From: Halomarina pelagica
GTDB lineage: Archaea > Halobacteriota > Halobacteria > Halobacteriales > Haloarculaceae
DNA length: 64,000 nt
NCBI RefSeq assembly: GCF_024228315.1
Contig: NZ_CP100454.1
Coordinates: 2,356,001 to 2,420,000 of the forward strand
Direction of reading: 5' to 3'
Shown: positions 1-64,000 of the stretch, in pieces
Layout: each line of letters begins with the position of its first letter
Numbering within the stretch: the stretch's first letter is position 1
Program-made: the position numbers and the translations under genes
Notes under the pieces: model-generated
The model's input: the letters and a program-made list of their open reading frames with translations, nothing else
Database searches by the model: none
What the model was told of the DNA's origin: nothing

Positions 1-297
1 GGGCCGAGTCTCCTCACCCTCTCGTTCGTCGCCCTCGCGCTCGCCGGACTCCTCGCGCTCGCGGCGAGTCGGCGACCCGCGATCGAGGTCGCCGGTCGGC
101 GCGTCGACTACCTCACCCTTCGGGGCACCTCGGGCTGTCTCGTCGGAACGGCGCTCGTCCTCTCCGGCGTGACCCTCTCGCTCGACGGCGACCCGTTCGG
201 ACTCCTCGTCGTCGTCAGCGGCCTGTTCGTCGTCGGTACCGGCATCGGCGTGCTACTCCGCCGTCCGACGTTCGTCCCCGAACTGCGAACCGCGTGA
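1..297 (+). CDS. C-terminal part of a membrane protein (5' end outside window)
   Basis: An open frame runs from base 1 to a TGA at 295-297 and encodes the last 98 residues of a protein that starts upstream. It begins with a hydrophobic stretch, continues with a basic and polar segment containing R-R-V-D-Y, then has two more hydrophobic stretches before a short basic tail. This suggests an integral membrane protein with at least three helices in the visible part. I do not recognise the family. The frame is supported by its continuity, the hydrophobic periodicity and the absence of a competing gene. Confidence 0.6.
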   Translation, partial: GPSLLTLSFVALALAGLLALAASRRPAIEVAGRRVDYLTLRGTSGCLVGTALVLSGVTLSLDGDPFGLLVVVSGLFVVGTGIGVLLRRPTFVPELRTA

Positions 298-832
298 CCA
301 CGGTCGCTCCTCACGTCGCTCCCTGACCGCGTTCGCTGGCGCTCACGCGACCACGGTCGCTCACTCCGTTCGATCCCTGATCACCCTCGCTTCGTCTGCG
401 GGCGACCCGAACGTCGCCCGCACGGCCCGCGAGACGGCATCGTCGTCTCGCGCTGCTCGCGTGACCACGGTCGCTCCCGCTGGTCGCGCGAGCGGAGCAA
501 TAAAATTCAGGTATTTCACACGAGTTGGATTCTGGCAGTGAGCAGTGCAGGGCTCGAAAGCCCCCGGTCGCTCGACTCCCGGGGCTCGCTGCGGTCCTCG
601 GGCTTCGCCCTGCGGTCCTTGCGTCGCCCGGGTTCGCCGAGCGACCGGCCCCTTTCAGTCCCACCTCGAGGTGGACGACGTGCTCGCGGCTAGCAGCCGA
701 CAGGTAGGCTACCCACGATGCCGTCTCGTGCTGCCCACGCGACCACGGTCGCTCCTCACGTCGCTCCCTGATCACCCTCGCTCCGCTCGCGTGACCACAA
801 GACACTAGACGCCCCCGGTGGACCTCTCGTCC
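298..832. repeat. Long repeat-rich spacer without a convincing gene
   Basis: No gene is supported in these 535 bases. The spacer contains repeated boilerplate: a 'gaccacggtcgctcctcacg tcgctccctga'-type unit occurs near 296-326 and again near 739-770. Shorter variants ('accacggtcgct', 'gatcaccctcgct') occur between them. A brief AT-rich spot lies at 500-535, and the palindromic element annotated at 555-665 lies inside. Open frames on both strands cross the region but look like composition artefacts. It reads as accumulated extragenic repeats. Confidence 0.6.
555..665. repeat. Nested palindromic extragenic element
   Basis: An 11-bp perfect inverted repeat (ccggtcgctcg at 564-574, cgagcgaccgg at 638-648) encloses cccggg at 578-583 and 628-633. 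In the centre is a small hairpin, gggc-ttc-gccc, at 600-610, flanked by two 'gcggtcct' direct repeats. The right flank reads 'ctttcagtcccacc'. The layout looks like a folded RNA or a non-autonomous repeat. I have an impression of similar sequence between genes in other haloarchaea but cannot verify it here. Confidence 0.5.
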
Positions 833-1855
833 ATGCAGACCGAGCACGTCGTCCGCGTCGGCGACGCCCGCGACCTCGCGCTCCCCGACGACTCGGTCGA
901 CCTCGTCGTCACCTCCCCGCCGTACCCGATGATCGAGATGTGGGACGAGCAGTTCGCGGCGCTCGATCCCGCCATCGGAGAGGCGCTCGACGCGGGCGAC
1001 GGGGACCGGGCGTTCGACCTGATGCACGACGTGCTCGACGACGCGTGGGCGGAACTGGCGCGGGTGCTCGCGCCGGGCGGCATCGCCTGCGTCAACGTGG
1101 GCGACGCCACGCGCACCGTCGGAGAGTTCGCGCTCTACCCGAATCACGTCGAGGTCGTCCGGCGACTGCGCGAGCGCGGGCTGACCCAGCTTCCGGGCGT
1201 GCTCTGGCGCAAGCCCGTCAACCGCGGGACGAAGTTCATGGGGTCGGGGATGCTCCCCCCGAACGCCTACCCGACGCTCGAACACGAGCACGTCCTCGTC
1301 CTCCGGAACGGCGGCCCGCGGCGGATCGAACCGGGCGCGGACGACCGCTACGAGGCGGCCTACTTCTGGGAGGAGCGCAACGAGTGGTTCTCCGACCTCT
1401 GGACGTTCAACGGGACGCCGCAGGCGCTCGCGCCCGACGAGGAGCGCCGCGACCGGTCGGGGGCGTTCCCGCTCGCGCTCCCGCTGCGCCTCGTGCGGAT
1501 GTTCTCGACGCGGGGGGACACCGTCCTCGACCCCTTCTGGGGGACGGGGACGACGACGCTCGCGGCGATGCTCGCGGCCCGCGACTCGGTCGGCTGCGAA
1601 CTCGACGCGACGCTCGTCGAGGCGTTCGCCGACCGGATCGACGACCTCCCGGCCCGCTCGCGCGAGCGCGCTCGCGACCGCCTCGCCCGTCACCGCGCGT
1701 TCGCCGCGGGCCGCGACGACCTCGCGTACGAGGCCGACCACTACGACTTCCCCGTGATGACCCGTCAGGAGCGGCGGATCCGGCTCTACGCGGTCGAGTC
1801 GGTGGCGGCGACGGACGCGGGCTACCGCTGTGCGCACGCGCCGGTCGAGTTTTGA
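833..1855 (+). CDS. zim: DNA (cytosine-N4) methyltransferase, probably CTAG-specific (Zim-like)
   Basis: This 340-residue protein is an N4/N6 DNA methylase of the PF01555 type. The catalytic motif TSPPY is at residues 27-31 and the SAM-binding motif DPFWGTGTTT is near residue 233, so the motif order is the beta-class one (catalytic before SAM-binding). No specificity domain or nuclease gene is adjacent, so it is an orphan methylase. The overall sequence, including 'GSGMLPPNAYPTLEHEH', resembles what I remember of the haloarchaeal CTAG methylase Zim; the specificity is inferred. I chose the ATG at 833 over an in-frame GTG at 818. The repeat spacer lies upstream, and aroD starts 22 bases downstream, so the two may be cotranscribed. 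Confidence 0.78.
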   Translation: MQTEHVVRVGDARDLALPDDSVDLVVTSPPYPMIEMWDEQFAALDPAIGEALDAGDGDRAFDLMHDVLDDAWAELARVLAPGGIACVNVGDATRTVGEFALYPNHVEVVRRLRERGLTQLPGVLWRKPVNRGTKFMGSGMLPPNAYPTLEHEHVLVLRNGGPRRIEPGADDRYEAAYFWEERNEWFSDLWTFNGTPQALAPDEERRDRSGAFPLALPLRLVRMFSTRGDTVLDPFWGTGTTTLAAMLAARDSVGCELDATLVEAFADRIDDLPARSRERARDRLARHRAFAAGRDDLAYEADHYDFPVMTRQERRIRLYAVESVAATDAGYRCAHAPVEF

Positions 1856-1877
1856 CCCCGCCGGTGCAAGCCCGACC

Positions 1878-2555
1878 ATGGACTTCGATTCGTTCGTCCT
1901 CGCGGCGGTCCTCTCCGACCTCGGCGAGGAGCGCGCCGCCCGCGAGCACGCAGACGCCGTCGAGTTCCGCATGGACCTCGCGGACGACCCCCTCGCCGCC
2001 CTGGACGACTACGACGGCGAGTTGCCGATCCTCGCCACGAACCGCGTCGAGTGGGAGGGCGGCGAGGCGGCCGACGACGACGCCCGGGTCGACGCGCTCC
2101 GGGCCGCCGCGGAACACCCGCGCGTGGAGGCCGTGGACGTGGAACTCGCGGCCATCGCGGCGGGCGAGGGCGTCGGCGTCGTCGACCACGCGCGCGAGCG
2201 CGACGTCGCGGTCGTCGTCTCGGTGCACGACTTCGAGGAGACGCCCGCCCGCGCCGAGATGGCGCGCCTGCTCGGCCAGGCGCTGGAGTTCGGCGACGTG
2301 GGAAAGCTGGCGGTGACGGCGGACGCCCCTGCCGACGTGCTCCGCCTGCTCGCGCTCACCCACGCCCAGACGGAGGCGGGCAACCGCGTGGCGACGATGG
2401 CGATGGGCGAGGCGGGACGACACTCCCGCGCGGTCGCGCCGGTGTACGGCTCGCGCATCGGCTACGCCCCGGTCGATCCCGCCGACGCGACGGCACCCGG
2501 GCAGTACGACCTCGCGACGCTCCGCGACCTGGTCGACGCGCTGGACGCTACGTGA
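1878..2555 (+). CDS. aroD: 3-dehydroquinate dehydratase, type I
   Basis: This enzyme converts 3-dehydroquinate to 3-dehydroshikimate in the shikimate pathway. The 225-residue length fits type I enzymes. Visible family landmarks are an early E-F-R-M-D-L, the catalytic histidine region 'VVSVHDFEETP', the Schiff-base lysine in 'GDVGKLAVTA', and the late 'GRHSRAVAPVYGSRIGYAP' segment that carries substrate-binding residues. I chose the ATG at 1878, where homology begins; the frame is open further upstream. It lies directly behind the methylase gene. The next shikimate enzyme, aroE, is in the same window at 55900. Confidence 0.93.
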   Translation: MDFDSFVLAAVLSDLGEERAAREHADAVEFRMDLADDPLAALDDYDGELPILATNRVEWEGGEAADDDARVDALRAAAEHPRVEAVDVELAAIAAGEGVGVVDHARERDVAVVVSVHDFEETPARAEMARLLGQALEFGDVGKLAVTADAPADVLRLLALTHAQTEAGNRVATMAMGEAGRHSRAVAPVYGSRIGYAPVDPADATAPGQYDLATLRDLVDALDAT

Positions 2556-2612
2556 CGGAATCGGCGATCCCCGCGAAATCGGGGCACAACGCTCATATAC
2601 GCCCGCCGTAGA

Positions 2613-3101
2613 GTGCCAATCGTGCGCAAACGTCGCCCCTGGTTCGCCGTCGCGCTCGCGTTCGTCTACCCCGGGCTGGGGCACGTCTACCTGCGGGAGT
2701 GGTTGCGCGCCCTGCTGTGGTTCCTGCTCACGGTCGCGACCGCCGTGCTCGTCGTCCCCGCGAGCGCGCTCGACGGCGGCAGCCTCGACGCCGTCCTCCG
2801 GGCGCAGCGGAACCTCCCGATCTCGGCGCTGCTGGCGATCCTCGCCGTGACGGCGTTCAGCATGTTCGACGCGTACCGGCTGGCCGCGCACGGCCGTGCG
2901 GCCGAGCGGTCCCGCCGCTCCGGTCGCCCCGGATCGACGCCGTCGGTCGCGTCCACCTCCTCCGGTGCGTCCGCGGATGTCGGCGGGAACGCGAGCGGAG
3001 ACGCGAGCGCCGACACGCGCTGTCCGAACTGCCGTCGGACCGTCGAGGCGGGGTTCGACTTCTGCCCGTGGTGCGCGGCGGAGTTCGACGCGAACGGGTG
3101 A
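2613..3101 (+). CDS. Small membrane protein with C-terminal zinc ribbon
   Basis: This 162-residue protein has a basic N-terminus, two or three hydrophobic segments in residues 10-90, a serine/alanine/glycine-rich linker, and a C-terminal zinc ribbon of the form CPNC-x(12)-CPWC. The architecture matches a common haloarchaeal group of zinc-ribbon membrane proteins of unknown function. The start is a GTG at 2613, with a second in-frame GTG at 2622. A 'catata' box near 2594-2599 fits a leaderless or nearly leaderless transcript. It ends one base before the convergent PAC2 gene. Confidence 0.75.
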   Translation: MPIVRKRRPWFAVALAFVYPGLGHVYLREWLRALLWFLLTVATAVLVVPASALDGGSLDAVLRAQRNLPISALLAILAVTAFSMFDAYRLAAHGRAAERSRRSGRPGSTPSVASTSSGASADVGGNASGDASADTRCPNCRRTVEAGFDFCPWCAAEFDANG

Positions 3102-3102
3102 G

Positions 3103-3840
3103 TCACTGGTACATACGCATCGGTTGCGCCTGCGTGCTCTCCTCCTCGGCCTGTCGCATCCGCTGGGCGAGGCGCTCTCTCGCCTCCCGGATGTCCTCCG
3201 CCTGTTCGACCAGCGCCTCGACGTCCACCTCGACGCCGGTCAACGGCTTGACGCCGTGTTCGAGGATCGCCCGGGCGGCCTCGGGATCGGGGAACTGCGC
3301 GTCCGCCTCGGCGATGAGACCGACGCTCGTCAGTTCGCGCCTGTCCGCCTCGTACAGCAGCGCGCCGGTCGGCCCGCTGACGAACCCGGTCTCGGCGGGC
3401 GGGACGACGCCCGCGTCGTCGAGCAGCCGATCGCCGTCGCCCGTCGCGATGCCGTAGAGTTCGGGCGGACTGTCGCCCTTCTCGGTCGGAAGGCCGCTGA
3501 GGTAGAGCGGCGTCACGTCGTGCTCGGCCAACCAACTCGTGACGCAACTCGCGAACTCCGAGGCGCTCCGGGGGGAGACCGGGACGTCGCTCTGGAGGAC
3601 GAGCAGGTCGCGCGCCTCGTCCGCGTAGAGCCGTACCGGCGGGCGCACCGCGGACGACTCGCCGCGATAGACCGCGACGCGCGGGATCCCGTCGCAGTGA
3701 ACGGCGGCGTGATAGGTCATGTCGAGGGAGTCGACGAGGTAGTCGGCGGCGATCTTCCCGACGAGACCGACGCCCGGAAGCCCCTCGACGAGCGTCGGAC
3801 TCGAGAGGGACAGCTCCGTCTTGACGGCGATATGTGCCAT
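3103..3840 (-). CDS. PAC2-family protein (proteasome assembly chaperone-like)
   Basis: This 245-residue protein belongs to the PAC2/PbaB-like family, relatives of proteasome assembly chaperones. Supporting features are the N-terminal 'PTLVEGLPGVGLVGKIAADYL', the central 'LLVLQSDVP', and the 'LSGLPTE...ELYGIAT' and 'GFVSGPTGALLYEA' segments. The C-terminus is a charged alpha-helical tail rich in E, R and Q. The start is the ATG whose complement is at 3838-3840; the frame is open upstream but without similarity. It is divergent from the RNA methyltransferase and separated from it by 92 bases. A direct link to proteasome assembly in this organism is family inference. Confidence 0.85.
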   Translation of the reverse strand: MAHIAVKTELSLSSPTLVEGLPGVGLVGKIAADYLVDSLDMTYHAAVHCDGIPRVAVYRGESSAVRPPVRLYADEARDLLVLQSDVPVSPRSASEFASCVTSWLAEHDVTPLYLSGLPTEKGDSPPELYGIATGDGDRLLDDAGVVPPAETGFVSGPTGALLYEADRRELTSVGLIAEADAQFPDPEAARAILEHGVKPLTGVEVDVEALVEQAEDIREARERLAQRMRQAEEESTQAQPMRMYQ

Positions 3841-3932
3841 GTGCGAGCACACGGCCGGCTTCGGGTTAACGGTATGCCCGCCGTGCGCGGGCCGATGGAA
3901 ACGCACAAACGCGCCCCCGTCCACTCGCGACC

Positions 3933-4838
3933 ATGGTTCTCGAGCGCTACGAACCGCTCGTCGACGACGTCGAGGCCTTCCGGGCGGCCTGCGAGCGACC
4001 GCTCCCCTCGGTGGTCCGGGTCAACACCATCAAGACCACCGTCGAGCGCGCCACGCGTGCGCTCGCCGACGGCGGCCACGGCTTCGAACGGGCGGACTGG
4101 CTGCCGAAACTCCTCCGGCTCGACTCGCGGAGCCCGGGCACCTCGTGGCCCTACTTCCACGGCTGGCTCTACGGTCAGGAGGAGGTGAGCGCCCTCCCCG
4201 CGGTCGTGCTCGACCCGGAGCCGGGCGAGCGGGTGCTCGACCCCTGCGCCGCGCCGGGGAGCAAGACGACCCAGCTCGCCGCGCTGATGGACGACGAGGG
4301 CACGCTCGTCGCCAACGACAACAACCTCGGACGGCTCTCCGCCCTCCGGTCGAACGCGGAGCGCTGCGGCGTGACGAACCTCGCGGTCACCAACGGCGAC
4401 GCGCGAAACCTCTCGCTGAAGCCGTTCGGGGGCGAGCCGTTCGACCGCGCGCTCGTGGACGTCCCCTGCTCGTGCGAGGGGACGATCCGGAAGAACCCCG
4501 ACGCCTTCGACGACTGGAGCCTCGGTCACGTCCGCTCGATCGCCGGCATCCAGCGGGCGATCCTCCGGCGCGCCGTGCAGGTGACCCGGCCGGGCGGCAC
4601 CGTCGTCTACTCGACGTGCACGTTCGCCCCCGAGGAGAACGAGGGCGTCCTCGACGCCGTCCTCCGCGAGGAGGACTGTCGGCTCGTCCCCTTCGAGGTC
4701 GACCTCGAGACGCGCCCCGGCGTCACCGAGTGGGAGGGCGAGCGGTACGACGAGTCGGTGCACCACGCCAAGCGCGTCTACCCGCACCTCAACGACACGG
4801 GCGGGTTCTTCTGCGCGAAGCTGGAGGTGGGTGCGTGA
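3933..4838 (+). CDS. RsmB/NOP/NSUN-family RNA (cytosine-C5) methyltransferase
   Basis: This 301-residue SAM-dependent methyltransferase would make m5C in tRNA or rRNA. The SAM-binding segment 'VLDPCAAPGSKTTQLA' is clear. Two cysteines expected for m5C catalysis occur in 'DVPCSCEG' (near residue 178) and 'YSTCTF' (near residue 228). The N-terminal part ('VRVNTIKTT') is the RNA-recognition region typical of archaeal NSUN proteins. There is no C-terminal PUA-like domain in this polypeptide; the following gene, which overlaps by GTGA, probably supplies it. The RNA target cannot be read from sequence. Confidence 0.9.
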   Translation: MVLERYEPLVDDVEAFRAACERPLPSVVRVNTIKTTVERATRALADGGHGFERADWLPKLLRLDSRSPGTSWPYFHGWLYGQEEVSALPAVVLDPEPGERVLDPCAAPGSKTTQLAALMDDEGTLVANDNNLGRLSALRSNAERCGVTNLAVTNGDARNLSLKPFGGEPFDRALVDVPCSCEGTIRKNPDAFDDWSLGHVRSIAGIQRAILRRAVQVTRPGGTVVYSTCTFAPEENEGVLDAVLREEDCRLVPFEVDLETRPGVTEWEGERYDESVHHAKRVYPHLNDTGGFFCAKLEVGA

Positions 4839-5350
4839 CGGCCCCACGCGAAAACCGGAGCCACGAGTTCGACCGCGTCCCCGAGACCGACGCCGAGCGC
4901 GAGGTCGAGGGGCGTCCCTCCCGTCAGGCGGTCCTCGACTTCTGGGAGGAGCGCTTCGGCGTCCCGCCGGCGACCTTCGACGGCTACACCTTCTGGGAGA
5001 AGGGCGCGGGGAAGCTCTGGGCGTTCGCGGGCGACGTCCCCGCTCCCGCCACGGTCGAGGCGCTCGGGATGACCTTCCTGCGCGTCAGACAGGAGCACTG
5101 GAAGCCCACCACCGACGCCGTCCAGCGGTTCGGGCGACACGCGACGAGGAACGTCGTCCACCTGGACGAGGAGCGGGCGAGACGGTTCGTCGCCGGCGAG
5201 ACGGTCGAACCCGACTGGAACGGCGACTGGGGGTACCTGATCGTGACCCACGACCTCGCGGGCGAACCGGAACCGATCGGCGTCGGCCTCTACCTCTACG
5301 ACGAACTCCGCTCGCAGGTGCCGAAGGGTCGACGCCGGGAGATCGACTGA
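4835..5350 (+). CDS. Probable PUA-like partner of the upstream RNA methyltransferase
   Basis: This 171-residue protein starts at a GTG that overlaps the stop of the m5C methyltransferase (GTGA), so the two are translationally coupled. It has a charged N-terminus, then 'VLDFWEERFGVPPATFDGYTFWEKGAGKLW'-like sequence split across two halves, and ends with 'GVGLYLYDELRSQVPKGRRREI'. The small beta-rich layout with a terminal basic segment resembles the C-terminal RNA-binding domain fused to NSUN enzymes in other archaea. I infer a detached substrate-binding subunit. No catalytic motif is visible. Confidence 0.75.
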   Translation: MTAPRENRSHEFDRVPETDAEREVEGRPSRQAVLDFWEERFGVPPATFDGYTFWEKGAGKLWAFAGDVPAPATVEALGMTFLRVRQEHWKPTTDAVQRFGRHATRNVVHLDEERARRFVAGETVEPDWNGDWGYLIVTHDLAGEPEPIGVGLYLYDELRSQVPKGRRREID

Positions 5351-5358
5351 AACGATAG

Positions 5359-5366
5359 TTCATATA
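5359..5366 (+). promoter_or_regulatory. TATA-like box of candidate RNA copy 1
   Basis: TTCATATA lies 30 bases before the conserved GTG...CTGAC block at 5389. The same spacing is seen at the second copy (35941 to 35971). The gene upstream ends at 5350 and the downstream gene is on the other strand, so this promoter has no protein gene to serve. Confidence 0.55.
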
Positions 5367-5388
5367 GGAGAGGGCGGCCAGAGCCCCC

Positions 5389-5473
5389 GTGTCCTGACGA
5401 GTCACCGCGCGGGGTTCCGCGGTTGCGCGACACGACCCCTCGCGTCCCGATCCGTCGCCTGTTCGCCCATCAC
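5389..5473 (+). ncRNA. Candidate structured small RNA, copy 1
   Basis: This segment between two convergent genes resembles 35971-36058. Shared blocks are GTG..CTGAC at the start, GCGGTTGCGCGAC at 5419-5431, and GTCGCCTGTTCGCC at 5454-5467. A stem forms between 5406-5415 and 5435-5444 (9 of 10 pairs). A second pairing, gcgac at 5427-5431 with gtcgc at 5454-5458, starts in the loop of the first, giving a pseudoknot or alternative-fold layout. The first stem keeps pairing in copy 2 with different bases. The 3' end is unknown and reaches the end of the opposing Bax1 gene at 5470. I know of no named RNA that matches. Confidence 0.5.
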
Positions 5474-7014
5474 CGCGCCTCCTTCTCGCGGACGGTCCCG
5501 CCGGACAGCCCGTCCCACTCCACGCGGTAGCCGAGCGCGGAGAGCGCCGCGCTCGCGTCGTCGATCCCCGCCTCCGCGAGAACCGCCTCGGCCTCGGACA
5601 GCGACATCCCCGGCTCGATCCGCCCGCGCAGGTCGTCGAGCACCGCCGGCCGCACGAGCGTCCGCCCCACGCGCTCGTGATCCGGGAACGACTTGCCCTC
5701 GACGGCGCTCTCGCTGACGCCGTACTCGGCGGCGAGTTCGGCGAGCGTCACCGCGTCGGCGTCGGGGACGAGGTCGTCGGGGAGGTCGGCCGCCGCGTCC
5801 GCCACGAGCGTCTCCTCGTAGCGCCGCAGCGCGTCGCGGACGTCCTTCACGCGGACGTTCCCCGAGTAGGGGACGACCCGGTGGTCGAGCGCCTCGATCT
5901 CCTCGCCGACGCCGAGGGACTCGTCCACCGCGACGACCAGTTCCACGTCCTCGAGATCCGCCAGTCGCGAGAGCTTCTTCTCGACGTACTCCGGCGTCCA
6001 GAAGCCCATTATCTCGAAGAACACGCGGAACGAGGAGTGCCGCCAGTCGAACGCGAAGTCGGGGATGACGACGTACGCGCCCGACTCGAGCGGTTCGGGC
6101 TCCCGCACCAGGTCCCAGTCCAGGTCGAGCGCCCGGAAGCGCGCCGCGAAGTCGGCCTCGACGCCGCTGTCGAAGGCCGGTTCCGCGAGCGGTTCGACGT
6201 TCGGCACCGTCACGTCGCCAGCGTCGAGTTCGAGCAGCCGCTCGGTGCCGCGGTCGTCGATGTCGGCCTCGAGGTACCACTCCGGGGCCGTCGCCACGGT
6301 CCGGAGGAGCCGCGCGAAGCGCGTCCCGTAGCGGCGCGACCGCCGAAAGAGCGCGTCCGGACCGGTGACGATCACCTCGCGCACGGGCGGTCCCGAGCGT
6401 CCGTCGGGCCGCGCGCGCTCGTCCGGCACCTTCCTGATCTCGTACATCAGCCGCAGGCGCTTGACCGCGGAGACGAGCGCCTTCGGGTCCGCGGTCCGGA
6501 CGCGGACCTCCGTCGCGTCGAACAGCGCCGTCTGCGCCAGCGAGAGGTTGTACTGCGCGATCAGGTCCGCCGCCGACCACCGCGGCTCGAACGTCGCGAG
6601 CACCTGGCGGTCGTCCAGGTCGGCGTAGAGCGCGGCCTCGATCTCGTCGGGGGCGACGCCGAACCGGTCCGCCACCTCGCGGAGGACGGCCGCGCGCTCG
6701 TCGGACGTGACGACGCTCCGCTCCTCGGCCCGTCGGAAGACGGCGTCGCGGACGCGCTCGGGATCGACGGCCGCCCGCGTCTCGAACGTCGCCTCGCGGT
6801 CCAGGAGCTTCGCGAAGCCGCGGACCAGCTTGAACGCCCCGCCCTCGCGTTCGAGGTCCGTGAGCGCCGCCTCCAGCGTCGCCCGTGGCTCGTCGACGTG
6901 TTCCCGGTAGACGCCGAGGACGCGCTCGGCGAGCGGTTCGTCGTCCGCGTCGGCGAACAGCGGTCGGTAGCCGCCGCCCCGGCGCGAGACGCGGAGGAGG
7001 TCCTTCGTGAGCAT
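5470..7014 (-). CDS. Bax1-type nuclease, partner of XPB (DUF790)
   Basis: This 514-residue protein is a DUF790 family member, known in archaea as Bax1, the nuclease that binds XPB helicase. Its N-terminus 'MLTKDLLRVSRRGGGYRPLF' is diagnostic. The nuclease-like region includes 'YVVIPDFAFDW', 'VFFEIMGFWTPEYVEKKL' and 'ELVVAVDESL', which contains the acidic and lysine residues expected of a restriction-like fold. The C-terminus carries HTH-like sequence. Its ATG overlaps the stop of the XPB-like helicase (ATGA at 7012-7016), so the pair is a coupled operon. The likely role is DNA repair, by analogy with the characterised archaeal XPB-Bax1 pairs. Confidence 0.9.
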   Translation of the reverse strand: MLTKDLLRVSRRGGGYRPLFADADDEPLAERVLGVYREHVDEPRATLEAALTDLEREGGAFKLVRGFAKLLDREATFETRAAVDPERVRDAVFRRAEERSVVTSDERAAVLREVADRFGVAPDEIEAALYADLDDRQVLATFEPRWSAADLIAQYNLSLAQTALFDATEVRVRTADPKALVSAVKRLRLMYEIRKVPDERARPDGRSGPPVREVIVTGPDALFRRSRRYGTRFARLLRTVATAPEWYLEADIDDRGTERLLELDAGDVTVPNVEPLAEPAFDSGVEADFAARFRALDLDWDLVREPEPLESGAYVVIPDFAFDWRHSSFRVFFEIMGFWTPEYVEKKLSRLADLEDVELVVAVDESLGVGEEIEALDHRVVPYSGNVRVKDVRDALRRYEETLVADAAADLPDDLVPDADAVTLAELAAEYGVSESAVEGKSFPDHERVGRTLVRPAVLDDLRGRIEPGMSLSEAEAVLAEAGIDDASAALSALGYRVEWDGLSGGTVREKEAR

Positions 7015-8426
7015 CAGCGCCGCCTCCGCGCCACGTTCTCCTCCGCGGTCTCCTCGGTGACGACCTCGTACAGCAGCGCCCGCCCGACGCGGGACGGGGT
7101 CGCCTCGCCGGCATCCGTAGCGGCGGCTCCGGAGTCGCCGCCGTTCTTCGCGCTCTTCGCGTTCTTCGCGTTCTTCGGGCGGAGCACGCGCCCGAGGCGC
7201 TGGGTGAACTCGCGCTCGCTGCCGCTGCCGGAGAGGACGACCGCCACGTTCGCGTCCGGCACGTCCACGCCCTCGTCGAGGACGTTCGCCGTGACGACCC
7301 GCCGATAGCGCCCCTCGCGGAACCGTTCCAACACGTCGCGGCGCTCCGCCGTCCCGGTGTGGTGGGTGATCGAGGGGATGAGGAAGCGCTCGGAGAGGCG
7401 GTAGACGAGGTCCGTCGAGGCGGTGAAGACGATGACGCGGTCCTCGCGGTGGCGATCGAGGATCTCGGCGAGCGCCTCGACCTTCGCGTCGGCGTGCATC
7501 GAGATGTCGCGGGCGCGCTGCTTCGCCAGCAGCGCCTCGCGGGCGCGCGGATCGCTCCCCGAGCGCTTCACGAGTTCCTGGTAGTCGCTCCCCGAGCGCA
7601 TCTGGATGCCCGAGCGGGCGAGGTAGTCGACGAACGTCCCCTGGGCCGCCTCGTACCGCTCGCGCTCCTCGGGCGTGAGTTCGACGCTCACGCGCTTGAT
7701 GTCGTAGTGGGCGAGGTGCTCGCCGGCGAGGTCCTCCGGGTCGAGTCGGTAGACCCGCGGGCCGACGAGGTCCGCGACGACCTCGTGAGCGTCGTCGGGG
7801 CGCTCGAAGGTCGCGGTGAGTCCGAGGCGGGCGGGCGCGGCGAGCAGGCGGGCGATGTCGCGGTAGCCCTCGCCGCCGAGGTGGTGGACCTCGTCGAAGA
7901 CGACGAGGCCGAAGCGGTCGCCGATCTCGTCGGCGCGGAGGTACGCCGAGTCGTACGTCGAGACGGTGAGCGCCTCGACCCGCTGCTCGCCGCCGCCCAT
8001 CTGCCCGATCGGGCGGTCGAACTCCGCCGCGAGTTCCCGCCGCCACTGTTCGAGGAGGTCGATGGTGGGGACGACGACGAGCGTCGCGGTAGAGAGCGCC
8101 TCGATCGCCTTGATCGCGACGACGGTCTTCCCGCTCCCGGTCGGGAGTTCGAGCACCCCGCGATCGCGATTGTCGCGCCAGGCGTCGAGCGCCGCCCGCT
8201 GGTACTCGCGGAGTTCGTAACTCGAGGCGACGTCGAACGCGGGCGCGTCGAGCACGCGGTCCTCGAAGGGGAGGCCGCGGGCCTCGAGCGCCGCTCTCAG
8301 GGCGGCGTAGCGGTGGGCCGGCGCGCGACGGGTCTTCGTCCGCGGGTCGGCCTCGACGCCCGGCAGGGGGACGTCCTCGGGGCCGTCGACGCGGATGGTC
8401 CCGTCCTCGAACGCGAGGGTGAACAC
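7014..8426 (-). CDS. XPB/Rad25-family DNA helicase
   Basis: This 470-residue SF2 helicase shows Walker A LPTGSGKT near residue 92, a DEVH box in 'VVFDEVHHL', motif III 'GLTATF', and motif VI 'QRLGRVLRP'. The short damage-recognition-like N-terminus and the downstream Bax1 gene identify it as archaeal XPB. After motif VI comes a low-complexity insert, KNAKNAKSAKN, encoded by 9-bp tandem repeats near 7145-7178, then a Gly/Ala-rich linker. I chose the GTG at 8426 because family similarity begins at 'VFTLAFEDGTIRVDG'; the frame is open up to 8528, overlapping grpE. The probable role is repair-associated unwinding with Bax1. Confidence 0.9.
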   Translation of the reverse strand: MFTLAFEDGTIRVDGPEDVPLPGVEADPRTKTRRAPAHRYAALRAALEARGLPFEDRVLDAPAFDVASSYELREYQRAALDAWRDNRDRGVLELPTGSGKTVVAIKAIEALSTATLVVVPTIDLLEQWRRELAAEFDRPIGQMGGGEQRVEALTVSTYDSAYLRADEIGDRFGLVVFDEVHHLGGEGYRDIARLLAAPARLGLTATFERPDDAHEVVADLVGPRVYRLDPEDLAGEHLAHYDIKRVSVELTPEERERYEAAQGTFVDYLARSGIQMRSGSDYQELVKRSGSDPRAREALLAKQRARDISMHADAKVEALAEILDRHREDRVIVFTASTDLVYRLSERFLIPSITHHTGTAERRDVLERFREGRYRRVVTANVLDEGVDVPDANVAVVLSGSGSEREFTQRLGRVLRPKNAKNAKSAKNGGDSGAAATDAGEATPSRVGRALLYEVVTEETAEENVARRRR

Positions 8427-8527
8427 GGGAGAAACGCGGCGTTCAACGCTCTTGTCGATTACGGGACGGCTCCGTCCTCGGCGCGAATCCGGTGGGTTTA
8501 CTCGCCCGCCGACCCACCCTCTCGGCA

Positions 8528-9262
8528 ATGAGTGACGACGAGCAGTCTCCGCGGGAACGGGAGCGAGAACGAGTCGAGGAGTCGGCTGATTCCGACGAGG
8601 CCAGCGACCCCGGCGAGATCGACGGCGGTGGGGCGAACGGGACCGGCGAGTCGGCAGAGGCGGTCGACGCTGACCCCGTCGAGGGGGGCAACGACGGACC
8701 CGTCGACGAGTCGTCGACGGAAGGACCGGACGGCGACCTCGTCGAGCGCGTCGAGTCGGCGGCCCCCGAACAGCTCGCCCGCGAGATCGACGCGCTGCGC
8801 TCCCGGACCGACGAACTGGAGGCGGAACTCGACGAGCGCGACGCGCGGATCGAGGAACTCGAATCGAAGCTCAAGCGCGCGCAGGCGGACTTCAGGAACT
8901 ACAAGAAGCGCCAGGAACGCCGCCGCGAGCAGGAGCGACGGCGCGCCACGGAGGACCTCGTCGTCCGCCTCGTGGACGTGCGGGACAACCTCCGGCGCGG
9001 ACTGGAGCAGGAGGGCGACATCCGCGAGGGCGTCGAGTCCACGCTGCGACTGTTCGACGACGTCCTCGAATCGGAGGACGTGACCGAGATCGCGCCCGAA
9101 CCGGGCGAGAGCGTCGATCCCCAGCGCCACGAGGTGCTGATGCGCGTCGACAGCGACCGACCGGAGGGGACCGTCGACGACCTCTACCAGCCGGGCTACG
9201 AGATGGCGGAGAAGGTCATCAAGCCGGCACAGGTCACGGTGTCCGACGGGAACGACGAATAG
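8528..9262 (+). CDS. grpE: GrpE nucleotide exchange factor
   Basis: GrpE releases ADP from DnaK. The 244-residue protein has a long acidic, disordered N-terminus (residues 1-80). A coiled coil follows ('ELEAELDERDARIEELESK'), then the GrpE signature 'QADFRNYKKRQERR', a helical bundle with 'VVRLVDVRDNLRRGL', and the C-terminal beta domain ending 'GYEMAEKVIKPAQVTV'. It is divergent from the XPB gene; about 100 bases of shared upstream region separate the two. dnaK follows after 135 bases and has its own promoter-like sequence. The start ATG at 8528 gives 'MSDDEQ'. Confidence 0.96.
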   Translation: MSDDEQSPRERERERVEESADSDEASDPGEIDGGGANGTGESAEAVDADPVEGGNDGPVDESSTEGPDGDLVERVESAAPEQLAREIDALRSRTDELEAELDERDARIEELESKLKRAQADFRNYKKRQERRREQERRRATEDLVVRLVDVRDNLRRGLEQEGDIREGVESTLRLFDDVLESEDVTEIAPEPGESVDPQRHEVLMRVDSDRPEGTVDDLYQPGYEMAEKVIKPAQVTVSDGNDE

Positions 9263-9397
9263 CACTTCTGTTTATACTTCGCGGTTGTCCCTCGACGCGT
9301 TTTCGGAAAACCGCACGACGGCGATACGGTGGGGGTGAGGGCCTGTGGACGAGATTCAGCAAGGTTTAACGGGCGGACGACAGTAGGTGGAGGTAAC
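9263..9397 (+). promoter_or_regulatory. grpE-dnaK intergenic control region
   Basis: Two TATA-like boxes are visible: tttatacttc at 9271-9280 and tttaac at 9365-9370. The second lies 30 bases before the dnaK ATG, so dnaK probably has its own promoter. A hairpin can form between gcggtt (9281-9286) and aaccgc (9309-9314). A ggaggt at 9389-9394 just before the ATG could act as a ribosome binding site. Separate heat-responsive transcription of dnaK is plausible but not shown by the sequence. Confidence 0.5.
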
Positions 9398-11278
<1,881 letters not shown>

Positions 11279-11364
11279 CGGCGCGTCGAACTGTCGAATC
11301 TCGTTTTCGCCCTCTGTGAGATCGACGTCTTGCTGTAGCTCTGCACCATCCCGGACCCCTCACG

Positions 11365-11661
11365 GTGACTCCCCTGTGCGTGCGACTTCCGCGGTTTCGC
11401 ATCCTGCGCACTCTCGTCGCCAACGACGAACTGAGCGCCGCCAAGCTCAAATCGGCGGTCGACGTCGAACCCCACAACTTCCACTACCACCTCGACGAAC
11501 TGGTCGACGTCGGGCTCGTCGACAAGCGCCAGCGACGCACCGCCGACAGCCAGGGTTTCTACACGTACTACCGGCCGACCGCGATGGGGCGTGGCATCCT
11601 CAAGCACGGCGTCGAGGAGTTAATGCGTCGCGAACGCGAGTTCAACGACGCGTATTCGTGA
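11365..11661 (+). CDS. Winged-helix (ArsR-like) DNA-binding protein
   Basis: This 98-residue protein is a single winged helix: 'RILRTLVANDELSAAKLKSAV' (helix-turn), 'HNFHYHLDELVDVGLVDKRQRR' (recognition helix and wing start), 'FYTYYRPTAMGRGIL' (wing), and a C-terminal helix. This layout is common in haloarchaeal regulators that sense through partner proteins or bind DNA as dimers. No metal-binding cysteine pair is visible; the only cysteine is near the N-terminus. The start is a GTG at 11365, with another in-frame GTG at 11380. It lies 86 bases downstream of dnaK, but nothing shows that it regulates it. Confidence 0.75.
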   Translation: MTPLCVRLPRFRILRTLVANDELSAAKLKSAVDVEPHNFHYHLDELVDVGLVDKRQRRTADSQGFYTYYRPTAMGRGILKHGVEELMRREREFNDAYS

Positions 11662-11851
11662 TCGGATTTCACCAGCCTCCTTGACCAACGAGGCTGATGA
11701 ACGAGAGTTCTCAGTTGATCACTACCTAGAAGAAGCTCTGTCTCTGTGCGACTGCCGCCGTTGCTCGGGAGAGGGGGACCTCAAACCGACAAAAACGTCG
11801 CCCTCGTTCACCTCACTGAACGAAGCCCGCCGATCCCGCCCCGATGTGCTC

Positions 11852-12652
11852 CTACCGCCCCACGAACTCCGGTTCCTCCTTCCCGAAGAACGCCGCGTAG
11901 CCGCGCTCGTAGTCCTCCGTGCGGGTCGCGCCGGCGATGGCGTCCGTCTCGGCGGCCAGCTGTCCCGCCAGCCCGCGCTCGAAGCTCTCGGTCAGGAGGC
12001 GCTTGGTCGCGCCGAGGGCCCCCGTCGGCCCGCTCGCGAGGCGCTCCGCGTAGTCGGCGACGCGCTCGTCGAACTCCGCGGCGGGGACGCTCTCGGTGAC
12101 GAGTCCCAGTCCGACGGCGTAGTCGGGGTCGATCGGCTCGTCGAGGAGGGCGATCTCCTTCGCGCGGCGGAGGCCGACGAGCCGCGGCAGCCAGAACGTC
12201 GAGCCGCCGTCGCCGGTGAGCCCGATGCGCCCGTAGGCGTACTCCAGGCGCGCTTCGTCGCTCATCACGACCACGTCGCCCGCGAGCGCGAGGCTGAAGC
12301 CCGCTCCCGCGGCGACGCCGTTGACGCCGACGACCAGGGGCGTCTCCGCCTGGTGGAGCTGGAGGATCGCGTCGTGGAGCGACGAGGCCAGGCGGCGCAG
12401 TTCGGGGGCGTCCCGCTCGTCGCCGTCGAGTCCCGCGAGGTCCGCGCCCGCGCAGAAGACGCCGTCAGTCCCGGTGAGGACCAGACACCGGATCGCGTCG
12501 TCCTCGCTCAACTCGGTGGCGGCGTGGACGAGTTCGTCGCCCATCGTCGGGTTGATCGAGTTGAAGTCGCTCGTGCTGTCCATCACGATCCGCCCCGCGG
12601 CATCGTCGCGCTCGACGCGCAGGTTCTCGTAGTCGTCGGTGATCTCGGCCAT
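11852..12652 (-). CDS. Enoyl-CoA hydratase/isomerase family protein
   Basis: This 266-residue crotonase-fold protein would act on acyl-CoA thioesters. Visible motifs are the oxyanion-hole segments 'FCAGADLAGL' and 'VNGVAAGAGFSLALAGD', plus 'YGRIGLTGDGGSTFWLPRLVG', which forms the active-site floor. At the position of one classical catalytic glutamate the sequence has GDGGST, so the reaction could be an isomerisation or another crotonase chemistry rather than simple hydration. It starts at the ATG (complement 12650-12652) and is divergent from the HExxH membrane protein. Confidence 0.9.
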   Translation of the reverse strand: MAEITDDYENLRVERDDAAGRIVMDSTSDFNSINPTMGDELVHAATELSEDDAIRCLVLTGTDGVFCAGADLAGLDGDERDAPELRRLASSLHDAILQLHQAETPLVVGVNGVAAGAGFSLALAGDVVVMSDEARLEYAYGRIGLTGDGGSTFWLPRLVGLRRAKEIALLDEPIDPDYAVGLGLVTESVPAAEFDERVADYAERLASGPTGALGATKRLLTESFERGLAGQLAAETDAIAGATRTEDYERGYAAFFGKEEPEFVGR

Positions 12653-12734
12653 GTCCCGTCGTACAACTACGGCTGAAATAAAACAACTGGAACAGTCCCG
12701 GAACGGCTATCGTCGCGTCCGCTGTTCGAACGGT

Positions 12735-13307
12735 ATGGGTTCCCGTCCGGAGTCGATCGGTTACGGCGCGCCGTACGAGTTCTCCTACCCCCGGCGGCGG
12801 CTGCAGGCCGCCGGGCTCGCCGCGACGGTCGTCGCCATCGTCCTGGGGACCGTCGTCGCGGCGCTTCCACGCGGCGGTGAGATCGAGTTCGCCGTCGAGA
12901 CCGCGTCGTTCGTCGGGCTTCTCGGTTCGTTCGTCGCGACGATCGTCGTCCACGAGGGCGTCCACGCCATCGCCGCCCGGGCGCTCGGTTACCGGGTCGC
13001 CTTCGGCGTCGACCGGCGGCTGCCGGGCGTGTACGCCGCCGCGTTCGGGCAGATCGTCACCCGGCGCGACCAGGTGCTGATCGCGCTCGCGCCGCTGGTC
13101 GTCGTCGACGCGCTCGCCGTCGCGCTGCTCGCTCTCGGCGACGGTCCGCTGGTCGGCGTCGGGTTCGTCGCGTTCGTCGTGAACACGGCTGGGGCGGTGG
13201 GCGATCTGTACGTGACGTGGCGCGCCGCGGGGCTCCCCCGGGGATCGGTGTTCTACGACGTGAGCGCGACGGAGATGTACGTCTTCGAGCCGGAGGGGGC
13301 GTCCTGA
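12735..13307 (+). CDS. DUF3267-like integral membrane protein with HExxH motif
   Basis: This 190-residue protein has four or so hydrophobic segments. HEGVH at residues 73-77, inside 'VVHEGVHAIAARALGY', fits the zinc site of DUF3267 and site-2-protease-like membrane metalloproteins. A second motif typical of S2P (NPDG) is not obvious, so catalytic activity is uncertain. The tail 'VFYDVSATEMYVFEPE' is conserved-looking. The ATG at 12735 is the likely start; upstream in-frame ATGs overlap the divergent crotonase gene. Confidence 0.8.
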   Translation: MGSRPESIGYGAPYEFSYPRRRLQAAGLAATVVAIVLGTVVAALPRGGEIEFAVETASFVGLLGSFVATIVVHEGVHAIAARALGYRVAFGVDRRLPGVYAAAFGQIVTRRDQVLIALAPLVVVDALAVALLALGDGPLVGVGFVAFVVNTAGAVGDLYVTWRAAGLPRGSVFYDVSATEMYVFEPEGAS

Positions 13308-13368
13308 TCGGTCGGGGCGGTCGTCGTGGCGACCGCCCCGACCCACGTTCTACCCGACGGTCGTCCGC

Positions 13369-15204
13369 TCACTCCGCCTCGTGGAGCCGTTCGCCGCGGT
13401 GCAGTCGCGTCGCGATGGAGAACGTCTGTTCGGCCTCCCGCCGGGTCGGGAAGTGCGCCGCCATGTAGCGGGCGGTGGCCATCAGCGCGAGGCGGCGCTC
13501 CCCGTCCTCCTCGACCGCCTCGAACCGGCGGAACGCGGCCTCGACGTTCTGGAGGGTGTGGAACCCGGCGTCCTCGCGCAGCAGGCCGCGGCCGAGCGTC
13601 CGCTTCAGGTCGTCCGGGTCACCACCCAAATCGAAGTACTCGCTCACGAGCGCCGCCGCGCGGTTGACCCGCCCCTGCTCGTCGAAGCACGACAGCAACT
13701 CCTCGCGGATCTCGCCCGGGTCGCGGTCGGACTCGCCCGGCGTCGGGAGGGGCGCGCGCGGGGTGTTGAGGAACCGGTCGAGGTAGACGCTCATCGCGGC
13801 GTCGAAGCAGCCGCGGTAGAGTTCGACCGCGTCGGTCCGCAGCGTCGCCCGGTGGACCGCGTTGGCGTAGGTGAACGTGTGGTGGACGGTGTTCCAGTCG
13901 GAGAACTCGTTGTTCGTCGCGAAGTACGCCACCCGCCGGGTCGCCGCGCGCGCCACGGCGTCTGCGAGCTGCGTCGTCGTCGCGCCCTCGCGGATCGCGT
14001 CGGTCAGCGCGTCGACGATCGCCTCGGGATCGTCCGAGAGGAGCCTCTCGACGAACCCGTCCGGGCGCTCCCACGCTCTCCCCTCCCCCGCCGCGACGAG
14101 GTCGGGCAGCAGGTCGTGCGCGTCGAAGCACAAGGAGGCGATGTCGACCGGCTGTCGCCACGAGGACAGTTCCTCGGAGCGGGTCGCGCCGGTCAGCTGT
14201 CGCACCGTCGAGGCGAGGACGGCGTCGGCGTGGTCGTCGAACCCGACGTGATCGAGCGTCTCGAACGCCTTGTTGACGAAGTCGAGCGTGTGTCCCGCGT
14301 TCAGATAGAGGTGGTCCGTCGCGGCGGTGAACAGCACGTCCGCGACGGCTTCCTCCTCGAGGTTGGCGAGCGCGGTCAGGAGGACGCGCTCCGCGCCGTC
14401 TGCGTCCCGGACCTCCACGCAGTCGCGGAACCACTCCTTCAGTCGCTCCTTCGGGAGGTCGCGGTTGTCGAAGGCGTACTGCCCGAAGCGCGGCGGTTCG
14501 CCCGCGGCCTCGGCGGCCACCTCGCGCACGCCGAGGAACATCGCGCGGCGCTTGTCGCGCCCGCCGACGTCCGCGTGGAGGTTCGCCATGCAGCCGAGGG
14601 TGGTCAGGCCGCGCCCCCACCCCATCTCGCGGTAGCGGGTGCCGAAGTTGACGGCGGTCTCGATCGGCGTGTGGAACCCGTCGACCTGCGATTCGTTCCC
14701 CTCGCCGCCCGTTCGCTCGGGATCGCCCGGTCGTTCGGGGTCGCTCCGCGCCGTGCGGCCCGCCTCGTCGAGGCCGATGACGGCCTTCGCCATCACCAGC
14801 CGGAGGTTCTCGTGGAGACCGTCGGCGAGGCGATTGCGCCAGTGGACGGCGGGCGGCACGTCCGGTTCGGGGTCCGGATCGATGAGGACGCGCCCGTCGC
14901 GCACCTCGACGGGGAACGTCTGCACGTCGTCCGCCCAGATGTCGAACGTGTCGCCCGCCTCCAGTTCGAAGCGCGCGTGGTGCCAGTGGCAGGTGAGGAT
15001 GCCGTCCTCGACGGTGCCCCGGGTGAGCGGAAAGCCCATGTGCGGACAGCGGTTGTCGACCGCGTACACCTCGCCCTCGTGGTGGAACAGCGCGACCGCC
15101 CGCCCGTCAGCGCCGACGACCGCCGTCCCGTCCCGCTCCAGATCCGCGAGGTCCGCGACCGCGACGTACTCGGAGTCAGTCCCCGACTCGGATTCGGTTG
15201 CCAT
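13369..15204 (-). CDS. Rieske [2Fe-2S] domain fused to a large helical domain
   Basis: This 611-residue protein begins with a Rieske domain (residues about 13-115). The cluster ligands are C53-P-H55 and C72-H-W-H75, in 'NRCPHMGFPLTRG' and 'LTCHWHHARFE'. The remaining roughly 490 residues are alpha-helical and histidine-rich. Recognisable segments are 'NAGHTLDFVNKAFE', 'SLCFDAHDLLPDL', 'YFATNNEFSDWNTVHH' and 'ATARYMAAHFPTRREAEQ'. I do not recognise this domain; it is not a ring-hydroxylase catalytic domain. The fusion suggests electron delivery to an unknown oxidase or carrier function. Its start ATG (complement 15202-15204) faces dnaJ across a 119-base divergent region. Confidence 0.85.
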   Translation of the reverse strand: MATESESGTDSEYVAVADLADLERDGTAVVGADGRAVALFHHEGEVYAVDNRCPHMGFPLTRGTVEDGILTCHWHHARFELEAGDTFDIWADDVQTFPVEVRDGRVLIDPDPEPDVPPAVHWRNRLADGLHENLRLVMAKAVIGLDEAGRTARSDPERPGDPERTGGEGNESQVDGFHTPIETAVNFGTRYREMGWGRGLTTLGCMANLHADVGGRDKRRAMFLGVREVAAEAAGEPPRFGQYAFDNRDLPKERLKEWFRDCVEVRDADGAERVLLTALANLEEEAVADVLFTAATDHLYLNAGHTLDFVNKAFETLDHVGFDDHADAVLASTVRQLTGATRSEELSSWRQPVDIASLCFDAHDLLPDLVAAGEGRAWERPDGFVERLLSDDPEAIVDALTDAIREGATTTQLADAVARAATRRVAYFATNNEFSDWNTVHHTFTYANAVHRATLRTDAVELYRGCFDAAMSVYLDRFLNTPRAPLPTPGESDRDPGEIREELLSCFDEQGRVNRAAALVSEYFDLGGDPDDLKRTLGRGLLREDAGFHTLQNVEAAFRRFEAVEEDGERRLALMATARYMAAHFPTRREAEQTFSIATRLHRGERLHEAE

Positions 15205-15323
15205 GCGCTCACGTCCGCCGTCCGTGGGGAAAACCGTTCCCTGAACCCGATTTTTGTATCGGATCTGACGTGAGTCGCTTCCGTTCTTTTGAAGTGTAAC
15301 AACGTCATACCACGTTCCAACGA

Positions 15324-16478
15324 ATGAGCGAGGACTTCTACGAGGTGCTCGGCGTCTCGCGCGACGCCGACGAGGACGAGATCAAGCGGGCCTATCGGCG
15401 CAAGGCGGCCGAGTACCACCCGGACGTGAGCGACGAGCCGGACGCCGAGGAGAAGTTCAAGCGCGTGAAGAAGGCGAAGGAGGTGCTCATGGACGAGCAG
15501 AAGCGCGCGGCCTACGACCGGATGGGCCACGACCGCTTCGAGCAGGCGGAGAAGCGCGGCGGCTTCGACGGCGCGGGGGGCGGCGGTGGCGATCCCTTCG
15601 GTGGCATGGGCGGGATGGGCGGCGGTGCCGGGAGCCCCTTCGACGACATCTTCGAGCAGTTCTTCGGCGGCGGTGGCGGCGGTCGGCGCAGCGGCCCGCG
15701 GCAGGGGCAGGACCTCCAGACGAGTCTGACGATCGACCTCGAGGACGCCTACCACGGGCTGAACCGGCAGATGACGGTCACCCGTCCCGAGACCTGTCCC
15801 GACTGCGACGGCCGGGGTCACCCGCCCGATGCGGACGCGCAGACCTGCCCCGCCTGCGACGGCCGGGGCCAGCAGACGCGCGTCCAGCAGACGCCCTTCG
15901 GGCGCGTCCAGCAGTCCCAGACCTGCCGGCAGTGTGGCGGCGAGGGGACGCTCTACTCCGAGACGTGCTCGACGTGCGACGGCGACGGGCGCGTCCTGCG
16001 CGAGGCGACGCTCACCGTCGAGGTGCCGGCGGGCATCCGCGACGGCCAGACGCTCCGCATGGACGGCGAGGGCGCGCCGGGCGAGCGCGGCGGCCCGAAC
16101 GGCGACCTCCTCATCGAGATCACGGTCGAACCGCACCCCGACTTCGAGCGCGACGGCGACGACCTGCTCTACCGCCTGCCCATCTCCTTCCCGCAGGCGG
16201 TCTTCGGCGACGAGGTGACGTTCGAGACGCTCGACGGCTCGGTGTCGATGGACGTGCCCGAGGGCACCCAGAGCGGCGAGACGTTCCGCCTCCGGGGGAA
16301 GGGGATGCCACGCCTGAAGCGCCGCGGCCACGGCGACCTCTTCGTCAAGGTGCAGGTCGTCACGCCGGAGCAACTCAGCCGGGAGCAGCGCGAGGCGCTC
16401 GAGGCCTTCGCCGAGGCCGGCGGCGAGGAGATCGACGTGAAGGAGGGCTTCTTCGAGCGGATCCGGAACAGTTTCTAA
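15324..16478 (+). CDS. dnaJ: Chaperone DnaJ (Hsp40)
   Basis: This is a type I DnaJ of 384 residues. The J domain has HPD at residues 32-34 in 'AEYHPDVSDEPD'. A Gly/Phe-rich linker follows ('GGGGGDPFGGMGGMGGG'). Then come four CxxCxGxG zinc repeats (CPDCDGRG, CPACDGRG, CRQCGGEG, CSTCDGDG) and the C-terminal substrate domains ending in 'FFERIRNSF'. It stimulates the ATPase of DnaK (9398). The stop is followed within a few bases by a hairpin-rich extragenic element that may end transcription. Confidence 0.98.
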   Translation: MSEDFYEVLGVSRDADEDEIKRAYRRKAAEYHPDVSDEPDAEEKFKRVKKAKEVLMDEQKRAAYDRMGHDRFEQAEKRGGFDGAGGGGGDPFGGMGGMGGGAGSPFDDIFEQFFGGGGGGRRSGPRQGQDLQTSLTIDLEDAYHGLNRQMTVTRPETCPDCDGRGHPPDADAQTCPACDGRGQQTRVQQTPFGRVQQSQTCRQCGGEGTLYSETCSTCDGDGRVLREATLTVEVPAGIRDGQTLRMDGEGAPGERGGPNGDLLIEITVEPHPDFERDGDDLLYRLPISFPQAVFGDEVTFETLDGSVSMDVPEGTQSGETFRLRGKGMPRLKRRGHGDLFVKVQVVTPEQLSREQREALEAFAEAGGEEIDVKEGFFERIRNSF

Positions 16479-16480
16479 AG

Positions 16481-16662
16481 CACCTTTCCCTTCGTCGGGT
16501 TGGCTCGCTCGCCAACCATTCCTCGAAAAATCTGTTCTGCGAAGCCGCGCTTCGCAGCAGCAGCGAGACGCGAAGCGTCTCGCCAGCCACCAAAAAAAGC
16601 CGCGGACGCGGAGCGTCCGCGGTGAACCGCGCCGCTTCGCGGCGCGGACGCTGGCGGGGCCA
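16481..16662 (+). repeat. Hairpin-bearing extragenic element, copy E1 (after dnaJ)
   Basis: The element reads CACCTTT...gtcgGGTT-hairpin-AACC...AAAAATCTG...CCACCAAAAAAAGCCG. Small perfect hairpins are lined up in it: gttggc/gccaac, ctgcgaagc/gcttcgcag, gcgagacgc/gcgtctcgc, and ccgcggacgc/gcgtccgcgg. Compared with copies E2 and E6, extra hairpins sit between the TCTG and ACCAAAA blocks. It starts just after the dnaJ stop, so it may also act as a transcription terminator. Confidence 0.6.
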
Positions 16663-16689
16663 CCGGGAGCGAAACGGATCGTTCCCGTC

Positions 16690-16995
16690 CTACTTCCCGC
16701 TCCCCGGCGTCTCCCCCTCCGCCAACCGCGCCTCGTACTTCGAGAGCGCCGCGTCCAGCGCCGCGCCCGCGTCGAGATCTACCTCCTCCGCGAGCGCGAG
16801 GAGCGCGAAGAGGGCGTCCCCGAGTTCGTCGTCCGCGATCGCCACCGCCTCGGGGTTCGCCCCGTAGCCCGTCGAGGTGTTCACCTCCTTCGCCAGTTCG
16901 CCCAGTTCCGAACAGAGGTCGAGCAGGCGGTAGGCGGTCGGTGCGTGCAGGTCGTGGGCGGCGAGAAACTCGGCGACGCGCTCCTGTTCGTCCAT
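16690..16995 (-). CDS. MazG-like nucleotide pyrophosphohydrolase
   Basis: This 101-residue all-helical protein carries the MazG core: 'DLCSELGELAKEVN' supplies the first ExxE-type metal site and 'IADDELGDALFALLALAEE' the second ExxD-type site. Such enzymes hydrolyse (d)NTPs to monophosphates and pyrophosphate, often to clean nucleotide pools. The size is normal for a single-domain archaeal member. The ATG (complement 16993-16995) faces the next gene, with 67 bases between. The substrate cannot be told from sequence. Confidence 0.88.
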   Translation of the reverse strand: MDEQERVAEFLAAHDLHAPTAYRLLDLCSELGELAKEVNTSTGYGANPEAVAIADDELGDALFALLALAEEVDLDAGAALDAALSKYEARLAEGETPGSGK

Positions 16996-17062
16996 GCCTC
17001 CCGATCGGCGCGTCGGAGCACTTCATCGACCCGATTTTCTCCCCGGCGCGCGAACGCCGCGC

Positions 17063-17791
17063 ATGGACGATCTCCCGCGGGTCCTCGGCGACCTCCTCGC
17101 CCGCGAGCGTCGGAGCGACGCGCCGGCCCTGCTCGCGCCGGCGCTCGGCCGGGCGTACGACTACCACCGCCTCTGTACGAACGCCTGGAAGACGGGCAAC
17201 TTCCTGCGCCTCCTCGGCGTCCGCGAGGGGGCGACCGTCGCCGTCGGGGACGACCCGACGCCGGAGGCCGTCCTCGCCTTCCTCGGGGCGGGCCTGCTCG
17301 GTGCGGCGGTCCGCTTCGACCCGCCGCGCCGGGTGGACGACCGCGCGCTCGTCACGCCGCTCGCGCGCGCCGCGGAGCACGCGGTCGGGCCGTCGACGAA
17401 GCGCGTCGTCTACGGCGACCCGCCCGACGATCCGCGCGTCTCGTACTTCGAGCGGGACGTCTGGAGCGAGAACCCGACCGAACCGCCGGACGCGGTGTCG
17501 CCCGACGCGGCGCTCCTGTGCGGATCGGGCGGCGAGTACTCCCACCGGGAGGTGCTCGCCGCCGCCCGCCGCGTCGCCGACCGACTGGGCCTCGCGAGCG
17601 ACGACCGCGTGGCGGTTCGCGCCCCGCTGGCGGATCCGGGGACCGTCGTCGCGGGGCTCGTCGCGCCGCTGTTCGTCGGCGCGGCGGTGCTGTTTCCGGA
17701 CGAGGCGACGACCGGGACGGCGGCGGTCGCCGAGGGGAAGGCGCCCGAGGGGAACGCGGTCGCGCCGGCGGACGTGTTCGAGTTCGAATAG
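17063..17791 (+). CDS. Acyl-CoA synthetase-like protein, N-terminal portion only
   Basis: This 242-residue protein resembles the N-terminal part of AMP-binding acyl-CoA synthetases: 'DYHRLCTNAWKTGNFLRLLGVREG', 'VLAFLGAGLLGAAVRFDPP', and a short 'LLCGSGGEYSHREVLAAARRVADRLGL' stretch where the normal phosphate-binding loop should be. The YSSGTTGxPKG loop, the adenylation motifs and the C-terminal lysine domain are absent. It ends naturally with a stop, without a neighbouring remainder. Either it is a small conserved haloarchaeal family derived from these ligases, or a relic. A catalytic ligase activity is unlikely. Confidence 0.65.
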   Translation: MDDLPRVLGDLLARERRSDAPALLAPALGRAYDYHRLCTNAWKTGNFLRLLGVREGATVAVGDDPTPEAVLAFLGAGLLGAAVRFDPPRRVDDRALVTPLARAAEHAVGPSTKRVVYGDPPDDPRVSYFERDVWSENPTEPPDAVSPDAALLCGSGGEYSHREVLAAARRVADRLGLASDDRVAVRAPLADPGTVVAGLVAPLFVGAAVLFPDEATTGTAAVAEGKAPEGNAVAPADVFEFE

Positions 17792-17829
17792 TCGGACGGA
17801 GGGAACGAGGGGGCGGCGGAAGGGCGGCG

Positions 17830-19275
17830 TCAGGCGTGCGGCAGGCCGAGGAAGACGGTCATCGTGATCGCCATCACGACGAACCCGGCGAGCATGGCGA
17901 TCGTGGAGTAGCCGATGATGTCGCGGGCGCGGAGGTCGGCCAGCGCGAGCAGCGGGAGCGCCCAGAACGGCTGGATCATGTTCGTCAGCTGGTCGCCCAT
18001 CATCTCGATGACGACGGCCGTGTACAGCGGCATGCCGAGCTGCTGGGTGGTTTCGAGGAGGATCGGCCCCTGCGCGACCCACTGGCCGCCGCCGGAGGGG
18101 ATGAAGACGTTCATGATGCCGGCGCTGATCAGCCCGATGACCGGCCACGTGAGGGGGGTGGCGAAGCCGGCGAAGAAGTTCGCGATGGTGACGCCCAGCG
18201 CCGTCCCCGCCACGATGCCCGAGATGCCCGCGTAGAACGGGAACTGGAAGATGATCCCGGCGACGTTCTCGACGGACTCCTCCATCTGCTCGACGATCCC
18301 CTCGGGCGTCTTCCAGAGGACGATCGCGCAGAACAGGAAGAACGCGTTGATGCTGTTGAGCGAGAGGCTGGCGATGCCAGTCCCCTCGATGAACCAGGCG
18401 TTGACGAAGTAGTACGCCGGGAAGACGGCGATGATCAGCGTGAGGATCACGGAGTTGTTCAGCCGATCCGCGGGGGTCATTCGGTCGGTGAGCGACGGCT
18501 CGACGGGGTCCTGTCGCGCGACCTCGGCACCGCCGTCGGCGACGGTCCCCTCCTTCCGGTTGGGTGCCATCTCCTCGACGACGGTGTCGGGCAGCCCGCG
18601 GATCTTCTCCTCCGAGTCCGGGTGGAGCATCGCCATCACGAGCGGGACGACGATCAGCAGCAGGGCGACCGTAACGAGGTTCACCGTGCTCCCGATGGTC
18701 TGTGAGAGCGGGATGCCGTTCGGCGTGTACGTCTGGAACGCCTTCGGGAGGGTCTCGGGCGACGCCATGATCAACCCGGAGGAGGTCGTCAGCCCGGAGT
18801 GCCAGATCATCAGCCCGGTGTACCCGGCCGCCGCGAGCAGCGGATAGTGGAGCGTGAGGCCGTTCTTCTGTCCCTGGTAGGTGACCTGCCGGGCCATCAC
18901 CGCGCCGACGATGAGGCCGAGACCCCACGAGATCAGCGCCGAACACATCGTCACGAACGCGGTGAACGCGACGGCCGTCGGCCGCGACGACGGGAGGCCG
19001 GCGATGCGCTCGAGGAAGCGCGTGACCGCGGGCGACTTCGCGATGGCGTCGCCCGTCATCAGGATGATGGCGAACTGCGCCATGAACGTGAGGAACGTCC
19101 AGACGCCGTCGTACCAGGCGTCGAGGGTCTCGACCGGCCCGGCTCCGACGCTGATCGCCCCGAGGAACGCCAGGGCGGTCAGGACGATGACGAACACGTA
19201 CGGGTCCGGCATGTACTTCAGCGAGACGTCCGCGAACTTCCCCCCTAATCGTCTGATGGGACTCGTGAGCGACAT
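17830..19275 (-). CDS. Short-chain fatty acid transporter, AtoE family
   Basis: This 481-residue polytopic membrane protein belongs to the AtoE/TIGR00366 family (PF02667). About ten to twelve hydrophobic helices are visible. Family-like segments include 'VTMCSALISWGLGLIVGAVMAR', 'AAGYTGLMIWHSGLT', 'NVFIPSGGGQWVAQGP' and 'EMMGDQLTNMIQPFWALPLL'. The likely role is uptake of acetate, propionate, butyrate or acetoacetate. This fits the nearby acyl-CoA synthetase and methylmalonyl-CoA mutase genes. The acidic and basic linker near residues 220-280 is cytoplasmic or extracellular and not conserved in character. The start ATG is at complement 19273-19275. Confidence 0.9.
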   Translation of the reverse strand: MSLTSPIRRLGGKFADVSLKYMPDPYVFVIVLTALAFLGAISVGAGPVETLDAWYDGVWTFLTFMAQFAIILMTGDAIAKSPAVTRFLERIAGLPSSRPTAVAFTAFVTMCSALISWGLGLIVGAVMARQVTYQGQKNGLTLHYPLLAAAGYTGLMIWHSGLTTSSGLIMASPETLPKAFQTYTPNGIPLSQTIGSTVNLVTVALLLIVVPLVMAMLHPDSEEKIRGLPDTVVEEMAPNRKEGTVADGGAEVARQDPVEPSLTDRMTPADRLNNSVILTLIIAVFPAYYFVNAWFIEGTGIASLSLNSINAFFLFCAIVLWKTPEGIVEQMEESVENVAGIIFQFPFYAGISGIVAGTALGVTIANFFAGFATPLTWPVIGLISAGIMNVFIPSGGGQWVAQGPILLETTQQLGMPLYTAVVIEMMGDQLTNMIQPFWALPLLALADLRARDIIGYSTIAMLAGFVVMAITMTVFLGLPHA

Positions 19276-19470
19276 GGTCGGTGATACCGCGTCACAGGTG
19301 ACTTGACGCCCCCTAAAAGAACTTTCGGCACGTTGTGGATCGTGGAAACGTTAATCCGATGTTTCAGCGCAGTGAACGCGATTTCTGCGCCGACATCTGT
19401 ACCGGAATCTGATGGATCTCGCCCTCGACGTCCGGATGGTTTTTGCTCCTCGGCACCCGTGGTCTACGCC

Positions 19471-20724
19471 GTGCGTTCCCGTCTCGCATCCAGCGTGTAC
19501 TACGGCTGGGTCGTCGCCGCGTGCTGCTTCGTCGTCACCGGCGTGCTCTTCGGGATGACCTACTCCTTCAGCGTCTTCTACGACTCGCTGCTCGCCGCGT
19601 TCGACGCCTCGCCCGCCCGCGTCTCGCTCGTCTTCGGCGTCCAGACGTTCGTCATCTACGTCGGCGCGGCGCTGCTCGGCGCGGCGCTCGATCGGTTCGG
19701 GCCCCGGCGGATGCTGCTCGCGGGGACCGTCCTGCTCGCGGGCGGCCTGTACGGCACCGCGATCAGCGACTCGTACGCGACGCTCGTGGTCGCCTACGGC
19801 CTCGTCACCGGCCTCGGGATGGGCCTCCTCTACCTGGTGGCGTACGCCGTCGTCCCCCACTGGTTCGGCCGGCGGCGGGGCGCGGCGACCGGGTTCGCGA
19901 GCGCCGGCCTCGGCGTGGGCATGCTCGTCATCGCCCCCGCGTCCGCGGAGCTCATCGCCCGCTACGGCTGGCGCGGCACGTTTCGCACGCTCGCGGTCGC
20001 CCTCGCCGCCGTCCTGCTCGTCGCCGTCGCGCTGCTCGCCGACTCGCCGCGCGAGGTGGGCGCGGACCCCTCGCGGGAGTTTCCCGAGGGTCGTCCCGCC
20101 GCCGACGGTCGCCCCGCCTCCGACGGCGGGGCGACCGCGACGTCCGCCGAGCGCGCGTGGGCGACGGTCCGCTCCCTGCCCTTCCTCCTCGTCGTCCTCG
20201 GGTGGACGCTCATCTACGCGCCGCTGTACGTCCTCGTCAACCACGTCGTTCCCTTCGCCGCGACCGTCGGCGCGGAGTGGGCGGGCGTCCTCGCCATCAG
20301 CCTCGTCGGCCTGACGACCAGCGGCGCGCGCCTCGGCATCGGCGTCGTCTCCGACCGCCTCGGCCGGGTCCGCATCTTCGTGACCTGCTCCGCGCTGATG
20401 GGCGTCGCGCTGCTCGCCCTGCCGTTCGCCCGCGCGCCGCTCGCGCTGCTCGGGGTCGCCGCCCTCTTCGGCCTGAGCTACGGCGGCAACGGCGCGCTGC
20501 TCTCGCCGCTCGTGGCGGACCTGTTCGGGGCCGACCGGCTCGGCACGCTCTACGGACTCGCGTCCGTCGCCTTCGCCGTCTCGGGGCTGCTCGCCTCGCC
20601 GCTGGCGAGCCTCGGCTACGGGACGCTCGGGACGTATCTCCCCGTCTTCCTCGTCACCGGGGTCGTCGGGATCGCCGGCGCGGCCTGCATCGCCGGGGCG
20701 GGGCGGCTCAGGGGCGTGACGTGA
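19471..20724 (+). CDS. MFS transporter
   Basis: This 417-residue protein has the 12-helix layout of the major facilitator superfamily. Helix 1 begins at 'YYGWVVAACCFVVTGVLFG', the loop 2-3 motif is 'GAALDRFGPRRMLLAG', and a charged central loop (residues about 190-225) separates the two halves. A second-half copy of the motif is 'RLGIGVVSDRLGRVRIF'. The N-terminal 'YYGWVV' resembles monocarboxylate/oxalate-formate type carriers, so the substrate may be an organic acid. I chose the GTG at 19471, with an alternative at 19459; the frame is open to 19303 without hydrophobic content. Confidence 0.85.
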   Translation: MRSRLASSVYYGWVVAACCFVVTGVLFGMTYSFSVFYDSLLAAFDASPARVSLVFGVQTFVIYVGAALLGAALDRFGPRRMLLAGTVLLAGGLYGTAISDSYATLVVAYGLVTGLGMGLLYLVAYAVVPHWFGRRRGAATGFASAGLGVGMLVIAPASAELIARYGWRGTFRTLAVALAAVLLVAVALLADSPREVGADPSREFPEGRPAADGRPASDGGATATSAERAWATVRSLPFLLVVLGWTLIYAPLYVLVNHVVPFAATVGAEWAGVLAISLVGLTTSGARLGIGVVSDRLGRVRIFVTCSALMGVALLALPFARAPLALLGVAALFGLSYGGNGALLSPLVADLFGADRLGTLYGLASVAFAVSGLLASPLASLGYGTLGTYLPVFLVTGVVGIAGAACIAGAGRLRGVT

Positions 20725-20789
20725 CCGGTCCCCGACGCGCCGGTAGCGCCCGCCGCGTCTACCGCGCCCACCGCCCCGAACGCCTCCCC

Positions 20790-20825
20790 GCGCCCACTGC
20801 GCCCACCGCACCTACCGCACCTACC
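20790..20825. repeat. Four 9-bp tandem units crossing the acyl-CoA synthetase stop codon
   Basis: Units gcgcccact, gcgcccacc, gcacctacc and gcacctacc follow each other at 20790-20825. The last unit contains the stop codon of the minus-strand acyl-CoA synthetase gene (complement 20821-20823). Such short tandem duplications at gene ends recur in this window. Confidence 0.7.
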
Positions 20826-22836
20826 GCGCCTGCTCGACCTCGTCGATGGCGTCGGGGTTCTCGATGGAGGACATGTCGCCGAGGTCCTCGCCGGTGTAGG
20901 TCGCCTGGATGGCCCGGCGGATGATCTTGCCCGACTGGGTCTTGGGGAACTCGTCGACGAACAGCACCTCCCGCGGCCGGAACGGCTTGCCCAGCTCCTC
21001 GCCGACCTGCTCGCGCAGCTCCGCGCGCAGGTCGTCCGACTCCTCGATCCCCTCCTCTAAGATGACGTAGGCGACGACCGCGGTGCCGGTCGTCTCGTCC
21101 GGCGCGCCCACGGCGGCGGCCTGGTTGACGGCGGGGTGGTCGATGAGCGCGCCCTCGACCTCGGCGGGGCCGACCTTGCGGCCGGCGACGTTGAGCGCGT
21201 CGTCCGCGCGGCCGTGGAGGAACCAGAAGCCGTCCTCATCCTGCTGGGCCCAGTCGCCGTGGTCCCACATCGGTGGGTCCTCGAACGTCGACCAGTAGGT
21301 CTCCAGGTAGCGCTCGTCGCCGTCCCAGAGGCTCTTGGTCATCGAGGGACAGGAGTCGCGCGCGACGAGGAAGCCCCGCTCGTGGTCGTCGGCGACGGAC
21401 TCGCCCGCGGCGTTCACGATGTCCACGTCCATGCCGAGGCCGGGCTTGCCGAGCGTGCAGGGCTTGAGCGGCATGCCGGGCAGCGGCATGAGGAAGCAGC
21501 CGCAGATCTCGGTCCCCCCGGAGATGTTGATGATGGGGATCTCGCCGCCGCCGATGTTCTCGTAGAACCACAGCCACGACTCGGGGTCCCACGGCTCGCC
21601 GGTGGAGCCGAGCAACCGCAGCGAGGAGAGGTCGTGGCCCTCGACCCAGTCGTCGCCTTTCTTGCGCAGCGCGCGAATCGCGGTGGGCGAGATGCCGAAC
21701 ACCGAGAGTTCGTGGCGGTCGATCATCTCCCAGAAGCGGTCCGGCTCGGGGTAGTCCGGCGCGCCCTCGTACATGAAGACCGTCCCGCCGAAGGTGTGGT
21801 TGCCGATCAGCGTCCACGGCCCCATCATCCAGCCGATGTCCGACACCCAGAAGAACCGATCCGAGTCCCTGTGATCGAACCCGAAGTAGATCTCCTTGGC
21901 CGTCTGTAGCTGGATCCCCGCGTGGGTGTGGACGATCCCCTTCGGCTTCCCGGTCGTCCCCGACGAGTAGAGCAGCATCGACTCCTGGCTCGCGTCCAGT
22001 TCCTTCGTCTCGTACTCGTCGGACCGCGTCTCGACGGCCTCCACCCACCGTTCGTCGCGCCCGTCGTTCCACGGCACGTCCGCGCCGAGGCGCTCGAAGA
22101 CGATCGTGTGCTCGACGTGGCCGGCCTGTTCGATCGCCTCGTCGGCGGTCCCCTTCAGGAGCACCTCCTTGCCGCGGCGGTAGAAGCCGTCGCCGGTGAA
22201 GAGGACCGAGCACTCCGAGTCGGCGATGCGGGTGGCGGTGGCGTCCACGCCGAAGCCCGAGAAGATGGGGACGGCGATCGCACCGACCTTGAAGCAGCCG
22301 TAGAGGATCGAGACGACCTCGGGCACCATCGGCATGTACAGCCCGACCGTGTCGCCCGTCCCGACGCCGCGCTCCTCGAGCGCGTTGGCGACCTGGTTCG
22401 ACTGGCGGCAGAGTTCGTGGTAGGTCACCTCACGAACACCGTCGGACGAGTCCGACGAGCCTCCGCTCGCTTCGCTCGCGGAGACCCCTCCGTCCTCACC
22501 CTCCCAAATGACGGCGACCTTGTTCCGTCGCTCGTCGTCGACGGCCGCGTGGCGGTCGACCGTGTTGTGCGCGACGTTGAGCGATCCGCCGACGTACCAC
22601 CGGGAGAACTGCGGACCGTCGGAATCGTCCCGGACGGCGTCGTAGTCCTCGTACCACTCGATCCCGAGGTAGTCGGAGAGGACGTCCCAGAACCACTCGA
22701 CGTCCCGGCTCCGCTCGATCAACTCGTCGTAGGTGTCGATGTCGAACTCGCGCATGAACGCGGCGACGTTCGTCGACTCGACCGTCTCCTCGGACGGTTC
22801 GTAGACGATCTCGTCCAGATCCGGCAGGGAACTCAT
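20821..22836 (-). CDS. AMP-forming acyl-CoA (acetyl/propionyl-CoA type) synthetase
   Basis: This 671-residue ligase activates a carboxylic acid to its CoA thioester via an acyl-adenylate. The phosphate loop 'LLYSSGTTGKPKGIVHTH', 'GWMMGPWTLIGNHTFGG', the adenylate motif 'WDHGDWAQQDEDGFWFLHGR', and the C-terminal catalytic lysine in 'FPKTQSGKIIRR' are all present. The N-terminal extension ('WFWDVLSDYLGIEWYEDYD') is typical of acetyl-CoA synthetase relatives. A Ser/Gly/Asp-rich insert lies at residues about 125-145. Neighbouring transporter and mutase genes suggest a short-chain acid such as propionate. The start is the ATG at complement 22834-22836. Confidence 0.92.
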   Translation of the reverse strand: MSSLPDLDEIVYEPSEETVESTNVAAFMREFDIDTYDELIERSRDVEWFWDVLSDYLGIEWYEDYDAVRDDSDGPQFSRWYVGGSLNVAHNTVDRHAAVDDERRNKVAVIWEGEDGGVSASEASGGSSDSSDGVREVTYHELCRQSNQVANALEERGVGTGDTVGLYMPMVPEVVSILYGCFKVGAIAVPIFSGFGVDATATRIADSECSVLFTGDGFYRRGKEVLLKGTADEAIEQAGHVEHTIVFERLGADVPWNDGRDERWVEAVETRSDEYETKELDASQESMLLYSSGTTGKPKGIVHTHAGIQLQTAKEIYFGFDHRDSDRFFWVSDIGWMMGPWTLIGNHTFGGTVFMYEGAPDYPEPDRFWEMIDRHELSVFGISPTAIRALRKKGDDWVEGHDLSSLRLLGSTGEPWDPESWLWFYENIGGGEIPIINISGGTEICGCFLMPLPGMPLKPCTLGKPGLGMDVDIVNAAGESVADDHERGFLVARDSCPSMTKSLWDGDERYLETYWSTFEDPPMWDHGDWAQQDEDGFWFLHGRADDALNVAGRKVGPAEVEGALIDHPAVNQAAAVGAPDETTGTAVVAYVILEEGIEESDDLRAELREQVGEELGKPFRPREVLFVDEFPKTQSGKIIRRAIQATYTGEDLGDMSSIENPDAIDEVEQAR

Positions 22837-22962
22837 GGCCGACTGTGTAACCGCCGGGGGCAAGTAGGTTTCTGCGCTCGGGGGAGCGCTCGGCCCCGAC
22901 GAGGACGGCGCGGTCCCCGCCGTCGGTAAACCCTTTTGCCACTTCGCGAGCAACTAGCACGC

Positions 22963-23583
22963 ATGTACGTCCGGGACGCGAAAAACCGAGAGGAGGTCTG
23001 GCTGCTCGACCACATCGAGGCGATGGACCTCGACGAGCGCGCGTTCCGGTCCCGGGACTACGTCGTCGCCATCGACGAGGAGTCGAACGTGAAGACGGGG
23101 TTCGGACGCATCCGCATCCACGCGGGCGACGAGGAGGACCGGCCGCGCAGCGCGAGCGGTCGCCGCTCGCGCGCGGGCGACTACTGCGAGATAACGAGCA
23201 TCGGCGTCCTCGACGGGTGGCGGGGGCAGGGCGTCGGCGCGCACGTCGTCGAGCGCCTCGTCTCCACGGCGCGCGATCGCGGCTTCGACGAGGCGTACGT
23301 GCTCACCGACCAGCCGAACTACTTCACGCAGTTCGGCTTCCGCGGCGTCGCGGCCGACGCGCTACCCGAGGTACTGCGCGAGCGCCTCGAGGAGAAGCGC
23401 GAGGCGTCCGACGAGCGGGTCGTCGCGCTCGCGATCGACACCGACCGGTTCCGCATGCCGGAGACGCTGCGCGAACGGTTCAAGGTCGCGGCCGAGGACC
23501 GCGAGGCGGAGCCACAGGAGGCGGCGGAGGACTTCGGCATCGACCCCGACACGGCCACGTACAAGTACGACACCGGTCGTTGA
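22963..23583 (+). CDS. GNAT-family N-acetyltransferase
   Basis: This 206-residue acetyltransferase shows the acetyl-CoA binding loop '[23 protein letters not shown]' (R/Q-x-x-G-x-G/A pattern) and a following beta strand '[26 protein letters not shown]', as in enzymes that modify amino acids or proteins. The C-terminal 50 residues are charged and may form a separate tail. It is divergent from the acyl-CoA synthetase gene and lies upstream of the methylmalonyl-CoA mutase gene. Control of acyl-CoA synthetase by lysine acetylation is a known theme elsewhere; here it is only a positional hint. Confidence 0.85.
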
Positions 23584-23705
23584 TCGGCCGTCGACCGGTC
23601 CGCGCTCGCTCCCGTCGCCCTCCGGACCGAACGCGTCCGCCGAGCGGGGCGTGGTACGGTCACGTCCCGCCAAGGATTAAGCCCGCCGCCCGCCACGTTC
23701 GACGC

Positions 23706-25382
<1,677 letters not shown>

Positions 25383-25429
25383 CCGGGGTCCGCGTCGGTT
25401 TTATCCTCCCGCCGCGCGCACGTCGATCC

Positions 25430-25813
25430 ATGCACTTCGATCACGCCGGCATCGCCACCGGCGACGCAGACGCGCTCGCGTCGCTGTACTGCGAGCTGTT
25501 CAGCACGCGCATCGCCCACGAGGAGGAGTTCGACGGCCTCCGCGTGCTCTTTCTCGATCTCGGCGAGAGTTACTTCGAGTTGCTGGAACCCGTAGAGGAG
25601 GGGACGATTCAGCGCTACCTCGATCGGAACGGACCGGGCATCCACCACCTCGCGGTCGCGACGGAGGACATCGAGGCGGCGCTCGCGCGGGCGAAGACGA
25701 TGGGTATCGACCTCATCGACGAGGAGCCACGTCCCGGCGCGTGGGGCCACGACGTGGCCTTCCTCCACCCGAAGTCGACCGGCGGCATCCTGATCGAGTT
25801 CGTGCAACACTGA
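25430..25813 (+). CDS. mce: Methylmalonyl-CoA epimerase
   Basis: This 127-residue vicinal-oxygen-chelate protein interconverts (S)- and (R)-methylmalonyl-CoA, feeding the mutase encoded just upstream. The metal-ligand histidine region 'MHFDHAGIATGDAD' opens the protein. 'GPGIHHLAVATEDIEAAL' supplies another histidine, and the closing 'PKSTGGILIEFVQH' holds the conserved glutamate. Length is typical of single-domain archaeal epimerases. The ATG at 25430 follows a 'ggttttatcc' element at about 25398-25407 that could be a TATA box. Confidence 0.95.
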   Translation: MHFDHAGIATGDADALASLYCELFSTRIAHEEEFDGLRVLFLDLGESYFELLEPVEEGTIQRYLDRNGPGIHHLAVATEDIEAALARAKTMGIDLIDEEPRPGAWGHDVAFLHPKSTGGILIEFVQH

Positions 25814-26138
25814 GCCCTCGCTCGGCGCTGGCGCGCCTCGCTCGCCCTCAGTATTCCGCCAGACCTGCACTGCGCGAGTCCGCGCGGTCGCGGCCCGGCG
25901 GTCGTGATCCCACCGTCCCTCTCCTCCCGCCGTCTCCGCTCTCGCTCCGTGGAATTGCGCGAAAGATACAAACCCCCGGACTCCGTGCCTACGTGTGCCA
26001 ACCCGCCTCAAAACCTTGTTCACCGATGATCCTACCTGCCCCACGGCCCGCCGGAGCGGCCGACGAGCGAGCGATACGAACCGACCCCGACGGCCCTTCC
26101 TGTGACGACACGCCGGACCCTCGCGGCGTCACGGAGGG
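25814..26138. other. Intergenic spacer with repeat-like sequence and a possible promoter
   Basis: The first 80 bases ('ccctcgctcggc...cgcctcgctcgccctcag') resemble the GC-rich extragenic repeats elsewhere in the window. At about 25957-25975 the sequence 'gaaagatacaaaccc' looks like an archaeal promoter. A 36-codon GTG frame from 25994 to 26104 follows it but has no recognisable features. I see no structural RNA here. Confidence 0.4.
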
Positions 26139-26357
26139 ATGAACTCCGACGACGCTCCGAGCGGGAACGGGGAGGGGTTCCCGCTCGATCGCGCGGACGA
26201 TCGGCGCCTCGCCGACGAGAACCGCTGGTTCGTCCAGGGACGACTGCACCTCCCCGAGTACACGACGGGCTGTTACCACGAGCGACTCGACGACTGCTGC
26301 TGGCTGTGCTTCTTCCGCATCACGTCGAGCACCCTGCGGCGGGCGCTCCGTCGATAG
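26139..26357 (+). CDS. Small cysteine-containing hypothetical protein
   Basis: This 72-residue frame begins with ATG after a 'cggaggg' purine stretch. It encodes an acidic first half and a C-terminal segment with C46, C54, C55 and C58 ('GCYHERLDDCCWLC'), ending in a basic helix. The cysteine spacing could bind zinc, as in many haloarchaeal small proteins. Its composition is acidic and reasonably haloarchaeal. I do not recognise it, and the coding call rests only on frame, composition and the possible upstream promoter. Confidence 0.4.
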   Translation: MNSDDAPSGNGEGFPLDRADDRRLADENRWFVQGRLHLPEYTTGCYHERLDDCCWLCFFRITSSTLRRALRR

Positions 26358-26778
26358 TCGGTACGCTCTTCCGCCGCAGTCGCGTTCGTGTTCGTGGCCG
26401 TTGGTCCGCGAGACAGCCGGCCCGCGTGAGCCACCACGCGGGCGCTTCCCACCGAGCGAAACGCCCGAGAGGCTGGTCTGTCTCTACCTGTTAGCAGGTA
26501 TTAACCGGAGATAGTTATCGGTCCCGAACGACGAACGACTCGTCCCCGGACGCGAGCGCGCCGCGCGACGGAGCGGTCGCTCCGCGCGGAAAGCACACGC
26601 CCCGGAACACCTCGTTTCGGTGCGGGTTGTCTTGTTCGCGGCGGGTCCCACCCGCCACAGGGCCCGCGGGCCGCCGGGACGTTCACCCTAATATGCGTAA
26701 TTCGGAGACAATGAACTATGTTGGTGATTTTTAGATATTTTCAGTGTGCTGGTACGCGTCGCGTGTGGCGCTACACCG
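26358..26778. other. 421-base spacer with AT-rich promoter-like patch and strong hairpins
   Basis: This lies between convergent genes and holds no convincing protein gene. An AT-rich patch at 26691-26750 contains 'taatatgcg', 'tttttagatattttc' and, on the minus strand, 'gcatattag' and 'aaatatcta', which resemble TATA boxes. Reading leftward on the minus strand there follow hairpins: gcgggt/acccgc near 26636-26651, ggagcg/cgctcc-type pairing near 26571-26595, and acctg-ctaa-caggt at about 26489-26502. A small RNA transcribed leftward from the patch would fit. I could not match it to RNase P, SRP RNA or a tRNA. Confidence 0.35.
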
Positions 26779-27789
26779 TCACGCGCTCGCCCGGTCGAGC
26801 GCCGCCCGCGCCTCCGCCACGATCCCCTCGACGATCGCCGCCGCGGGGCGGACGTCGTTCGTCAGCCCGCTACTCTGGCCCGCGTAGAGCGCGAGCGCCT
26901 CGACGTCGCCGGTCATCCCCGGCAGGGCGACGTCGTCGCCGTACCGCTCGACGGGGCGACCGTTCGGGTACGCCGCGACCGTCTCGCCCTCGCCGGGGCG
27001 CTCGCCCGGCGGCGGACGGCCGGCGCGCTCCCACGCCTCGACGGTGGCGTTGCGGAGCGTCCGGTGGGGCGTGCCGGGCCACCCGCCGTCGAACAGTTCG
27101 GAGAAGACGGTGTCCGTCTCGTCGGCGTCGCGGACGCGCTCGCGGTAGGCCCCGTGGCTCCGCGCCTCCTCGGCGGCGACGAAGCGCGTGCCGAGCCAGC
27201 CGCCGGCCGCGCCGAGGACGAGCGCCGCGGCGAGCCCACGGCCGTCGGCGATGCCGCCCGCCGCCACGACCGGCGCGTCGGGGACGGCGTCCGCGACGGC
27301 CGGGACGAGCGGCATCGTCGCCACCTCGCTCTGGACGTGCCCGCCCGCCTCCCAGCCCTGCGCGACGACCGCGTCGACGCCGGCGGCGACGGCCTCGCGG
27401 GCCTCCTCGGCGCTCCCGACCGTCTGCATCACCGTCGCGCCCGCCTCGCGACAGCGCTCCACGTGCGGGGCCGCGTCGCCGAAGGAGAGGGAGACGACGG
27501 GCGCGCCCGCGTCGAGGCAGGCGTCGAGGTGCTCCTCCGTGGGCGCGCGCGTCGTCGCCGGGTCGAGGACGAGGTTCACGCCGAAGGGGCGGTCGGTCCG
27601 CTCCCGCGTCTCGCGGATGGCACGCCGCGTCGCGTCGAGCCCCCGCCACGTGACGGCCAGCGTTCCAAGCCCGCCCGCCTCCGAGACGGCGGCGGCCAGC
27701 GCCGGACAGCTGGCGCTGCCGATCGGGGCCTGAACGAGGGGGTGGTCGATATCGAGCGTCCGGCAGAGCGCGGTGTCGAACGGGGGCAC
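26779..27789 (-). CDS. Nitronate monooxygenase-like FMN enzyme
   Basis: This 336-residue TIM-barrel flavoprotein belongs to the nitronate monooxygenase/2-nitropropane dioxygenase group. Motifs include 'HPLVQAPIGSASCPALAAAVSEAGGLGTL' (start of the FMN site), 'VVAQGWEAGGHV', which carries the catalytic histidine region, and 'VVAAGGIADGRGLAAALVLGAAG' plus 'GTRFVAAEEA' for phosphate binding. The physiological substrate is unknown; relatives detoxify nitronates or act as enoyl reductases. The start is a GTG at 27789. The flavoprotein reductase gene ends 30 bases upstream on the same strand, so a two-gene unit is possible. Confidence 0.88.
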   Translation of the reverse strand: MPPFDTALCRTLDIDHPLVQAPIGSASCPALAAAVSEAGGLGTLAVTWRGLDATRRAIRETRERTDRPFGVNLVLDPATTRAPTEEHLDACLDAGAPVVSLSFGDAAPHVERCREAGATVMQTVGSAEEAREAVAAGVDAVVAQGWEAGGHVQSEVATMPLVPAVADAVPDAPVVAAGGIADGRGLAAALVLGAAGGWLGTRFVAAEEARSHGAYRERVRDADETDTVFSELFDGGWPGTPHRTLRNATVEAWERAGRPPPGERPGEGETVAAYPNGRPVERYGDDVALPGMTGDVEALALYAGQSSGLTNDVRPAAAIVEGIVAEARAALDRASA

Positions 27790-27819
27790 GACGCCCCTTG
27801 CCCGGCCGGCGTGAAAGAA

Positions 27820-28482
27820 CTACTCCGTCCCCGGGGCGGGACCGAAGCTCTCGATCTTGGCGGCCTCGGCGTCGCCGCCCGCGGCGACGAGCGCCTCGGT
27901 GGCCGCCTCGACGAACGGCGCGAACCCGTAGACGAACGTCCCGCGATCCCCCTCGACCCCGTCGAGCGCCTCGACGAGGGCGGCGTCGAGCGCCTCGTCC
28001 TCGGAGAGGACGTACACCCGCGCGCCGCCCGCCGCGAGTTCGGCCAGGCGCTCCTCGTGAATCGGTTCGTCGTCGCGGTAGACGACGGTCGCCCGCCCGC
28101 CGTCGGCGAGCGTGCGCTCCGCGATGCCGACCGCGGGACCGATTCCCGGCCCGCCTGCGAGCACGAGCGTCTCGGCTTCGTCCTCGTAGTGGGCGTCGCC
28201 GAACGGCCCGGTGAAGTGCAGCGCGTCGCCCGGCGCGAGGGTCGCGACGTACGTTCCGAACGCGCCGTCGGGATCGACGGTGAGCGTCACCTCGAACGTG
28301 TCCGTCACGGCCGGCGAGGAGATGGTGTAGAAACGGGCGACGGTCTCGCCCGCTACCTCCGCGCTGAGCCTGACGAACTGGCCGGGGCGCGCGTCGAAGT
28401 CCGGGGGCGTCTCGAAGTCGATGGCGACGGCGTTCGGTCCCACGTCTCGAACGGCGGCGACGGTCACGGGAGTCGGGTCCAT
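27820..28482 (-). CDS. FAD-dependent ferredoxin/NAD(P)H reductase-like protein
   Basis: This 220-residue protein has the ferredoxin-reductase fold. 'ARFYTISSPAV' is the FAD-binding RxYS-type motif, 'GTYVATLAPGDALHFTGPFG' completes the barrel, and 'LVLAGGPGIGPAVGIAERTL' is the nucleotide-binding glycine loop. The C-terminal 'YGFAPFVEAATEAL' matches the usual last helix region. There is no iron-sulfur domain. It could pass electrons between NAD(P)H and ferredoxin or flavodoxin. It is divergent from korA, a ferredoxin-using enzyme, and upstream of the nitronate monooxygenase-like gene. Confidence 0.88.
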   Translation of the reverse strand: MDPTPVTVAAVRDVGPNAVAIDFETPPDFDARPGQFVRLSAEVAGETVARFYTISSPAVTDTFEVTLTVDPDGAFGTYVATLAPGDALHFTGPFGDAHYEDEAETLVLAGGPGIGPAVGIAERTLADGGRATVVYRDDEPIHEERLAELAAGGARVYVLSEDEALDAALVEALDGVEGDRGTFVYGFAPFVEAATEALVAAGGDAEAAKIESFGPAPGTE

Positions 28483-28589
28483 GTATAGTGTGCGTTCGTC
28501 CGATTCGAAGGGAGTTTCGGTCGTGTCGACTGGACACCTATACGGTATTCAGAAGTCTTTTGCGGTGTGGCGGGGTACCGACGACTAGC

Positions 28590-30353
28590 ATGCCCGAAGA
28601 CCTCAACTGGGCCATCGGCGGCGAGGCCGGCGATGGTATCGACTCTACTGGGAAGATCTTCGCCCAGGCGCTCTCGCGAGCGGGTCGACACGTCTTCACC
28701 TCGAAGGACTTCGCGTCCCGGATTCGCGGCGGATACACCGCCTACAAGGTCCGGACGTCGGTCGATCGCGTCGAGAGCGTCGTCGATCGCCTCGACATCC
28801 TCATCGCGCTGACCCAGCGCACCGTCGACGAGAACCTCGACGAACTCCACGAGGGGTCTGTCATCATCTACGACGGCGAGCGGACGACGATGCAGGACCT
28901 CGAGATCCCCGAGGGGATGATCGGCCTCGACGTACCGCTCAAGAGCCTGGCCGAGGACGCGGGTGGCGCGATCATGCGCAACGTCGTCGCGCTCGGCGCG
29001 GCCTGCGCGGTCGCCGACTTCCCGATCGAGAACCTCGACGAGTCGCTCCAGAAGCGCTTCGGGGGCAAGGGCGAGTCCATCGTCGAGAACAACAAGGAGG
29101 CCGCCCGCCTCGGACGGGAGTACGTCCGCGAGAACTACGACCACGAGTTCGACTACGAACTGGAGACGACGGACGCGGACTACGTCCTGCTCAACGGCGA
29201 CGAGGCCATCGGGATGGGCGCGATCGCCGCGGGCTGTCGGTTCTACTCGGGCTACCCCATCACCCCCGCGACGAACGTGATGGAGTACCTCACGGGCCGC
29301 ATCGAGCGCTACGGCGGGGCCGTGATCCAGGCGGAGGACGAACTCTCGGCGATCAACATGGCGCTCGGCGCGGCGCGCGCCGGCGCGCGGGCGATGACGG
29401 CCACCTCCGGTCCGGGGATCGACCTGATGACCGAGACCTTCGGGCTGGTCGCCACGACCGAGACGCCCCTGGTGATCGTCGACGTGATGCGCTCCGGTCC
29501 GTCGACCGGGATGCCGACGAAGCAGGAACAGGGCGACCTCAACATGCTCCTCTACGGCGGTCACGGCGAGATCCCGCGGTTCGTCCTCGCCCCGACGACC
29601 GTGAGCGAGTGCTTCCACAAGGCGGTCGAGGCCTTCAACCTCGCCGAGAAGTACCAGACGCCGGTCTTCCTCGCCGCCGATCTCGCGCTCGCGGTCACCG
29701 AGCAGACCTTCCCGCCGGAGGAGTTCGACATGGACGCCGTCGAGATCGATCGCGGGAACGTCGTTTCCGAGGGGCAGATCGACGAGTGGGTCAGCGAGTC
29801 CGGGCAGTTCCAGCCCCACCTCGAGACCGAGGACGGCATCAGCCCGCGGACGTTCCCCGGGAACGCCGGCGGCGCGCACATGACGACCGGCCTCGAACAC
29901 GACGCGCTCGGCCGCCGCACGGAGGACACCGACGTGCGGGTCGACCAGGTCGACAAGCGAAACCGGAAGGTCGAGACGGCCATCGAGCGCGAGGACTGGT
30001 CGCCCCGGGAGTTCGGCGACGCCGACTCCGACACGCTGATCATCTCATGGGGCTCGAACGAGGGCGCGATGCGCGAGGCGATGGGCTTCCTCGAGGAGGA
30101 CGGCGTCTCGGTCCGCTTCGTCTCGGTGCCGTACATCTTCCCCCGCCCCGACCTGACCGACGCCGTCGAGGCGGCGGACGAGGTCATCGTCGTCGAGTGT
30201 AACGCCACCGGGCAGTTCGCCGACCTCGTCGAACACGACGCCCTTACCCGCGTCAAGCGCATAAACAAGTACGACGGCGTCCGCTTCAAGGCGGACGAAC
30301 TCGCGGAGGACGTCAAACGCGTGCTCGGAGAGAGCGCGGAGGTGACTGCATGA
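28590..30353 (+). CDS. korA: 2-oxoacid:ferredoxin oxidoreductase, alpha (gamma-alpha fused) subunit
   Basis: This 587-residue subunit joins a gamma-type domain (residues 1-190, 'WAIGGEAGDGIDSTGKIFAQAL') to an alpha domain ('GAIAAGCRFYSGYPITPATNVMEYL', 'EDELSAINMALGAARAGARAMTATSGPG'). With KorB it oxidatively decarboxylates a 2-oxoacid, transfers the acyl group to CoA and reduces ferredoxin. Fusion of gamma and alpha is the haloarchaeal arrangement. I favour the 2-oxoglutarate enzyme over the pyruvate enzyme from overall size, but the substrate is not certain. The ATG is at 28590; the gene overlaps korB by four bases (ATGA). Confidence 0.88.
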   Translation: MPEDLNWAIGGEAGDGIDSTGKIFAQALSRAGRHVFTSKDFASRIRGGYTAYKVRTSVDRVESVVDRLDILIALTQRTVDENLDELHEGSVIIYDGERTTMQDLEIPEGMIGLDVPLKSLAEDAGGAIMRNVVALGAACAVADFPIENLDESLQKRFGGKGESIVENNKEAARLGREYVRENYDHEFDYELETTDADYVLLNGDEAIGMGAIAAGCRFYSGYPITPATNVMEYLTGRIERYGGAVIQAEDELSAINMALGAARAGARAMTATSGPGIDLMTETFGLVATTETPLVIVDVMRSGPSTGMPTKQEQGDLNMLLYGGHGEIPRFVLAPTTVSECFHKAVEAFNLAEKYQTPVFLAADLALAVTEQTFPPEEFDMDAVEIDRGNVVSEGQIDEWVSESGQFQPHLETEDGISPRTFPGNAGGAHMTTGLEHDALGRRTEDTDVRVDQVDKRNRKVETAIEREDWSPREFGDADSDTLIISWGSNEGAMREAMGFLEEDGVSVRFVSVPYIFPRPDLTDAVEAADEVIVVECNATGQFADLVEHDALTRVKRINKYDGVRFKADELAEDVKRVLGESAEVTA

Positions 30354-31216
30354 GTTCCCAAGTTCGATTCACCGACTTCAAGTCCGACAAGCAACCCACC
30401 TGGTGTCCCGGCTGTGGCGACTTCGGGACGATGAACGGCATGATGAAGGCGCTCGCCAACACGGGCAACGACCCCGACAACACGTTCATCGTCGCGGGGA
30501 TCGGTTGCTCGGGCAAGATCGGGACGTACATGCACAGCTACGCGCTGCACGGCGTCCACGGTCGCGCCCTGCCCGTCGGCATCGGCGTCAAGGCGGCCAA
30601 CCCGAACCTCGAAGTGATGGTCGCCGGCGGCGACGGCGACGGCTACTCGATCGGTGCCGGCCACTTCGTCCACGCCGTGCGCCGGAACATGGACATGACC
30701 TACGTCGTCATGGACAACCGCATCTACGGGCTGACGAAGGGGCAGTTCTCGCCCACCTCGCGCGAGGACTTCGAGACCTCGACCTCGCCGGACGGCACCC
30801 ACCAGGCCCCGGTCAACCCGCTCGCGCTGGCGCTCGCCGCCGGCGGGACGTTCATCGCCCAGTCGTTCTCCTCGGACGCCCAGCGACACGCCCAGATCGT
30901 CCAGGAGGCCATCGAGCACCCCGGCTTCGGCTTCGTCAACGTCTACTCGCCGTGCGTCACGTTCAACGACGTGGACACCTACGACTACTTCCGCGACTCG
31001 CTGGTCGACCTCGCGGACGACGAGGACTACGACTCGACGGACTACGACCAGGCCAAGGAGGTCATCCTCGACTCCGACAAGGAGTATCAGGGCGTCATCT
31101 ACCGCGACGAGAACTCGGTGCCCTACAACGAGAGCATGGGCCTGACCGAGAACATGTCCGAGATCCCCGACGGCGCGCCCGAGGACGCGATGGACCTGGT
31201 GCGGGAGTTCTACTGA
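30350..31216 (+). CDS. korB: 2-oxoacid:ferredoxin oxidoreductase, beta (TPP-binding) subunit
   Basis: This 288-residue subunit binds thiamine diphosphate: 'GGDGDGYSIGAGHFVHAVRRN' and 'VVMDNRIYGLTKGQFSPTS' form the GDG...N motif. N-terminal cysteines in 'PTWCPGCGDFG' and 'GIGCSGKIGTY', plus C-terminal 'YSPCVTFND', are the family cluster ligands. It completes the enzyme with KorA, with which it overlaps by four bases. The stop is followed at once by an extragenic hairpin element, and then by the AT-rich island. Confidence 0.92.
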   Translation: MSSQVRFTDFKSDKQPTWCPGCGDFGTMNGMMKALANTGNDPDNTFIVAGIGCSGKIGTYMHSYALHGVHGRALPVGIGVKAANPNLEVMVAGGDGDGYSIGAGHFVHAVRRNMDMTYVVMDNRIYGLTKGQFSPTSREDFETSTSPDGTHQAPVNPLALALAAGGTFIAQSFSSDAQRHAQIVQEAIEHPGFGFVNVYSPCVTFNDVDTYDYFRDSLVDLADDEDYDSTDYDQAKEVILDSDKEYQGVIYRDENSVPYNESMGLTENMSEIPDGAPEDAMDLVREFY

Positions 31217-31571
31217 CCCACCACGTTTTTACGCCTCGGGTTTCCTCGCTCGGTCTTCGACCTCGCTGCGGGAACCGCTCGGCGCAAAAACCTGGACTAA
31301 AAACGCCGAGTTCGAGCGCGACGCGCTCGAACGCGGTGACCCGAGCTCGTTTCACTCGCGCGGACGAATGTGTCACTTCTTGTTTAGAGTGAAACTCGCA
31401 TCTACCTTATGCCTAGTTTATAATAATCGTACACCTTCTCCTAACTAAATTATATGTGGATCTACATTAACGATTCTTATTGGTTATATGTGGGAAGGGG
31501 ACATTTTTAATATTCTCTAACAACTGCAAGTTTGCTATCTATCTATAACAACTGAGGCGTAATATCTTCCA
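31217..31571. other. Spacer after korB: extragenic element then AT-rich island edge
   Basis: The first 130 bases hold extragenic element copy E2. From about 31375 the base composition drops abruptly to AT-rich. Two direct repeat pairs lie in this AT-rich part: ttatatgtgg at 31450-31459 and 31484-31493, and taacaactg at 31518-31526 and 31546-31554. No tRNA, integrase or clear target-site duplication is visible at the boundary. Confidence 0.5.
31218..31305 (+). repeat. Hairpin-bearing extragenic element, copy E2 (after korB)
   Basis: The core reads CCACgTTTTT...GGGTTTCCTCGCTCG...GGGAACCGCTC...AAAAACCTGGACtAAAAAC. The same block order, with GGGTTTCCTCGCTCG and GGGAACCGCTC, is found in the minus-strand copy at 47162-47245. 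It starts three bases after the korB stop. Confidence 0.65.
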
Positions 31572-32609
31572 TCACATAATCTCTACAGGGTAAAAATCGC
31601 TTGGGCGATGACCAAATGGTGCATTATGGTGGACATCGTTACTTATCATCTTTAGCGTATTCTCTCGGTATTCCTCAAAGAAGCCAATGGGGAAAGCATC
31701 CCAGAAGACTAGACAACAGAGATTCAAAAATACACTGCCTAGCGAATGCGTTATGAATTCGCTATGAGCTGTTGGATTTCTCAGACAGCGGATAAATTCA
31801 TAGAAATCTGATTTATTATTCATCTCCGACTCGATCTCCTCAGCATATTCGTCAAATAGGGCTCGGAACGTCTCTTGTTTTTCTTGGTCAAAATTACGGA
31901 TAGAGTCTAACGCACTGGCAGTTGCTTCTTCAGCCTCCTCTTCGTGCCATAATTTCAATGCTCCTTTTATATAGACTCTCTTACCGCCGCCAGCGTATTC
32001 TGATACATCAAATTCTTCACTACCATTACTATACAAATCGTGCAATACGCCGTCCACACCCATCTGCCTGCATCTCCGACGAAGGAGACCCTCAAGAGTA
32101 GACGTTCCGAGTCGGGTGACTAGACGAAAGCTATCAATTGTGATTGCGTTGTAACTTGGGTTCGCATCAAATTTATCCAACTTTCCGCCGCTAGCTACGA
32201 CGCGAAGTTCCTGTCTCTTCATAGTCAGTGCAATCTGAATTAAAACATTCAGGTCTCGGAGTATATCTGTACCAAGCCTCGTCAGTTGCTCGTAAGATTT
32301 GTTTCTAGAGTACAATATTCTCAATAATGCAGACATAGAACCAGTCCAAGCCCAATACTGAACATGGTCTTCCCAAAATTCAGCCATGGCAGATTTTAGC
32401 GTTAGATCGCAGAGATATTTGGGTAATTCTCTCAGTTCATCTAAAGAAAGCATCCAGATGGCCCGGTCAGTAAGTAATACACGAGAATGTGGACCGATAT
32501 GAGAGCGAAAACTATCCACCCCAGAGTTGCTTCTCATTTCATCGAAATTTCGAGATTCTAAATGTTCTCTGACTCGGTCTTCAAAGATACGACTTGGGGA
32601 GAGAGGCAT
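31572..32609 (-). CDS. Orphan protein with HEPN-like RNxxxH motif (possible defence ribonuclease)
   Basis: This 345-residue protein is encoded within the AT-rich island. I do not recognise the family as a whole. Near the C-terminus, 'FIRCLRNPTAHSEF' contains R277-N-P-T-A-H282, the RNxxxH signature of HEPN ribonucleases. It is embedded in a helical context ('EEIESEMNNKSDFYEF' before it), as in abortive-infection and toxin proteins. The N-terminal two thirds are mixed helix/strand without a visible NTPase or DNA-binding motif. The start is the ATG at 32609; a TTG lies four codons upstream. No antitoxin-like partner is adjacent. Defence is inference from motif and context. Confidence 0.65.
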   Translation of the reverse strand: MPLSPSRIFEDRVREHLESRNFDEMRSNSGVDSFRSHIGPHSRVLLTDRAIWMLSLDELRELPKYLCDLTLKSAMAEFWEDHVQYWAWTGSMSALLRILYSRNKSYEQLTRLGTDILRDLNVLIQIALTMKRQELRVVASGGKLDKFDANPSYNAITIDSFRLVTRLGTSTLEGLLRRRCRQMGVDGVLHDLYSNGSEEFDVSEYAGGGKRVYIKGALKLWHEEEAEEATASALDSIRNFDQEKQETFRALFDEYAEEIESEMNNKSDFYEFIRCLRNPTAHSEFITHSLGSVFLNLCCLVFWDAFPIGFFEEYRENTLKMISNDVHHNAPFGHRPSDFYPVEIM

Positions 32610-32944
32610 AAAGAAGATCAAGGCTACCTAGGACTTATACTATCGTGATTGCTTATTAGCACCAATTTTCTATTCGTTCAATGGTGTATAGGGCGCACAA
32701 TTTCTATCCAACAATCCTCTAAAGAGTAGAATATCTGTTCGATAGGAGCCACGCAGTACTTGTCTTTTGGTCAGTACCATGGTACATGGAAACGGATAGC
32801 CACGGCTTCTTATTCCATGGCACCGTTGGTGTGTCTCCCAGGCGGTCCGCTACTGTACTCGACACGCTTTTCAGGTACACTGTCTCCTCGACGAGTCGTA
32901 CCGGAACGAGGTACTGATAACGGTCGGTGGCACAACTGAAACGC
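32610..32944. other. Spacer between HEPN-like gene and reductase, AT-rich to mixed
   Basis: The promoter of the minus-strand HEPN-like gene lies at 32633-32644. The following 280 bases have intermediate composition. A frame on the minus strand from 32719 to about 32920 has an unusual but protein-like composition (Trp, Tyr, His, Thr present). It continues antisense into the reductase gene and has no start of its own; it could be a relic. I see no RNA gene. Confidence 0.4.
32633..32644 (-). promoter_or_regulatory. TATA-like box of the HEPN-like gene
   Basis: Reading on the minus strand, gatagtataagt lies about 25-30 bases before the ATG at 32609, the usual distance for a leaderless haloarchaeal transcript. 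This supports the ATG rather than the TTG four codons upstream. Confidence 0.5.
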
Positions 32945-34249
32945 ATGACGAAGAAGACGACGACATCTTCTAGCGCGAACGGAGACGAGAGAGACCGCTT
33001 CGACGTCGTCATCGCGGGGGCGGGGCCCGCCGGGGGGCAGTGCGCTCGCGACCTCGCCGCGCGCGGATACGACGTCGTCGTCCTCGAGACCGAAGCCGAG
33101 GACGAGTTCCCGCGACAGAGCAACAAATCGACCGCGGGGACGTTCCCGTCGATGATGACGGCCTTCGGCGTCCCCGACCGACTCGCGGAGACGTTCACCG
33201 ACAGCGTCGTCGTCGAGTCGCCCAACGGCCACTACGAGCGAGCCCAGCCCGGGGCGGTCCTCGACTTCGCCGCGTTCAAACGCTGGCTCGTGGCGGACGC
33301 GCGCGACCGCGGCGCGGAGTTCCGCTTCGAGTCCCGCGTCTCCGGGCCCATCACCGACGGCGGACGGGTCGTCGGCGTGACGTACGCCGGCTCCGAGGAG
33401 GTGTACGGCGACGTCGTCGTCGACGCGACCGGCCCGAGCGCGCCGCTCGCGAAGGCCCTCGGCGTGAGCGACCTCCACCGCGCGAACCAGGCCATCGGCA
33501 TCGACTACAAGCTCGAGGGCGTCGACCTCGACCACGAGGACTACGCCGACCTCACCGGGGCGATGATGCTCCGTCTCGACCACGACATCGCGCCCGGCGG
33601 TTACTCGTGGATCTTCCACACGGGCGGCGACACCGCGAAGGTCGGCGTCTGTTACATCCAGAACGAGCGCCACCAGGAACTCGCCCGGGACGGGATGCGC
33701 ATCGACGACTACCTCGACTACTGGATGGACTCCGACCCGCGCTTCGAGAACGCCGAACCCGTCGAGGGCGCGCACGTCCTCCGCGGTTCGGCGCACATCC
33801 AGATGCCCGGTCGCCTGAGCACGGACGGCTTCATGGCGGTCGGCGACACCGTCCCGACCATCGACCCGCTCTGGGGCGAGGGCATCCACCAGGGGATGGA
33901 GTCCGGCCGTGCGGCGGCCATCACCGCCGACCACTGCCTGACGCTCGATACCCCCGACACCTCCGCCGACCGGATGTCGGTGTACGACGACCTCTGGCAC
34001 GAGCGCGTCGCGCCGAACATGCACCGGCGACTGCTCATGACGGAGTTGCTGTACCTCGCTCCGAACGAGCGATACGACAGGTTGATCCGCGACCTGAACC
34101 GACTCGCCCCCGAAACGCTGGCGAACGCCAGCGGCGGGAGTCTCCTCTCGATCGCTCGCCTGCTCGAACTCGACGACCTCCGGTATCTCGCGAAGCTAGC
34201 ACGGAACCGGCTCACGGACCCGCACCGCCGCTGGAATCCGCTCTCCTGA
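32945..34249 (+). CDS. Geranylgeranyl reductase-family FAD oxidoreductase
   Basis: This 434-residue flavoprotein starts its FAD-binding Rossmann motif with 'VVIAGAGPAGGQCARDLAARGYDVVVLE', shown here in part, and has the second family motif 'GFMAVGDTVPTIDPLWGEGIHQGMESGR'. 'VVVDATGPSAPLAKALGV' is the middle signature. Members reduce isoprenoid double bonds or hydroxylate lipids. In haloarchaea this group includes carotenoid and lipid modifying enzymes. The N-terminus is a short polar Thr/Ser/Lys tail. I chose the ATG at 32945, with an alternative GTG at 32927. It lies directly beside the AT-rich island and upstream of a paralog. Confidence 0.85.
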   Translation: MTKKTTTSSSANGDERDRFDVVIAGAGPAGGQCARDLAARGYDVVVLETEAEDEFPRQSNKSTAGTFPSMMTAFGVPDRLAETFTDSVVVESPNGHYERAQPGAVLDFAAFKRWLVADARDRGAEFRFESRVSGPITDGGRVVGVTYAGSEEVYGDVVVDATGPSAPLAKALGVSDLHRANQAIGIDYKLEGVDLDHEDYADLTGAMMLRLDHDIAPGGYSWIFHTGGDTAKVGVCYIQNERHQELARDGMRIDDYLDYWMDSDPRFENAEPVEGAHVLRGSAHIQMPGRLSTDGFMAVGDTVPTIDPLWGEGIHQGMESGRAAAITADHCLTLDTPDTSADRMSVYDDLWHERVAPNMHRRLLMTELLYLAPNERYDRLIRDLNRLAPETLANASGGSLLSIARLLELDDLRYLAKLARNRLTDPHRRWNPLS

Positions 34250-34316
34250 TCGCGAGCGATCGTCTCTCGTACGAGATATACGACTGTTTTTAAAACGTGC
34301 CCCGCAAAGTGCGGTC
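34250..34316 (+). promoter_or_regulatory. Promoter of the second geranylgeranyl reductase gene
   Basis: TTTTAAAA at 34287-34294 lies 23-30 bases before the ATG at 34317, so the transcript is probably leaderless or nearly so. The two paralogous reductase genes therefore seem separately transcribed. Confidence 0.55.
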
Positions 34317-35687
34317 ATGCCTGCGGAAACGTACGACGTGGTCGTCGTGGGTGGGGGGACGGCGGGCGCGTTCGCCGCTGCGACGGTCGCCCGCGAGGGA
34401 CTGGACGTGGTCGTCCTCGAGCGCAAGAGCGCCGAGGAGGCGGGGCACATCGCCTGCGGTGACGCGGTCAAGGGCAAGAGCACCTTCCCCGACGTGATCG
34501 ACCTCGACTACCTGCGGGAAGAGTCGTTCTCGAACGAGGGGATCACGCGCGCGCGGTTCGAGAACCCGCACAACGGCGAGACGCTCGACGTCCCCTTCGG
34601 CCCGACGAACGGTGCCGTCGTCGATCGTAAGCGCTACGGCGAGGTCCTCCTGGAGGAGGCCGAACGCGCCGGCGCGGAGATCCACTACGACACGGTCGTC
34701 CGCGACGTCGTCCAGAACGGGTCGATCTCGGGCGTGAAGGCAACCCGGAAGGGCTCGGTGCTCACCTACGAGGGAGAGGTGGTGATCGACGCCGCCGGAT
34801 CGCTCTCCCTCCTCCAGGACAAGGCCGACCTCTCGGACGCCACCTTCGATACGAACGTGAACTACTCGCAGTTCTGTTCGGCCTACCGCGAGATCGTCGA
34901 GGTCGAGGAGCCCGTCGAGTGGCACGACGCGCTCGTCTTCAAGCCGACCGAGGAACTGGGCTACCTGTGGTACTTCCCGCGGACGCCCACCGAGATCAAC
35001 GTCGGCCTCGGCTTCCAGATGAACAGGCCGCCGGTGAAGCTCGTCCAGGTGCTCAAGCGCGACCTGCGAAACCGCCCCGAGTTCCGGAACGCCCGCGTGA
35101 TCGACAAGCTGGGCGCGGCGCTCCCGACCCGGCGGCCCTACGACTCGGCGGTCGCGCCGGGGTTCGTGGCCGTCGGGGACGCCGCCGCCCACGTCAACCC
35201 CACCACCGGCGGCGGGATCCCCGGCGCGGCGAAGGCGGGCCACTGGGCCGCGCTGCAGGCCGTCGAGGCGATCTCCGAGGGGGCGACGGACGAGGCCGCC
35301 CTGTGGGAGTACAACCGGCGGGTCCAGACCGACTTCGGCAAGCGCTTCGCCGCGATGGACCTGTTCAACATCTGGGGCGGCGCGGTCGACATGGACGAGA
35401 TCATGGAGATCATCACGAAGCTCCCCGGCCAGCAGCTCGCGGACGTGCTCGGCTCCAGCGGCACCACGTCGATGCCCCTCTCGCTGAAGCTGAAGACCGC
35501 CGTCAAGTCGTTCGGCCACTGGCGTACCCTCTATCAGATCAAGCGGGTCAACGACACCGCGACCGAACTCAAGCGCATCTACGACGAGTTCCCCGCCTCC
35601 CCCGACGGCTTCGACCGCTGGCGGGCCAAGCGCGACGCGCTCATGGACGACTTCTACGACCTCGTGGGCGCGGAGCCGAAGTACTAG
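34317..35687 (+). CDS. Digeranylgeranylglycerophospholipid reductase-like flavoprotein
   Basis: This 456-residue enzyme belongs to the geranylgeranyl reductase family. It has the FAD motif 'YDVVVVGGGTAGAFAAATVA', 'GHIACGDAVKG' (the cysteine-containing substrate site typical of archaeal lipid-saturating members), 'GYLWYFPRTPTEINVGLGFQ', and 'VAVGDAAAHVNPTTGGGIPGAAKAG'. The expected role is saturation of the isoprenoid chains of archaeal membrane lipids at the membrane surface. It fits the lipid enzyme better than the upstream paralog because of the Cys motif and the GDAAAHVNPTTGGG block. An extragenic element begins just after the stop. Confidence 0.88.
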   Translation: MPAETYDVVVVGGGTAGAFAAATVAREGLDVVVLERKSAEEAGHIACGDAVKGKSTFPDVIDLDYLREESFSNEGITRARFENPHNGETLDVPFGPTNGAVVDRKRYGEVLLEEAERAGAEIHYDTVVRDVVQNGSISGVKATRKGSVLTYEGEVVIDAAGSLSLLQDKADLSDATFDTNVNYSQFCSAYREIVEVEEPVEWHDALVFKPTEELGYLWYFPRTPTEINVGLGFQMNRPPVKLVQVLKRDLRNRPEFRNARVIDKLGAALPTRRPYDSAVAPGFVAVGDAAAHVNPTTGGGIPGAAKAGHWAALQAVEAISEGATDEAALWEYNRRVQTDFGKRFAAMDLFNIWGGAVDMDEIMEIITKLPGQQLADVLGSSGTTSMPLSLKLKTAVKSFGHWRTLYQIKRVNDTATELKRIYDEFPASPDGFDRWRAKRDALMDDFYDLVGAEPKY

Positions 35688-35940
35688 ACCACCACCTTTT
35701 AACAGCCACCTTTTGCTGCGCTCGCGCGCCAGCGACACGCTTCGCGGTCGCTGGCGCGCGAGCGCAGCAAAATCTGGACCAAAAGCCAGCGTCACCTCTT
35801 CGGGCGCTCGCTGTGCTCGCGCCCTCGAAGGCTCCTTGGCCCGCTCGCTCCCTTCGGTCGCTCGCGGTGCGACTGATCGTGACGGCGGTGGGAGAGGGAG
35901 CTTCGACGACCCCGAACTCGTCGTTCTGCCGGCCCGTACC
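35688..35940. repeat. Hairpin-bearing extragenic element, copy E3, with a 26-bp perfect inverted repeat
   Basis: After ACCACCACCTTTT and CCACC there is a 26-bp perfect inverted repeat, arms 35711-35736 and 35747-35772, with a 10-base loop. Its outer ends are TTTT and AAAA. The AAAATCTGGACCAAAAGCC block follows. Further hairpin-like GC-rich sequence runs to about 35870, ending with 'ctccctt cggtcgctcgcgg'. The element lies just after the flavoprotein stop and could terminate transcription. The loop and right arm are repeated with one change at 38241-38280. Confidence 0.7.
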
Positions 35941-35948
35941 TTTATATC
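35941..35948 (+). promoter_or_regulatory. TATA-like box of candidate RNA copy 2
   Basis: TTTATATC lies 30 bases before the conserved GTG at 35971, the same distance as in copy 1 (5359 to 5389). The nearest downstream protein start on this strand is 200 bases away. Confidence 0.55.
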
Positions 35949-35970
35949 CGAGAGCGGGACCAGACTCCCC

Positions 35971-36058
35971 GTGCGCTGACCCTCGCCGCGGGGAGGGAAG
36001 CGGTTGCGCGACGCGACTCCCCGCGGGCACGAATCGCGTCGCCTGTTCGCCATCGCTC
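35971..36058 (+). ncRNA. Candidate structured small RNA, copy 2
   Basis: This copy shares with 5389-5473 the blocks GTG..CTGAC, GCGGTTGCGCGAC (36000-36012) and GTCGCCTGTTCGCC (36038-36051). It has a perfect 10-bp stem between 35986-35995 and 36017-36026. A 9-bp pairing joins 36008-36016, inside that stem's loop, with 36034-36042 outside it. Together these make an H-type pseudoknot layout, or two alternative hairpins. The bases of the first stem differ from copy 1 but still pair. It lies upstream of an aldo/keto reductase gene, far enough away to be independent. Confidence 0.5.
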
Positions 36059-36140
36059 CCTGTCGGCCCGACGATCCGCGTGCGACCGCGTGTCATCCAC
36101 CTTCGTAACCCCTTTTGACTCGTCGCCCCTGGTTCGACAC

Positions 36141-36980
36141 ATGGTCCAACAGCGTGAGCTTACGCCGTCCGACGTGCCGGCCGCGAGCGGGATGCCGATG
36201 CTCGGCCTCGGCACCTGGCAGAACGACGACGCGGAGCAGTGCGCGGAGAGCGTCGCGACGGCCCTGGAGATGGGCTACCGCCACGTCGACACGGCGCAGG
36301 CCTACGGCAACGAGGAGGCCGTCGGCGAGGGGATTGCACGCGCGGACGTCGCGCGGGACGACGTCTTCCTCGCGACGAAGCTGTGGATCGACAATCTCGC
36401 GTCCGAGGACGTGCTGGAGACGACTCGCGAGAGCGTGGATCGCCTCGGCGTCGACTCGCTCGACCTGCTCTACGTCCACTGGCCCGCGCGGGAGTACGAC
36501 CCGGCCGACACGCTCGGCGCGCTCACCGAACTCCAGGACGAGGGCCTCATCGAGCGCATCGGGGTGAGCAACTTCGAACCCGAGCACCTCGAAACGGCGC
36601 AGGACGCCTGCGAAGCGCCGATATTGGCGAATCAGGTCGAGATCCACCCGCTGCTCCAGCAGAAGGAACTCCGCGAGTACTGCGAGGGCGAGGGCATCGA
36701 ACTCGTCGCGTACTCGCCGCTCGCGCGCGGGAAGGTCTTCGACGATCCCACCCTGTCCGACATCGCGGAGAAGCACGACGCGAGCGAGGCGCAGGTCAGC
36801 CTCGCGTGGCTCCGCGAGAAGGGCGTCACCGCCATCCCCAAGGCGACGAGCGAGGACCACCTCCGCGACAACTGGGGATCGCTCGCGCTCGCACTCGACG
36901 ACGAGGACGTCCGTCGCATCGACGACATCGGTCGCGAGGACCGGCAGGTTCACCCGTCGTTCGCACCCGACAGCTGGTAG
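36141..36980 (+). CDS. Aldo/keto reductase
   Basis: This 279-residue NAD(P)H-dependent reductase has the full catalytic tetrad D50, Y55, K80 and H113, in 'YRHVDTAQAYGNEEAVG', 'FLATKLW' and 'LLYVHWP'. The C-terminal cofactor signature 'AIPKATSEDHLRDNW' is also present. Such enzymes reduce aldehydes, 2,5-diketogluconate-like sugars or methylglyoxal; the substrate is not evident. I chose the ATG at 36141; the frame is open to 36090. A 'ccccttttgac' stretch about 30 bases upstream may be the promoter. Confidence 0.92.
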   Translation: MVQQRELTPSDVPAASGMPMLGLGTWQNDDAEQCAESVATALEMGYRHVDTAQAYGNEEAVGEGIARADVARDDVFLATKLWIDNLASEDVLETTRESVDRLGVDSLDLLYVHWPAREYDPADTLGALTELQDEGLIERIGVSNFEPEHLETAQDACEAPILANQVEIHPLLQQKELREYCEGEGIELVAYSPLARGKVFDDPTLSDIAEKHDASEAQVSLAWLREKGVTAIPKATSEDHLRDNWGSLALALDDEDVRRIDDIGREDRQVHPSFAPDSW

Positions 36981-37070
36981 CGCGACAGTCGCTCGTTCGC
37001 CTCTCCCGAATCGGCACCGGTACTGGTAAGTAGACGAAACATTCACGTATTCGTGGTGTAACGGTCGCGC

Positions 37071-37826
37071 ATGGTCGTCGAGCGCCAGCGGTACGGCATC
37101 GTGAGCGGCATCCGAGCGGACGTGACTCGCCTCCACGTGTTCTGGATGGCGCTCGCCTTCCCACAACTCCGGCGGACGCACTCGGTGATGGGTCGGTGGC
37201 GACCGAGTGGACGCGTCCAGCGCGCCCTGTTCCGCGCGTGGAGCCTGCTGGGCGGGCTGGCGCTCCTCGCCGGGTATCCCCTCCTCGTGTTGGGATTCGG
37301 CACACGCTTCGTCAGTCGACGGCTCGACACCACCGCCACCCGCCTCGGGGTCGCCGGCACGGTCGTCCTCTCTACCGTCGTCTGGGGTCTATTGACCCTG
37401 ATCGCCCGTCTGCGGTTCTCCGCCGAGGGGTTCGTCGCCGTGGGCGCGGCGAGCGTCGTCGCCGTCGTCAGCGTCGCCCTCGCGGTCGTCTTCGCCCGCG
37501 TCGGCGGTCGGGGGACGACCGTCCTGCTCGCCTACCCCGCCGCCACGAACGCGCTGTTCCTCCCGCCGGTCGTGGCGGCGCTGTACTCACCGACGCTCGC
37601 GGGTGTGATCTTCCCCGAGAGCGCGACGCTCGCGCGCTGGGTCCTCGACAACGTCCTGGTCGTCGGTAACGTGAACGTCGCCCTCCGCGACGCGTTCGAA
37701 CTCGAGGGAGTCGCCTACGTCGCGATGTGGTTCGCGCTCGCGGTTCCCGTCGGGTGGCTCCTCGGGAGCGTCGTCGCGCTCGCGGACGCGGTGCGGCCGA
37801 CCGCACGCCGATCGAGTCACGCGTAG
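37071..37826 (+). CDS. Haloarchaeal integral membrane protein, unknown function
   Basis: This 251-residue protein begins with a soluble segment of about 50 residues containing 'RADVTRLHVFWMALAFPQLR'. Five or so hydrophobic helices follow, and the protein ends in a basic tail. I see no catalytic or transport motif. The ATG at 37071 follows 'gtattcgtggtgtaacggtcgcgc', without a clear TATA box. The downstream small membrane protein starts 58 bases after its stop and may share its transcript. Confidence 0.7.
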   Translation: MVVERQRYGIVSGIRADVTRLHVFWMALAFPQLRRTHSVMGRWRPSGRVQRALFRAWSLLGGLALLAGYPLLVLGFGTRFVSRRLDTTATRLGVAGTVVLSTVVWGLLTLIARLRFSAEGFVAVGAASVVAVVSVALAVVFARVGGRGTTVLLAYPAATNALFLPPVVAALYSPTLAGVIFPESATLARWVLDNVLVVGNVNVALRDAFELEGVAYVAMWFALAVPVGWLLGSVVALADAVRPTARRSSHA

Positions 37827-37883
37827 GCGGAAACGCTTATCAACCCGAACAACGCTTAATCCGGGTCCACCCCAAGGGCCGGT

Positions 37884-38075
37884 ATGGAGTTCGATGCCAA
37901 GACGACGATCGGTATCTTCGTCGTCATCGTCGCCGTCGGCGTGCTCGGCCTGCTGGCGATGGGCGTGATGGAGACCGGAACCGTCCTGATGATGGTCCTC
38001 CCCGCTCTCGTCGTCTTCGGGTTGCTGTTCATGTTCCTCGGCGTCAAGCACGGCGAGTACCGCGCGATCCGCTGA
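37884..38075 (+). CDS. Small two-helix membrane protein
   Basis: This 63-residue protein has two hydrophobic helices (residues about 8-29 and 32-52) separated by 'METG', and ends 'GVKHGEYRAIR'. It resembles a conserved class of tiny haloarchaeal membrane proteins of unknown role. The upstream sequence 'acgcttaatccg' at about 37852-37863 could serve as its promoter. Confidence 0.7.
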   Translation: MEFDAKTTIGIFVVIVAVGVLGLLAMGVMETGTVLMMVLPALVVFGLLFMFLGVKHGEYRAIR

Positions 38076-38209
38076 CCGACGCGTCGCTCGCGCGGCGGCG
38101 TGGACGCGCGACCGCCCGCCGAGCCAGTGGGAGTTCTTTCGGCCGCGTTCCGAGGAGCGACTGCCATCCACCCGCCGCGGTTGCGCACCGTGCTGTACCG
38201 CGAGCGAGG

Positions 38210-38290
38210 CGTCTCGCGATGCAGCTTTTACCAGCGAGCCGCCAGCGACACGCTCCGCGGTCGCTGGCGCGCGAGCGCAGTAGGAGGTGG
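38210..38290 (+). repeat. Decayed extragenic element, copy E4
   Basis: Sequence 38241-38280 matches 35728-35767, the loop and right arm of copy E3, with one change. The left arm is only partly kept (gccagcgac), so the long hairpin is lost. 'gctttta' precedes it and a 'ggaggtggtggtcc' end follows. It lies between two convergent small membrane protein genes. Confidence 0.6.
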
Positions 38291-38295
38291 TGGTC

Positions 38296-38478
38296 CTAGA
38301 CCCCGATGCCGTCCTGCGAGAAGCCGACGAGGAGGGAGCCGGCGGCCATGCCGAGCGCGGCGATCGCCAGCGCGATGTCCGGTACGGGGGTGTCCGGCAG
38401 GCCGCCGAAGATGACGAGCGCGCTGCACAGGACGAGGAGACCGACGCCGATGGTGAGTCTTCGTGAATCCGTTGCCAT
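38296..38478 (-). CDS. Small two-helix membrane protein
   Basis: This 60-residue protein has two hydrophobic helices ('LTIGVGLLVLCSALVIFG' and 'IALAIAALGMAAGSLLVGF') joined by 'GLPDTPVPD'. The pattern matches a conserved haloarchaeal small membrane family of unknown function. It starts at the ATG (complement 38476-38478). 'cttaatccg' about 25 bases upstream on the minus strand is a plausible promoter. Confidence 0.7.
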   Translation of the reverse strand: MATDSRRLTIGVGLLVLCSALVIFGGLPDTPVPDIALAIAALGMAAGSLLVGFSQDGIGV

Positions 38479-38653
38479 GCGACCCGGTTCGGTCCCGATC
38501 GGATTAAGTTCCTGCGAATCCGTCCTACACGTGTTCACGACCCTCGTGAGATAAAGTAGCACGCGGCGCGGGTCGCGTGAGCGGACGCGAGGCTGCGTGA
38601 ACGGGTGCGCGGCGACTCGCGGTGCTTTTGTCCGCGGGCGGATCAGCGGGGGT

Positions 38654-39121
38654 ATGGACGACGACGAGCGGGCGCGACTGCGGACGATCGCGGACTACCA
38701 GTTCGGCGCGGGGGCGGGGGCGGCGCTGTTCCCCGACGGGGAGGCGCTGGCGGTCTGGCGCTCCTCGACCGGCCGTCCCCAGCAGGTCCAGACCGCCGAC
38801 GAGACGCGCCTCGTCTCCTACGGCACCGACGGTCGGTTCACGCTCGCGTACGCGGGCGGCGCGCGCCTCCACGACGCGCTCGGTCGGCCGCGCGTCGAGG
38901 TCGGCGAGGAGAGCGTCCCGTTCGTCCGCGACGGGAAGAACGCCTTCGCGAAGTTCGTCCGCCACGCGGACGCCGACGTCCGCCCCGGCGACGAGGTGCT
39001 CGTCACCCACGCGGGAGCGCTACTCGCGGTCGGCCGGGCGGAACTCCCCGCCGCCGGGATGGCGGACTTCGAGACGGGGATGGCCGTGAAGGTGCGGGAC
39101 GGCGCGGGAACCGGGGAGTGA
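38654..39121 (+). CDS. PUA-domain RNA-binding protein
   Basis: This 155-residue protein ends in a PUA domain: '[39 protein letters not shown]', read here in segments. PUA domains bind tRNA or rRNA and are often fused to modification enzymes. Here the N-terminal half ('[20 protein letters not shown]') is short and non-catalytic and resembles the N-terminal fold that accompanies PUA in archaeal ribosome or tRNA factors. It is followed by nac and trmI, so the cluster relates to translation. The start ATG is at 38654. Confidence 0.85.
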
Positions 39122-39189
39122 GCGGCCGACGGACGGCCGCCGAGCGGGAGTCCACTACGCTTTTGCCGCCAGACCGAGTGGCTCCACGT

Positions 39190-39600
39190 ATGTTCGGAGG
39201 CGGCGGCGGGCTCGACCCGCGCAAGATGAAACAGATGATGAAGCAGATGGGCATCGAGGTCACCGAGATCGACGCGGAGGAGGTCGTCATCCGGACGGCC
39301 GACGAGGACCTCGTGTTCACGGACGCCGACGTCCAGCGCATGGACGCCCAGGGGCAGGCCACCTACCAGATCGTGGGCGATCCCGAGTCGCGCCCGCGCG
39401 CCGAGGGTGCCGCGGAGGCGGGGTCCGAGGAAGCCACCGGCGACGTGGACGCGGACGCCGAGGCGACCGACGCGTCAGCCATCCCCGACGCCGACGTCCA
39501 GATCGTCGCCCAGCGGACGGGGGCGAGCGAGGAGGAGGCCCGGGCGGCCCTCGAAGCCGAGGGGGGCGACCTCGCCGCGGCGGTCAGCCGACTGGAGTAA
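39190..39600 (+). CDS. nac: Nascent polypeptide-associated complex protein
   Basis: This 136-residue homolog of archaeal NAC shields nascent chains at the ribosome exit. The N-terminal '[17 protein letters not shown]' is the ribosome-contact region, and the NAC barrel runs over '[19 protein letters not shown]' to 'YQIVGDP'. An acidic linker leads to a C-terminal UBA domain ('[20 protein letters not shown]'). Archaeal NAC forms homodimers. It lies 68 bases after the PUA gene and five bases before trmI, so these are probably cotranscribed. Confidence 0.94.
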
Positions 39601-39605
39601 CGAGC

Positions 39606-40331
39606 GTGTACCTGTTCGTCCGCGACGGACGCGAGTACCTGCTCGCGCCGGGCGAGACGCTCGAGAGCGACCTCGGTATCCTGGAGGTACCCGAGGACGT
39701 CTCGCCCGGCGACACGGTCGAGACCCATCTCGGCGAGGCGTTCGAGGTGCGCGACCTGCGCGGGCCGGACCTGTTTGCCCACTTCGAGCGGACGGGCGCG
39801 CCGATGATGCCGCGCGACATCGGCCTCGTCATGGGCCACACCGGGGCCTGCGAGGGCGACCGCGTCCTCGACGCCGGGACCGGAACGGGCGTGCTGACCG
39901 CTTACCTCGCCCGCGCCGGCGCGTCGGTCGTCACCTACGAGCGAAACCCCGAGTTCGCGGAGGTGGCGCGCTCGAACGTGGAGATCGCTGGCGTCCCGGA
40001 TCGGGTGGAGGTACGCGTCGGGGACGTGGTCGACGACCTCGACGACCTCGACGACCTCGGGACGTTCGACCTCCTGACGCTCGACACCGAGGACGCCCCG
40101 CGGATCGTCTCGCGAGCGCGGGATCTGCTCGTGTCGGGCGGTTACGTCGCCGCATACGTCCCGTTCGTCGAGGGGACGAGGGCGGTCGTCGAGGCCGCGC
40201 GGGAGGCCGATCTCGACGAGATCGAGACCTACGAGACGCTCCAGCGGGAGATGGACTTCGACGCCCGCGGCTCGCGCCCCTCGACGGCCGGCGTCGGCCA
40301 CACCGGCTACCTCGTGTTCGCCCGCATCTGA
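39606..40331 (+). CDS. trmI: tRNA (adenine-N1) methyltransferase TrmI
   Basis: This 241-residue SAM enzyme makes m1A in the T-loop of tRNA (positions 57/58 in archaea). The N-terminal barrel is followed by 'PMMPRDIGLVMGHTGACEGDRVLDAGTGTGVLTAYLARAG', given here as the family segment split over its P-loop-like SAM motif DAGTGTG. The motif 'LLTLDTEDAPRIVSRA' carries the catalytic aspartate region. A 9-bp tandem repeat encodes 'DDLDDLDDL' near residues 143-151. The start is a GTG at 39606, five bases after nac. Confidence 0.93.
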   Translation: MYLFVRDGREYLLAPGETLESDLGILEVPEDVSPGDTVETHLGEAFEVRDLRGPDLFAHFERTGAPMMPRDIGLVMGHTGACEGDRVLDAGTGTGVLTAYLARAGASVVTYERNPEFAEVARSNVEIAGVPDRVEVRVGDVVDDLDDLDDLGTFDLLTLDTEDAPRIVSRARDLLVSGGYVAAYVPFVEGTRAVVEAAREADLDEIETYETLQREMDFDARGSRPSTAGVGHTGYLVFARI

Positions 40332-40385
40332 TCGATCGCCGCGACCGGGGTAGTTTAATGAGACTACCTGCCGTAGCTTTCGGGC

Positions 40386-40610
40386 ATGAGCGATGCAGAC
40401 TCCCCCGAGGAGCGCTTCGACGAGACCACGACGTGGCCCGACCTCGGCATCGCGCTGTACGACCGCCTGACCGGGCGGAACGCCGAGATCGAGTACGAGT
40501 TCGAGGACATGAACGTGTTCGTCCCGAGCAAGGCGGGGGAGGGGGCAGAGCACGCCCACTGGCGACTCGACGGGACGCTGACGATCACGACGCGCGAGCA
40601 GCGCGACTGA
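40386..40610 (+). CDS. Small conserved-looking haloarchaeal protein
   Basis: This 74-residue acidic protein opens with 'MSDADSPEERFDETTTWPDL', then 'IEYEFEDMNVFVPS' and 'AHWRLDGTLTITTREQ', a beta-rich layout. I do not recognise a function. It is preceded by 'gtagtttaatgag' at about 40350-40362, likely its TATA region, and is followed after four bases by the next gene. Confidence 0.7.
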   Translation: MSDADSPEERFDETTTWPDLGIALYDRLTGRNAEIEYEFEDMNVFVPSKAGEGAEHAHWRLDGTLTITTREQRD

Positions 40611-40614
40611 CCGG

Positions 40615-40959
40615 GTGACCCGACGCGTTCATCCCGTCGACGTCACCGCGGACCTGACGCTGACCATCGACGGCCAACCCATCGCGGTCGAGTCCTACAC
40701 CGACACGGTGCTCGTCGACCTTCCGTCGATCGGTGCCGCCCGCGCGGTCGCCCGCTCCGGGCTGCGTCGCGCGGACCGACTCGATCGCCTGCTTCACGAC
40801 CTCGACGTGACCGTGGTGTTTCGCATCGACGGGACGCCCGTCGCCCGCATGGGCGCGGCCGCCCGTCCGGGGCCGGTGGCCCGCATCGCGCCGATCGAGC
40901 CCGACGCCCGCGGAATCCTCCGCACCGCGCTCGCGGCCCCGATTCGCGCGCTCAGCTGA
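40615..40959 (+). CDS. Small hypothetical protein
   Basis: This 114-residue protein starts at a GTG at 40615, four bases after the previous stop, so it is likely in the same operon. The N-terminal half is beta-rich ('ADLTLTIDGQPIAVESYTD'); the second half has 'LHDLDVTVVFRIDGTPVARMG' and an Ala/Arg-rich end. No known motif is seen. Its last bases overlap the convergent gene's end by eight. Confidence 0.65.
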   Translation: MTRRVHPVDVTADLTLTIDGQPIAVESYTDTVLVDLPSIGAARAVARSGLRRADRLDRLLHDLDVTVVFRIDGTPVARMGAAARPGPVARIAPIEPDARGILRTALAAPIRALS

Positions 40960-41569
40960 CCGCTCGGAGCAGTTCGAACAGCTCCGACCGGCACGCGCCC
41001 GCGTCCGGTCCGAGTGCTTCCCCTTCTCCCTCCGCGCCGAGTGCCGCCCCGAGTTCGGGGAGGGTCGTGGGGTACGCCCCGCCCGCGACGCGGAACCCGT
41101 CGTCCGTCGCCCAGACGCCGAGCCACCCCTCCACCGGAACCGCCTCCGGGCGTGCGCTCGCGTCGGCGTCGAGCGGCAGTCGGGCGCGGAACGACTGCAA
41201 TCTGGCGCGCGCTCCCGAGCGAACGCGGACCCGTTCGGTGCGCCCGCGCTCGACCCCCCGGAACCCCCGTCCTCGGAGGTCGTTCGCGAACGTCCGCCGC
41301 GCCTCGGCCGCGACCGTCGGGAGGAGCATCGCCGGTCCGACGCCGGGCGGGAGCGGCGGGTCGAACGTCAGCCGCGTCGCGAAGAAGAAGCGCCACTGGC
41401 GGTCGATCCCGGTCGCCTCGTGGATCCGCTCGCGCGACGCCGCGTCCTCGTAGAGTCGGGTGTATCCCAGCACTCGCGCCGCCGGGAGGCGGACGAGCGT
41501 CTCCGTCGACTCCTCGACGAGCGACCAGCCGCCGCGCTCCAGCCGTTCCTCGGGGACGGAGGGCATCAT
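40952..41569 (-). CDS. Hypothetical haloarchaeal protein
   Basis: This 205-residue protein contains 'RVLGYTRLYEDAASRERIHEATGIDRQWRFFFATRLTF'-like sequence (in parts) in its first half. An Arg-rich central portion and 'EGWLGVWATDDGFRVAGGAYPT' follow. It is mixed alpha/beta, with no catalytic motif I can name. Two adjacent ATG codons (complement 41567-41569 and 41564-41566) are possible starts. The next plus-strand gene converges and overlaps by eight bases. Confidence 0.65.
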   Translation of the reverse strand: MMPSVPEERLERGGWSLVEESTETLVRLPAARVLGYTRLYEDAASRERIHEATGIDRQWRFFFATRLTFDPPLPPGVGPAMLLPTVAAEARRTFANDLRGRGFRGVERGRTERVRVRSGARARLQSFRARLPLDADASARPEAVPVEGWLGVWATDDGFRVAGGAYPTTLPELGAALGAEGEGEALGPDAGACRSELFELLRAVS

Positions 41570-41639
41570 AGGCGAGGATACGCCCACGGATCACTTGTAC
41601 AGTAGGTGTAGCGAGCGACGGACGACGGAGGGGCCGCCA

Positions 41640-41814
41640 GCGAACCGGGAACGCTACGTTTCGTACCGCGAGCGAGCACCGCGAAGCGGTGCGAGCGAGC
41701 GGGCCGACGAACCCCCGAAGGAGCGCAGCGACTGAGGGGGTGAGGAAGTGCTTTTGATCGAGCTTTTACAGGGACGGCGCGCACAGCGCGCCGTCCCGTC
41801 GTAAAAGGTCGTCG
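41640..41814 (-). repeat. Hairpin-bearing extragenic element, copy E5 (after tfs)
   Basis: Read on the minus strand, it begins just after the tfs stop: ccTTTTAC, then a perfect 12-bp hairpin (41771-41782 with 41786-41797), then GTAAAAGCTcGATCAAAAGC. This matches the TTTT-hairpin-AAAATCTGGACCAAAAGCC order of copy E3. Another hairpin, gcaccgc-gaa-gcggtgc, lies near 41676-41692. Confidence 0.6.
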
Positions 41815-42135
41815 TTAGTGATCGTCTTCGCGCCACTTGTGCTCGCACTCGGTGCAGACGAGAAAGCGGGTCTCCGACTCGTCGGCCGAGCGGATCTGCT
41901 GCATGTACCAGTAGGCGGTGTCGTTGCCGCAGTTCGGGCAGACGACGGTCGTGGTCGGCAGGCCGCGGTCCTCGGCGTCGCTGACGTCGACGATCTCGCT
42001 CTTCTCCTGGCCCTGGGTCGTCGTCATCTTCGCCTCCTGAGCGCGGTCGCGGGCCTCCGTGTGGCCACAGGAGCGACACTCCCACGTCTCGCCGTCCGAG
42101 TGCATCATCGAGCCGCACTCGTCACAGAACTTCAT
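41815..42135 (-). CDS. tfs: Transcription factor S (TFIIS/RPB9-like)
   Basis: This 106-residue protein rescues stalled archaeal RNA polymerase by stimulating transcript cleavage. The N-terminal zinc ribbon uses C4, C7, C20 and C23. The C-terminal TFIIS-type ribbon has 'CPNCGNDTAYWYMQQIRSADESE' (in part) and 'VCTECEHKW', including the cleavage-active acidic pair in RSADE. A TATA box (minus-strand gcttatacgt, 42158-42167) is about 25 bases upstream of the ATG, so the message is probably leaderless. Element E5 follows its stop. Confidence 0.95.
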   Translation of the reverse strand: MKFCDECGSMMHSDGETWECRSCGHTEARDRAQEAKMTTTQGQEKSEIVDVSDAEDRGLPTTTVVCPNCGNDTAYWYMQQIRSADESETRFLVCTECEHKWREDDH

Positions 42136-42245
42136 ACCCCCCTGAACAGGGCCGGGACGTATAAGCGAAGGGAATTTCGACGGGCGATCGCACCGTCCCC
42201 CTCGGTCGGTTCGACCGCGAACCCGCGCCCGATCGTCCCCTCCCT

Positions 42246-42345
42246 CGGTGGTCTGTCCTCCCCTTCGGTGGTCTGCCCTCCCCTTCGGTGGTCTGCCCTC
42301 CCCTTCGATGGTCTGCCCTCCCCCTCGGCGGTCAGCCCTCCCCCT
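42246..42345. repeat. Five 20-bp tandem repeats overlapping a gene end
   Basis: Units of consensus cggtggtctgccctcccctt occupy 42246-42265, 42266-42285, 42286-42305, 42306-42325 and 42326-42345. Units 2 and 3 are identical; units 1, 4 and 5 have one to four changes. The last unit contains the stop of the minus-strand DUF5789-like gene (complement 42332-42334). There are no spacers, so it is not a CRISPR array. Confidence 0.9.
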
Positions 42346-42589
42346 CGGACTGGCCGGGTTCGCCGACCGCCGCCACCGGGAGGTGGGAGTAGAGTTCGAG
42401 TTCGAGTTCCTCGACGCTGGCGAAGGAGTCGCTCGTCATCTCGTCGAGCGTCCGACCGAGGTTCGCCTCGCCGTCGGCGAGCAGGAGGGTCACGTCGTCG
42501 AACGCCGAGACGGCGCGATCGCGCGAGGTCGGATAATCGTGGTCGGCGAGGACGGTCCCGACTCTGCTGAGCTTTACTGTCCGAGCCAT
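42332..42589 (-). CDS. DUF5789-like small haloarchaeal protein
   Basis: This 85-residue protein begins 'MARTVKLSRVGTVLADHDYP' and has the pattern 'TVLLADGEANLG'-like 'DVTLLLADGEANLGRTLDEM', typical of a small conserved haloarchaeal family (DUF5789). The last residues, 'EGEG', are encoded by the tandem repeat. Function unknown. The ATG is at complement 42587-42589, facing the MFS gene. Confidence 0.75.
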   Translation of the reverse strand: MARTVKLSRVGTVLADHDYPTSRDRAVSAFDDVTLLLADGEANLGRTLDEMTSDSFASVEELELELYSHLPVAAVGEPGQSEGEG

Positions 42590-42682
42590 ACCTCCCGTGA
42601 GGAATCGTTACAATATGAGGTTGCCGCTGGCGGTAAGGAAGGAAGGAAACCGTGATTGCGGACGCGTCCGTACGACGACCAG

Positions 42683-44026
42683 ATGGTTCTCGGTACCGAC
42701 CGTCGCGTGTTGACGCTGGCGCTCGCGCGGATGGCCGACGCGCTCGGCAACTCGTTTCTCATCATCGTCCTCCCCCTGTACATCGAGAGCGGGCAGGTGG
42801 ACGTCACCGGCCTCGTCGGACGGTCCGTCCTGGGGATCGAACTGACGCTCCCACTGCTCGTCGGTCTCGTCCTGTCGCTGTTCGGCTTTCTGAACAGCTT
42901 CGGACAGCCGATCACGGGTCGGCTGTCCGATCGGACCGGACAGCGCCGGGCGTTCGTGCTGGTCGGGCTGGCGCTGTTCGGGGTCGCGAGCGCCGCCTAC
43001 CCGTTCGTGAGCGGTTACGCGGCGGTCCTCGCCACGCGGGCGCTGCAGGGCCTCGGCGCGGCGTTCACCATCCCCGCGACGGTCGCGCTCGTCAACGAGT
43101 TCGCCGCGGACGACGCCGAGCGCGGCGGCAACTTCGGCGTGTTCAACACGTTCCGCCTCGTCGGGTTCGGGTTCGGCCCGATCGTCGCGGGACTCGTCAT
43201 CGAGGGGGGTCCGTACGCGACGCCGCTCGGGGGGCTGACCGGGTTCAACGCCGCCTTCGCGGTCGCGGTGCTCGGGGCCGCCGTGAGCTTCGCCCTCGTG
43301 TCGCTGCTCATCGAGGACCCCGAGCGGACGGCCGCGGCGGCGTCGGACGACCTCTCGTTTCGGGTGTTCGACCGGAGCGGGCGGGGGGCGTTCGATCCGG
43401 TGTTCGTCCTCGGCGTGGGCACGCTGTTCATGGCGGTCACCATCGCCCTGTTCGCGACGCTTCAGGACACGATCACGACGAGGCTCGGGGAGGGGGAGTT
43501 CCTCTTCAGCGTCCAGTTCGCCGCCGTCGTCATCGCCAACGTGCTCTTCCAGGTCCCGATCGGGCGGGCAAGCGACCGCTACGGCCGCAAGCCGTTCCTC
43601 CTCGCGGGGTTCGCCCTGCTCGCCCCCTCGGTGGCCCTCCAGGGGTACGTTCCGGCGCTCGCGCCCGGCATCGAGCGGGCGATCCCCGCTCTCGACGGGG
43701 TGGCGGGGCCGGGGCTGATGCTCGCCGCTCGCCTCTTGCAGGGCGTGAGCGTCGCGCTGGTGTTCGCCCCGGCGCTGGCACTCGCGGGCGACCTCGCGGG
43801 CGAGGGGCGCTCCGGGACGACGCTCTCGGTGCTCACCACCGCCTTCGGGCTGGGGATCGCCATCGGCCCGCTCGCGTCGGGCTTCCTCGTGCGGTTCGGC
43901 TTCCCGACGCCGTTCGTCGTCGGCGGGGCGCTCGCCCTCGCCGGGTTGGCGCTCACCTACTCTCAGGTCGAGGAGTCCCTGCCGGGCAGTGAGGCGCGGC
44001 GCGACGCCGTTCCGCAGGACGACTGA
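42683..44026 (+). CDS. MFS transporter
   Basis: This 447-residue 12-helix carrier has the MFS loop motif 'GQPITGRLSDRTGQRRAFVLVG' and its second-half copy 'QVPIGRASDRYGRKPFLLAG'. It also has a helix-5 style 'ARLLQGVSVALVFAPALALAGD' and 'RALQGLGAAFTIPATVALVNEF'. The central loop (residues about 205-235) is polar. These features resemble drug or sugar efflux carriers, but the substrate is unknown. I chose the ATG at 42683; the upstream frame begins with TTG. It is convergent with nothing and is followed by the S49 peptidase after 74 bases. Confidence 0.88.
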   Translation: MVLGTDRRVLTLALARMADALGNSFLIIVLPLYIESGQVDVTGLVGRSVLGIELTLPLLVGLVLSLFGFLNSFGQPITGRLSDRTGQRRAFVLVGLALFGVASAAYPFVSGYAAVLATRALQGLGAAFTIPATVALVNEFAADDAERGGNFGVFNTFRLVGFGFGPIVAGLVIEGGPYATPLGGLTGFNAAFAVAVLGAAVSFALVSLLIEDPERTAAAASDDLSFRVFDRSGRGAFDPVFVLGVGTLFMAVTIALFATLQDTITTRLGEGEFLFSVQFAAVVIANVLFQVPIGRASDRYGRKPFLLAGFALLAPSVALQGYVPALAPGIERAIPALDGVAGPGLMLAARLLQGVSVALVFAPALALAGDLAGEGRSGTTLSVLTTAFGLGIAIGPLASGFLVRFGFPTPFVVGGALALAGLALTYSQVEESLPGSEARRDAVPQDD

Positions 44027-44100
44027 ACGACGACGCAGTGTCACCGAGCCCCGGCGGGCGGCGGTGTAGTTTTATTCGTATCCCGCATCCAGTACGTGCC

Positions 44101-45096
44101 ATGGCAAGGCCAAACAGTGGTGAGCGGGCCGTCGCTCGCGCGGTCGTGGTACTGGCGGTGGCGCTCGTCGCGGCCGTCGTCGGGTTCGCCCTCTTCGTCG
44201 TTCTCCCGAACGAGCGGACCGCGTTCGGCGTGTTGCTCGCCGTCCTCGCGGGCGTACTCGGCGCGCGCGTCGGGGGTCGCGTCGCGTCGCGGGCGTTCCC
44301 CGGGTACAACGTCGCGGAGGTCGCGGTCGAGGGACCCATCACGCGCTCCGGTCGCGGTCGGTTCCCGAACCGCGTGCGGGGGACGCCCGCGGACGACGTC
44401 GTCGAGCAGATCGAGGCCGCTGGTGACGACGACAACGCGAAGGCGCTGTTGCTGAAGCTCAACACGCCCGGCGGCGAGGTCGTCCCGAGCGACGACATCC
44501 GCGCGGCCGCGGCGGCGTTCGACGGGCCGACGATCGCCTACGCGACGGACACCTGCGCGAGCGGTGGCTACTGGATCGCGAGCGGGTGCGACGAGCTGTG
44601 GGCGCGCGAGACGAGCGTCGTCGGCTCCATCGGCGTCATCGGCTCGCGGGTGAACGCGAAGGAGTTCGCCGACGAACTCGGCCTCAGCTACGAGCGCTTC
44701 GCCGCCGGGCGGTTCAAGGACGCCGGCGCGGCGCTCAAGGAGGTCACCGAGGACGAGCGCGAGTACCTGCAGGGGCTCATCGACGACTACTACGAGCACT
44801 TCGTCGAGCGGGTCGCGGAGGGGCGGGACCTCTCGCCGGAGCTGATCCGCGACACCGAGGCGCGCGTCTACCTCGGGGAGCGGGCGCACGAGCTGGGTCT
44901 CGTGGACGCCCTCGGCACGCGCGAAGACGCCGTCGACCGCGTCGAGGAACTCCTCGGCGTCGAGGCGAGCGTCACGACGTTCGAACCCACGCGGAGCCTC
45001 CGAGAGCGCCTCGGTCGCGGCGCGGAGTCGGTCGCCTACGCCCTCGGCGCGGGCGTCGCCAGCCGGTTCGACGACGACGTGGACGTCAGGCTGTAG
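44101..45096 (+). CDS. SppA-like S49 family signal peptide peptidase
   Basis: This 331-residue membrane protease has one or two N-terminal transmembrane helices (residues 10-60) and an S49 domain. Substrate-groove residues are in 'LLKLNTPGGEVVPSDDI'. The nucleophilic serine is in 'DTCASGGYWIAS' (about S154), and the general-base lysine in 'AAGRFKDAGAAL' (about K205). It is expected to degrade signal peptides or other membrane segments. TTTTATTC at 44070-44077 lies about 25-30 bases upstream of the ATG, so the transcript is probably leaderless. Confidence 0.92.
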   Translation: MARPNSGERAVARAVVVLAVALVAAVVGFALFVVLPNERTAFGVLLAVLAGVLGARVGGRVASRAFPGYNVAEVAVEGPITRSGRGRFPNRVRGTPADDVVEQIEAAGDDDNAKALLLKLNTPGGEVVPSDDIRAAAAAFDGPTIAYATDTCASGGYWIASGCDELWARETSVVGSIGVIGSRVNAKEFADELGLSYERFAAGRFKDAGAALKEVTEDEREYLQGLIDDYYEHFVERVAEGRDLSPELIRDTEARVYLGERAHELGLVDALGTREDAVDRVEELLGVEASVTTFEPTRSLRERLGRGAESVAYALGAGVASRFDDDVDVRL

Positions 45097-45097
45097 G

Positions 45098-45103
45098 TTT
45101 TTT
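45098..45103 (+). terminator. Oligo-T stretch after the S49 peptidase gene
   Basis: Six T residues start two bases after the peptidase stop. Archaeal termination often uses such runs. The next gene starts only 14 bases later, so read-through or a promoter inside the upstream gene would be needed for DUF373. Confidence 0.35.
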
Positions 45104-45116
45104 ACCCCGGTAGCTC

Positions 45117-46250
45117 ATGCCGGAAAGCGTGGGAACGCTGGTACTGTGTATCGACCGCGGCGGGAGCGTCGATCTGGACGTCCCGCTGGTCGGCGAGGAG
45201 GCGGTCGCCGATCTCGTGACCGAGGTGGGCGTCGAGGACCCCGAGGACAGCCACGTGAACTGCCTGCTGGAGGGGTTGAAGGTCGCGCGCGACCTGCGAG
45301 CCGACGGCGACGAGCCGATCGTCGCCGTGCTGTCCTGCGTCGGAAACACCGTGGAGGCCAACCGCGCGCTCGCCGCCCAGGTCGACGATCTGGTCGAGGC
45401 CTACCGGCCCGACGGTGCCGTCGTCGTCGTGGACAGCGCCGAGGACGAGCAGACGCTCCCCATCATCGAGAGCCGGGTCCGCGTCGACGCCGTCGACCGG
45501 GTCATCGTCCGGCAGGCGCGCGACATCGAATCGACCTACTACCTGCTGAAGCAGGTGCTCGCGGACGAGGAACTCCGCAAGACCGTCCTCGTCCCGGTGG
45601 GCGTGGCGCTCCTCGCCTTCCCCGCGCTGCTCGCGGCGGCCGACAGCGTCACCGTCGCCGTCGCGGTCGTCGCCGGCGTCATCGGCGTGTTCTTCCTCTA
45701 CAAGGGCCTCGGCGTCGACGACGCGCTCGCGGGCCTCCCCAGGGAGATCCAGACGGCCTTCTACGCCGGGCGCGTGTCCGTCGTCACCTACGTCGTGGGC
45801 GTCGGCCTGGCGCTCGTCGGGGTGTTCCTCGGGGCCATCGGCACCTCGGGTTTGTCGGATCCGGTGTTGATGGCCCTCGAGTTCGTCCACGAGAGCGTTC
45901 CGTGGTTCGCCCTCGGGGCGCTCGCGGCCGCCATGGGTCGGCTCATCGACGAGTGGCTCGCCAACGACCGCGTCCGGAGTTCGTTCATGAACCTCCCGTT
46001 CGGCGTCGTCGGCCTCGGGTTCGTCGTCCGCGGGTTCACCGGCTTCTTCCTCGAACGGGCGGGCGTGATCGACCGTGTCCGCGTCCCCCGGCTCGTCCTC
46101 GGTCCCGTCTCGGTCGACGGCTTCGCGCTCACGGCCGGGACGCGCCTCGCGGTGTTCATCGTCCTCGGCCTGCTCATCAGCGTCCTCGGCGTCGGCATCT
46201 CGTCGTACGTGAGCGGGGCGAGCGTCGAGGAGGTCGAGGGGCGCGCCTGA
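45117..46250 (+). CDS. DUF373 family membrane protein
   Basis: This 377-residue protein matches archaeal DUF373. The N-terminal soluble part ('LVLCIDRGGSVDLDVPLVGE', 'DSHVNCLLEGLKVARDL', 'VVVVDSAEDEQTLPIIESR') is followed by five or six transmembrane helices. The conserved pattern of aspartates and 'ESTYYLLKQVL' suggests a ligand-binding soluble domain. Function is not known. A perfect hairpin (46278-46286 with 46291-46299) lies 28 bases after its stop and may end transcription. Confidence 0.9.
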   Translation: MPESVGTLVLCIDRGGSVDLDVPLVGEEAVADLVTEVGVEDPEDSHVNCLLEGLKVARDLRADGDEPIVAVLSCVGNTVEANRALAAQVDDLVEAYRPDGAVVVVDSAEDEQTLPIIESRVRVDAVDRVIVRQARDIESTYYLLKQVLADEELRKTVLVPVGVALLAFPALLAAADSVTVAVAVVAGVIGVFFLYKGLGVDDALAGLPREIQTAFYAGRVSVVTYVVGVGLALVGVFLGAIGTSGLSDPVLMALEFVHESVPWFALGALAAAMGRLIDEWLANDRVRSSFMNLPFGVVGLGFVVRGFTGFFLERAGVIDRVRVPRLVLGPVSVDGFALTAGTRLAVFIVLGLLISVLGVGISSYVSGASVEEVEGRA

Positions 46251-46277
46251 CACTGTCTGCCGTACGTCGTCACGGAT

Positions 46278-46299
46278 CTCGCCACCCCGAGGTGGCGAG
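46278..46299 (+). terminator. 9-bp hairpin after the DUF373 gene
   Basis: ctcgccacc-ccga-ggtggcgag is a perfect 9-bp stem with a four-base loop. It lies between the DUF373 stop and the promoter of the next gene. No T run follows, so a terminator role is only suggested by position. Confidence 0.35.
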
Positions 46300-46347
46300 T
46301 CGCGTCACGACGGGACGTCCGACGGGATGAGCCGCCGATCGCAGCCC

Positions 46348-46355
46348 GTTTATCC
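46348..46355 (+). promoter_or_regulatory. TATA-like box of the Dph6-like gene
   Basis: GTTTATCC lies about 25 bases before the ATG at 46376, fitting a leaderless transcript. Confidence 0.45.
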
Positions 46356-46375
46356 CTCCCTCGGCTAGCGCCGCC

Positions 46376-47092
46376 ATGCAACCGCGACCGTGGGTCAGCC
46401 TCTTCTCCGGCGGCAAGGACTCCTCGTGGGCCCTCCATCGCGCGCTCGAAGCGGGCCACCCCGTCGAACGCCTCGTCACCGTCCACCCGGCGGGCGACTC
46501 CTACATGTACCACGTCCCCGCCACGGACCTCGCGGAACTCGCCGCCGAGTCGGTGGGTATCCCCCTCGTCTCCGTGCGACCGGCGGACTTCGGCGCGGAC
46601 GACGTCGCCGACGCGGGCGCGCAGGGCGACGCCGAACTCGAACCGCTCGAAGCCGCCCTGCGCGACCTCGCGGCCGACCTCGGCGGCATCGGCGGCGTCA
46701 CCGCCGGCGCGGTCGAGAGCACCTTCCAGACCGACCGCATCCGGGCGATGTGCGACCGCCTCGACGCGGAGCTGTTCGCCCCCCTCTGGCGGCGCGACCC
46801 CCACGACCTCGCGGACGCCATGCTCGACGCCGGCTTCGAGGTCCTGATCGTCCAGGTCGCGGCGGCCGGCCTCGACGAGTCCTGGCTCGGGCGTACGCTG
46901 GACGCCGACGCCCTCGCGGACCTCGAGGCGCTCAACGACCGCTACGGCGTCCACGTCCTCGGCGAGGGCGGCGAGTTCGAGACGCTGGTCGTGGACGCGC
47001 CGCACATGGAGCGACGGATCGAACTGGAGTACGAGACGGAGTGGGACGGGACGCGGGGGCGGTTGCAGATCGAGGACGCGTGGCTAGCGTAG
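46376..47092 (+). CDS. dph6: Diphthine-ammonia ligase-like ATP pyrophosphatase
   Basis: This 238-residue protein carries the PP-loop SGGKDS in 'WVSLFSGGKDSSWALHRAL', 'GVTAGAVESTFQTDRIRAMCDRL' and 'GEGGEFETLVVDAPHME', all typical of Dph6 (MJ0570 family). It amidates diphthine on elongation factor 2. The last 23 codons (47024-47092) are duplicated with changes at 47246-47317. The present C-terminus, 'EDAWLA', ends just before a hairpin-rich element; the duplicate ends 'EDAWLGD'. Activity should not be affected, since the whole domain is present. Confidence 0.9.
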   Translation: MQPRPWVSLFSGGKDSSWALHRALEAGHPVERLVTVHPAGDSYMYHVPATDLAELAAESVGIPLVSVRPADFGADDVADAGAQGDAELEPLEAALRDLAADLGGIGGVTAGAVESTFQTDRIRAMCDRLDAELFAPLWRRDPHDLADAMLDAGFEVLIVQVAAAGLDESWLGRTLDADALADLEALNDRYGVHVLGEGGEFETLVVDAPHMERRIELEYETEWDGTRGRLQIEDAWLA

Positions 47093-47245
47093 ACGGAGCG
47101 TCCGCGCGAGCGAAGCGAGCGCGGTTCACCGTCCCGAGCAAGCGGTAGCGAGCGAGGGACGGCCCTTTTGGTGCAGATTTTGCGAGGAGCGGTTCCCGTA
47201 GCGAGCGCGGAGCGCGAGCGAGGAAACCCGACGAGCAGAAAGGTG
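47093..47245 (-). repeat. Hairpin-bearing extragenic element, copy E6, between duplicated gene ends
   Basis: On the minus strand the core starts at 47245: CACCTTT...GGGTTTCCTCGCTCG...GGGAACCGCTC...AAAATCTGcaCCAAAAGGGC (to about 47160), then GC-rich hairpin sequence to 47093. Block order and wording match copy E2 at 31218-31305. Its CACC end abuts the duplicated dph6 fragment, and its other end abuts the real dph6 stop. Confidence 0.65.
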
Positions 47246-47317
47246 CTGGAGTACGAGACGGAGTGGGACGGGACGCGTGGTCGACTTCGCATCGAGGACG
47301 CGTGGCTCGGCGACTGA
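47246..47317 (+). pseudogene. Detached duplicate of the last 23 codons of dph6
   Basis: This reads 'LEYETEWDGTRGRLRIEDAW' plus 'LGD' and a TGA at 47315-47317, against 'LEYETEWDGTRGRLQIEDAW' plus 'LA' at the true gene end. The nucleotide differences fall mainly at the GRGRL codons, partly synonymous, and at the last codons. There is no start or upstream part, so it is a fragment. It could be the original 3' end displaced by insertion, or a diverged import. Confidence 0.85.
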
Positions 47318-47324
47318 CGACCGA

Positions 47325-47882
47325 CTAAACCGTCGTCGACGAGCGATCGAACGCCACTTCGGCGGACGGTAGAACGGTGACGGCGCGCTCCGGATGGACG
47401 ACGGTCGGAAGGACGGCGTTGTGGTGGACGATGGTCGTCGTGGCGGGGAGGTCGTCGCGGTCGACGGTCGTGTGAGCATCGCTGACTAGCGTGACGTCGA
47501 ATCCCTCGCTGAGCGCCCGACGGCAGGTCGTATCCACGCACTGCTCGGTGGCGAACCCGACCGTGACCACTCGCTCGACATCGCGCTCGCGGAGCACCGT
47601 ACCGAGGTCAGAATCGTCGAAGCTGTCGCAGGCACGCTTTCTGATGACCGGTTCGTCGTCGGAGGGTACGATCCGGTCGGCGATCTCCCAGCCGCGCGTC
47701 CCGACCTCGGCGGGGTGACCGGACTCGCCGTCGTGCTGGACGTAGACGACTGGAACCTCGGCATCGCGAGCGTCGGCGACGAGGTCAGTGATCCTGCCCA
47801 GTACCGCATCGGCATCGTGAGCGAGTCCCGGATCTTCGAAGAAGGCGTGCTGAACATCCACGACGAGGAGAGCGGAACTCAT
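47325..47882 (-). CDS. Isochorismatase-family cysteine hydrolase
   Basis: This 185-residue protein has the isochorismatase/nicotinamidase fold and catalytic triad: aspartate 9 in 'LLVVDVQHAFFED', lysine in 'EPVIRKRACDSF', and cysteine in 'VGFATEQCVDTTCRRALSEG'. Members hydrolyse isochorismate, nicotinamide or carbamates. The metal-ligand histidine pattern of nicotinamidase is not obvious, so I leave the substrate open. The start is the ATG at complement 47880-47882. It faces the duplicated dph6 fragment and is divergent from the secreted protein gene. Confidence 0.88.
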   Translation of the reverse strand: MSSALLVVDVQHAFFEDPGLAHDADAVLGRITDLVADARDAEVPVVYVQHDGESGHPAEVGTRGWEIADRIVPSDDEPVIRKRACDSFDDSDLGTVLRERDVERVVTVGFATEQCVDTTCRRALSEGFDVTLVSDAHTTVDRDDLPATTTIVHHNAVLPTVVHPERAVTVLPSAEVAFDRSSTTV

Positions 47883-48037
47883 GGCCTCGAGAAGCAGGTC
47901 GTTGACAAGAAGATATCGTTCGATAGAACCGCGATATAGGTCGCCGAGCACCACGAATACGCCGAAGTACGATCCGACGAGGAAGACGACGCGGGGCGAC
48001 GGAAAGCTTACCTGATGGATCGTGTTTGTCGAGGATA

Positions 48038-48556
48038 ATGACCTCTCGAATTCCTCGCCGTTCTTTGGCTTTGAGTGTGATCACTGCGTGCGTCGTGGTC
48101 TTTCTCGCGGGAGCATGGGTGAGCGGCGTTGGAGCGGGAACAGCCGACGACCCGATAACCGCGACAGGTACTCTCGACTTCGGGGATGGTCGGTACTATC
48201 CGTCGAACGACACTGTCCGCCTGGTGGTTGCGCGAGGAGGGGACGAACCGAGATACGCGACCGTTCCGTTCGAACAGTACACGCGTTTTCGCTGCTATCG
48301 AATCGCCAATGACCGAGTGCAGACCCTTCTCGAGAGACGGTATACCAATTCAGATGGGTACACCGGGAGTGGATATAGTACCGACGGCGTCCACGTCACT
48401 GCGTCGTATGACCCCCGTGTCAATCCCGATTATCTCTCCCTCCTTCGGACCTTTCCCAGAAGCGTGATGGTCACACTACAGTACGAAGATGGAACCGAGA
48501 CCTGCGCTGTCCCGATTCACATCGACGGGGCGTTAGACACCCCCCGAGCGATGTGA
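48038..48556 (+). CDS. Secreted or membrane-anchored protein of unknown function
   Basis: This 172-residue protein has a basic N-terminus and one hydrophobic segment (residues about 9-33) ending near 'GAGTADDP', consistent with a signal peptide. The remaining 140 residues are beta-rich with two cysteines ('RFRCYRI' and 'ETCAVPIHI') that might pair outside the cell. Base composition is lower in GC than the surrounding genes. No family recognised. The ATG is at 48038; TTG at 48026 is in frame upstream. Confidence 0.6.
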   Translation: MTSRIPRRSLALSVITACVVVFLAGAWVSGVGAGTADDPITATGTLDFGDGRYYPSNDTVRLVVARGGDEPRYATVPFEQYTRFRCYRIANDRVQTLLERRYTNSDGYTGSGYSTDGVHVTASYDPRVNPDYLSLLRTFPRSVMVTLQYEDGTETCAVPIHIDGALDTPRAM

Positions 48557-48638
48557 ATCGTTCACCGTTCCTCTACGGACGGCGTCATTGTGATCCCCGT
48601 ATCGAACGGTATACGCTCTGAGAACCACGGAAAGGGGG

Positions 48639-48646
48639 TTTATATT
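48639..48646 (+). promoter_or_regulatory. TATA-like box of the DUF5694-like gene
   Basis: TTTATATT lies 24-31 bases before the ATG at 48670, the usual leaderless arrangement. Confidence 0.5.
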
Positions 48647-48669
48647 CAAGAGGCAGGATCTCGCATCTG

Positions 48670-49521
48670 ATGGCAGAGAATAAAATAGATGAAACGGTTT
48701 CCGACGCGTGGCCGGAGTGCAAGCCCGGCCAAGTGCGAGTGCTCCTACTCGGGACGTATCACATGGACAATCCGGGGTTAGACACGGTGAACGTCGACGC
48801 GGACGACGTTCTCACGGAACGCCGGCAGGACGAACTCACAGACCTGGTTGCTTGCCTCGTGAAGTGGGAGCCCCAGCGGGTCGCCGTCGAGCGTCCCTAC
48901 GACCGGAGCGACGAGGTAAACGCGCTCTATCGGGAGTACCGCGCCGGTGTACGGTCATACGAACGGGAGGAGGAGATCGAGCCTCCGCACCCGTATCGCG
49001 ACGAATTACACACGGAGTGTCGGAGCGAGGTCGTCCAGATCGGATTTCGACTCGCGGAGGTGCTGGATCACGAGCAGGTTTATCCAATCGACTACCCGGT
49101 GTGGCTCGCCAACGAAGACGCGGAGGCGTTGGAGGAGCGCGGAGTCGAACCGGACGCCAAGACGCAGGTCACCGTGACTGATCTCGAAGCGTTCGAGCGC
49201 GAGCAGAACGAGCGACTCGCCGACTCGACTATTCCCGAGTACCTGCGCTGGATGAATCGAGAGGAGCACCTCCGGGTCAATCACGAGGGGATGTTCCACA
49301 GGTTCATCCCGTGGGGGGAGGGGGACAACTTCGGCGGTCCGCGGTTGCTCGCGACGTGGTACGACCGGAACATTCGGATGGTCCACAACCTCTGGCGAGC
49401 GATGGAGCCCGGCGACGAGCGGATGGTGCTCGTCGTCGGGTCCGGACACGTTCGCGTCTTGCGACACCTCCTCACCGAGTCGCCGATGTTCTGTCCGGTG
49501 AGTCCACGTCCGTATCTGTAG
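48670..49521 (+). CDS. DUF5694/TraB-like protein
   Basis: This 283-residue protein fits DUF5694, a group related to the TraB/TIKI (EreA/ChaN-like) fold. The N-terminal strand 'VRVLLLGTYHMDNPG' has the GTxH motif. 'VAVERPYDRSDEVNALYREYR' gives the ExR motif, and 'VLVVGSGHVRVLRHLL' the late GxxH. These would line a possible metal or catalytic site, but activity is unproven. It lies in the lower-GC patch and has its own promoter. Such genes are patchily distributed, suggesting an accessory role. Confidence 0.82.
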   Translation: MAENKIDETVSDAWPECKPGQVRVLLLGTYHMDNPGLDTVNVDADDVLTERRQDELTDLVACLVKWEPQRVAVERPYDRSDEVNALYREYRAGVRSYEREEEIEPPHPYRDELHTECRSEVVQIGFRLAEVLDHEQVYPIDYPVWLANEDAEALEERGVEPDAKTQVTVTDLEAFEREQNERLADSTIPEYLRWMNREEHLRVNHEGMFHRFIPWGEGDNFGGPRLLATWYDRNIRMVHNLWRAMEPGDERMVLVVGSGHVRVLRHLLTESPMFCPVSPRPYL

Positions 49522-49724
49522 CTCGGGTACCTCACTCGGTTTACGGTCCATGCTCGTGGCGTACGACAGTTAGAGGTCAGTACGGAGTCGTCCGACGGGG
49601 CGATTCGTCGAGTCACTGCACTGCGGTCGAAGAACGTAACTCGGTGATTCGACACCGCAGACACACGGTCGCGTCGAACGGCCGTGCTCGGTGGTGATCC
49701 ACGGCCGGAAGGACACGCGTAGCT

Positions 49725-49732
49725 GTATATAC
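49725..49732 (+). promoter_or_regulatory. TATA-like box before the small membrane pseudogene
   Basis: GTATATAC lies 22-29 bases before the ATG at 49754. The promoter looks intact although the gene is broken. Confidence 0.45.
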
Positions 49733-49753
49733 GACCCCGCACACAGCCACCGC

Positions 49754-49929
49754 ATGACGAATTCTCAGGGCCGGAAGGGCTACGATACATGGTGCTCGGC
49801 GTCGAGTTGACGCTCCTGGCGATCTTCGTCACACAGCTCTTTTGAACCCCGATCGTGCTCCTGCTGCCGCTCGTCGGCGTGATACTGACGGTCGGCGGGT
49901 TCGCGATCGAGGGCGGTCGCTTCCGGTAA
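49754..49929 (+). pseudogene. Broken small membrane protein gene (frameshift plus in-frame TGA)
   Basis: From the ATG at 49754 the frame gives 'MTNSQGRKGYDT' and then fails. In another frame from 49789 the sequence 'VLGVELTLLAIFVTQLF' is followed by TGA at 49843-49845. It then continues as 'TPIVLLLPLVGVILTVGGFA' and 'IEGGRFR' to TAA at 49927-49929. Together they describe a two-helix small membrane protein of about 58 residues, disrupted by a frameshift and a stop. The two helices and the intact promoter make chance unlikely. Confidence 0.65.
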
Positions 49930-49949
49930 CTCGCGGTGACCCGTCTCAC

Positions 49950-50906
49950 CTACTGCAACCGCGAGTACGACCCCACGAGCGAGCCCCGCAGGTCCTTCCC
50001 CTCGATGCGACAGTGCTCGTCGACGATGGAGTCGGAGATCGACGCGCCGACGACCGCCGTCTCGTGGAAGACGACGGCGTTCGAGAGCGACACGTCGGAG
50101 AGGGTCGCGCCGGGCATCACGTGGACGTTCCCGCCGAGGTCGCAGTCCTCGACCCGGGCGTCCTCCGCGACCAGGGTCCCGCCGTCGAGCGCCCACGCCA
50201 CCGCTTCGAGGTAGGCCTCGGGCGTGCCGATGTCGAACCAGGGCTCGTCGAACTGGTAGGCGTAGACCGCCTCGTTCGCCTGGAGCCACTCGATGAACCA
50301 GCCCGGTTCGTCGGGGTTGTTGTCGCCCTCGAGGTACTCCGCGAAGCGGACCGACTCCTCGGGGAAGGCGTAGCAGGCGATGGAGACGAGCGTGCTCTTC
50401 GGATCCTCGGGTTTCTCCTGGAAGTCGACGACGCGGTCGCCGTCGAGCGCGACCAGACCGTAATCCGTCGCCTTCTCCCGGGAGCCGACGTCGTAGGCGG
50501 CCAGCGTGGGCGCGCCGCGCTCCTCGAAGTCGTCGAGGAAGTCCCCCATCGAGAAGCCCATGAGGTTGTCGCCGGCGACGACGAGGAGGTCGTCGTCCAC
50601 CCCCTCGCGCTCGACGAGCTGGGCGAGCGCGCCGATGACGCCGAACTTCTCGTCCTCCGCGACCGTCTCCTCGATGGAGAGCTGCGTCTTCTCGTAGTGC
50701 TCGTCGTCGAGGTGCCGCTCGAACGAGCCGGCGAAGCGCTCGTTCGTGCTGATGTAGACCCGATCGATGCGGTCGTCCGCCTCCAGTTCCGCCAGAATAC
50801 GATCGATGACCGTCGTGTCGCCCACCGGGAGGAGCATCTTCGGGCGGTGGCGGGTGATCGGCCAGAGTCGAGTCGCGTAGCCACCCGCCAAGACGACTGC
50901 GTACAT
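49950..50906 (-). CDS. NDP-sugar pyrophosphorylase-like nucleotidyltransferase
   Basis: This 318-residue protein starts with the nucleotide-binding signature 'MYAVVLAGGYATRLWPITRHRPKMLLPVG', seen here as GGYATRL...RPKxLLPV. It has 'LLVVAGDNLMGFSM', 'FQEKPEDPKS' and 'EPWFDIGTPEAYLEA', as in glucose-1-phosphate thymidylyl/uridylyltransferases. The C-terminal 80 residues form a short left-handed beta-helix of hexapeptide repeats ('NVHVMPGATLSDVSLSNAVV'). It probably makes a sugar nucleotide for surface glycans. I chose the ATG at complement 50904-50906. Confidence 0.9.
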   Translation of the reverse strand: MYAVVLAGGYATRLWPITRHRPKMLLPVGDTTVIDRILAELEADDRIDRVYISTNERFAGSFERHLDDEHYEKTQLSIEETVAEDEKFGVIGALAQLVEREGVDDDLLVVAGDNLMGFSMGDFLDDFEERGAPTLAAYDVGSREKATDYGLVALDGDRVVDFQEKPEDPKSTLVSIACYAFPEESVRFAEYLEGDNNPDEPGWFIEWLQANEAVYAYQFDEPWFDIGTPEAYLEAVAWALDGGTLVAEDARVEDCDLGGNVHVMPGATLSDVSLSNAVVFHETAVVGASISDSIVDEHCRIEGKDLRGSLVGSYSRLQ

Positions 50907-51015
50907 ACTCGCCGCGTCTCCTCCCGCGCGCATAGGCATTGCGGCTTCAAACTCGGAACGTTCGGATTCGCGACCCCGAGAAAGGGTTTTACCGGTCGGC
51001 GTCGAGCGTCGATGC

Positions 51016-51306
51016 ATGCGCACCGAGCGCGAGACGACCCGCCAGCGCATCGCGGATCACCTCCGCCGCGAACCCGCCGCCCCCGGCACCCTCGCCGCCG
51101 AATTCGGCGTTCGAACCGGGACGGCGCTCTCGCACGTCGAACACATCGCGAAGTCGCTCGACGGGACCGACGAACGGCTGCTCGTCGCGCCCCCGGCGTG
51201 TCGCGAGTGCGGGTTCGACGGGTTCGACGACCTCCTGAATCGCCCCTCGCGGTGCCCGGAGTGCAAGGCGGAGAGCGTCGAGGAACCGACGTTCACGATC
51301 CGCTGA
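51016..51306 (+). CDS. HTH and zinc-ribbon transcriptional regulator
   Basis: This 96-residue protein has an N-terminal winged-helix-like segment ('RQRIADHLRREPAAPGTLAAEF' and 'TGTALSHVEHIAKSL') and a C-terminal zinc ribbon with C-x-x-C pairs ('PACRECGF' and 'SRCPECKAESVEEP'). This matches a common haloarchaeal regulator type. The ATG at 51016 gives 'MRTERE'. It is divergent from the nucleotidyltransferase gene, with 109 bases between. The target is not evident. Confidence 0.82.
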   Translation: MRTERETTRQRIADHLRREPAAPGTLAAEFGVRTGTALSHVEHIAKSLDGTDERLLVAPPACRECGFDGFDDLLNRPSRCPECKAESVEEPTFTIR

Positions 51307-51363
51307 TCGGCGCGAAAGGCGAGGCGGCGCGGACCGAGGGACGCCGCGGGCCGATGAGCGCGG

Positions 51364-51813
51364 TCAGGTACCGGAGAAGTCGATGCGGCTCCCCGTCGAG
51401 AGGTCGTGCTCGCCGGAGGGGCCGAGGTTGGCGAACTCGTAGCGGTCGTCGGCGAGGTAGACCGCGCCGTCCTCGACCGCGACGGCCACCTCCTCCAGGT
51501 AGGCCCCCTCGCAGGGACCGAAGGTACAGTAGCCGGAGTCCCGCTCGAAGGTCGCGCCGTGGCGCTGACAGACGATCTCGCCGTCTCTGACCATCGCGCC
51601 GCTCCCCTTGTCGAGGCGCACGTCCGTCCAGTGCTGACAGTAGTTCTTCCACGCGGCGACCGACGCGTCCCCGCCGGTCGCCCCCTCGTCGTCCTCCGTC
51701 GCGAGTCTGATCAGGACGACCTCCTCCGTGTCGAACCCGTCGCGGACGGTGAACAGCAGCGTCCCGTCCTCGGGCACCTCCTCAACGCTCGCGATGCGGC
51801 GGTCCTCGTCCAT
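51364..51813 (-). CDS. Rieske [2Fe-2S] ferredoxin-like protein
   Basis: This 149-residue soluble protein carries the Rieske ligands C59-Q-H61 and C82-Q-R-H85, in 'KNYCQHWTDVRL' and 'EIVCQRHGATFE'. 'YCTFGPCEGAYLEEVAV' completes the second loop. In place of the usual CPH motif the first loop has CQH. It probably carries electrons for an oxygenase or redox enzyme not encoded beside it. It starts at the ATG of complement 51811-51813, 24 bases after the pabC stop, on the same strand, so it may be the last gene of the pab operon. Confidence 0.88.
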   Translation of the reverse strand: MDEDRRIASVEEVPEDGTLLFTVRDGFDTEEVVLIRLATEDDEGATGGDASVAAWKNYCQHWTDVRLDKGSGAMVRDGEIVCQRHGATFERDSGYCTFGPCEGAYLEEVAVAVEDGAVYLADDRYEFANLGPSGEHDLSTGSRIDFSGT

Positions 51814-51837
51814 GCCTCGCGTTCGGTCGCCGACGGT

Positions 51838-52781
<944 letters not shown>

Positions 52782-52797
<16 letters not shown>

Positions 52798-53348
52798 AGC
52801 TGACAGAAGTTCCGCACCATTCGCTCGCCGTGTTCGGTCAGGATGCTCTCCGGGTGGAACTGGACGCCCTCGTGCGGTCGCTCGGCGTGTCGGACGCCCA
52901 TCACCACCCCATCGTCGGTCCGGGCGGTCGCCTCGAGGGAGGCGGGGAGGTCGGGGTCGGTCACCGCGAGCGAGTGGTAGCGACCGACCGTGAGGCGCTC
53001 GGGGAGGCCCGCGAAGATCCCCCGGCCGTCGTGCGTGATCGTCGAGGGCTTGCCGTGGACGACCTCGGGCGCGTGGCCGACCGCGACGCCGTTGGCGACG
53101 CAGAGCGCCTGATGGCCGAGGCAGACGCCGAGCGTCGGGTAGTCGAGGTCGGCGAAGACGGCCGTCGAGACGCCCGCCGCCTCGGGCGTTCCGGGGCCGG
53201 GCGAGACGACGATCCCGTCGGGGTCGAGCGCCCGGATCCCCGCCGCGTCGATCGCGTCGTTGCGCCGGACGACCACCTCGTCGTGGACGCCGACGTACTG
53301 GACGAGGTTGTACGCGAACGAGTCGTAGTTGTCGACGACGAGGATCAC
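52782..53348 (-). CDS. pabA: Aminodeoxychorismate/anthranilate synthase glutamine amidotransferase
   Basis: This 188-residue class I amidotransferase supplies ammonia to the chorismate-using subunit. 'VILVVDNYDSFAYNLVQY' starts the domain. The cysteine nucleophile is in 'GVCLGHQALCVA', and the His-Glu pair in 'HEGVQFHPESILTEHG'. TrpG and PabA cannot be told apart on sequence alone; pabC next to it favours folate synthesis. I chose the GTG at 53348, with a TTG two codons upstream. An extragenic element separates it from pabB. Confidence 0.88.
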
Positions 53349-53568
53349 GGACAACCACCTTTTTTCACGGGGTCCTCGGCGCGGCTTCGCCGCGCCTCGA
53401 ACCCCGCCAAAAAATCTGCATTGTTGGACGCTTCGCGTCCAACAGGCTTCCAGAACCGCCACGCGGTTCTGGAAGGACCAAAAAAGGCCGGGCGCTCACT
53501 GCGTTCGCGCCCGGTGAACCGCTCACTCCCTGCGGTCGCTCGCGGATGCCGTGTCCGTTCTCGTAGGA
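53349..53568 (+). repeat. Hairpin-bearing extragenic element, copy E7, inside the pab operon
   Basis: Read on the plus strand: CCACCTTTTTTcacgGGGT-hairpin-AACCCCgcc-AAAAAATCTG, then two hairpins (gttggacgc/gcgtccaac and ttccagaacc/ggttctggaa), then GGACCAAAAAAGGC. GC-rich hairpins run to about 53545. It lies between pabB and pabA on their common transcript, opposite in orientation to the genes. Its CCACC end overlaps the region just upstream of the pabA GTG. Confidence 0.65.
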
Positions 53569-55050
53569 TCATCGTCCCTCCATCGTCAACCGCTGCTCTT
53601 CGAGCGCGGCGTCGAGCGCGTTCACGAGCGCCCGACCCTTCGCCAGCGTCTCCTCGTCCTCGCGCTCCGCGACCGAGTCGTGGACGATCCCCGCGCCGAC
53701 GCGCAGGTGGTACTCCTCGCGGTGGCGTACGAGCGTCCGGATGACGATGTTGAGCGTTACCCGGCCGTCGAAGCCGAACGCACCGATGCTCCCGGTGTAG
53801 GGCCCGCGGCGGGTCGCCTCGACCTCGTCGATGATCGCCATCGTCCGGGGCTTGGGCGCGCCGGTGACGGTCCCGCCGGGGAAGACCGCCGCGATCACGT
53901 CCGCGAGGTCGCACCCCTCGCGCAGGCGACCCTCGACGAGCGAGACGAGGTGCATCACCTCCGAGTAGCGGTCCACGCGGCGGTACTCGGTCACCTCGAC
54001 GCTCCCGTACTCGGACACCTTCCCGAGGTCGTTGCGTTCGAGGTCGACGAGCATCGCGTGCTCGGCGCGCTCCTTCCCGTCCGCGAGGAGGTCGCGCTCC
54101 AGCGCCGCGTCCGCCTCGGGGGTCGCGCCGCGCGGTCGTGTCCCGGCGATGGGTTCGGTGACGACGCGGTCGCCCTCGAGGCGGACGAGCAGTTCCGGGC
54201 TGGCGCAGACGAGGTCACAGGAGGGGAACTCGACCAGCGCCGAGTAGGGCGCGGGGTTCACCTCGCGGAGCGCGGCGTAGACCTCGACGGGGTGGACGGC
54301 GGCCGGCGCGCGCAGGCGCTGGGAGACGTTCGCCTGGAAGGTGTCGCCGCTTCGGACGTACTCCTCGACCTGGGCGACGCGCTCCGCGAACGCCGCGGGC
54401 GAGCACTCGCGCTCGAAGCGCACCTCGCTCGCGGCGACCGGCGGCGGACCGACGGCGGGGTCGCCCGCCGTCGCGCGCTCGGCCAGCGCGAGCGCCCGGT
54501 CCAGCCCGCGCTCGTACGCCGCGGCGGGGTCGTCGCCGACGCGCGGGCAGGCCGTCACCCGGAGGGTCGTCTCGCCGTCGTGCGGTTCCTCCCACGCCGC
54601 GACGGCGTCGTAGACGGCCACCTCCAGGTGCGGCAGGGCGCGATCGTCGACCGCCGACTCCGGGAGGTCCTCCAGTTCGCGGGCGACGTCGTAGGAGAGC
54701 CAGCCGAAGGCCCCGCAGGGGTACGGTACGTTACAGTCGCCCCGGATCAGCGTCTCGCGGTCGAGTCGGCGGGCGAGCGTTCCGAGCGAGTCGAGCGAGT
54801 CGAGCGTGTCGCTCCCCCCGTCCGCGTCGGGCGCGACGGTCAGCGTCTCGATCGGCGAGACGGCGAAGTAGCCCCACCCGGGGCGGCCGCCGCTCGTCTC
54901 GAGGAAGACCGACGGCGAGCCGTCGCGGGCGCGGCGGTAGGCGAGAAACGGGTTGGCCGCGACGCGCACCTCGGCGGGGACGCGGGCGTCGGGAGGTGCG
55001 CCGCTCGCCGCCGCGGTGAAGTCGTCCCGGTCGGTCGCGACCGTCGGCAT
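53569..55050 (-). CDS. pabB: Chorismate-binding synthase component I (PabB, TrpE-like motif)
   Basis: This 493-residue enzyme converts chorismate and ammonia to aminodeoxychorismate. Late motifs are '[15 protein letters not shown]', '[20 protein letters not shown]', '[20 protein letters not shown]' and '[22 protein letters not shown]'. The motif that separates paralogs reads PIAGTRPRG, the form usual in anthranilate synthase, rather than PIKGT with the lysine of classical PabB. Operon context with pabC still favours PabB; anthranilate synthase is the alternative. It starts at the ATG of complement 55048-55050. A 'LDSLDSL' tandem repeat sits near residue 80. Confidence 0.82.
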
Positions 55051-55117
55051 CACCGTCACGGAGGACGAGTCGGGATAACGGTCTTGCGATCGGCGACGGA
55101 CGCTCGTCGACCGGTCG

Positions 55118-55873
55118 TCAGCGCTCTCTCGCCCGGTCGATCCACCGCTGGATGCGCTTCGCGGAGATGCCCGTCCGGTCGGACAGCGCCTCCGCGTCGG
55201 CGTCCGCGAGGTCGTCGATCGACTCGACGCCCGCGTCGGCGAGCGTCTCGGCGTAAGCGGGACCGATCCCCTTGAGGCGGGTGACGGGGCGGACCGTCTC
55301 CGGTTCTCCCGAGGCTGGCCCCGCCGCCTCGGCGGGTTCGGCGGCTTCGTCGCCCGTCTCGGCGCCGGCGGGGCCGGCGGCCTCCCCCGGCTCGACGCCC
55401 TCCTCCTCGTCGACCAGCGTCTCCGAGGAGGCGGCGGCGTCGGTTCCGGCCCCCGCCGCCTCCTCCTCCGCGATCGCCTCGGACTCGGTCTCCTCCGGTT
55501 CGGTCTCCTCCGCGGCGGTCTCGTCAGTCTCCGCCGCCGTCTCGGTTTCCGCGTCCTCCGCCTCCGCGCCCTCGGTCTCGCCCTCCTCGACCGACGGTTC
55601 CACGTCCTCGGGCTGTTCGGACTGCGAGGCGGGGCCGGCGGCCTCCGCCGGCTCTGCCGCCGCCTCGACGTCCTCCTCCGGCGGCTCCTCGGTGATCGAC
55701 CCCGTGGATCCGGTCGCGTCCGTGTCCGCCGCGGCGGACTCGCGCCCCGTCTCGACCGCGTCGCTCTCCGACGGTTCGCGCTCGACGGTGACGCCGGCGG
55801 ATGGCCGCGACTCACCGCCCTTCGAAGAATCCCCGATGCCGAGGACCGACTTAATTTTCTCGATGAGGCTCAT
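55118..55873 (-). CDS. Acidic protein with C-terminal helix-hairpin-helix domain
   Basis: This 251-residue protein starts with '[17 protein letters not shown]', followed by about 160 residues of very acidic Ala/Glu/Thr/Pro-rich sequence that must be disordered. It ends in a helix-hairpin-helix module ('[27 protein letters not shown]' in parts, then '[18 protein letters not shown]'). Such HhH domains bind DNA without sequence preference. The repeat 'AAGPA' recurs in the linker. It lies 26 bases downstream of the aroE stop. Function unknown. Confidence 0.8.
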
Positions 55874-55899
55874 ATCCGGTAGTAGATAGGGAGGGACTA

Positions 55900-56694
55900 T
55901 TAAAGACCTGCCCGAAGCGCGTCGTTCATCGCCGCGACGGGCGCGGGTCGGTCGGTCCAGCGCTCGAACGCCGCGACCCCCTGATAGAGGAGCATCCACG
56001 CGCCGTCCACGGTCGTCGCCCCCGCCGCGTCCGCGTCCCGGAGCAGGCGCGTCTCGACCGGCGCGTAGACCGCGTCGAGCACCGCGAGGTCGGCGTGGAG
56101 CGCCTCCGCGGGCACGGGCGATCGATCCTCCTCCATGCCGACGCTCGTGGCGTTGACGAGCACGTCGGCGTCCGCGAGCGCGTCGGGGAGGCCGTCGAGA
56201 CCGCACGCGGTGGCGTCGCCGCCCACCGCCGCCGCGAGTTCATCGGCCCGCGCCACGGTGCGGTTGGCGATCCGGACCCGCATCCCCTCGTCGGCGAGGC
56301 CGAACGCGACCGCCCGGCCCGCGCCACCCGCCCCGACGACGACGGCCGTCCCCGCGAGGTCGACGCCGTGCTCGCGGAGCGCGCGCACCGCCCCCTCGGC
56401 GTCGGTGTTGTAGCCGCGCATGGCGGGCACGTCGATCGCGTTGACCGCGCCGATGCGCGCGGCCAGCGGATCGGGGTCGACGAGGTCGAGCGCGTCGCGC
56501 TTGAACGGAATGGTGACGTTCAGGCCAGCGATGCCGAGCGCCCGCGCGCCGAAGACGGCGTCCGCGAGGTCGTCCGGCTCGGGTTCGAAGGTGACGTACC
56601 GGGCGTCCATATCGAGTTCGCGGTAGGCCGCCTCGTGCATCGGCGGCGAGAGGGAGTGCCCGACGGGATTGCCGATGAGTCCGAACACCTGCAT
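55900..56694 (-). CDS. aroE: Shikimate 5-dehydrogenase
   Basis: This 264-residue NADP enzyme reduces 3-dehydroshikimate. Shikimate binding: '[20 protein letters not shown]' and '[17 protein letters not shown]', with the catalytic lysine in PFK. Cofactor binding: '[18 protein letters not shown]' and '[14 protein letters not shown]'. The last signature, '[17 protein letters not shown]', is complete. It acts after AroD, which is at 1878 of this window. The start is the ATG at complement 56692-56694; it is divergent from the exchanger gene. Confidence 0.95.
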
Positions 56695-56853
56695 GGGCGA
56701 CCGGTCGGAACGAGGGGCGATAAGCGAGGCGGTCGACGCGCGCCGACGGGCCGGTGGGACGAGGGGCACCGCGTCGTCCTCTCTCCCGTCTCGGCCCGCT
56801 CGAATCGGAACGTAACAAAAGAGATACGTACGCTCCTCGCGCCACTTCACACG

Positions 56854-58245
56854 ATGTTACGTCGTCTTCGCCATCCGCTTACTGCGGTCGCTCTGACGGT
56901 GCTTCTCACGCTCCCGTGGGTCTTCACGTGGGCGACCCACGGCGGACACGTTTCGCCCGGAGAGACGCTCCCGGCCGGTACGACGGTCGTCGTGGCGGGG
57001 CTCGCCGTCCTCGGCGCGTCGTTCCTGCTGGCGTGGGGGGCCGAGACGGCCGAGAAGGACGTCCCCCGGGCGTTCGCCATCGCGGTCCTGGCGGTGCTCG
57101 CCGTCGCCCCCGAGTACGCCGTCGACGCGCTCTACGCGTGGCAGGCCGGGGCCTTCGAGGGAACGGCGCGCGGGACCGAGGCGGCCAACCTCGCGGTCGC
57201 CAACATGACCGGGGCGAACCGCATCCTCATCGGGATCGGCTGGTCGGCCATCGCGCTCTTCACCGTCTTCCGCGCGAAGACGTCCCACGACCCCGCCGTC
57301 AAATTCCGCGACGGGTTCCTCCGCGACGCGGTCGAACTCGACCGCGACATCGCCACCGAGATCGCCTTCCTGCTCGCGGCGACGGCGTTCGCGTTCTTCG
57401 TCCCGTTCAGCATGGCGACGCTCGACAACGGCGGTCCCGCCGGCGGCATCGGCCTCGTCGACACCGCCGTCCTCGTCGGTCTCTACCTCCTCTACATTTC
57501 GATCATCATCCGCGGCGACGTCGAGGAACACGAGGGGCAGGTCGGCGTCCCGGCGTACCTCCAGTCGTTCTCGAAGGGGCCGCGGATCGCCAGCGTGATC
57601 CTGCTGTTCGCCTACTCCGGCACGATGATCTTCATCGCGGTCGAACCGTTCGCTCACGGACTCGAGATCCTGGGCGAGCAGGCCGGCGTTCCGCCGTTCT
57701 TCATGATTCAGTGGATCGCGCCGCTGGCGAGCGAGAGCCCCGAGTTGATCGTCGTCGCCTACCTCGTGAACAAGGCGCGCTCGACCGCCGGCTTCAACGC
57801 GCTCATCTCCTCGAAGCTCAACCAGTGGACGCTGCTCATCGGCACCCTCGCCGTCGTCTACAGCATCGCCGCAGGCCACCTCGGGGCGCTCCCGTTCGAT
57901 CAGAAGCAGGTCGCCGAGATCTGGATCACCGCCGCACAGAGCCTGTTCGCGCTCGCCATCCTGTCCAACTTCGAGATCAGCATGCGCGAGGCGATCAGCC
58001 TGCTCGTCCTGTTCGTCTCGCAGGTCGTCATCGAGTTCGTCCTCATCCAGACGTTGCCCGAGGCCAGGGCCGAGGCGCTCAGCATCGACGTCCTCTACGC
58101 CTACACCGTCGTCTACCTCGTTCTCGGACTGTGGCTGTTCTACCGGCGGCGCGACGATCTCCGGCGGCTGTTCTCCCGGACGGCCACGACCGCCCAGGAC
58201 GCCATCCGGTCGTCCCAGCCGCAGGCCGAACGCGCCGACGACTGA
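56854..58245 (+). CDS. Sodium/calcium exchanger (CaCA superfamily) protein
   Basis: This 463-residue membrane protein has about 11 transmembrane helices in two related halves. The alpha repeats are '[19 protein letters not shown]...[15 protein letters not shown]' and '[21 protein letters not shown]...[16 protein letters not shown]', each with the acidic residue of the cation site. This is the layout of cation/Ca2+ exchangers such as archaeal NCX relatives. The C-terminal tail is polar. Ion specificity is inferred from the family. I chose the ATG at 56854; 'cgtaacaaaagagatacg' precedes it. Confidence 0.88.
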
Positions 58246-58403
58246 GTCCCGGTCGCGCCCGACGCTCGCTCCTCGATTCCCCGCTCTCGTCTTCGTCCGT
58301 CTCTCGCTCCGCTCCTCTCACCGTCCTCTCTCACCTCCTCGCCCCTCCTCGCCCCTCCGTCCACACCGACGCCGTTTAGCCCGCCGCCCGCCACGCTCCT
58401 CCC

Positions 58404-59741
58404 GTGCTCGGAATCGTCGTCAGCCGCGGGGACGCCGCGTCGGTCCACGTCGGCGAGCACCTGCTCGCGCTCGCCGACTGGACCGCGACCGAGGACGACG
58501 CCCGCCCCGACGCCGAGGGGGGCGGGACCGTCTACCGTCTCCCGGACGCCGAACTGCGCGAGTTCGACGCGCTGCATCTGGATCTCGACCGCGCCGACGA
58601 GGCCTTCGACGACCCCGACCTGCTCGCGTTCGCCTCCCGCCACTCGGGGGACACCGGACCGCTACTCACGGCCCACCACACCGGGAACTTCGGCGAGGCG
58701 ACCTACGGCGGCGAGGACCGCGCCTTCGCCCGCGCCTGTCCGAACGCCCACGCTCGCGTGCTCGACGCCTTCCGCGAACGCGCCCCCGAGGGGTACGCGG
58801 TCGGGACGGAGTGCACCCACCACGGGCCGACCGCGATCGAGACGCCATCGATGTTCGTCGAACTGGGTAGCGAGGAGGCGCAGTGGCGCGACCCGGCGGG
58901 CGCGCGGGCGGTGGCCGAGGCCATCCTCGACCTCCGCGGCGTCGCGCCCGACCGCGAGCGGACGCTCGTCGGCTTCGGCGGCGGCCACTACGCCCCCCGC
59001 TTCGAGCGCGTCGTCCGCGAGACCGACTGGGCGGTCGGGCACGTCGCCGCCGACTGGTCACTGGAGGAACTCGGCCCCGTCAGGGCCCACCCGGACGTGA
59101 TCGACCGGGCGTTCGAGCGCAGCGGCGCGCGTCACGCGCTCGTCGAGGGGACCCGCCCGCACCTCGTGGAGGTCGTGGAGGACCTCGGCTACCGCGTCGT
59201 GAGCGAGACCTGGGTGCGAGCGACGTCGGGCGTCCCCCTCGACCTCGTCGAACGGCTGGAGGACGAGGTGGCGACCGTCGAGGAGGGGTTGCGGTTCGGC
59301 AGCCGAACCGACGTCGACGCCGACGAGTGGAACGACTGGACGGTCGTCGGCCTCCCCGACGAACTCCTCGCGGAGGCCAACGGGATCGACCGCGAGGGCG
59401 TCCTCGCGGCCGCCCGCGAGCGGTCGATCGCCGTGACGACCGCGGAGAACGGGACGCTGTTCGCCGGGCGGGCGGTCGTCCCCGCGCGGGGCGACCGCGG
59501 CGCGCTCGTCGAGGCGCTCCTGGCCGTCCTCCGCGAGAAGTACGACGAGGTGGTCCGCGAGGGCGACGCGGCGGTCGCCCGGGAGATGGCGTTCGACCCG
59601 AGCCTGGCCCGGGAGGCGGGCGTCCCGGAGGGGCCGGCGTTCGGTCGACTGGCGGACGGCGAGGCGGTGACCGTCGACGGCGAGCGGATCGACCCCGCCG
59701 CCGTCCGCCGGGAGCGCGAGCGGACGTTCAGACTTTCGTGA
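58404..59741 (+). CDS. dtdA: D-aminoacyl-tRNA deacylase (archaeal type, DTD2)
   Basis: This 445-residue protein removes D-amino acids from tRNA. '[24 protein letters not shown]', '[24 protein letters not shown]' and '[12 protein letters not shown]' are signature segments of archaeal DtdA, with the histidine and cysteine residues expected at its zinc-binding or active site. The first 240 residues hold this core; the rest is the variable haloarchaeal extension. The start is a GTG at 58404 with a TATA-like 'cgtttagccc' near 58371-58380. A perfect inverted repeat follows its stop. Confidence 0.92.
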
Positions 59742-59743
59742 AC

Positions 59744-59761
59744 GTCTGACGACCGTCAGAC
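59744..59761. promoter_or_regulatory. Inverted repeat between dtdA and ftsZ1
   Basis: gtctgac-gacc-gtcagac is a perfect 7-bp inverted repeat, just after the dtdA stop and 11 bases before the TATA-like 'agatagttattt' (59772-59783) of ftsZ1. It could be a terminator stem or an operator for ftsZ1. Confidence 0.4.
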
Positions 59762-59808
59762 AAACGGCGAAAGATAGTTATTTCGCGTCTGTAATTCATC
59801 GCGCAGGT

Positions 59809-60984
59809 ATGGACTCGCTTATCGAGGAGGCCATCGACGAGGCCGAAGGCGAACGGGAGGAGAACGCCCCGCGTGGGAACGGGGTCGGGGGCGCGGGTCC
59901 CCAGAACACCGACCCGGTATCGTCCGCCGGGACGATGACCGACGAGGAACTCGCGGAGATCGTCCGCGACCTCGAGACGAAGATCACGGTGTTCGGCTGT
60001 GGCGGCGGCGGCGGCAACACCGTCACGCGGATGGCCCAGGAGGGCATCCACGGGGCGCGGCTCGTCGCGGCGAACACCGACGCCCAGCACCTCGCCGAAC
60101 AGGTGCAGGCGGACACGAAGATCCTCATCGGGCGCACCCGCACCGGCGGACGCGGCGCGGGGTCGGTCCCGCAGATCGGCGAGGAGGCCGCCCAGGAGAA
60201 CATCGAGGACATCCAGTCGGCCATCGGCGACTCCGACATGGTGTTCATCACCGCGGGACTCGGCGGCGGCACTGGCACGGGCTCCGCACCGGTCGTCGCG
60301 CAGGCCGCCCAGGAGGCCGGCGCGCTCACCATCGCCGTCGTGACGATCCCGTTCACCGCGGAGGGCGAGCGCCGCCGCGCGAACGCCGACGCGGGCCTCG
60401 AACGCCTCCGCTCGGTCGCGGACACCGTCATCGTCATCCCGAACGACCGGCTGCTCGATTACGCGCCGAACCTGCCGCTGCAGGACGCGTTCAAGATCTG
60501 CGACCGCGTGCTGATGCGCTCGGTCAAGGGGATGACCGAACTCATCACGAAGCCCGGGCTGGTGAACGTCGACTTCGCGGACGTGAAGACGATCATGGAG
60601 AACGGCGGCGTCGCCATGATCGGCCTCGGCGAGTCCGACTCCGAGAACAAGGCGCGCGACTCCATCCGCTCTGCGCTCCGCTCCCCGCTGCTCGACGTGA
60701 ACTTCCAGAACGCCAACTCCGCGCTCATCAACGTCGTCGGTGGTCCCGACATGAGCATCGAGGAGGCGGAGGGCGTCGTCGAGGAGATCTACGAGCGCGT
60801 CGACACCGACGCGCGGATCATCTGGGGTGCGAGCGTCAACGCCGAGTTCGAGAGCAAGATGGAGACGATGGTCGTCGTGACCGGCGTCGAGTCGCCGCAG
60901 ATCTACGGCAAGGGCGACGGACAGGAGCAGGTCGACACCCGCGAACTCACCGACGACGGCGACGACATCGACTACGTCGAGTGA
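59809..60984 (+). CDS. ftsZ1: Cell division GTPase FtsZ1
   Basis: This 391-residue tubulin homolog forms the division ring. The GTP motifs are '[17 protein letters not shown]' and the tubulin signature '[12 protein letters not shown]' at about residues 150-160; '[19 protein letters not shown]' is the T7-loop region. The acidic extension '[15 protein letters not shown]' is typical of haloarchaeal FtsZ1 as opposed to FtsZ2. The order ftsZ1-secE-spt5 is known from haloarchaea. The ATG at 59809 is preceded by the TATA-like box at 59772-59783. Confidence 0.95.
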
Positions 60985-61143
60985 CGCTCGCGGGGGTTTC
61001 GATCCCCCTTCCCCCGCTCTCGATCTCTCCCTTCCCGTTTGCTCTTCCGCCGACCACCGATGGGCCGACGGGCCGACGTTTCTTCGCCAGTCGGGGTGTA
61101 GAAAGGTAGAAAGATAGAAAAAGGCCCGTCGGTAAGGGCGGGT

Positions 61144-61317
61144 ATGGAAGTTCCCAAAGACCTCTCTTCGTACGTTCGGGTGCTGAAGCTGGCGAGCACC
61201 CCCTCGCGCGAGGAGTTCGCACAGGTGGCGCTCATCGCCGGGGCCGGCATCGTGCTCGTCGGTTTCATCGGATTCGTCATCTTCGTGATCATGACGCTCC
61301 TCCCCGGAGGCGTCTAA
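61144..61317 (+). CDS. secE: Protein translocase subunit SecE (Sec61-gamma)
   Basis: This 57-residue protein reads '[20 protein letters not shown]', '[20 protein letters not shown]', '[17 protein letters not shown]' and stops at 61315-61317. The amphipathic N-terminal helix with [14 protein letters not shown], followed by one transmembrane helix, is the archaeal SecE pattern. It belongs to the SecYE-beta translocon. Its stop overlaps the start of spt5 (TAATG), so the two are coupled, as in many archaea. A purine tract (gaaaggtagaaagatagaaaaagg) lies 22-45 bases upstream. Confidence 0.93.
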
Positions 61318-61754
61318 TGCCCATCTACGCCGTCAAGACCACGGCCAGCCAGGAGCGGACGGTCGCAGACATGCTCGTCAACCGGGAGGAGGAGTCCATT
61401 CACGCCGTCCTCGCGCCGGACTCGCTGACGAGTTACGTGATGGTCGAGGCCGACGACGCGACCGTCTTCGATCGCATCCTCGACGAGATCCCCCACGCGC
61501 GGGGGATCGTTCCGGGGGAGTCGTCGATCATGGAGGTCGAACACTTCCTCTCGCCGAAACCCGACGTCGAGGGGATCGCGGAGGGCGACATCGTGGAACT
61601 CATCGCCGGGCCCTTCAAGGGCGAGAAGGCGCAGGTCCAGCGCATCGACGAGAGCAAGGACCAGGTGACGGTCGAACTCTACGAGGCGACCGTCCCCATC
61701 CCCGTCACGGTCCGCGGCGATCAGATCCGCGTACTGGACAGCGAAGAGCGCTGA
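61317..61754 (+). CDS. spt5: Transcription elongation factor Spt5
   Basis: This 145-residue NusG-type factor binds the RNA polymerase clamp. The NGN domain spans '[18 protein letters not shown]' to '[13 protein letters not shown]'. The KOW domain is '[22 protein letters not shown]', shown in part, and the protein ends '[12 protein letters not shown]'. Its length equals typical archaeal Spt5. It starts in the secE stop (TAATG), and the pair follows ftsZ1. Confidence 0.95.
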
Positions 61755-61880
61755 CGCGCTCTCCGCGCTCCCGCGAACGGATCGACGGTCGTCCATTCAC
61801 GAATCGCGGCCTTGGCTGACACGCGTCGTCGGATTCTGCAAAACGCAACCACTAACCTCCGTGCGGCGGAAGCGCCGCGA

Positions 61881-62633
61881 GTGAGCGACGAGTTCCGCGT
61901 GGACATGCACGTGAAGATCCTCGACGAGCGCGTCGTCGAGCGGGCGAAGGCCCGCGGCCTCGACGCCATCGTCTACGCGCCGCACTTCACTCGGTTGCCG
62001 AGCATCGAGGCCAAGGCCGACGCGTTCTCCGACGACGACCTCCTCGTGATCCCCGCCCGCGAGATATTCACGGGGTCGTGGCGCGACCGCAAGCACGTCC
62101 TCGCGGTGGGCCTCTCGAAGCCGGTCCCCGACTTCGTCACCCTCGACGGTGCGATGTGCGAACTCGACCGCCAGGGCGCGGCGGCGCTGGCTCCCCACCC
62201 CGAGTTCCTGAACGTGAGCCTGAGCGCGGCCGACCTCGAGCGCTACGACGTTCGGGCCGTCGAGGTGTACAACCCGAAGCACTGGGACTTTCACAACGAG
62301 CGGGCCCGCGAGATCGCGCGGCACGCGGGGCTTCCGGGGTTCGGTTCCTCGTACGCCCACCTCCGCGGGAGCATCGGCGAGGCGTGGACGACGTTCGAGG
62401 AGCCGATCGAGAGCGCGGCCGACCTCGCCGCGAGACTGCGATCGGGAGCGTCGATGCGGGTGTTCCACCGCGACGGGTTCGAACACAACCTCCGGCGGGC
62501 GCTCGAGTTCGCGCACCTCGGCTACGAGAACACCTGGGGGAAGGTCGATCGGATCCTCCTCTCGGCGACCGAACCGACCCACCCGGGGCACGTCGCGTAC
62601 GAGGGTCGGTTCGACGACGTGCGGGTGTACTGA
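61881..62633 (+). CDS. PHP-domain family protein
   Basis: This 250-residue protein belongs to the PHP phosphoesterase-like group, with the C-terminal region typical of PHP-associated haloarchaeal proteins. The first motif reads 'RVDMHVKILDERVVERAKARGLD'. The usual DxHxH here has lysine after the valine (HVK), so one metal ligand is missing. Later histidines ('VYAPHFTRL', 'ALAPHPEFLN', 'VFHRDGFEH', 'EPTHPGHVAYEG') remain. I chose the GTG at 61881; the frame extends to a TTG at 61812. Activity is uncertain. Confidence 0.82.
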   Translation: MSDEFRVDMHVKILDERVVERAKARGLDAIVYAPHFTRLPSIEAKADAFSDDDLLVIPAREIFTGSWRDRKHVLAVGLSKPVPDFVTLDGAMCELDRQGAAALAPHPEFLNVSLSAADLERYDVRAVEVYNPKHWDFHNERAREIARHAGLPGFGSSYAHLRGSIGEAWTTFEEPIESAADLAARLRSGASMRVFHRDGFEHNLRRALEFAHLGYENTWGKVDRILLSATEPTHPGHVAYEGRFDDVRVY

Positions 62634-62673
62634 CCGGGGTACGGGACGGTAGATACTCTCGGACGACGGGCGT

Positions 62674-63165
62674 CTACGGGGCGATCCCCGCGGGGAGCGC
62701 CCGAAACGCGCTCGCGACGACGCCGGGCGCGACGCGGACGAGCGCGTAGGCGACGGCGAGTTCGGCGGCGGTGACGGCGAGCGTGACGGCGTTTGCGTAG
62801 CGACTGCTCGTGGCGACGCCCGTCGGGAGACCGTACTCCCTCCGCAGCGGGTAGAACAGCGCGATGCCGCGCTTGCTGCCGACGACGTCGAGGACGTAGT
62901 GGGTGAGCACCCCCACCCAGACGAAGTGGAGGTTGTCGAAGACGACGGGGAAGGCGACGAACAACCCGAGGACGGGCAGGTTGTGCAGCGTCTTCCTGTG
63001 GACGCCGAACGCGGTGTCCACGTCGGGGAGGAGCGCGCCGAGGACCACGGGCACCGTCACCGCCACGACGGCGTAGAGGGTCCCCGCGTCGCCTCCCGGT
63101 TCGAGGACGAACCCCAGGCCGACGCCCAGCAGGAGGCCGTTGACGACGTGACCTTCTTTGTTCAC
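62674..63165 (-). CDS. YdjM-like membrane-bound metal-dependent hydrolase family protein
   Basis: This 163-residue membrane protein resembles DUF457/YdjM proteins: 'VNKEGHVVNGLLLGVGLGF', 'LGALLPDVDTAFGVHRKTLHNLP', and 'HFVWVGVLTHYVLDVVGSKRGIALFYPL', given in parts. The LPDxD...HRxxxH and H...D pattern fits a zinc site near the membrane. The start is a GTG (complement 63163-63165). The CinA-like gene ends 23 bases upstream on the same strand, so a joint transcript is likely. Confidence 0.85.
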   Translation of the reverse strand: MNKEGHVVNGLLLGVGLGFVLEPGGDAGTLYAVVAVTVPVVLGALLPDVDTAFGVHRKTLHNLPVLGLFVAFPVVFDNLHFVWVGVLTHYVLDVVGSKRGIALFYPLRREYGLPTGVATSSRYANAVTLAVTAAELAVAYALVRVAPGVVASAFRALPAGIAP

Positions 63166-63188
63166 GGGCCGACTCTCGGGAGCGCCCG

Positions 63189-63707
63189 CTAAGGCTCTTG
63201 CACTTCTCGTTCGAGGCGCGCGAGCAGGTCCGACAGCGCGCGCTCGGCGAACCGCCGCTTCAGTTCGGTCCGCGATCCCTCGAAGACGTACCGCTCGACG
63301 GTCGTCCGCGACGCGCCGGTACCCCAGGGCGCGGCGTTCGCGACGCCGACGTAGACCGTCCCGACGGGCTTCCCGTCGCTCCCGCCGGACGGGCCGGCGA
63401 TGCCCGTCGTCGCCAGCCCCCACGTCGTGTCGGCGGTGTCGCAGACGCCGCGGGCCATCTGCCGGGCGACCGCCTCGCTCACCGCGCCGTGGGCGTCGAG
63501 CGCCTCGCGGGAGACGGCCAGCAGGTCCCGCTTCGCGTCGTAGGAGTAGGTGACGACAGACCGGTCGAAGTAGTCACTGGAGCCCGCCACGTCGGTGAGG
63601 AGCGACCCGACGAGGCCGCCGGTGCACGACTCGGCGACGGCGAGGGTGGCGTCCGCCGCGCGCAGCGCCTCGCCGACCCGCTCCGCGATCGGGGTGTCGT
63701 CGGCCAT
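63189..63707 (-). CDS. CinA C-terminal-domain family protein (NMN amidohydrolase-like)
   Basis: This 172-residue protein equals the stand-alone CinA C-terminal domain: 'TLAVAESCTGGLVGSLLTDVAGSSDYF', 'VSEAVARQMARGVCDTADTTWGLATTGIAGPSGG' and 'KPVGTVYVGVA', each given in part. The domain in bacteria deamidates nicotinamide mononucleotide. The start is the ATG at complement 63705-63707. It is the first gene of a two-gene minus-strand unit and faces a 275-base region shared with the plus-strand gene at the window edge. Confidence 0.9.
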   Translation of the reverse strand: MADDTPIAERVGEALRAADATLAVAESCTGGLVGSLLTDVAGSSDYFDRSVVTYSYDAKRDLLAVSREALDAHGAVSEAVARQMARGVCDTADTTWGLATTGIAGPSGGSDGKPVGTVYVGVANAAPWGTGASRTTVERYVFEGSRTELKRRFAERALSDLLARLEREVQEP

Positions 63708-63793
63708 GGCGGGGGGAGGGACCGCGGGGGCAAGTAGCCACCGGCGGAGGATCGGAGAGGTCACTGGCGAGGGGATGGGGGTCGCGGTGCGCA

Positions 63794-63833
63794 GCCGATC
63801 GCGCGGGGAGCGGCGGATCGGGGAGCGATCGGC
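63794..63833. repeat. 9-bp inverted repeat in the upstream region of the CinA-like gene
   Basis: gccgatcgc at 63794-63802 and gcgatcggc at 63825-63833 are perfect complements with a 22-base GC-rich loop. The region lies between divergent genes and may hold an operator or a folded leader. Nothing else was recognised at 63708-63982. Confidence 0.3.
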
Positions 63834-63982
63834 TATCCGGACTGACGGTCGTCGGGGCCACGTCGAACGACCGCGCCGCGAGGCGGCGTCCGAGGGATCT
63901 GGTTCCGTTCCGGTACTTGAACCTTCGTCGGGCGTCGCAGGACACCAACGAGTACTCAAGTCGTCGCCGGGTAGCCCCGGCA

Positions 63983-64000
63983 ATGAGCGCGAATCCGGAC
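63983..64000 (+). CDS. Start of a gene truncated by the window edge
   Basis: ATG at 63983 begins 'MSANPD', a typical haloarchaeal N-terminus, and runs off the end. A purine/AT-balanced stretch upstream ('gagtactcaag' near 63951) could be its promoter. Only six codons are visible, so the product is unknown. Confidence 0.35.

Follow-up and report, generated by a model that had tools for sequence, protein, structure and literature searches.

Within the 64,000-nt stretch of Halomarina pelagica DNA analyzed here (the window), a compact element at positions 35941-36058 lies on the + strand between a dispersed repeat with terminator-like hairpins (35695-35890) and an aldo/keto reductase gene (36141-36980, + strand). 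An earlier note on this DNA had described two interleaved pairings in the element, and both were recovered when the sequence was read directly and searched for repeats. Helix S1 is a perfect 10-bp pairing of CCGCGGGGAG (35986-35995) with CTCCCCGCGG (36017-36026), and helix S2 is a perfect 9-bp pairing of GCGACGCGA (36008-36016) with TCGCGTCGC (36034-36042). As had been claimed, the 5' arm of S2 sits inside the loop of S1 and abuts the 3' arm of S1 at 36016/36017, and a 7-nt connector (the variable loop L3) occupies 36027-36033. Loop L1 (12 nt; 35996-36007) carries the conserved motif GCGGKNGY, in which the GCGG is kept at 91-95% per position. Two further parts of the element fall inside 35941-36058 that the earlier note had not named: the TATA box of a promoter (TTTATAT, beginning at 35941; 35935-35947 with the preceding BRE-like CGTACC) and a conserved 3' tail, CTGTTCGCC (36043-36051), at which sequence conservation stops. 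Downstream of the TATA box, GGGACCAG (35956-35963), about -15 to -8 from the predicted transcription start, includes a conserved RCCA and could be a promoter-proximal element or a regulator site. The predicted start opens a leaderless minimal frame, GTG-CGC-TGA (35971-35979). All of these features are on the + strand.

The earlier note had rightly labeled this element copy 2, as a diverged copy 1 is found at 5353-5467 (+ strand; TATA box at 5359; GTG-TCC-TGA at 5389-5397; 94 bits), between convergent genes. The two are 75% identical over 112 nt (E = 2e-12). Copy 1 is separated from the convergent gene on either side by only about 2 nt; its S2 is reduced to about 5 bp and its S1 has one mismatch.

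Covariation of the two helices

Single-sequence folding of the RNA of copy 2 was no better than that of dinucleotide shuffles (z = +0.55). Since this value is uninformative, conservation of the pairings was examined in relatives. An alignment of 67 genus-level copies (A1) was used to build a covariance model, R1, from helix S1 only, with S2 left out, and wider sets (A2 and A4) were fetched and aligned by that model. Both helices covary in all three alignments, which hold 67, 48, and 95 distinct sequences, and are kept together across the order. Pairing was observed in 97.2% of pairing cells in A1 and in 97.1% and 95.3% of those in the two wider sets, and the pairs that had changed on both sides numbered 12 of 18 in A1 and 16 of 17 and 17 of 17 in the wider sets. 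None of 500 shuffles in any of the three alignments matched the observed pairing, which fell to about 30% when the partner was shifted by one column. When all column pairs were ranked for covariation without regard to structure, the top 9 in A1 and the top 13 in the class-wide set of 95 distinct sequences all fell in S1 or S2. Since A2 and A4 were gathered and aligned with a model that lacked S2, the covariation of S2 in these sets serves as an unfitted confirmation. These comparisons strongly support an H-type pseudoknot in which S1 and S2 are present together, with room for coaxial stacking.

Across the alignments, L1 is mostly 11-12 nt, L2 is 0-2 nt, and L3 is mostly 5-12 nt (4-22 nt overall); therefore, the 7-nt connector is normal. 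The earlier note had its length right but had called it short, which for this family it is not, and the accompanying suggestion that the two pairings might be alternatives that switch is not needed, given that both helices are conserved together. In S1, G-U pairs far outnumber A-C mismatches (47:6 in A1, 26:2 in A2, and 37:3 in A4; 110:11 in total), and therefore the + strand RNA is the folded strand.

Two additional pairings were considered and rejected. A hairpin upstream of the predicted start (P0; GCGGG with CCCGU) is not kept, and the GCGG of L1 and the CGC of the tail, which could pair, are both near-invariant and show no covariation. One locus (L010, about 1436-1590) has an insertion of roughly 35 nt in L3 that resembles the 3' arm of S1, which suggests a partial duplication within the element, and four loci from other haloarchaea (L160, L190, L156, and L327) have long extra insertions in the pseudoknot loops, some of them hairpin-like.

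Copies, neighbors, and distribution

A sequence search of the genome that holds the window found about 40 similar stretches, and the covariance model found 56 (E <= 2e-5). All 56 are on the 3.54-Mb chromosome contig (C1), which makes up 77% of the assembly; by our own calculation, the chance of this is about 4e-7 if placement is independent. In a sample of the class, the family was carried by 265 of 391 genomes and 60 of 86 genera, and in a sample of the phylum all 43 positive genomes belonged to a single order, Halobacteriales. Carrier genera include Haloarcula, Halorubrum, Halobaculum, Halogranum, Natronomonas, and Halosimplex. Copy number ranges from none to dozens across haloarchaea: two genomes of presumed Haloarcula have five copies each, three others have 17, 21, and 37, and Haloferax genomes have two strong copies plus weak matches. 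We take this last genus to be Haloferax because its CetZ1 is near-identical to PDB 4b46, an H. volcanii protein. The two H. volcanii copies are assigned to an rtcB/HAD-hydrolase locus and a DUF63/YcaO locus. Many genera are without the family, and it is therefore not essential to the group. No member was found on viral contigs, and the 20 bacterial matches to the strict pattern all scored at or below 16.6 bits, vs. 23-128 bits in 60 haloarchaeal loci.

Copies lie between convergent genes in 52 and between divergent genes in nine of the 109 examined, often within 50 nt of both flanking stop codons. A same-strand gene follows only about a third of copies, the neighbors are unrelated to one another, and the flanks differ even between orthologous copies. 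These observations bear on the relation to the aldo/keto reductase that the earlier note had drawn. If the element were a cis-acting 5' leader of that gene, such as a riboswitch or attenuator, its placement on the same strand about 90 nt upstream in three Halomarina species would be accounted for. However, conservation is lacking in the stretch between the two, and a promoter-like block belonging to the reductase itself (TTCGTAACCxCTTTTGA, invariant in the three species) stands just upstream of that gene. The RNA likewise has a promoter to itself, and elsewhere the gene downstream of a copy is antisense in most cases. The proposed relation is thus unsupported, and we consider a leader of this kind highly improbable; the reductase gene is not part of the element, and a role for the element in its 5' leader is unlikely.

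The site of a copy is often retained from one species to a related one, and some sites recur within genera. Of 31 copies sampled from three Halomarina species, 11 have flanks that on both sides match those of a copy in the genome that holds the window. In one genome group a copy lies downstream of rtcB, and in Halorubrum a copy recurs between genes that, read from their translations, are DNA-polymerase-subunit-like and IMPACT-like. In a comparison with omega RNA, the guide of IS200/IS605 TnpB, the recurrent neighbors of the family were housekeeping genes (from translations) and conservation stopped at the tail. A copy near rtcB, which encodes an RNA ligase, was seen in two genera (L102, L105, L110, and L220 in Haloferax; L101, L106, L109, L111, L112, and L114 in the other); this locus may be the oldest to have survived, or its recurrence may be accidental.

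The terminator-like element that the earlier note had placed upstream does precede the copy in the window, but it is a separate dispersed repeat and no part of the RNA. It consists of hairpin blocks around CTGGACCAAAAGC, has 43 matched stretches on the chromosome, and occurs with or without an adjoining RNA element. In Halomarina it is found on one or both sides of many copies of the RNA element, and the two may have spread together in this genus. Since many copies accompany this other repeat in Halomarina, the element has probably spread by copying in the recent past of the genus.

The copy number (up to 56 similar copies) and the company of another dispersed repeat at many Halomarina copies are what would be expected of a mobile or repeat DNA element (MITE- or REP-like), whose palindromes matter as DNA. 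Such an origin does not account for the excess of G-U over A-C in S1, which points to selection on one RNA strand, nor for the conserved promoter, the retention of the element across the order, and the recurrence of its genomic places; moreover, the arms are pseudoknotted rather than arranged as terminal inverted repeats. We therefore regard a purely DNA-level element as improbable. By contrast, the element is almost certainly an autonomous, conserved, structured RNA gene, as judged by comparison of its relatives, which establishes a family with a promoter at a fixed distance, a + strand pseudoknot, a tail, and retention at the same place within genera.

A predicted leaderless start-stop end

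A TATA-like box is present in every group, in TTTATA or TTCAAR/TTGAAR forms (TTTATAT, TTCAAGT, TTCAAAT, and TTGAAAT), and its first T lies 30-31 nt before an RTG in 227 of 238 copies. In haloarchaea, 30-31 nt is the usual distance from TATA box to transcription start. In the class-wide alignment, position -1 relative to the predicted start is a pyrimidine and position +1 a purine, and this combination is typical of archaeal transcription starts. The RTG is followed by one codon and a stop (RTG-NNN-stop) in 222 of 247 placed copies. Among these 247, the start triplet is GTG in 201, ATG in 29, and ATC in 10, and the stop triplet is TGA in 217, TAA in 15, and TAG in three.

The positions of these triplets depend on one another. 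A C at the third position of the start triplet is tied to an A at the first (ATC in 10 of 39, GTC in 2 of 203; p = 2e-7, counting related copies as independent), and a G at the third position of the stop triplet appears only after A (TAG in 3 of 18, TGG in 0 of 217; p = 4e-4, again counting related copies as independent). Such dependences look like reading by initiator tRNA and release factor. Given the RTG-one codon-stop pattern and these codon-like dependences, we therefore propose a leaderless start-X-stop RNA, and the balance tips slightly toward this start-stop reading being functional.

Not every copy conforms to the pattern. The ATC of 10 copies is not a usual start, and four copies have ATG-TGA with no middle codon. 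In addition, G is rare as the first base of the NNN codon (8 of 247), a departure from the codon usage normal in haloarchaea, and therefore another constraint acts there. These exceptions, together with the conservation of RCCA at about -11 to -9 (its C, C, and A are near-invariant in A1 and class-wide) as a sign of non-coding constraints around the start, would suit a non-coding small RNA gene in which RTG-NNN-TRA is untranslated, acting as initiator or operator DNA or as a protein-binding RNA motif, while the pseudoknot alone binds a protein, metabolite, or RNA. The dependences within the start-like and stop-like triplets argue against this alternative, which we consider rather unlikely. The operators that it might imply also lacked support: in a dyad joining RCCAS to STGAS (GRCCAG-N12-CTGACC), the half-sites do not co-vary (p = 0.51), and the operator of CdrS is absent. 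No covariation placed RCCA in any RNA helix.

Two ChIP sites of CdrS overlap the starts of unannotated genes (PMC8406309), and this prompted us to consider CdrS as a regulator of the family. The candidate was rejected: the CdrS operator (GTCAGAC-N4-GTCTGAC) was recovered upstream of ftsZ1 and dacZ and is absent from the element. Within the window, GTCTGACGACCGTCAGAC (59744-59761) lies upstream of ftsZ1; this perfect palindrome is common to the ftsZ1 upstream regions of several haloarchaea and coincides with where the CdrS site has been reported.

The element thus belongs to a multicopy RNA gene family that is confined to haloarchaea of the order Halobacteriales, and its RNA is predicted to be about 80 nt long and to end near CUGUUCGCC. 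The family plan comprises S1 of about 10 bp, S2 of 7-9 bp, L1 with GCGGKNGY, a short L3, and then the conserved CUGUUCGCC tail. Under the start-stop reading, transcription would begin on the purine of the RTG and yield a leaderless RNA whose first three codons are a start, a sense codon, and a stop. Haloarchaeal ribosomes initiate directly on a 5'-terminal AUG or GUG. A ribosome on this RNA would both begin and end translation within 9 nt and so be parked beside the pseudoknot, and the RNA might then act as a ribosome-associated regulator whose pseudoknot and tail are recognized by a protein, by the ribosome, or by a target RNA. A search for rRNA complements of CTGTTCGCC gave no convincing candidate; the best, a 9-nt match to 16S rRNA with one G-U, was by a rough estimate not above chance. 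No U-tract was found after the tail. Overall, we consider it fairly probable that the element is a small pseudoknotted RNA gene whose leaderless start-X-stop end engages ribosomes and whose pseudoknot and tail bind a partner, and our confidence in any particular target is lower. More tentatively, the family could be an RNA class not described so far: leaderless pseudoknotted RNAs, present order-wide in dozens of copies, whose start-X-stop minigene captures or senses initiating ribosomes.

Relation to known RNAs

At the gathering threshold, Rfam 15 (4227 families) gave no match to the window and none to 20 diverse loci of the family, the best sub-threshold matches being far below the cut-off, and the family was not found described in the literature searched, in which H. 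volcanii sRNAs were compared by description rather than by sequence. As far as Rfam and the literature searched reach, the family, its architecture, and the combination of a start-stop end with a pseudoknot would therefore appear to be new.

Among known systems, the start-stop minigenes of phage lambda bar RNA also consist of a start, one codon, and a stop, and can sequester or deplete ribosomes or peptidyl-tRNA. The frame of the present family differs in that it would open a chromosomal RNA that is leaderless, pseudoknotted, and present in many copies and, in contrast to such minigenes, we know of no toxicity associated with it. Compact H-type pseudoknots with conserved loops, as in this family, are found in the preQ1-II and SAM-II riboswitches, which lie in the 5' leaders of the genes that they control. 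However, the haloarchaeal RNAs have their own promoter and no Rfam match, and mostly no same-strand gene downstream, let alone one of constant function.

Intergenic ncRNAs that associate with ribosomes are known from H. volcanii (PMC6104027; PMC12482152), among them s194, IG1.7/htsf242, and Hts4 (PMC6104027). These ncRNAs are intergenic, independently transcribed, and 70-100 nt long, as is predicted for the family, and s194, which acts on ribosomes, is preceded by a TATA box at a distance of about 28 nt (PMC6104027). However, s194 is reported from Haloferax only, with >94% identity, and, compared by description, ncRNAs of its type have no described pseudoknot, order-wide family, or start-stop motif (PMC6104027).

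Haloarchaeal sRNAs are generally regarded as weakly conserved; when 27 from H. volcanii were tested, 22 lacked relatives in other haloarchaea (PMC3956466). An order-wide structured RNA whose pseudoknot covaries, whose 5' end is codon-like, and of which a single genome can have dozens of copies would rank among the most widespread lineage-specific archaeal RNAs. Individual members may already have been detected as unnamed H. volcanii sRNAs, the candidates being HVO_2908s and H3.2, two intergenic sRNAs with close relatives in Halobacterium salinarum (PMC10927574). Their membership in the family is a guess on our part. Since Haloferax is a genetic model genus with only two strong copies, function should be directly accessible there; one of these copies lies at a place compatible with HVO_2908, by an estimate of position only.
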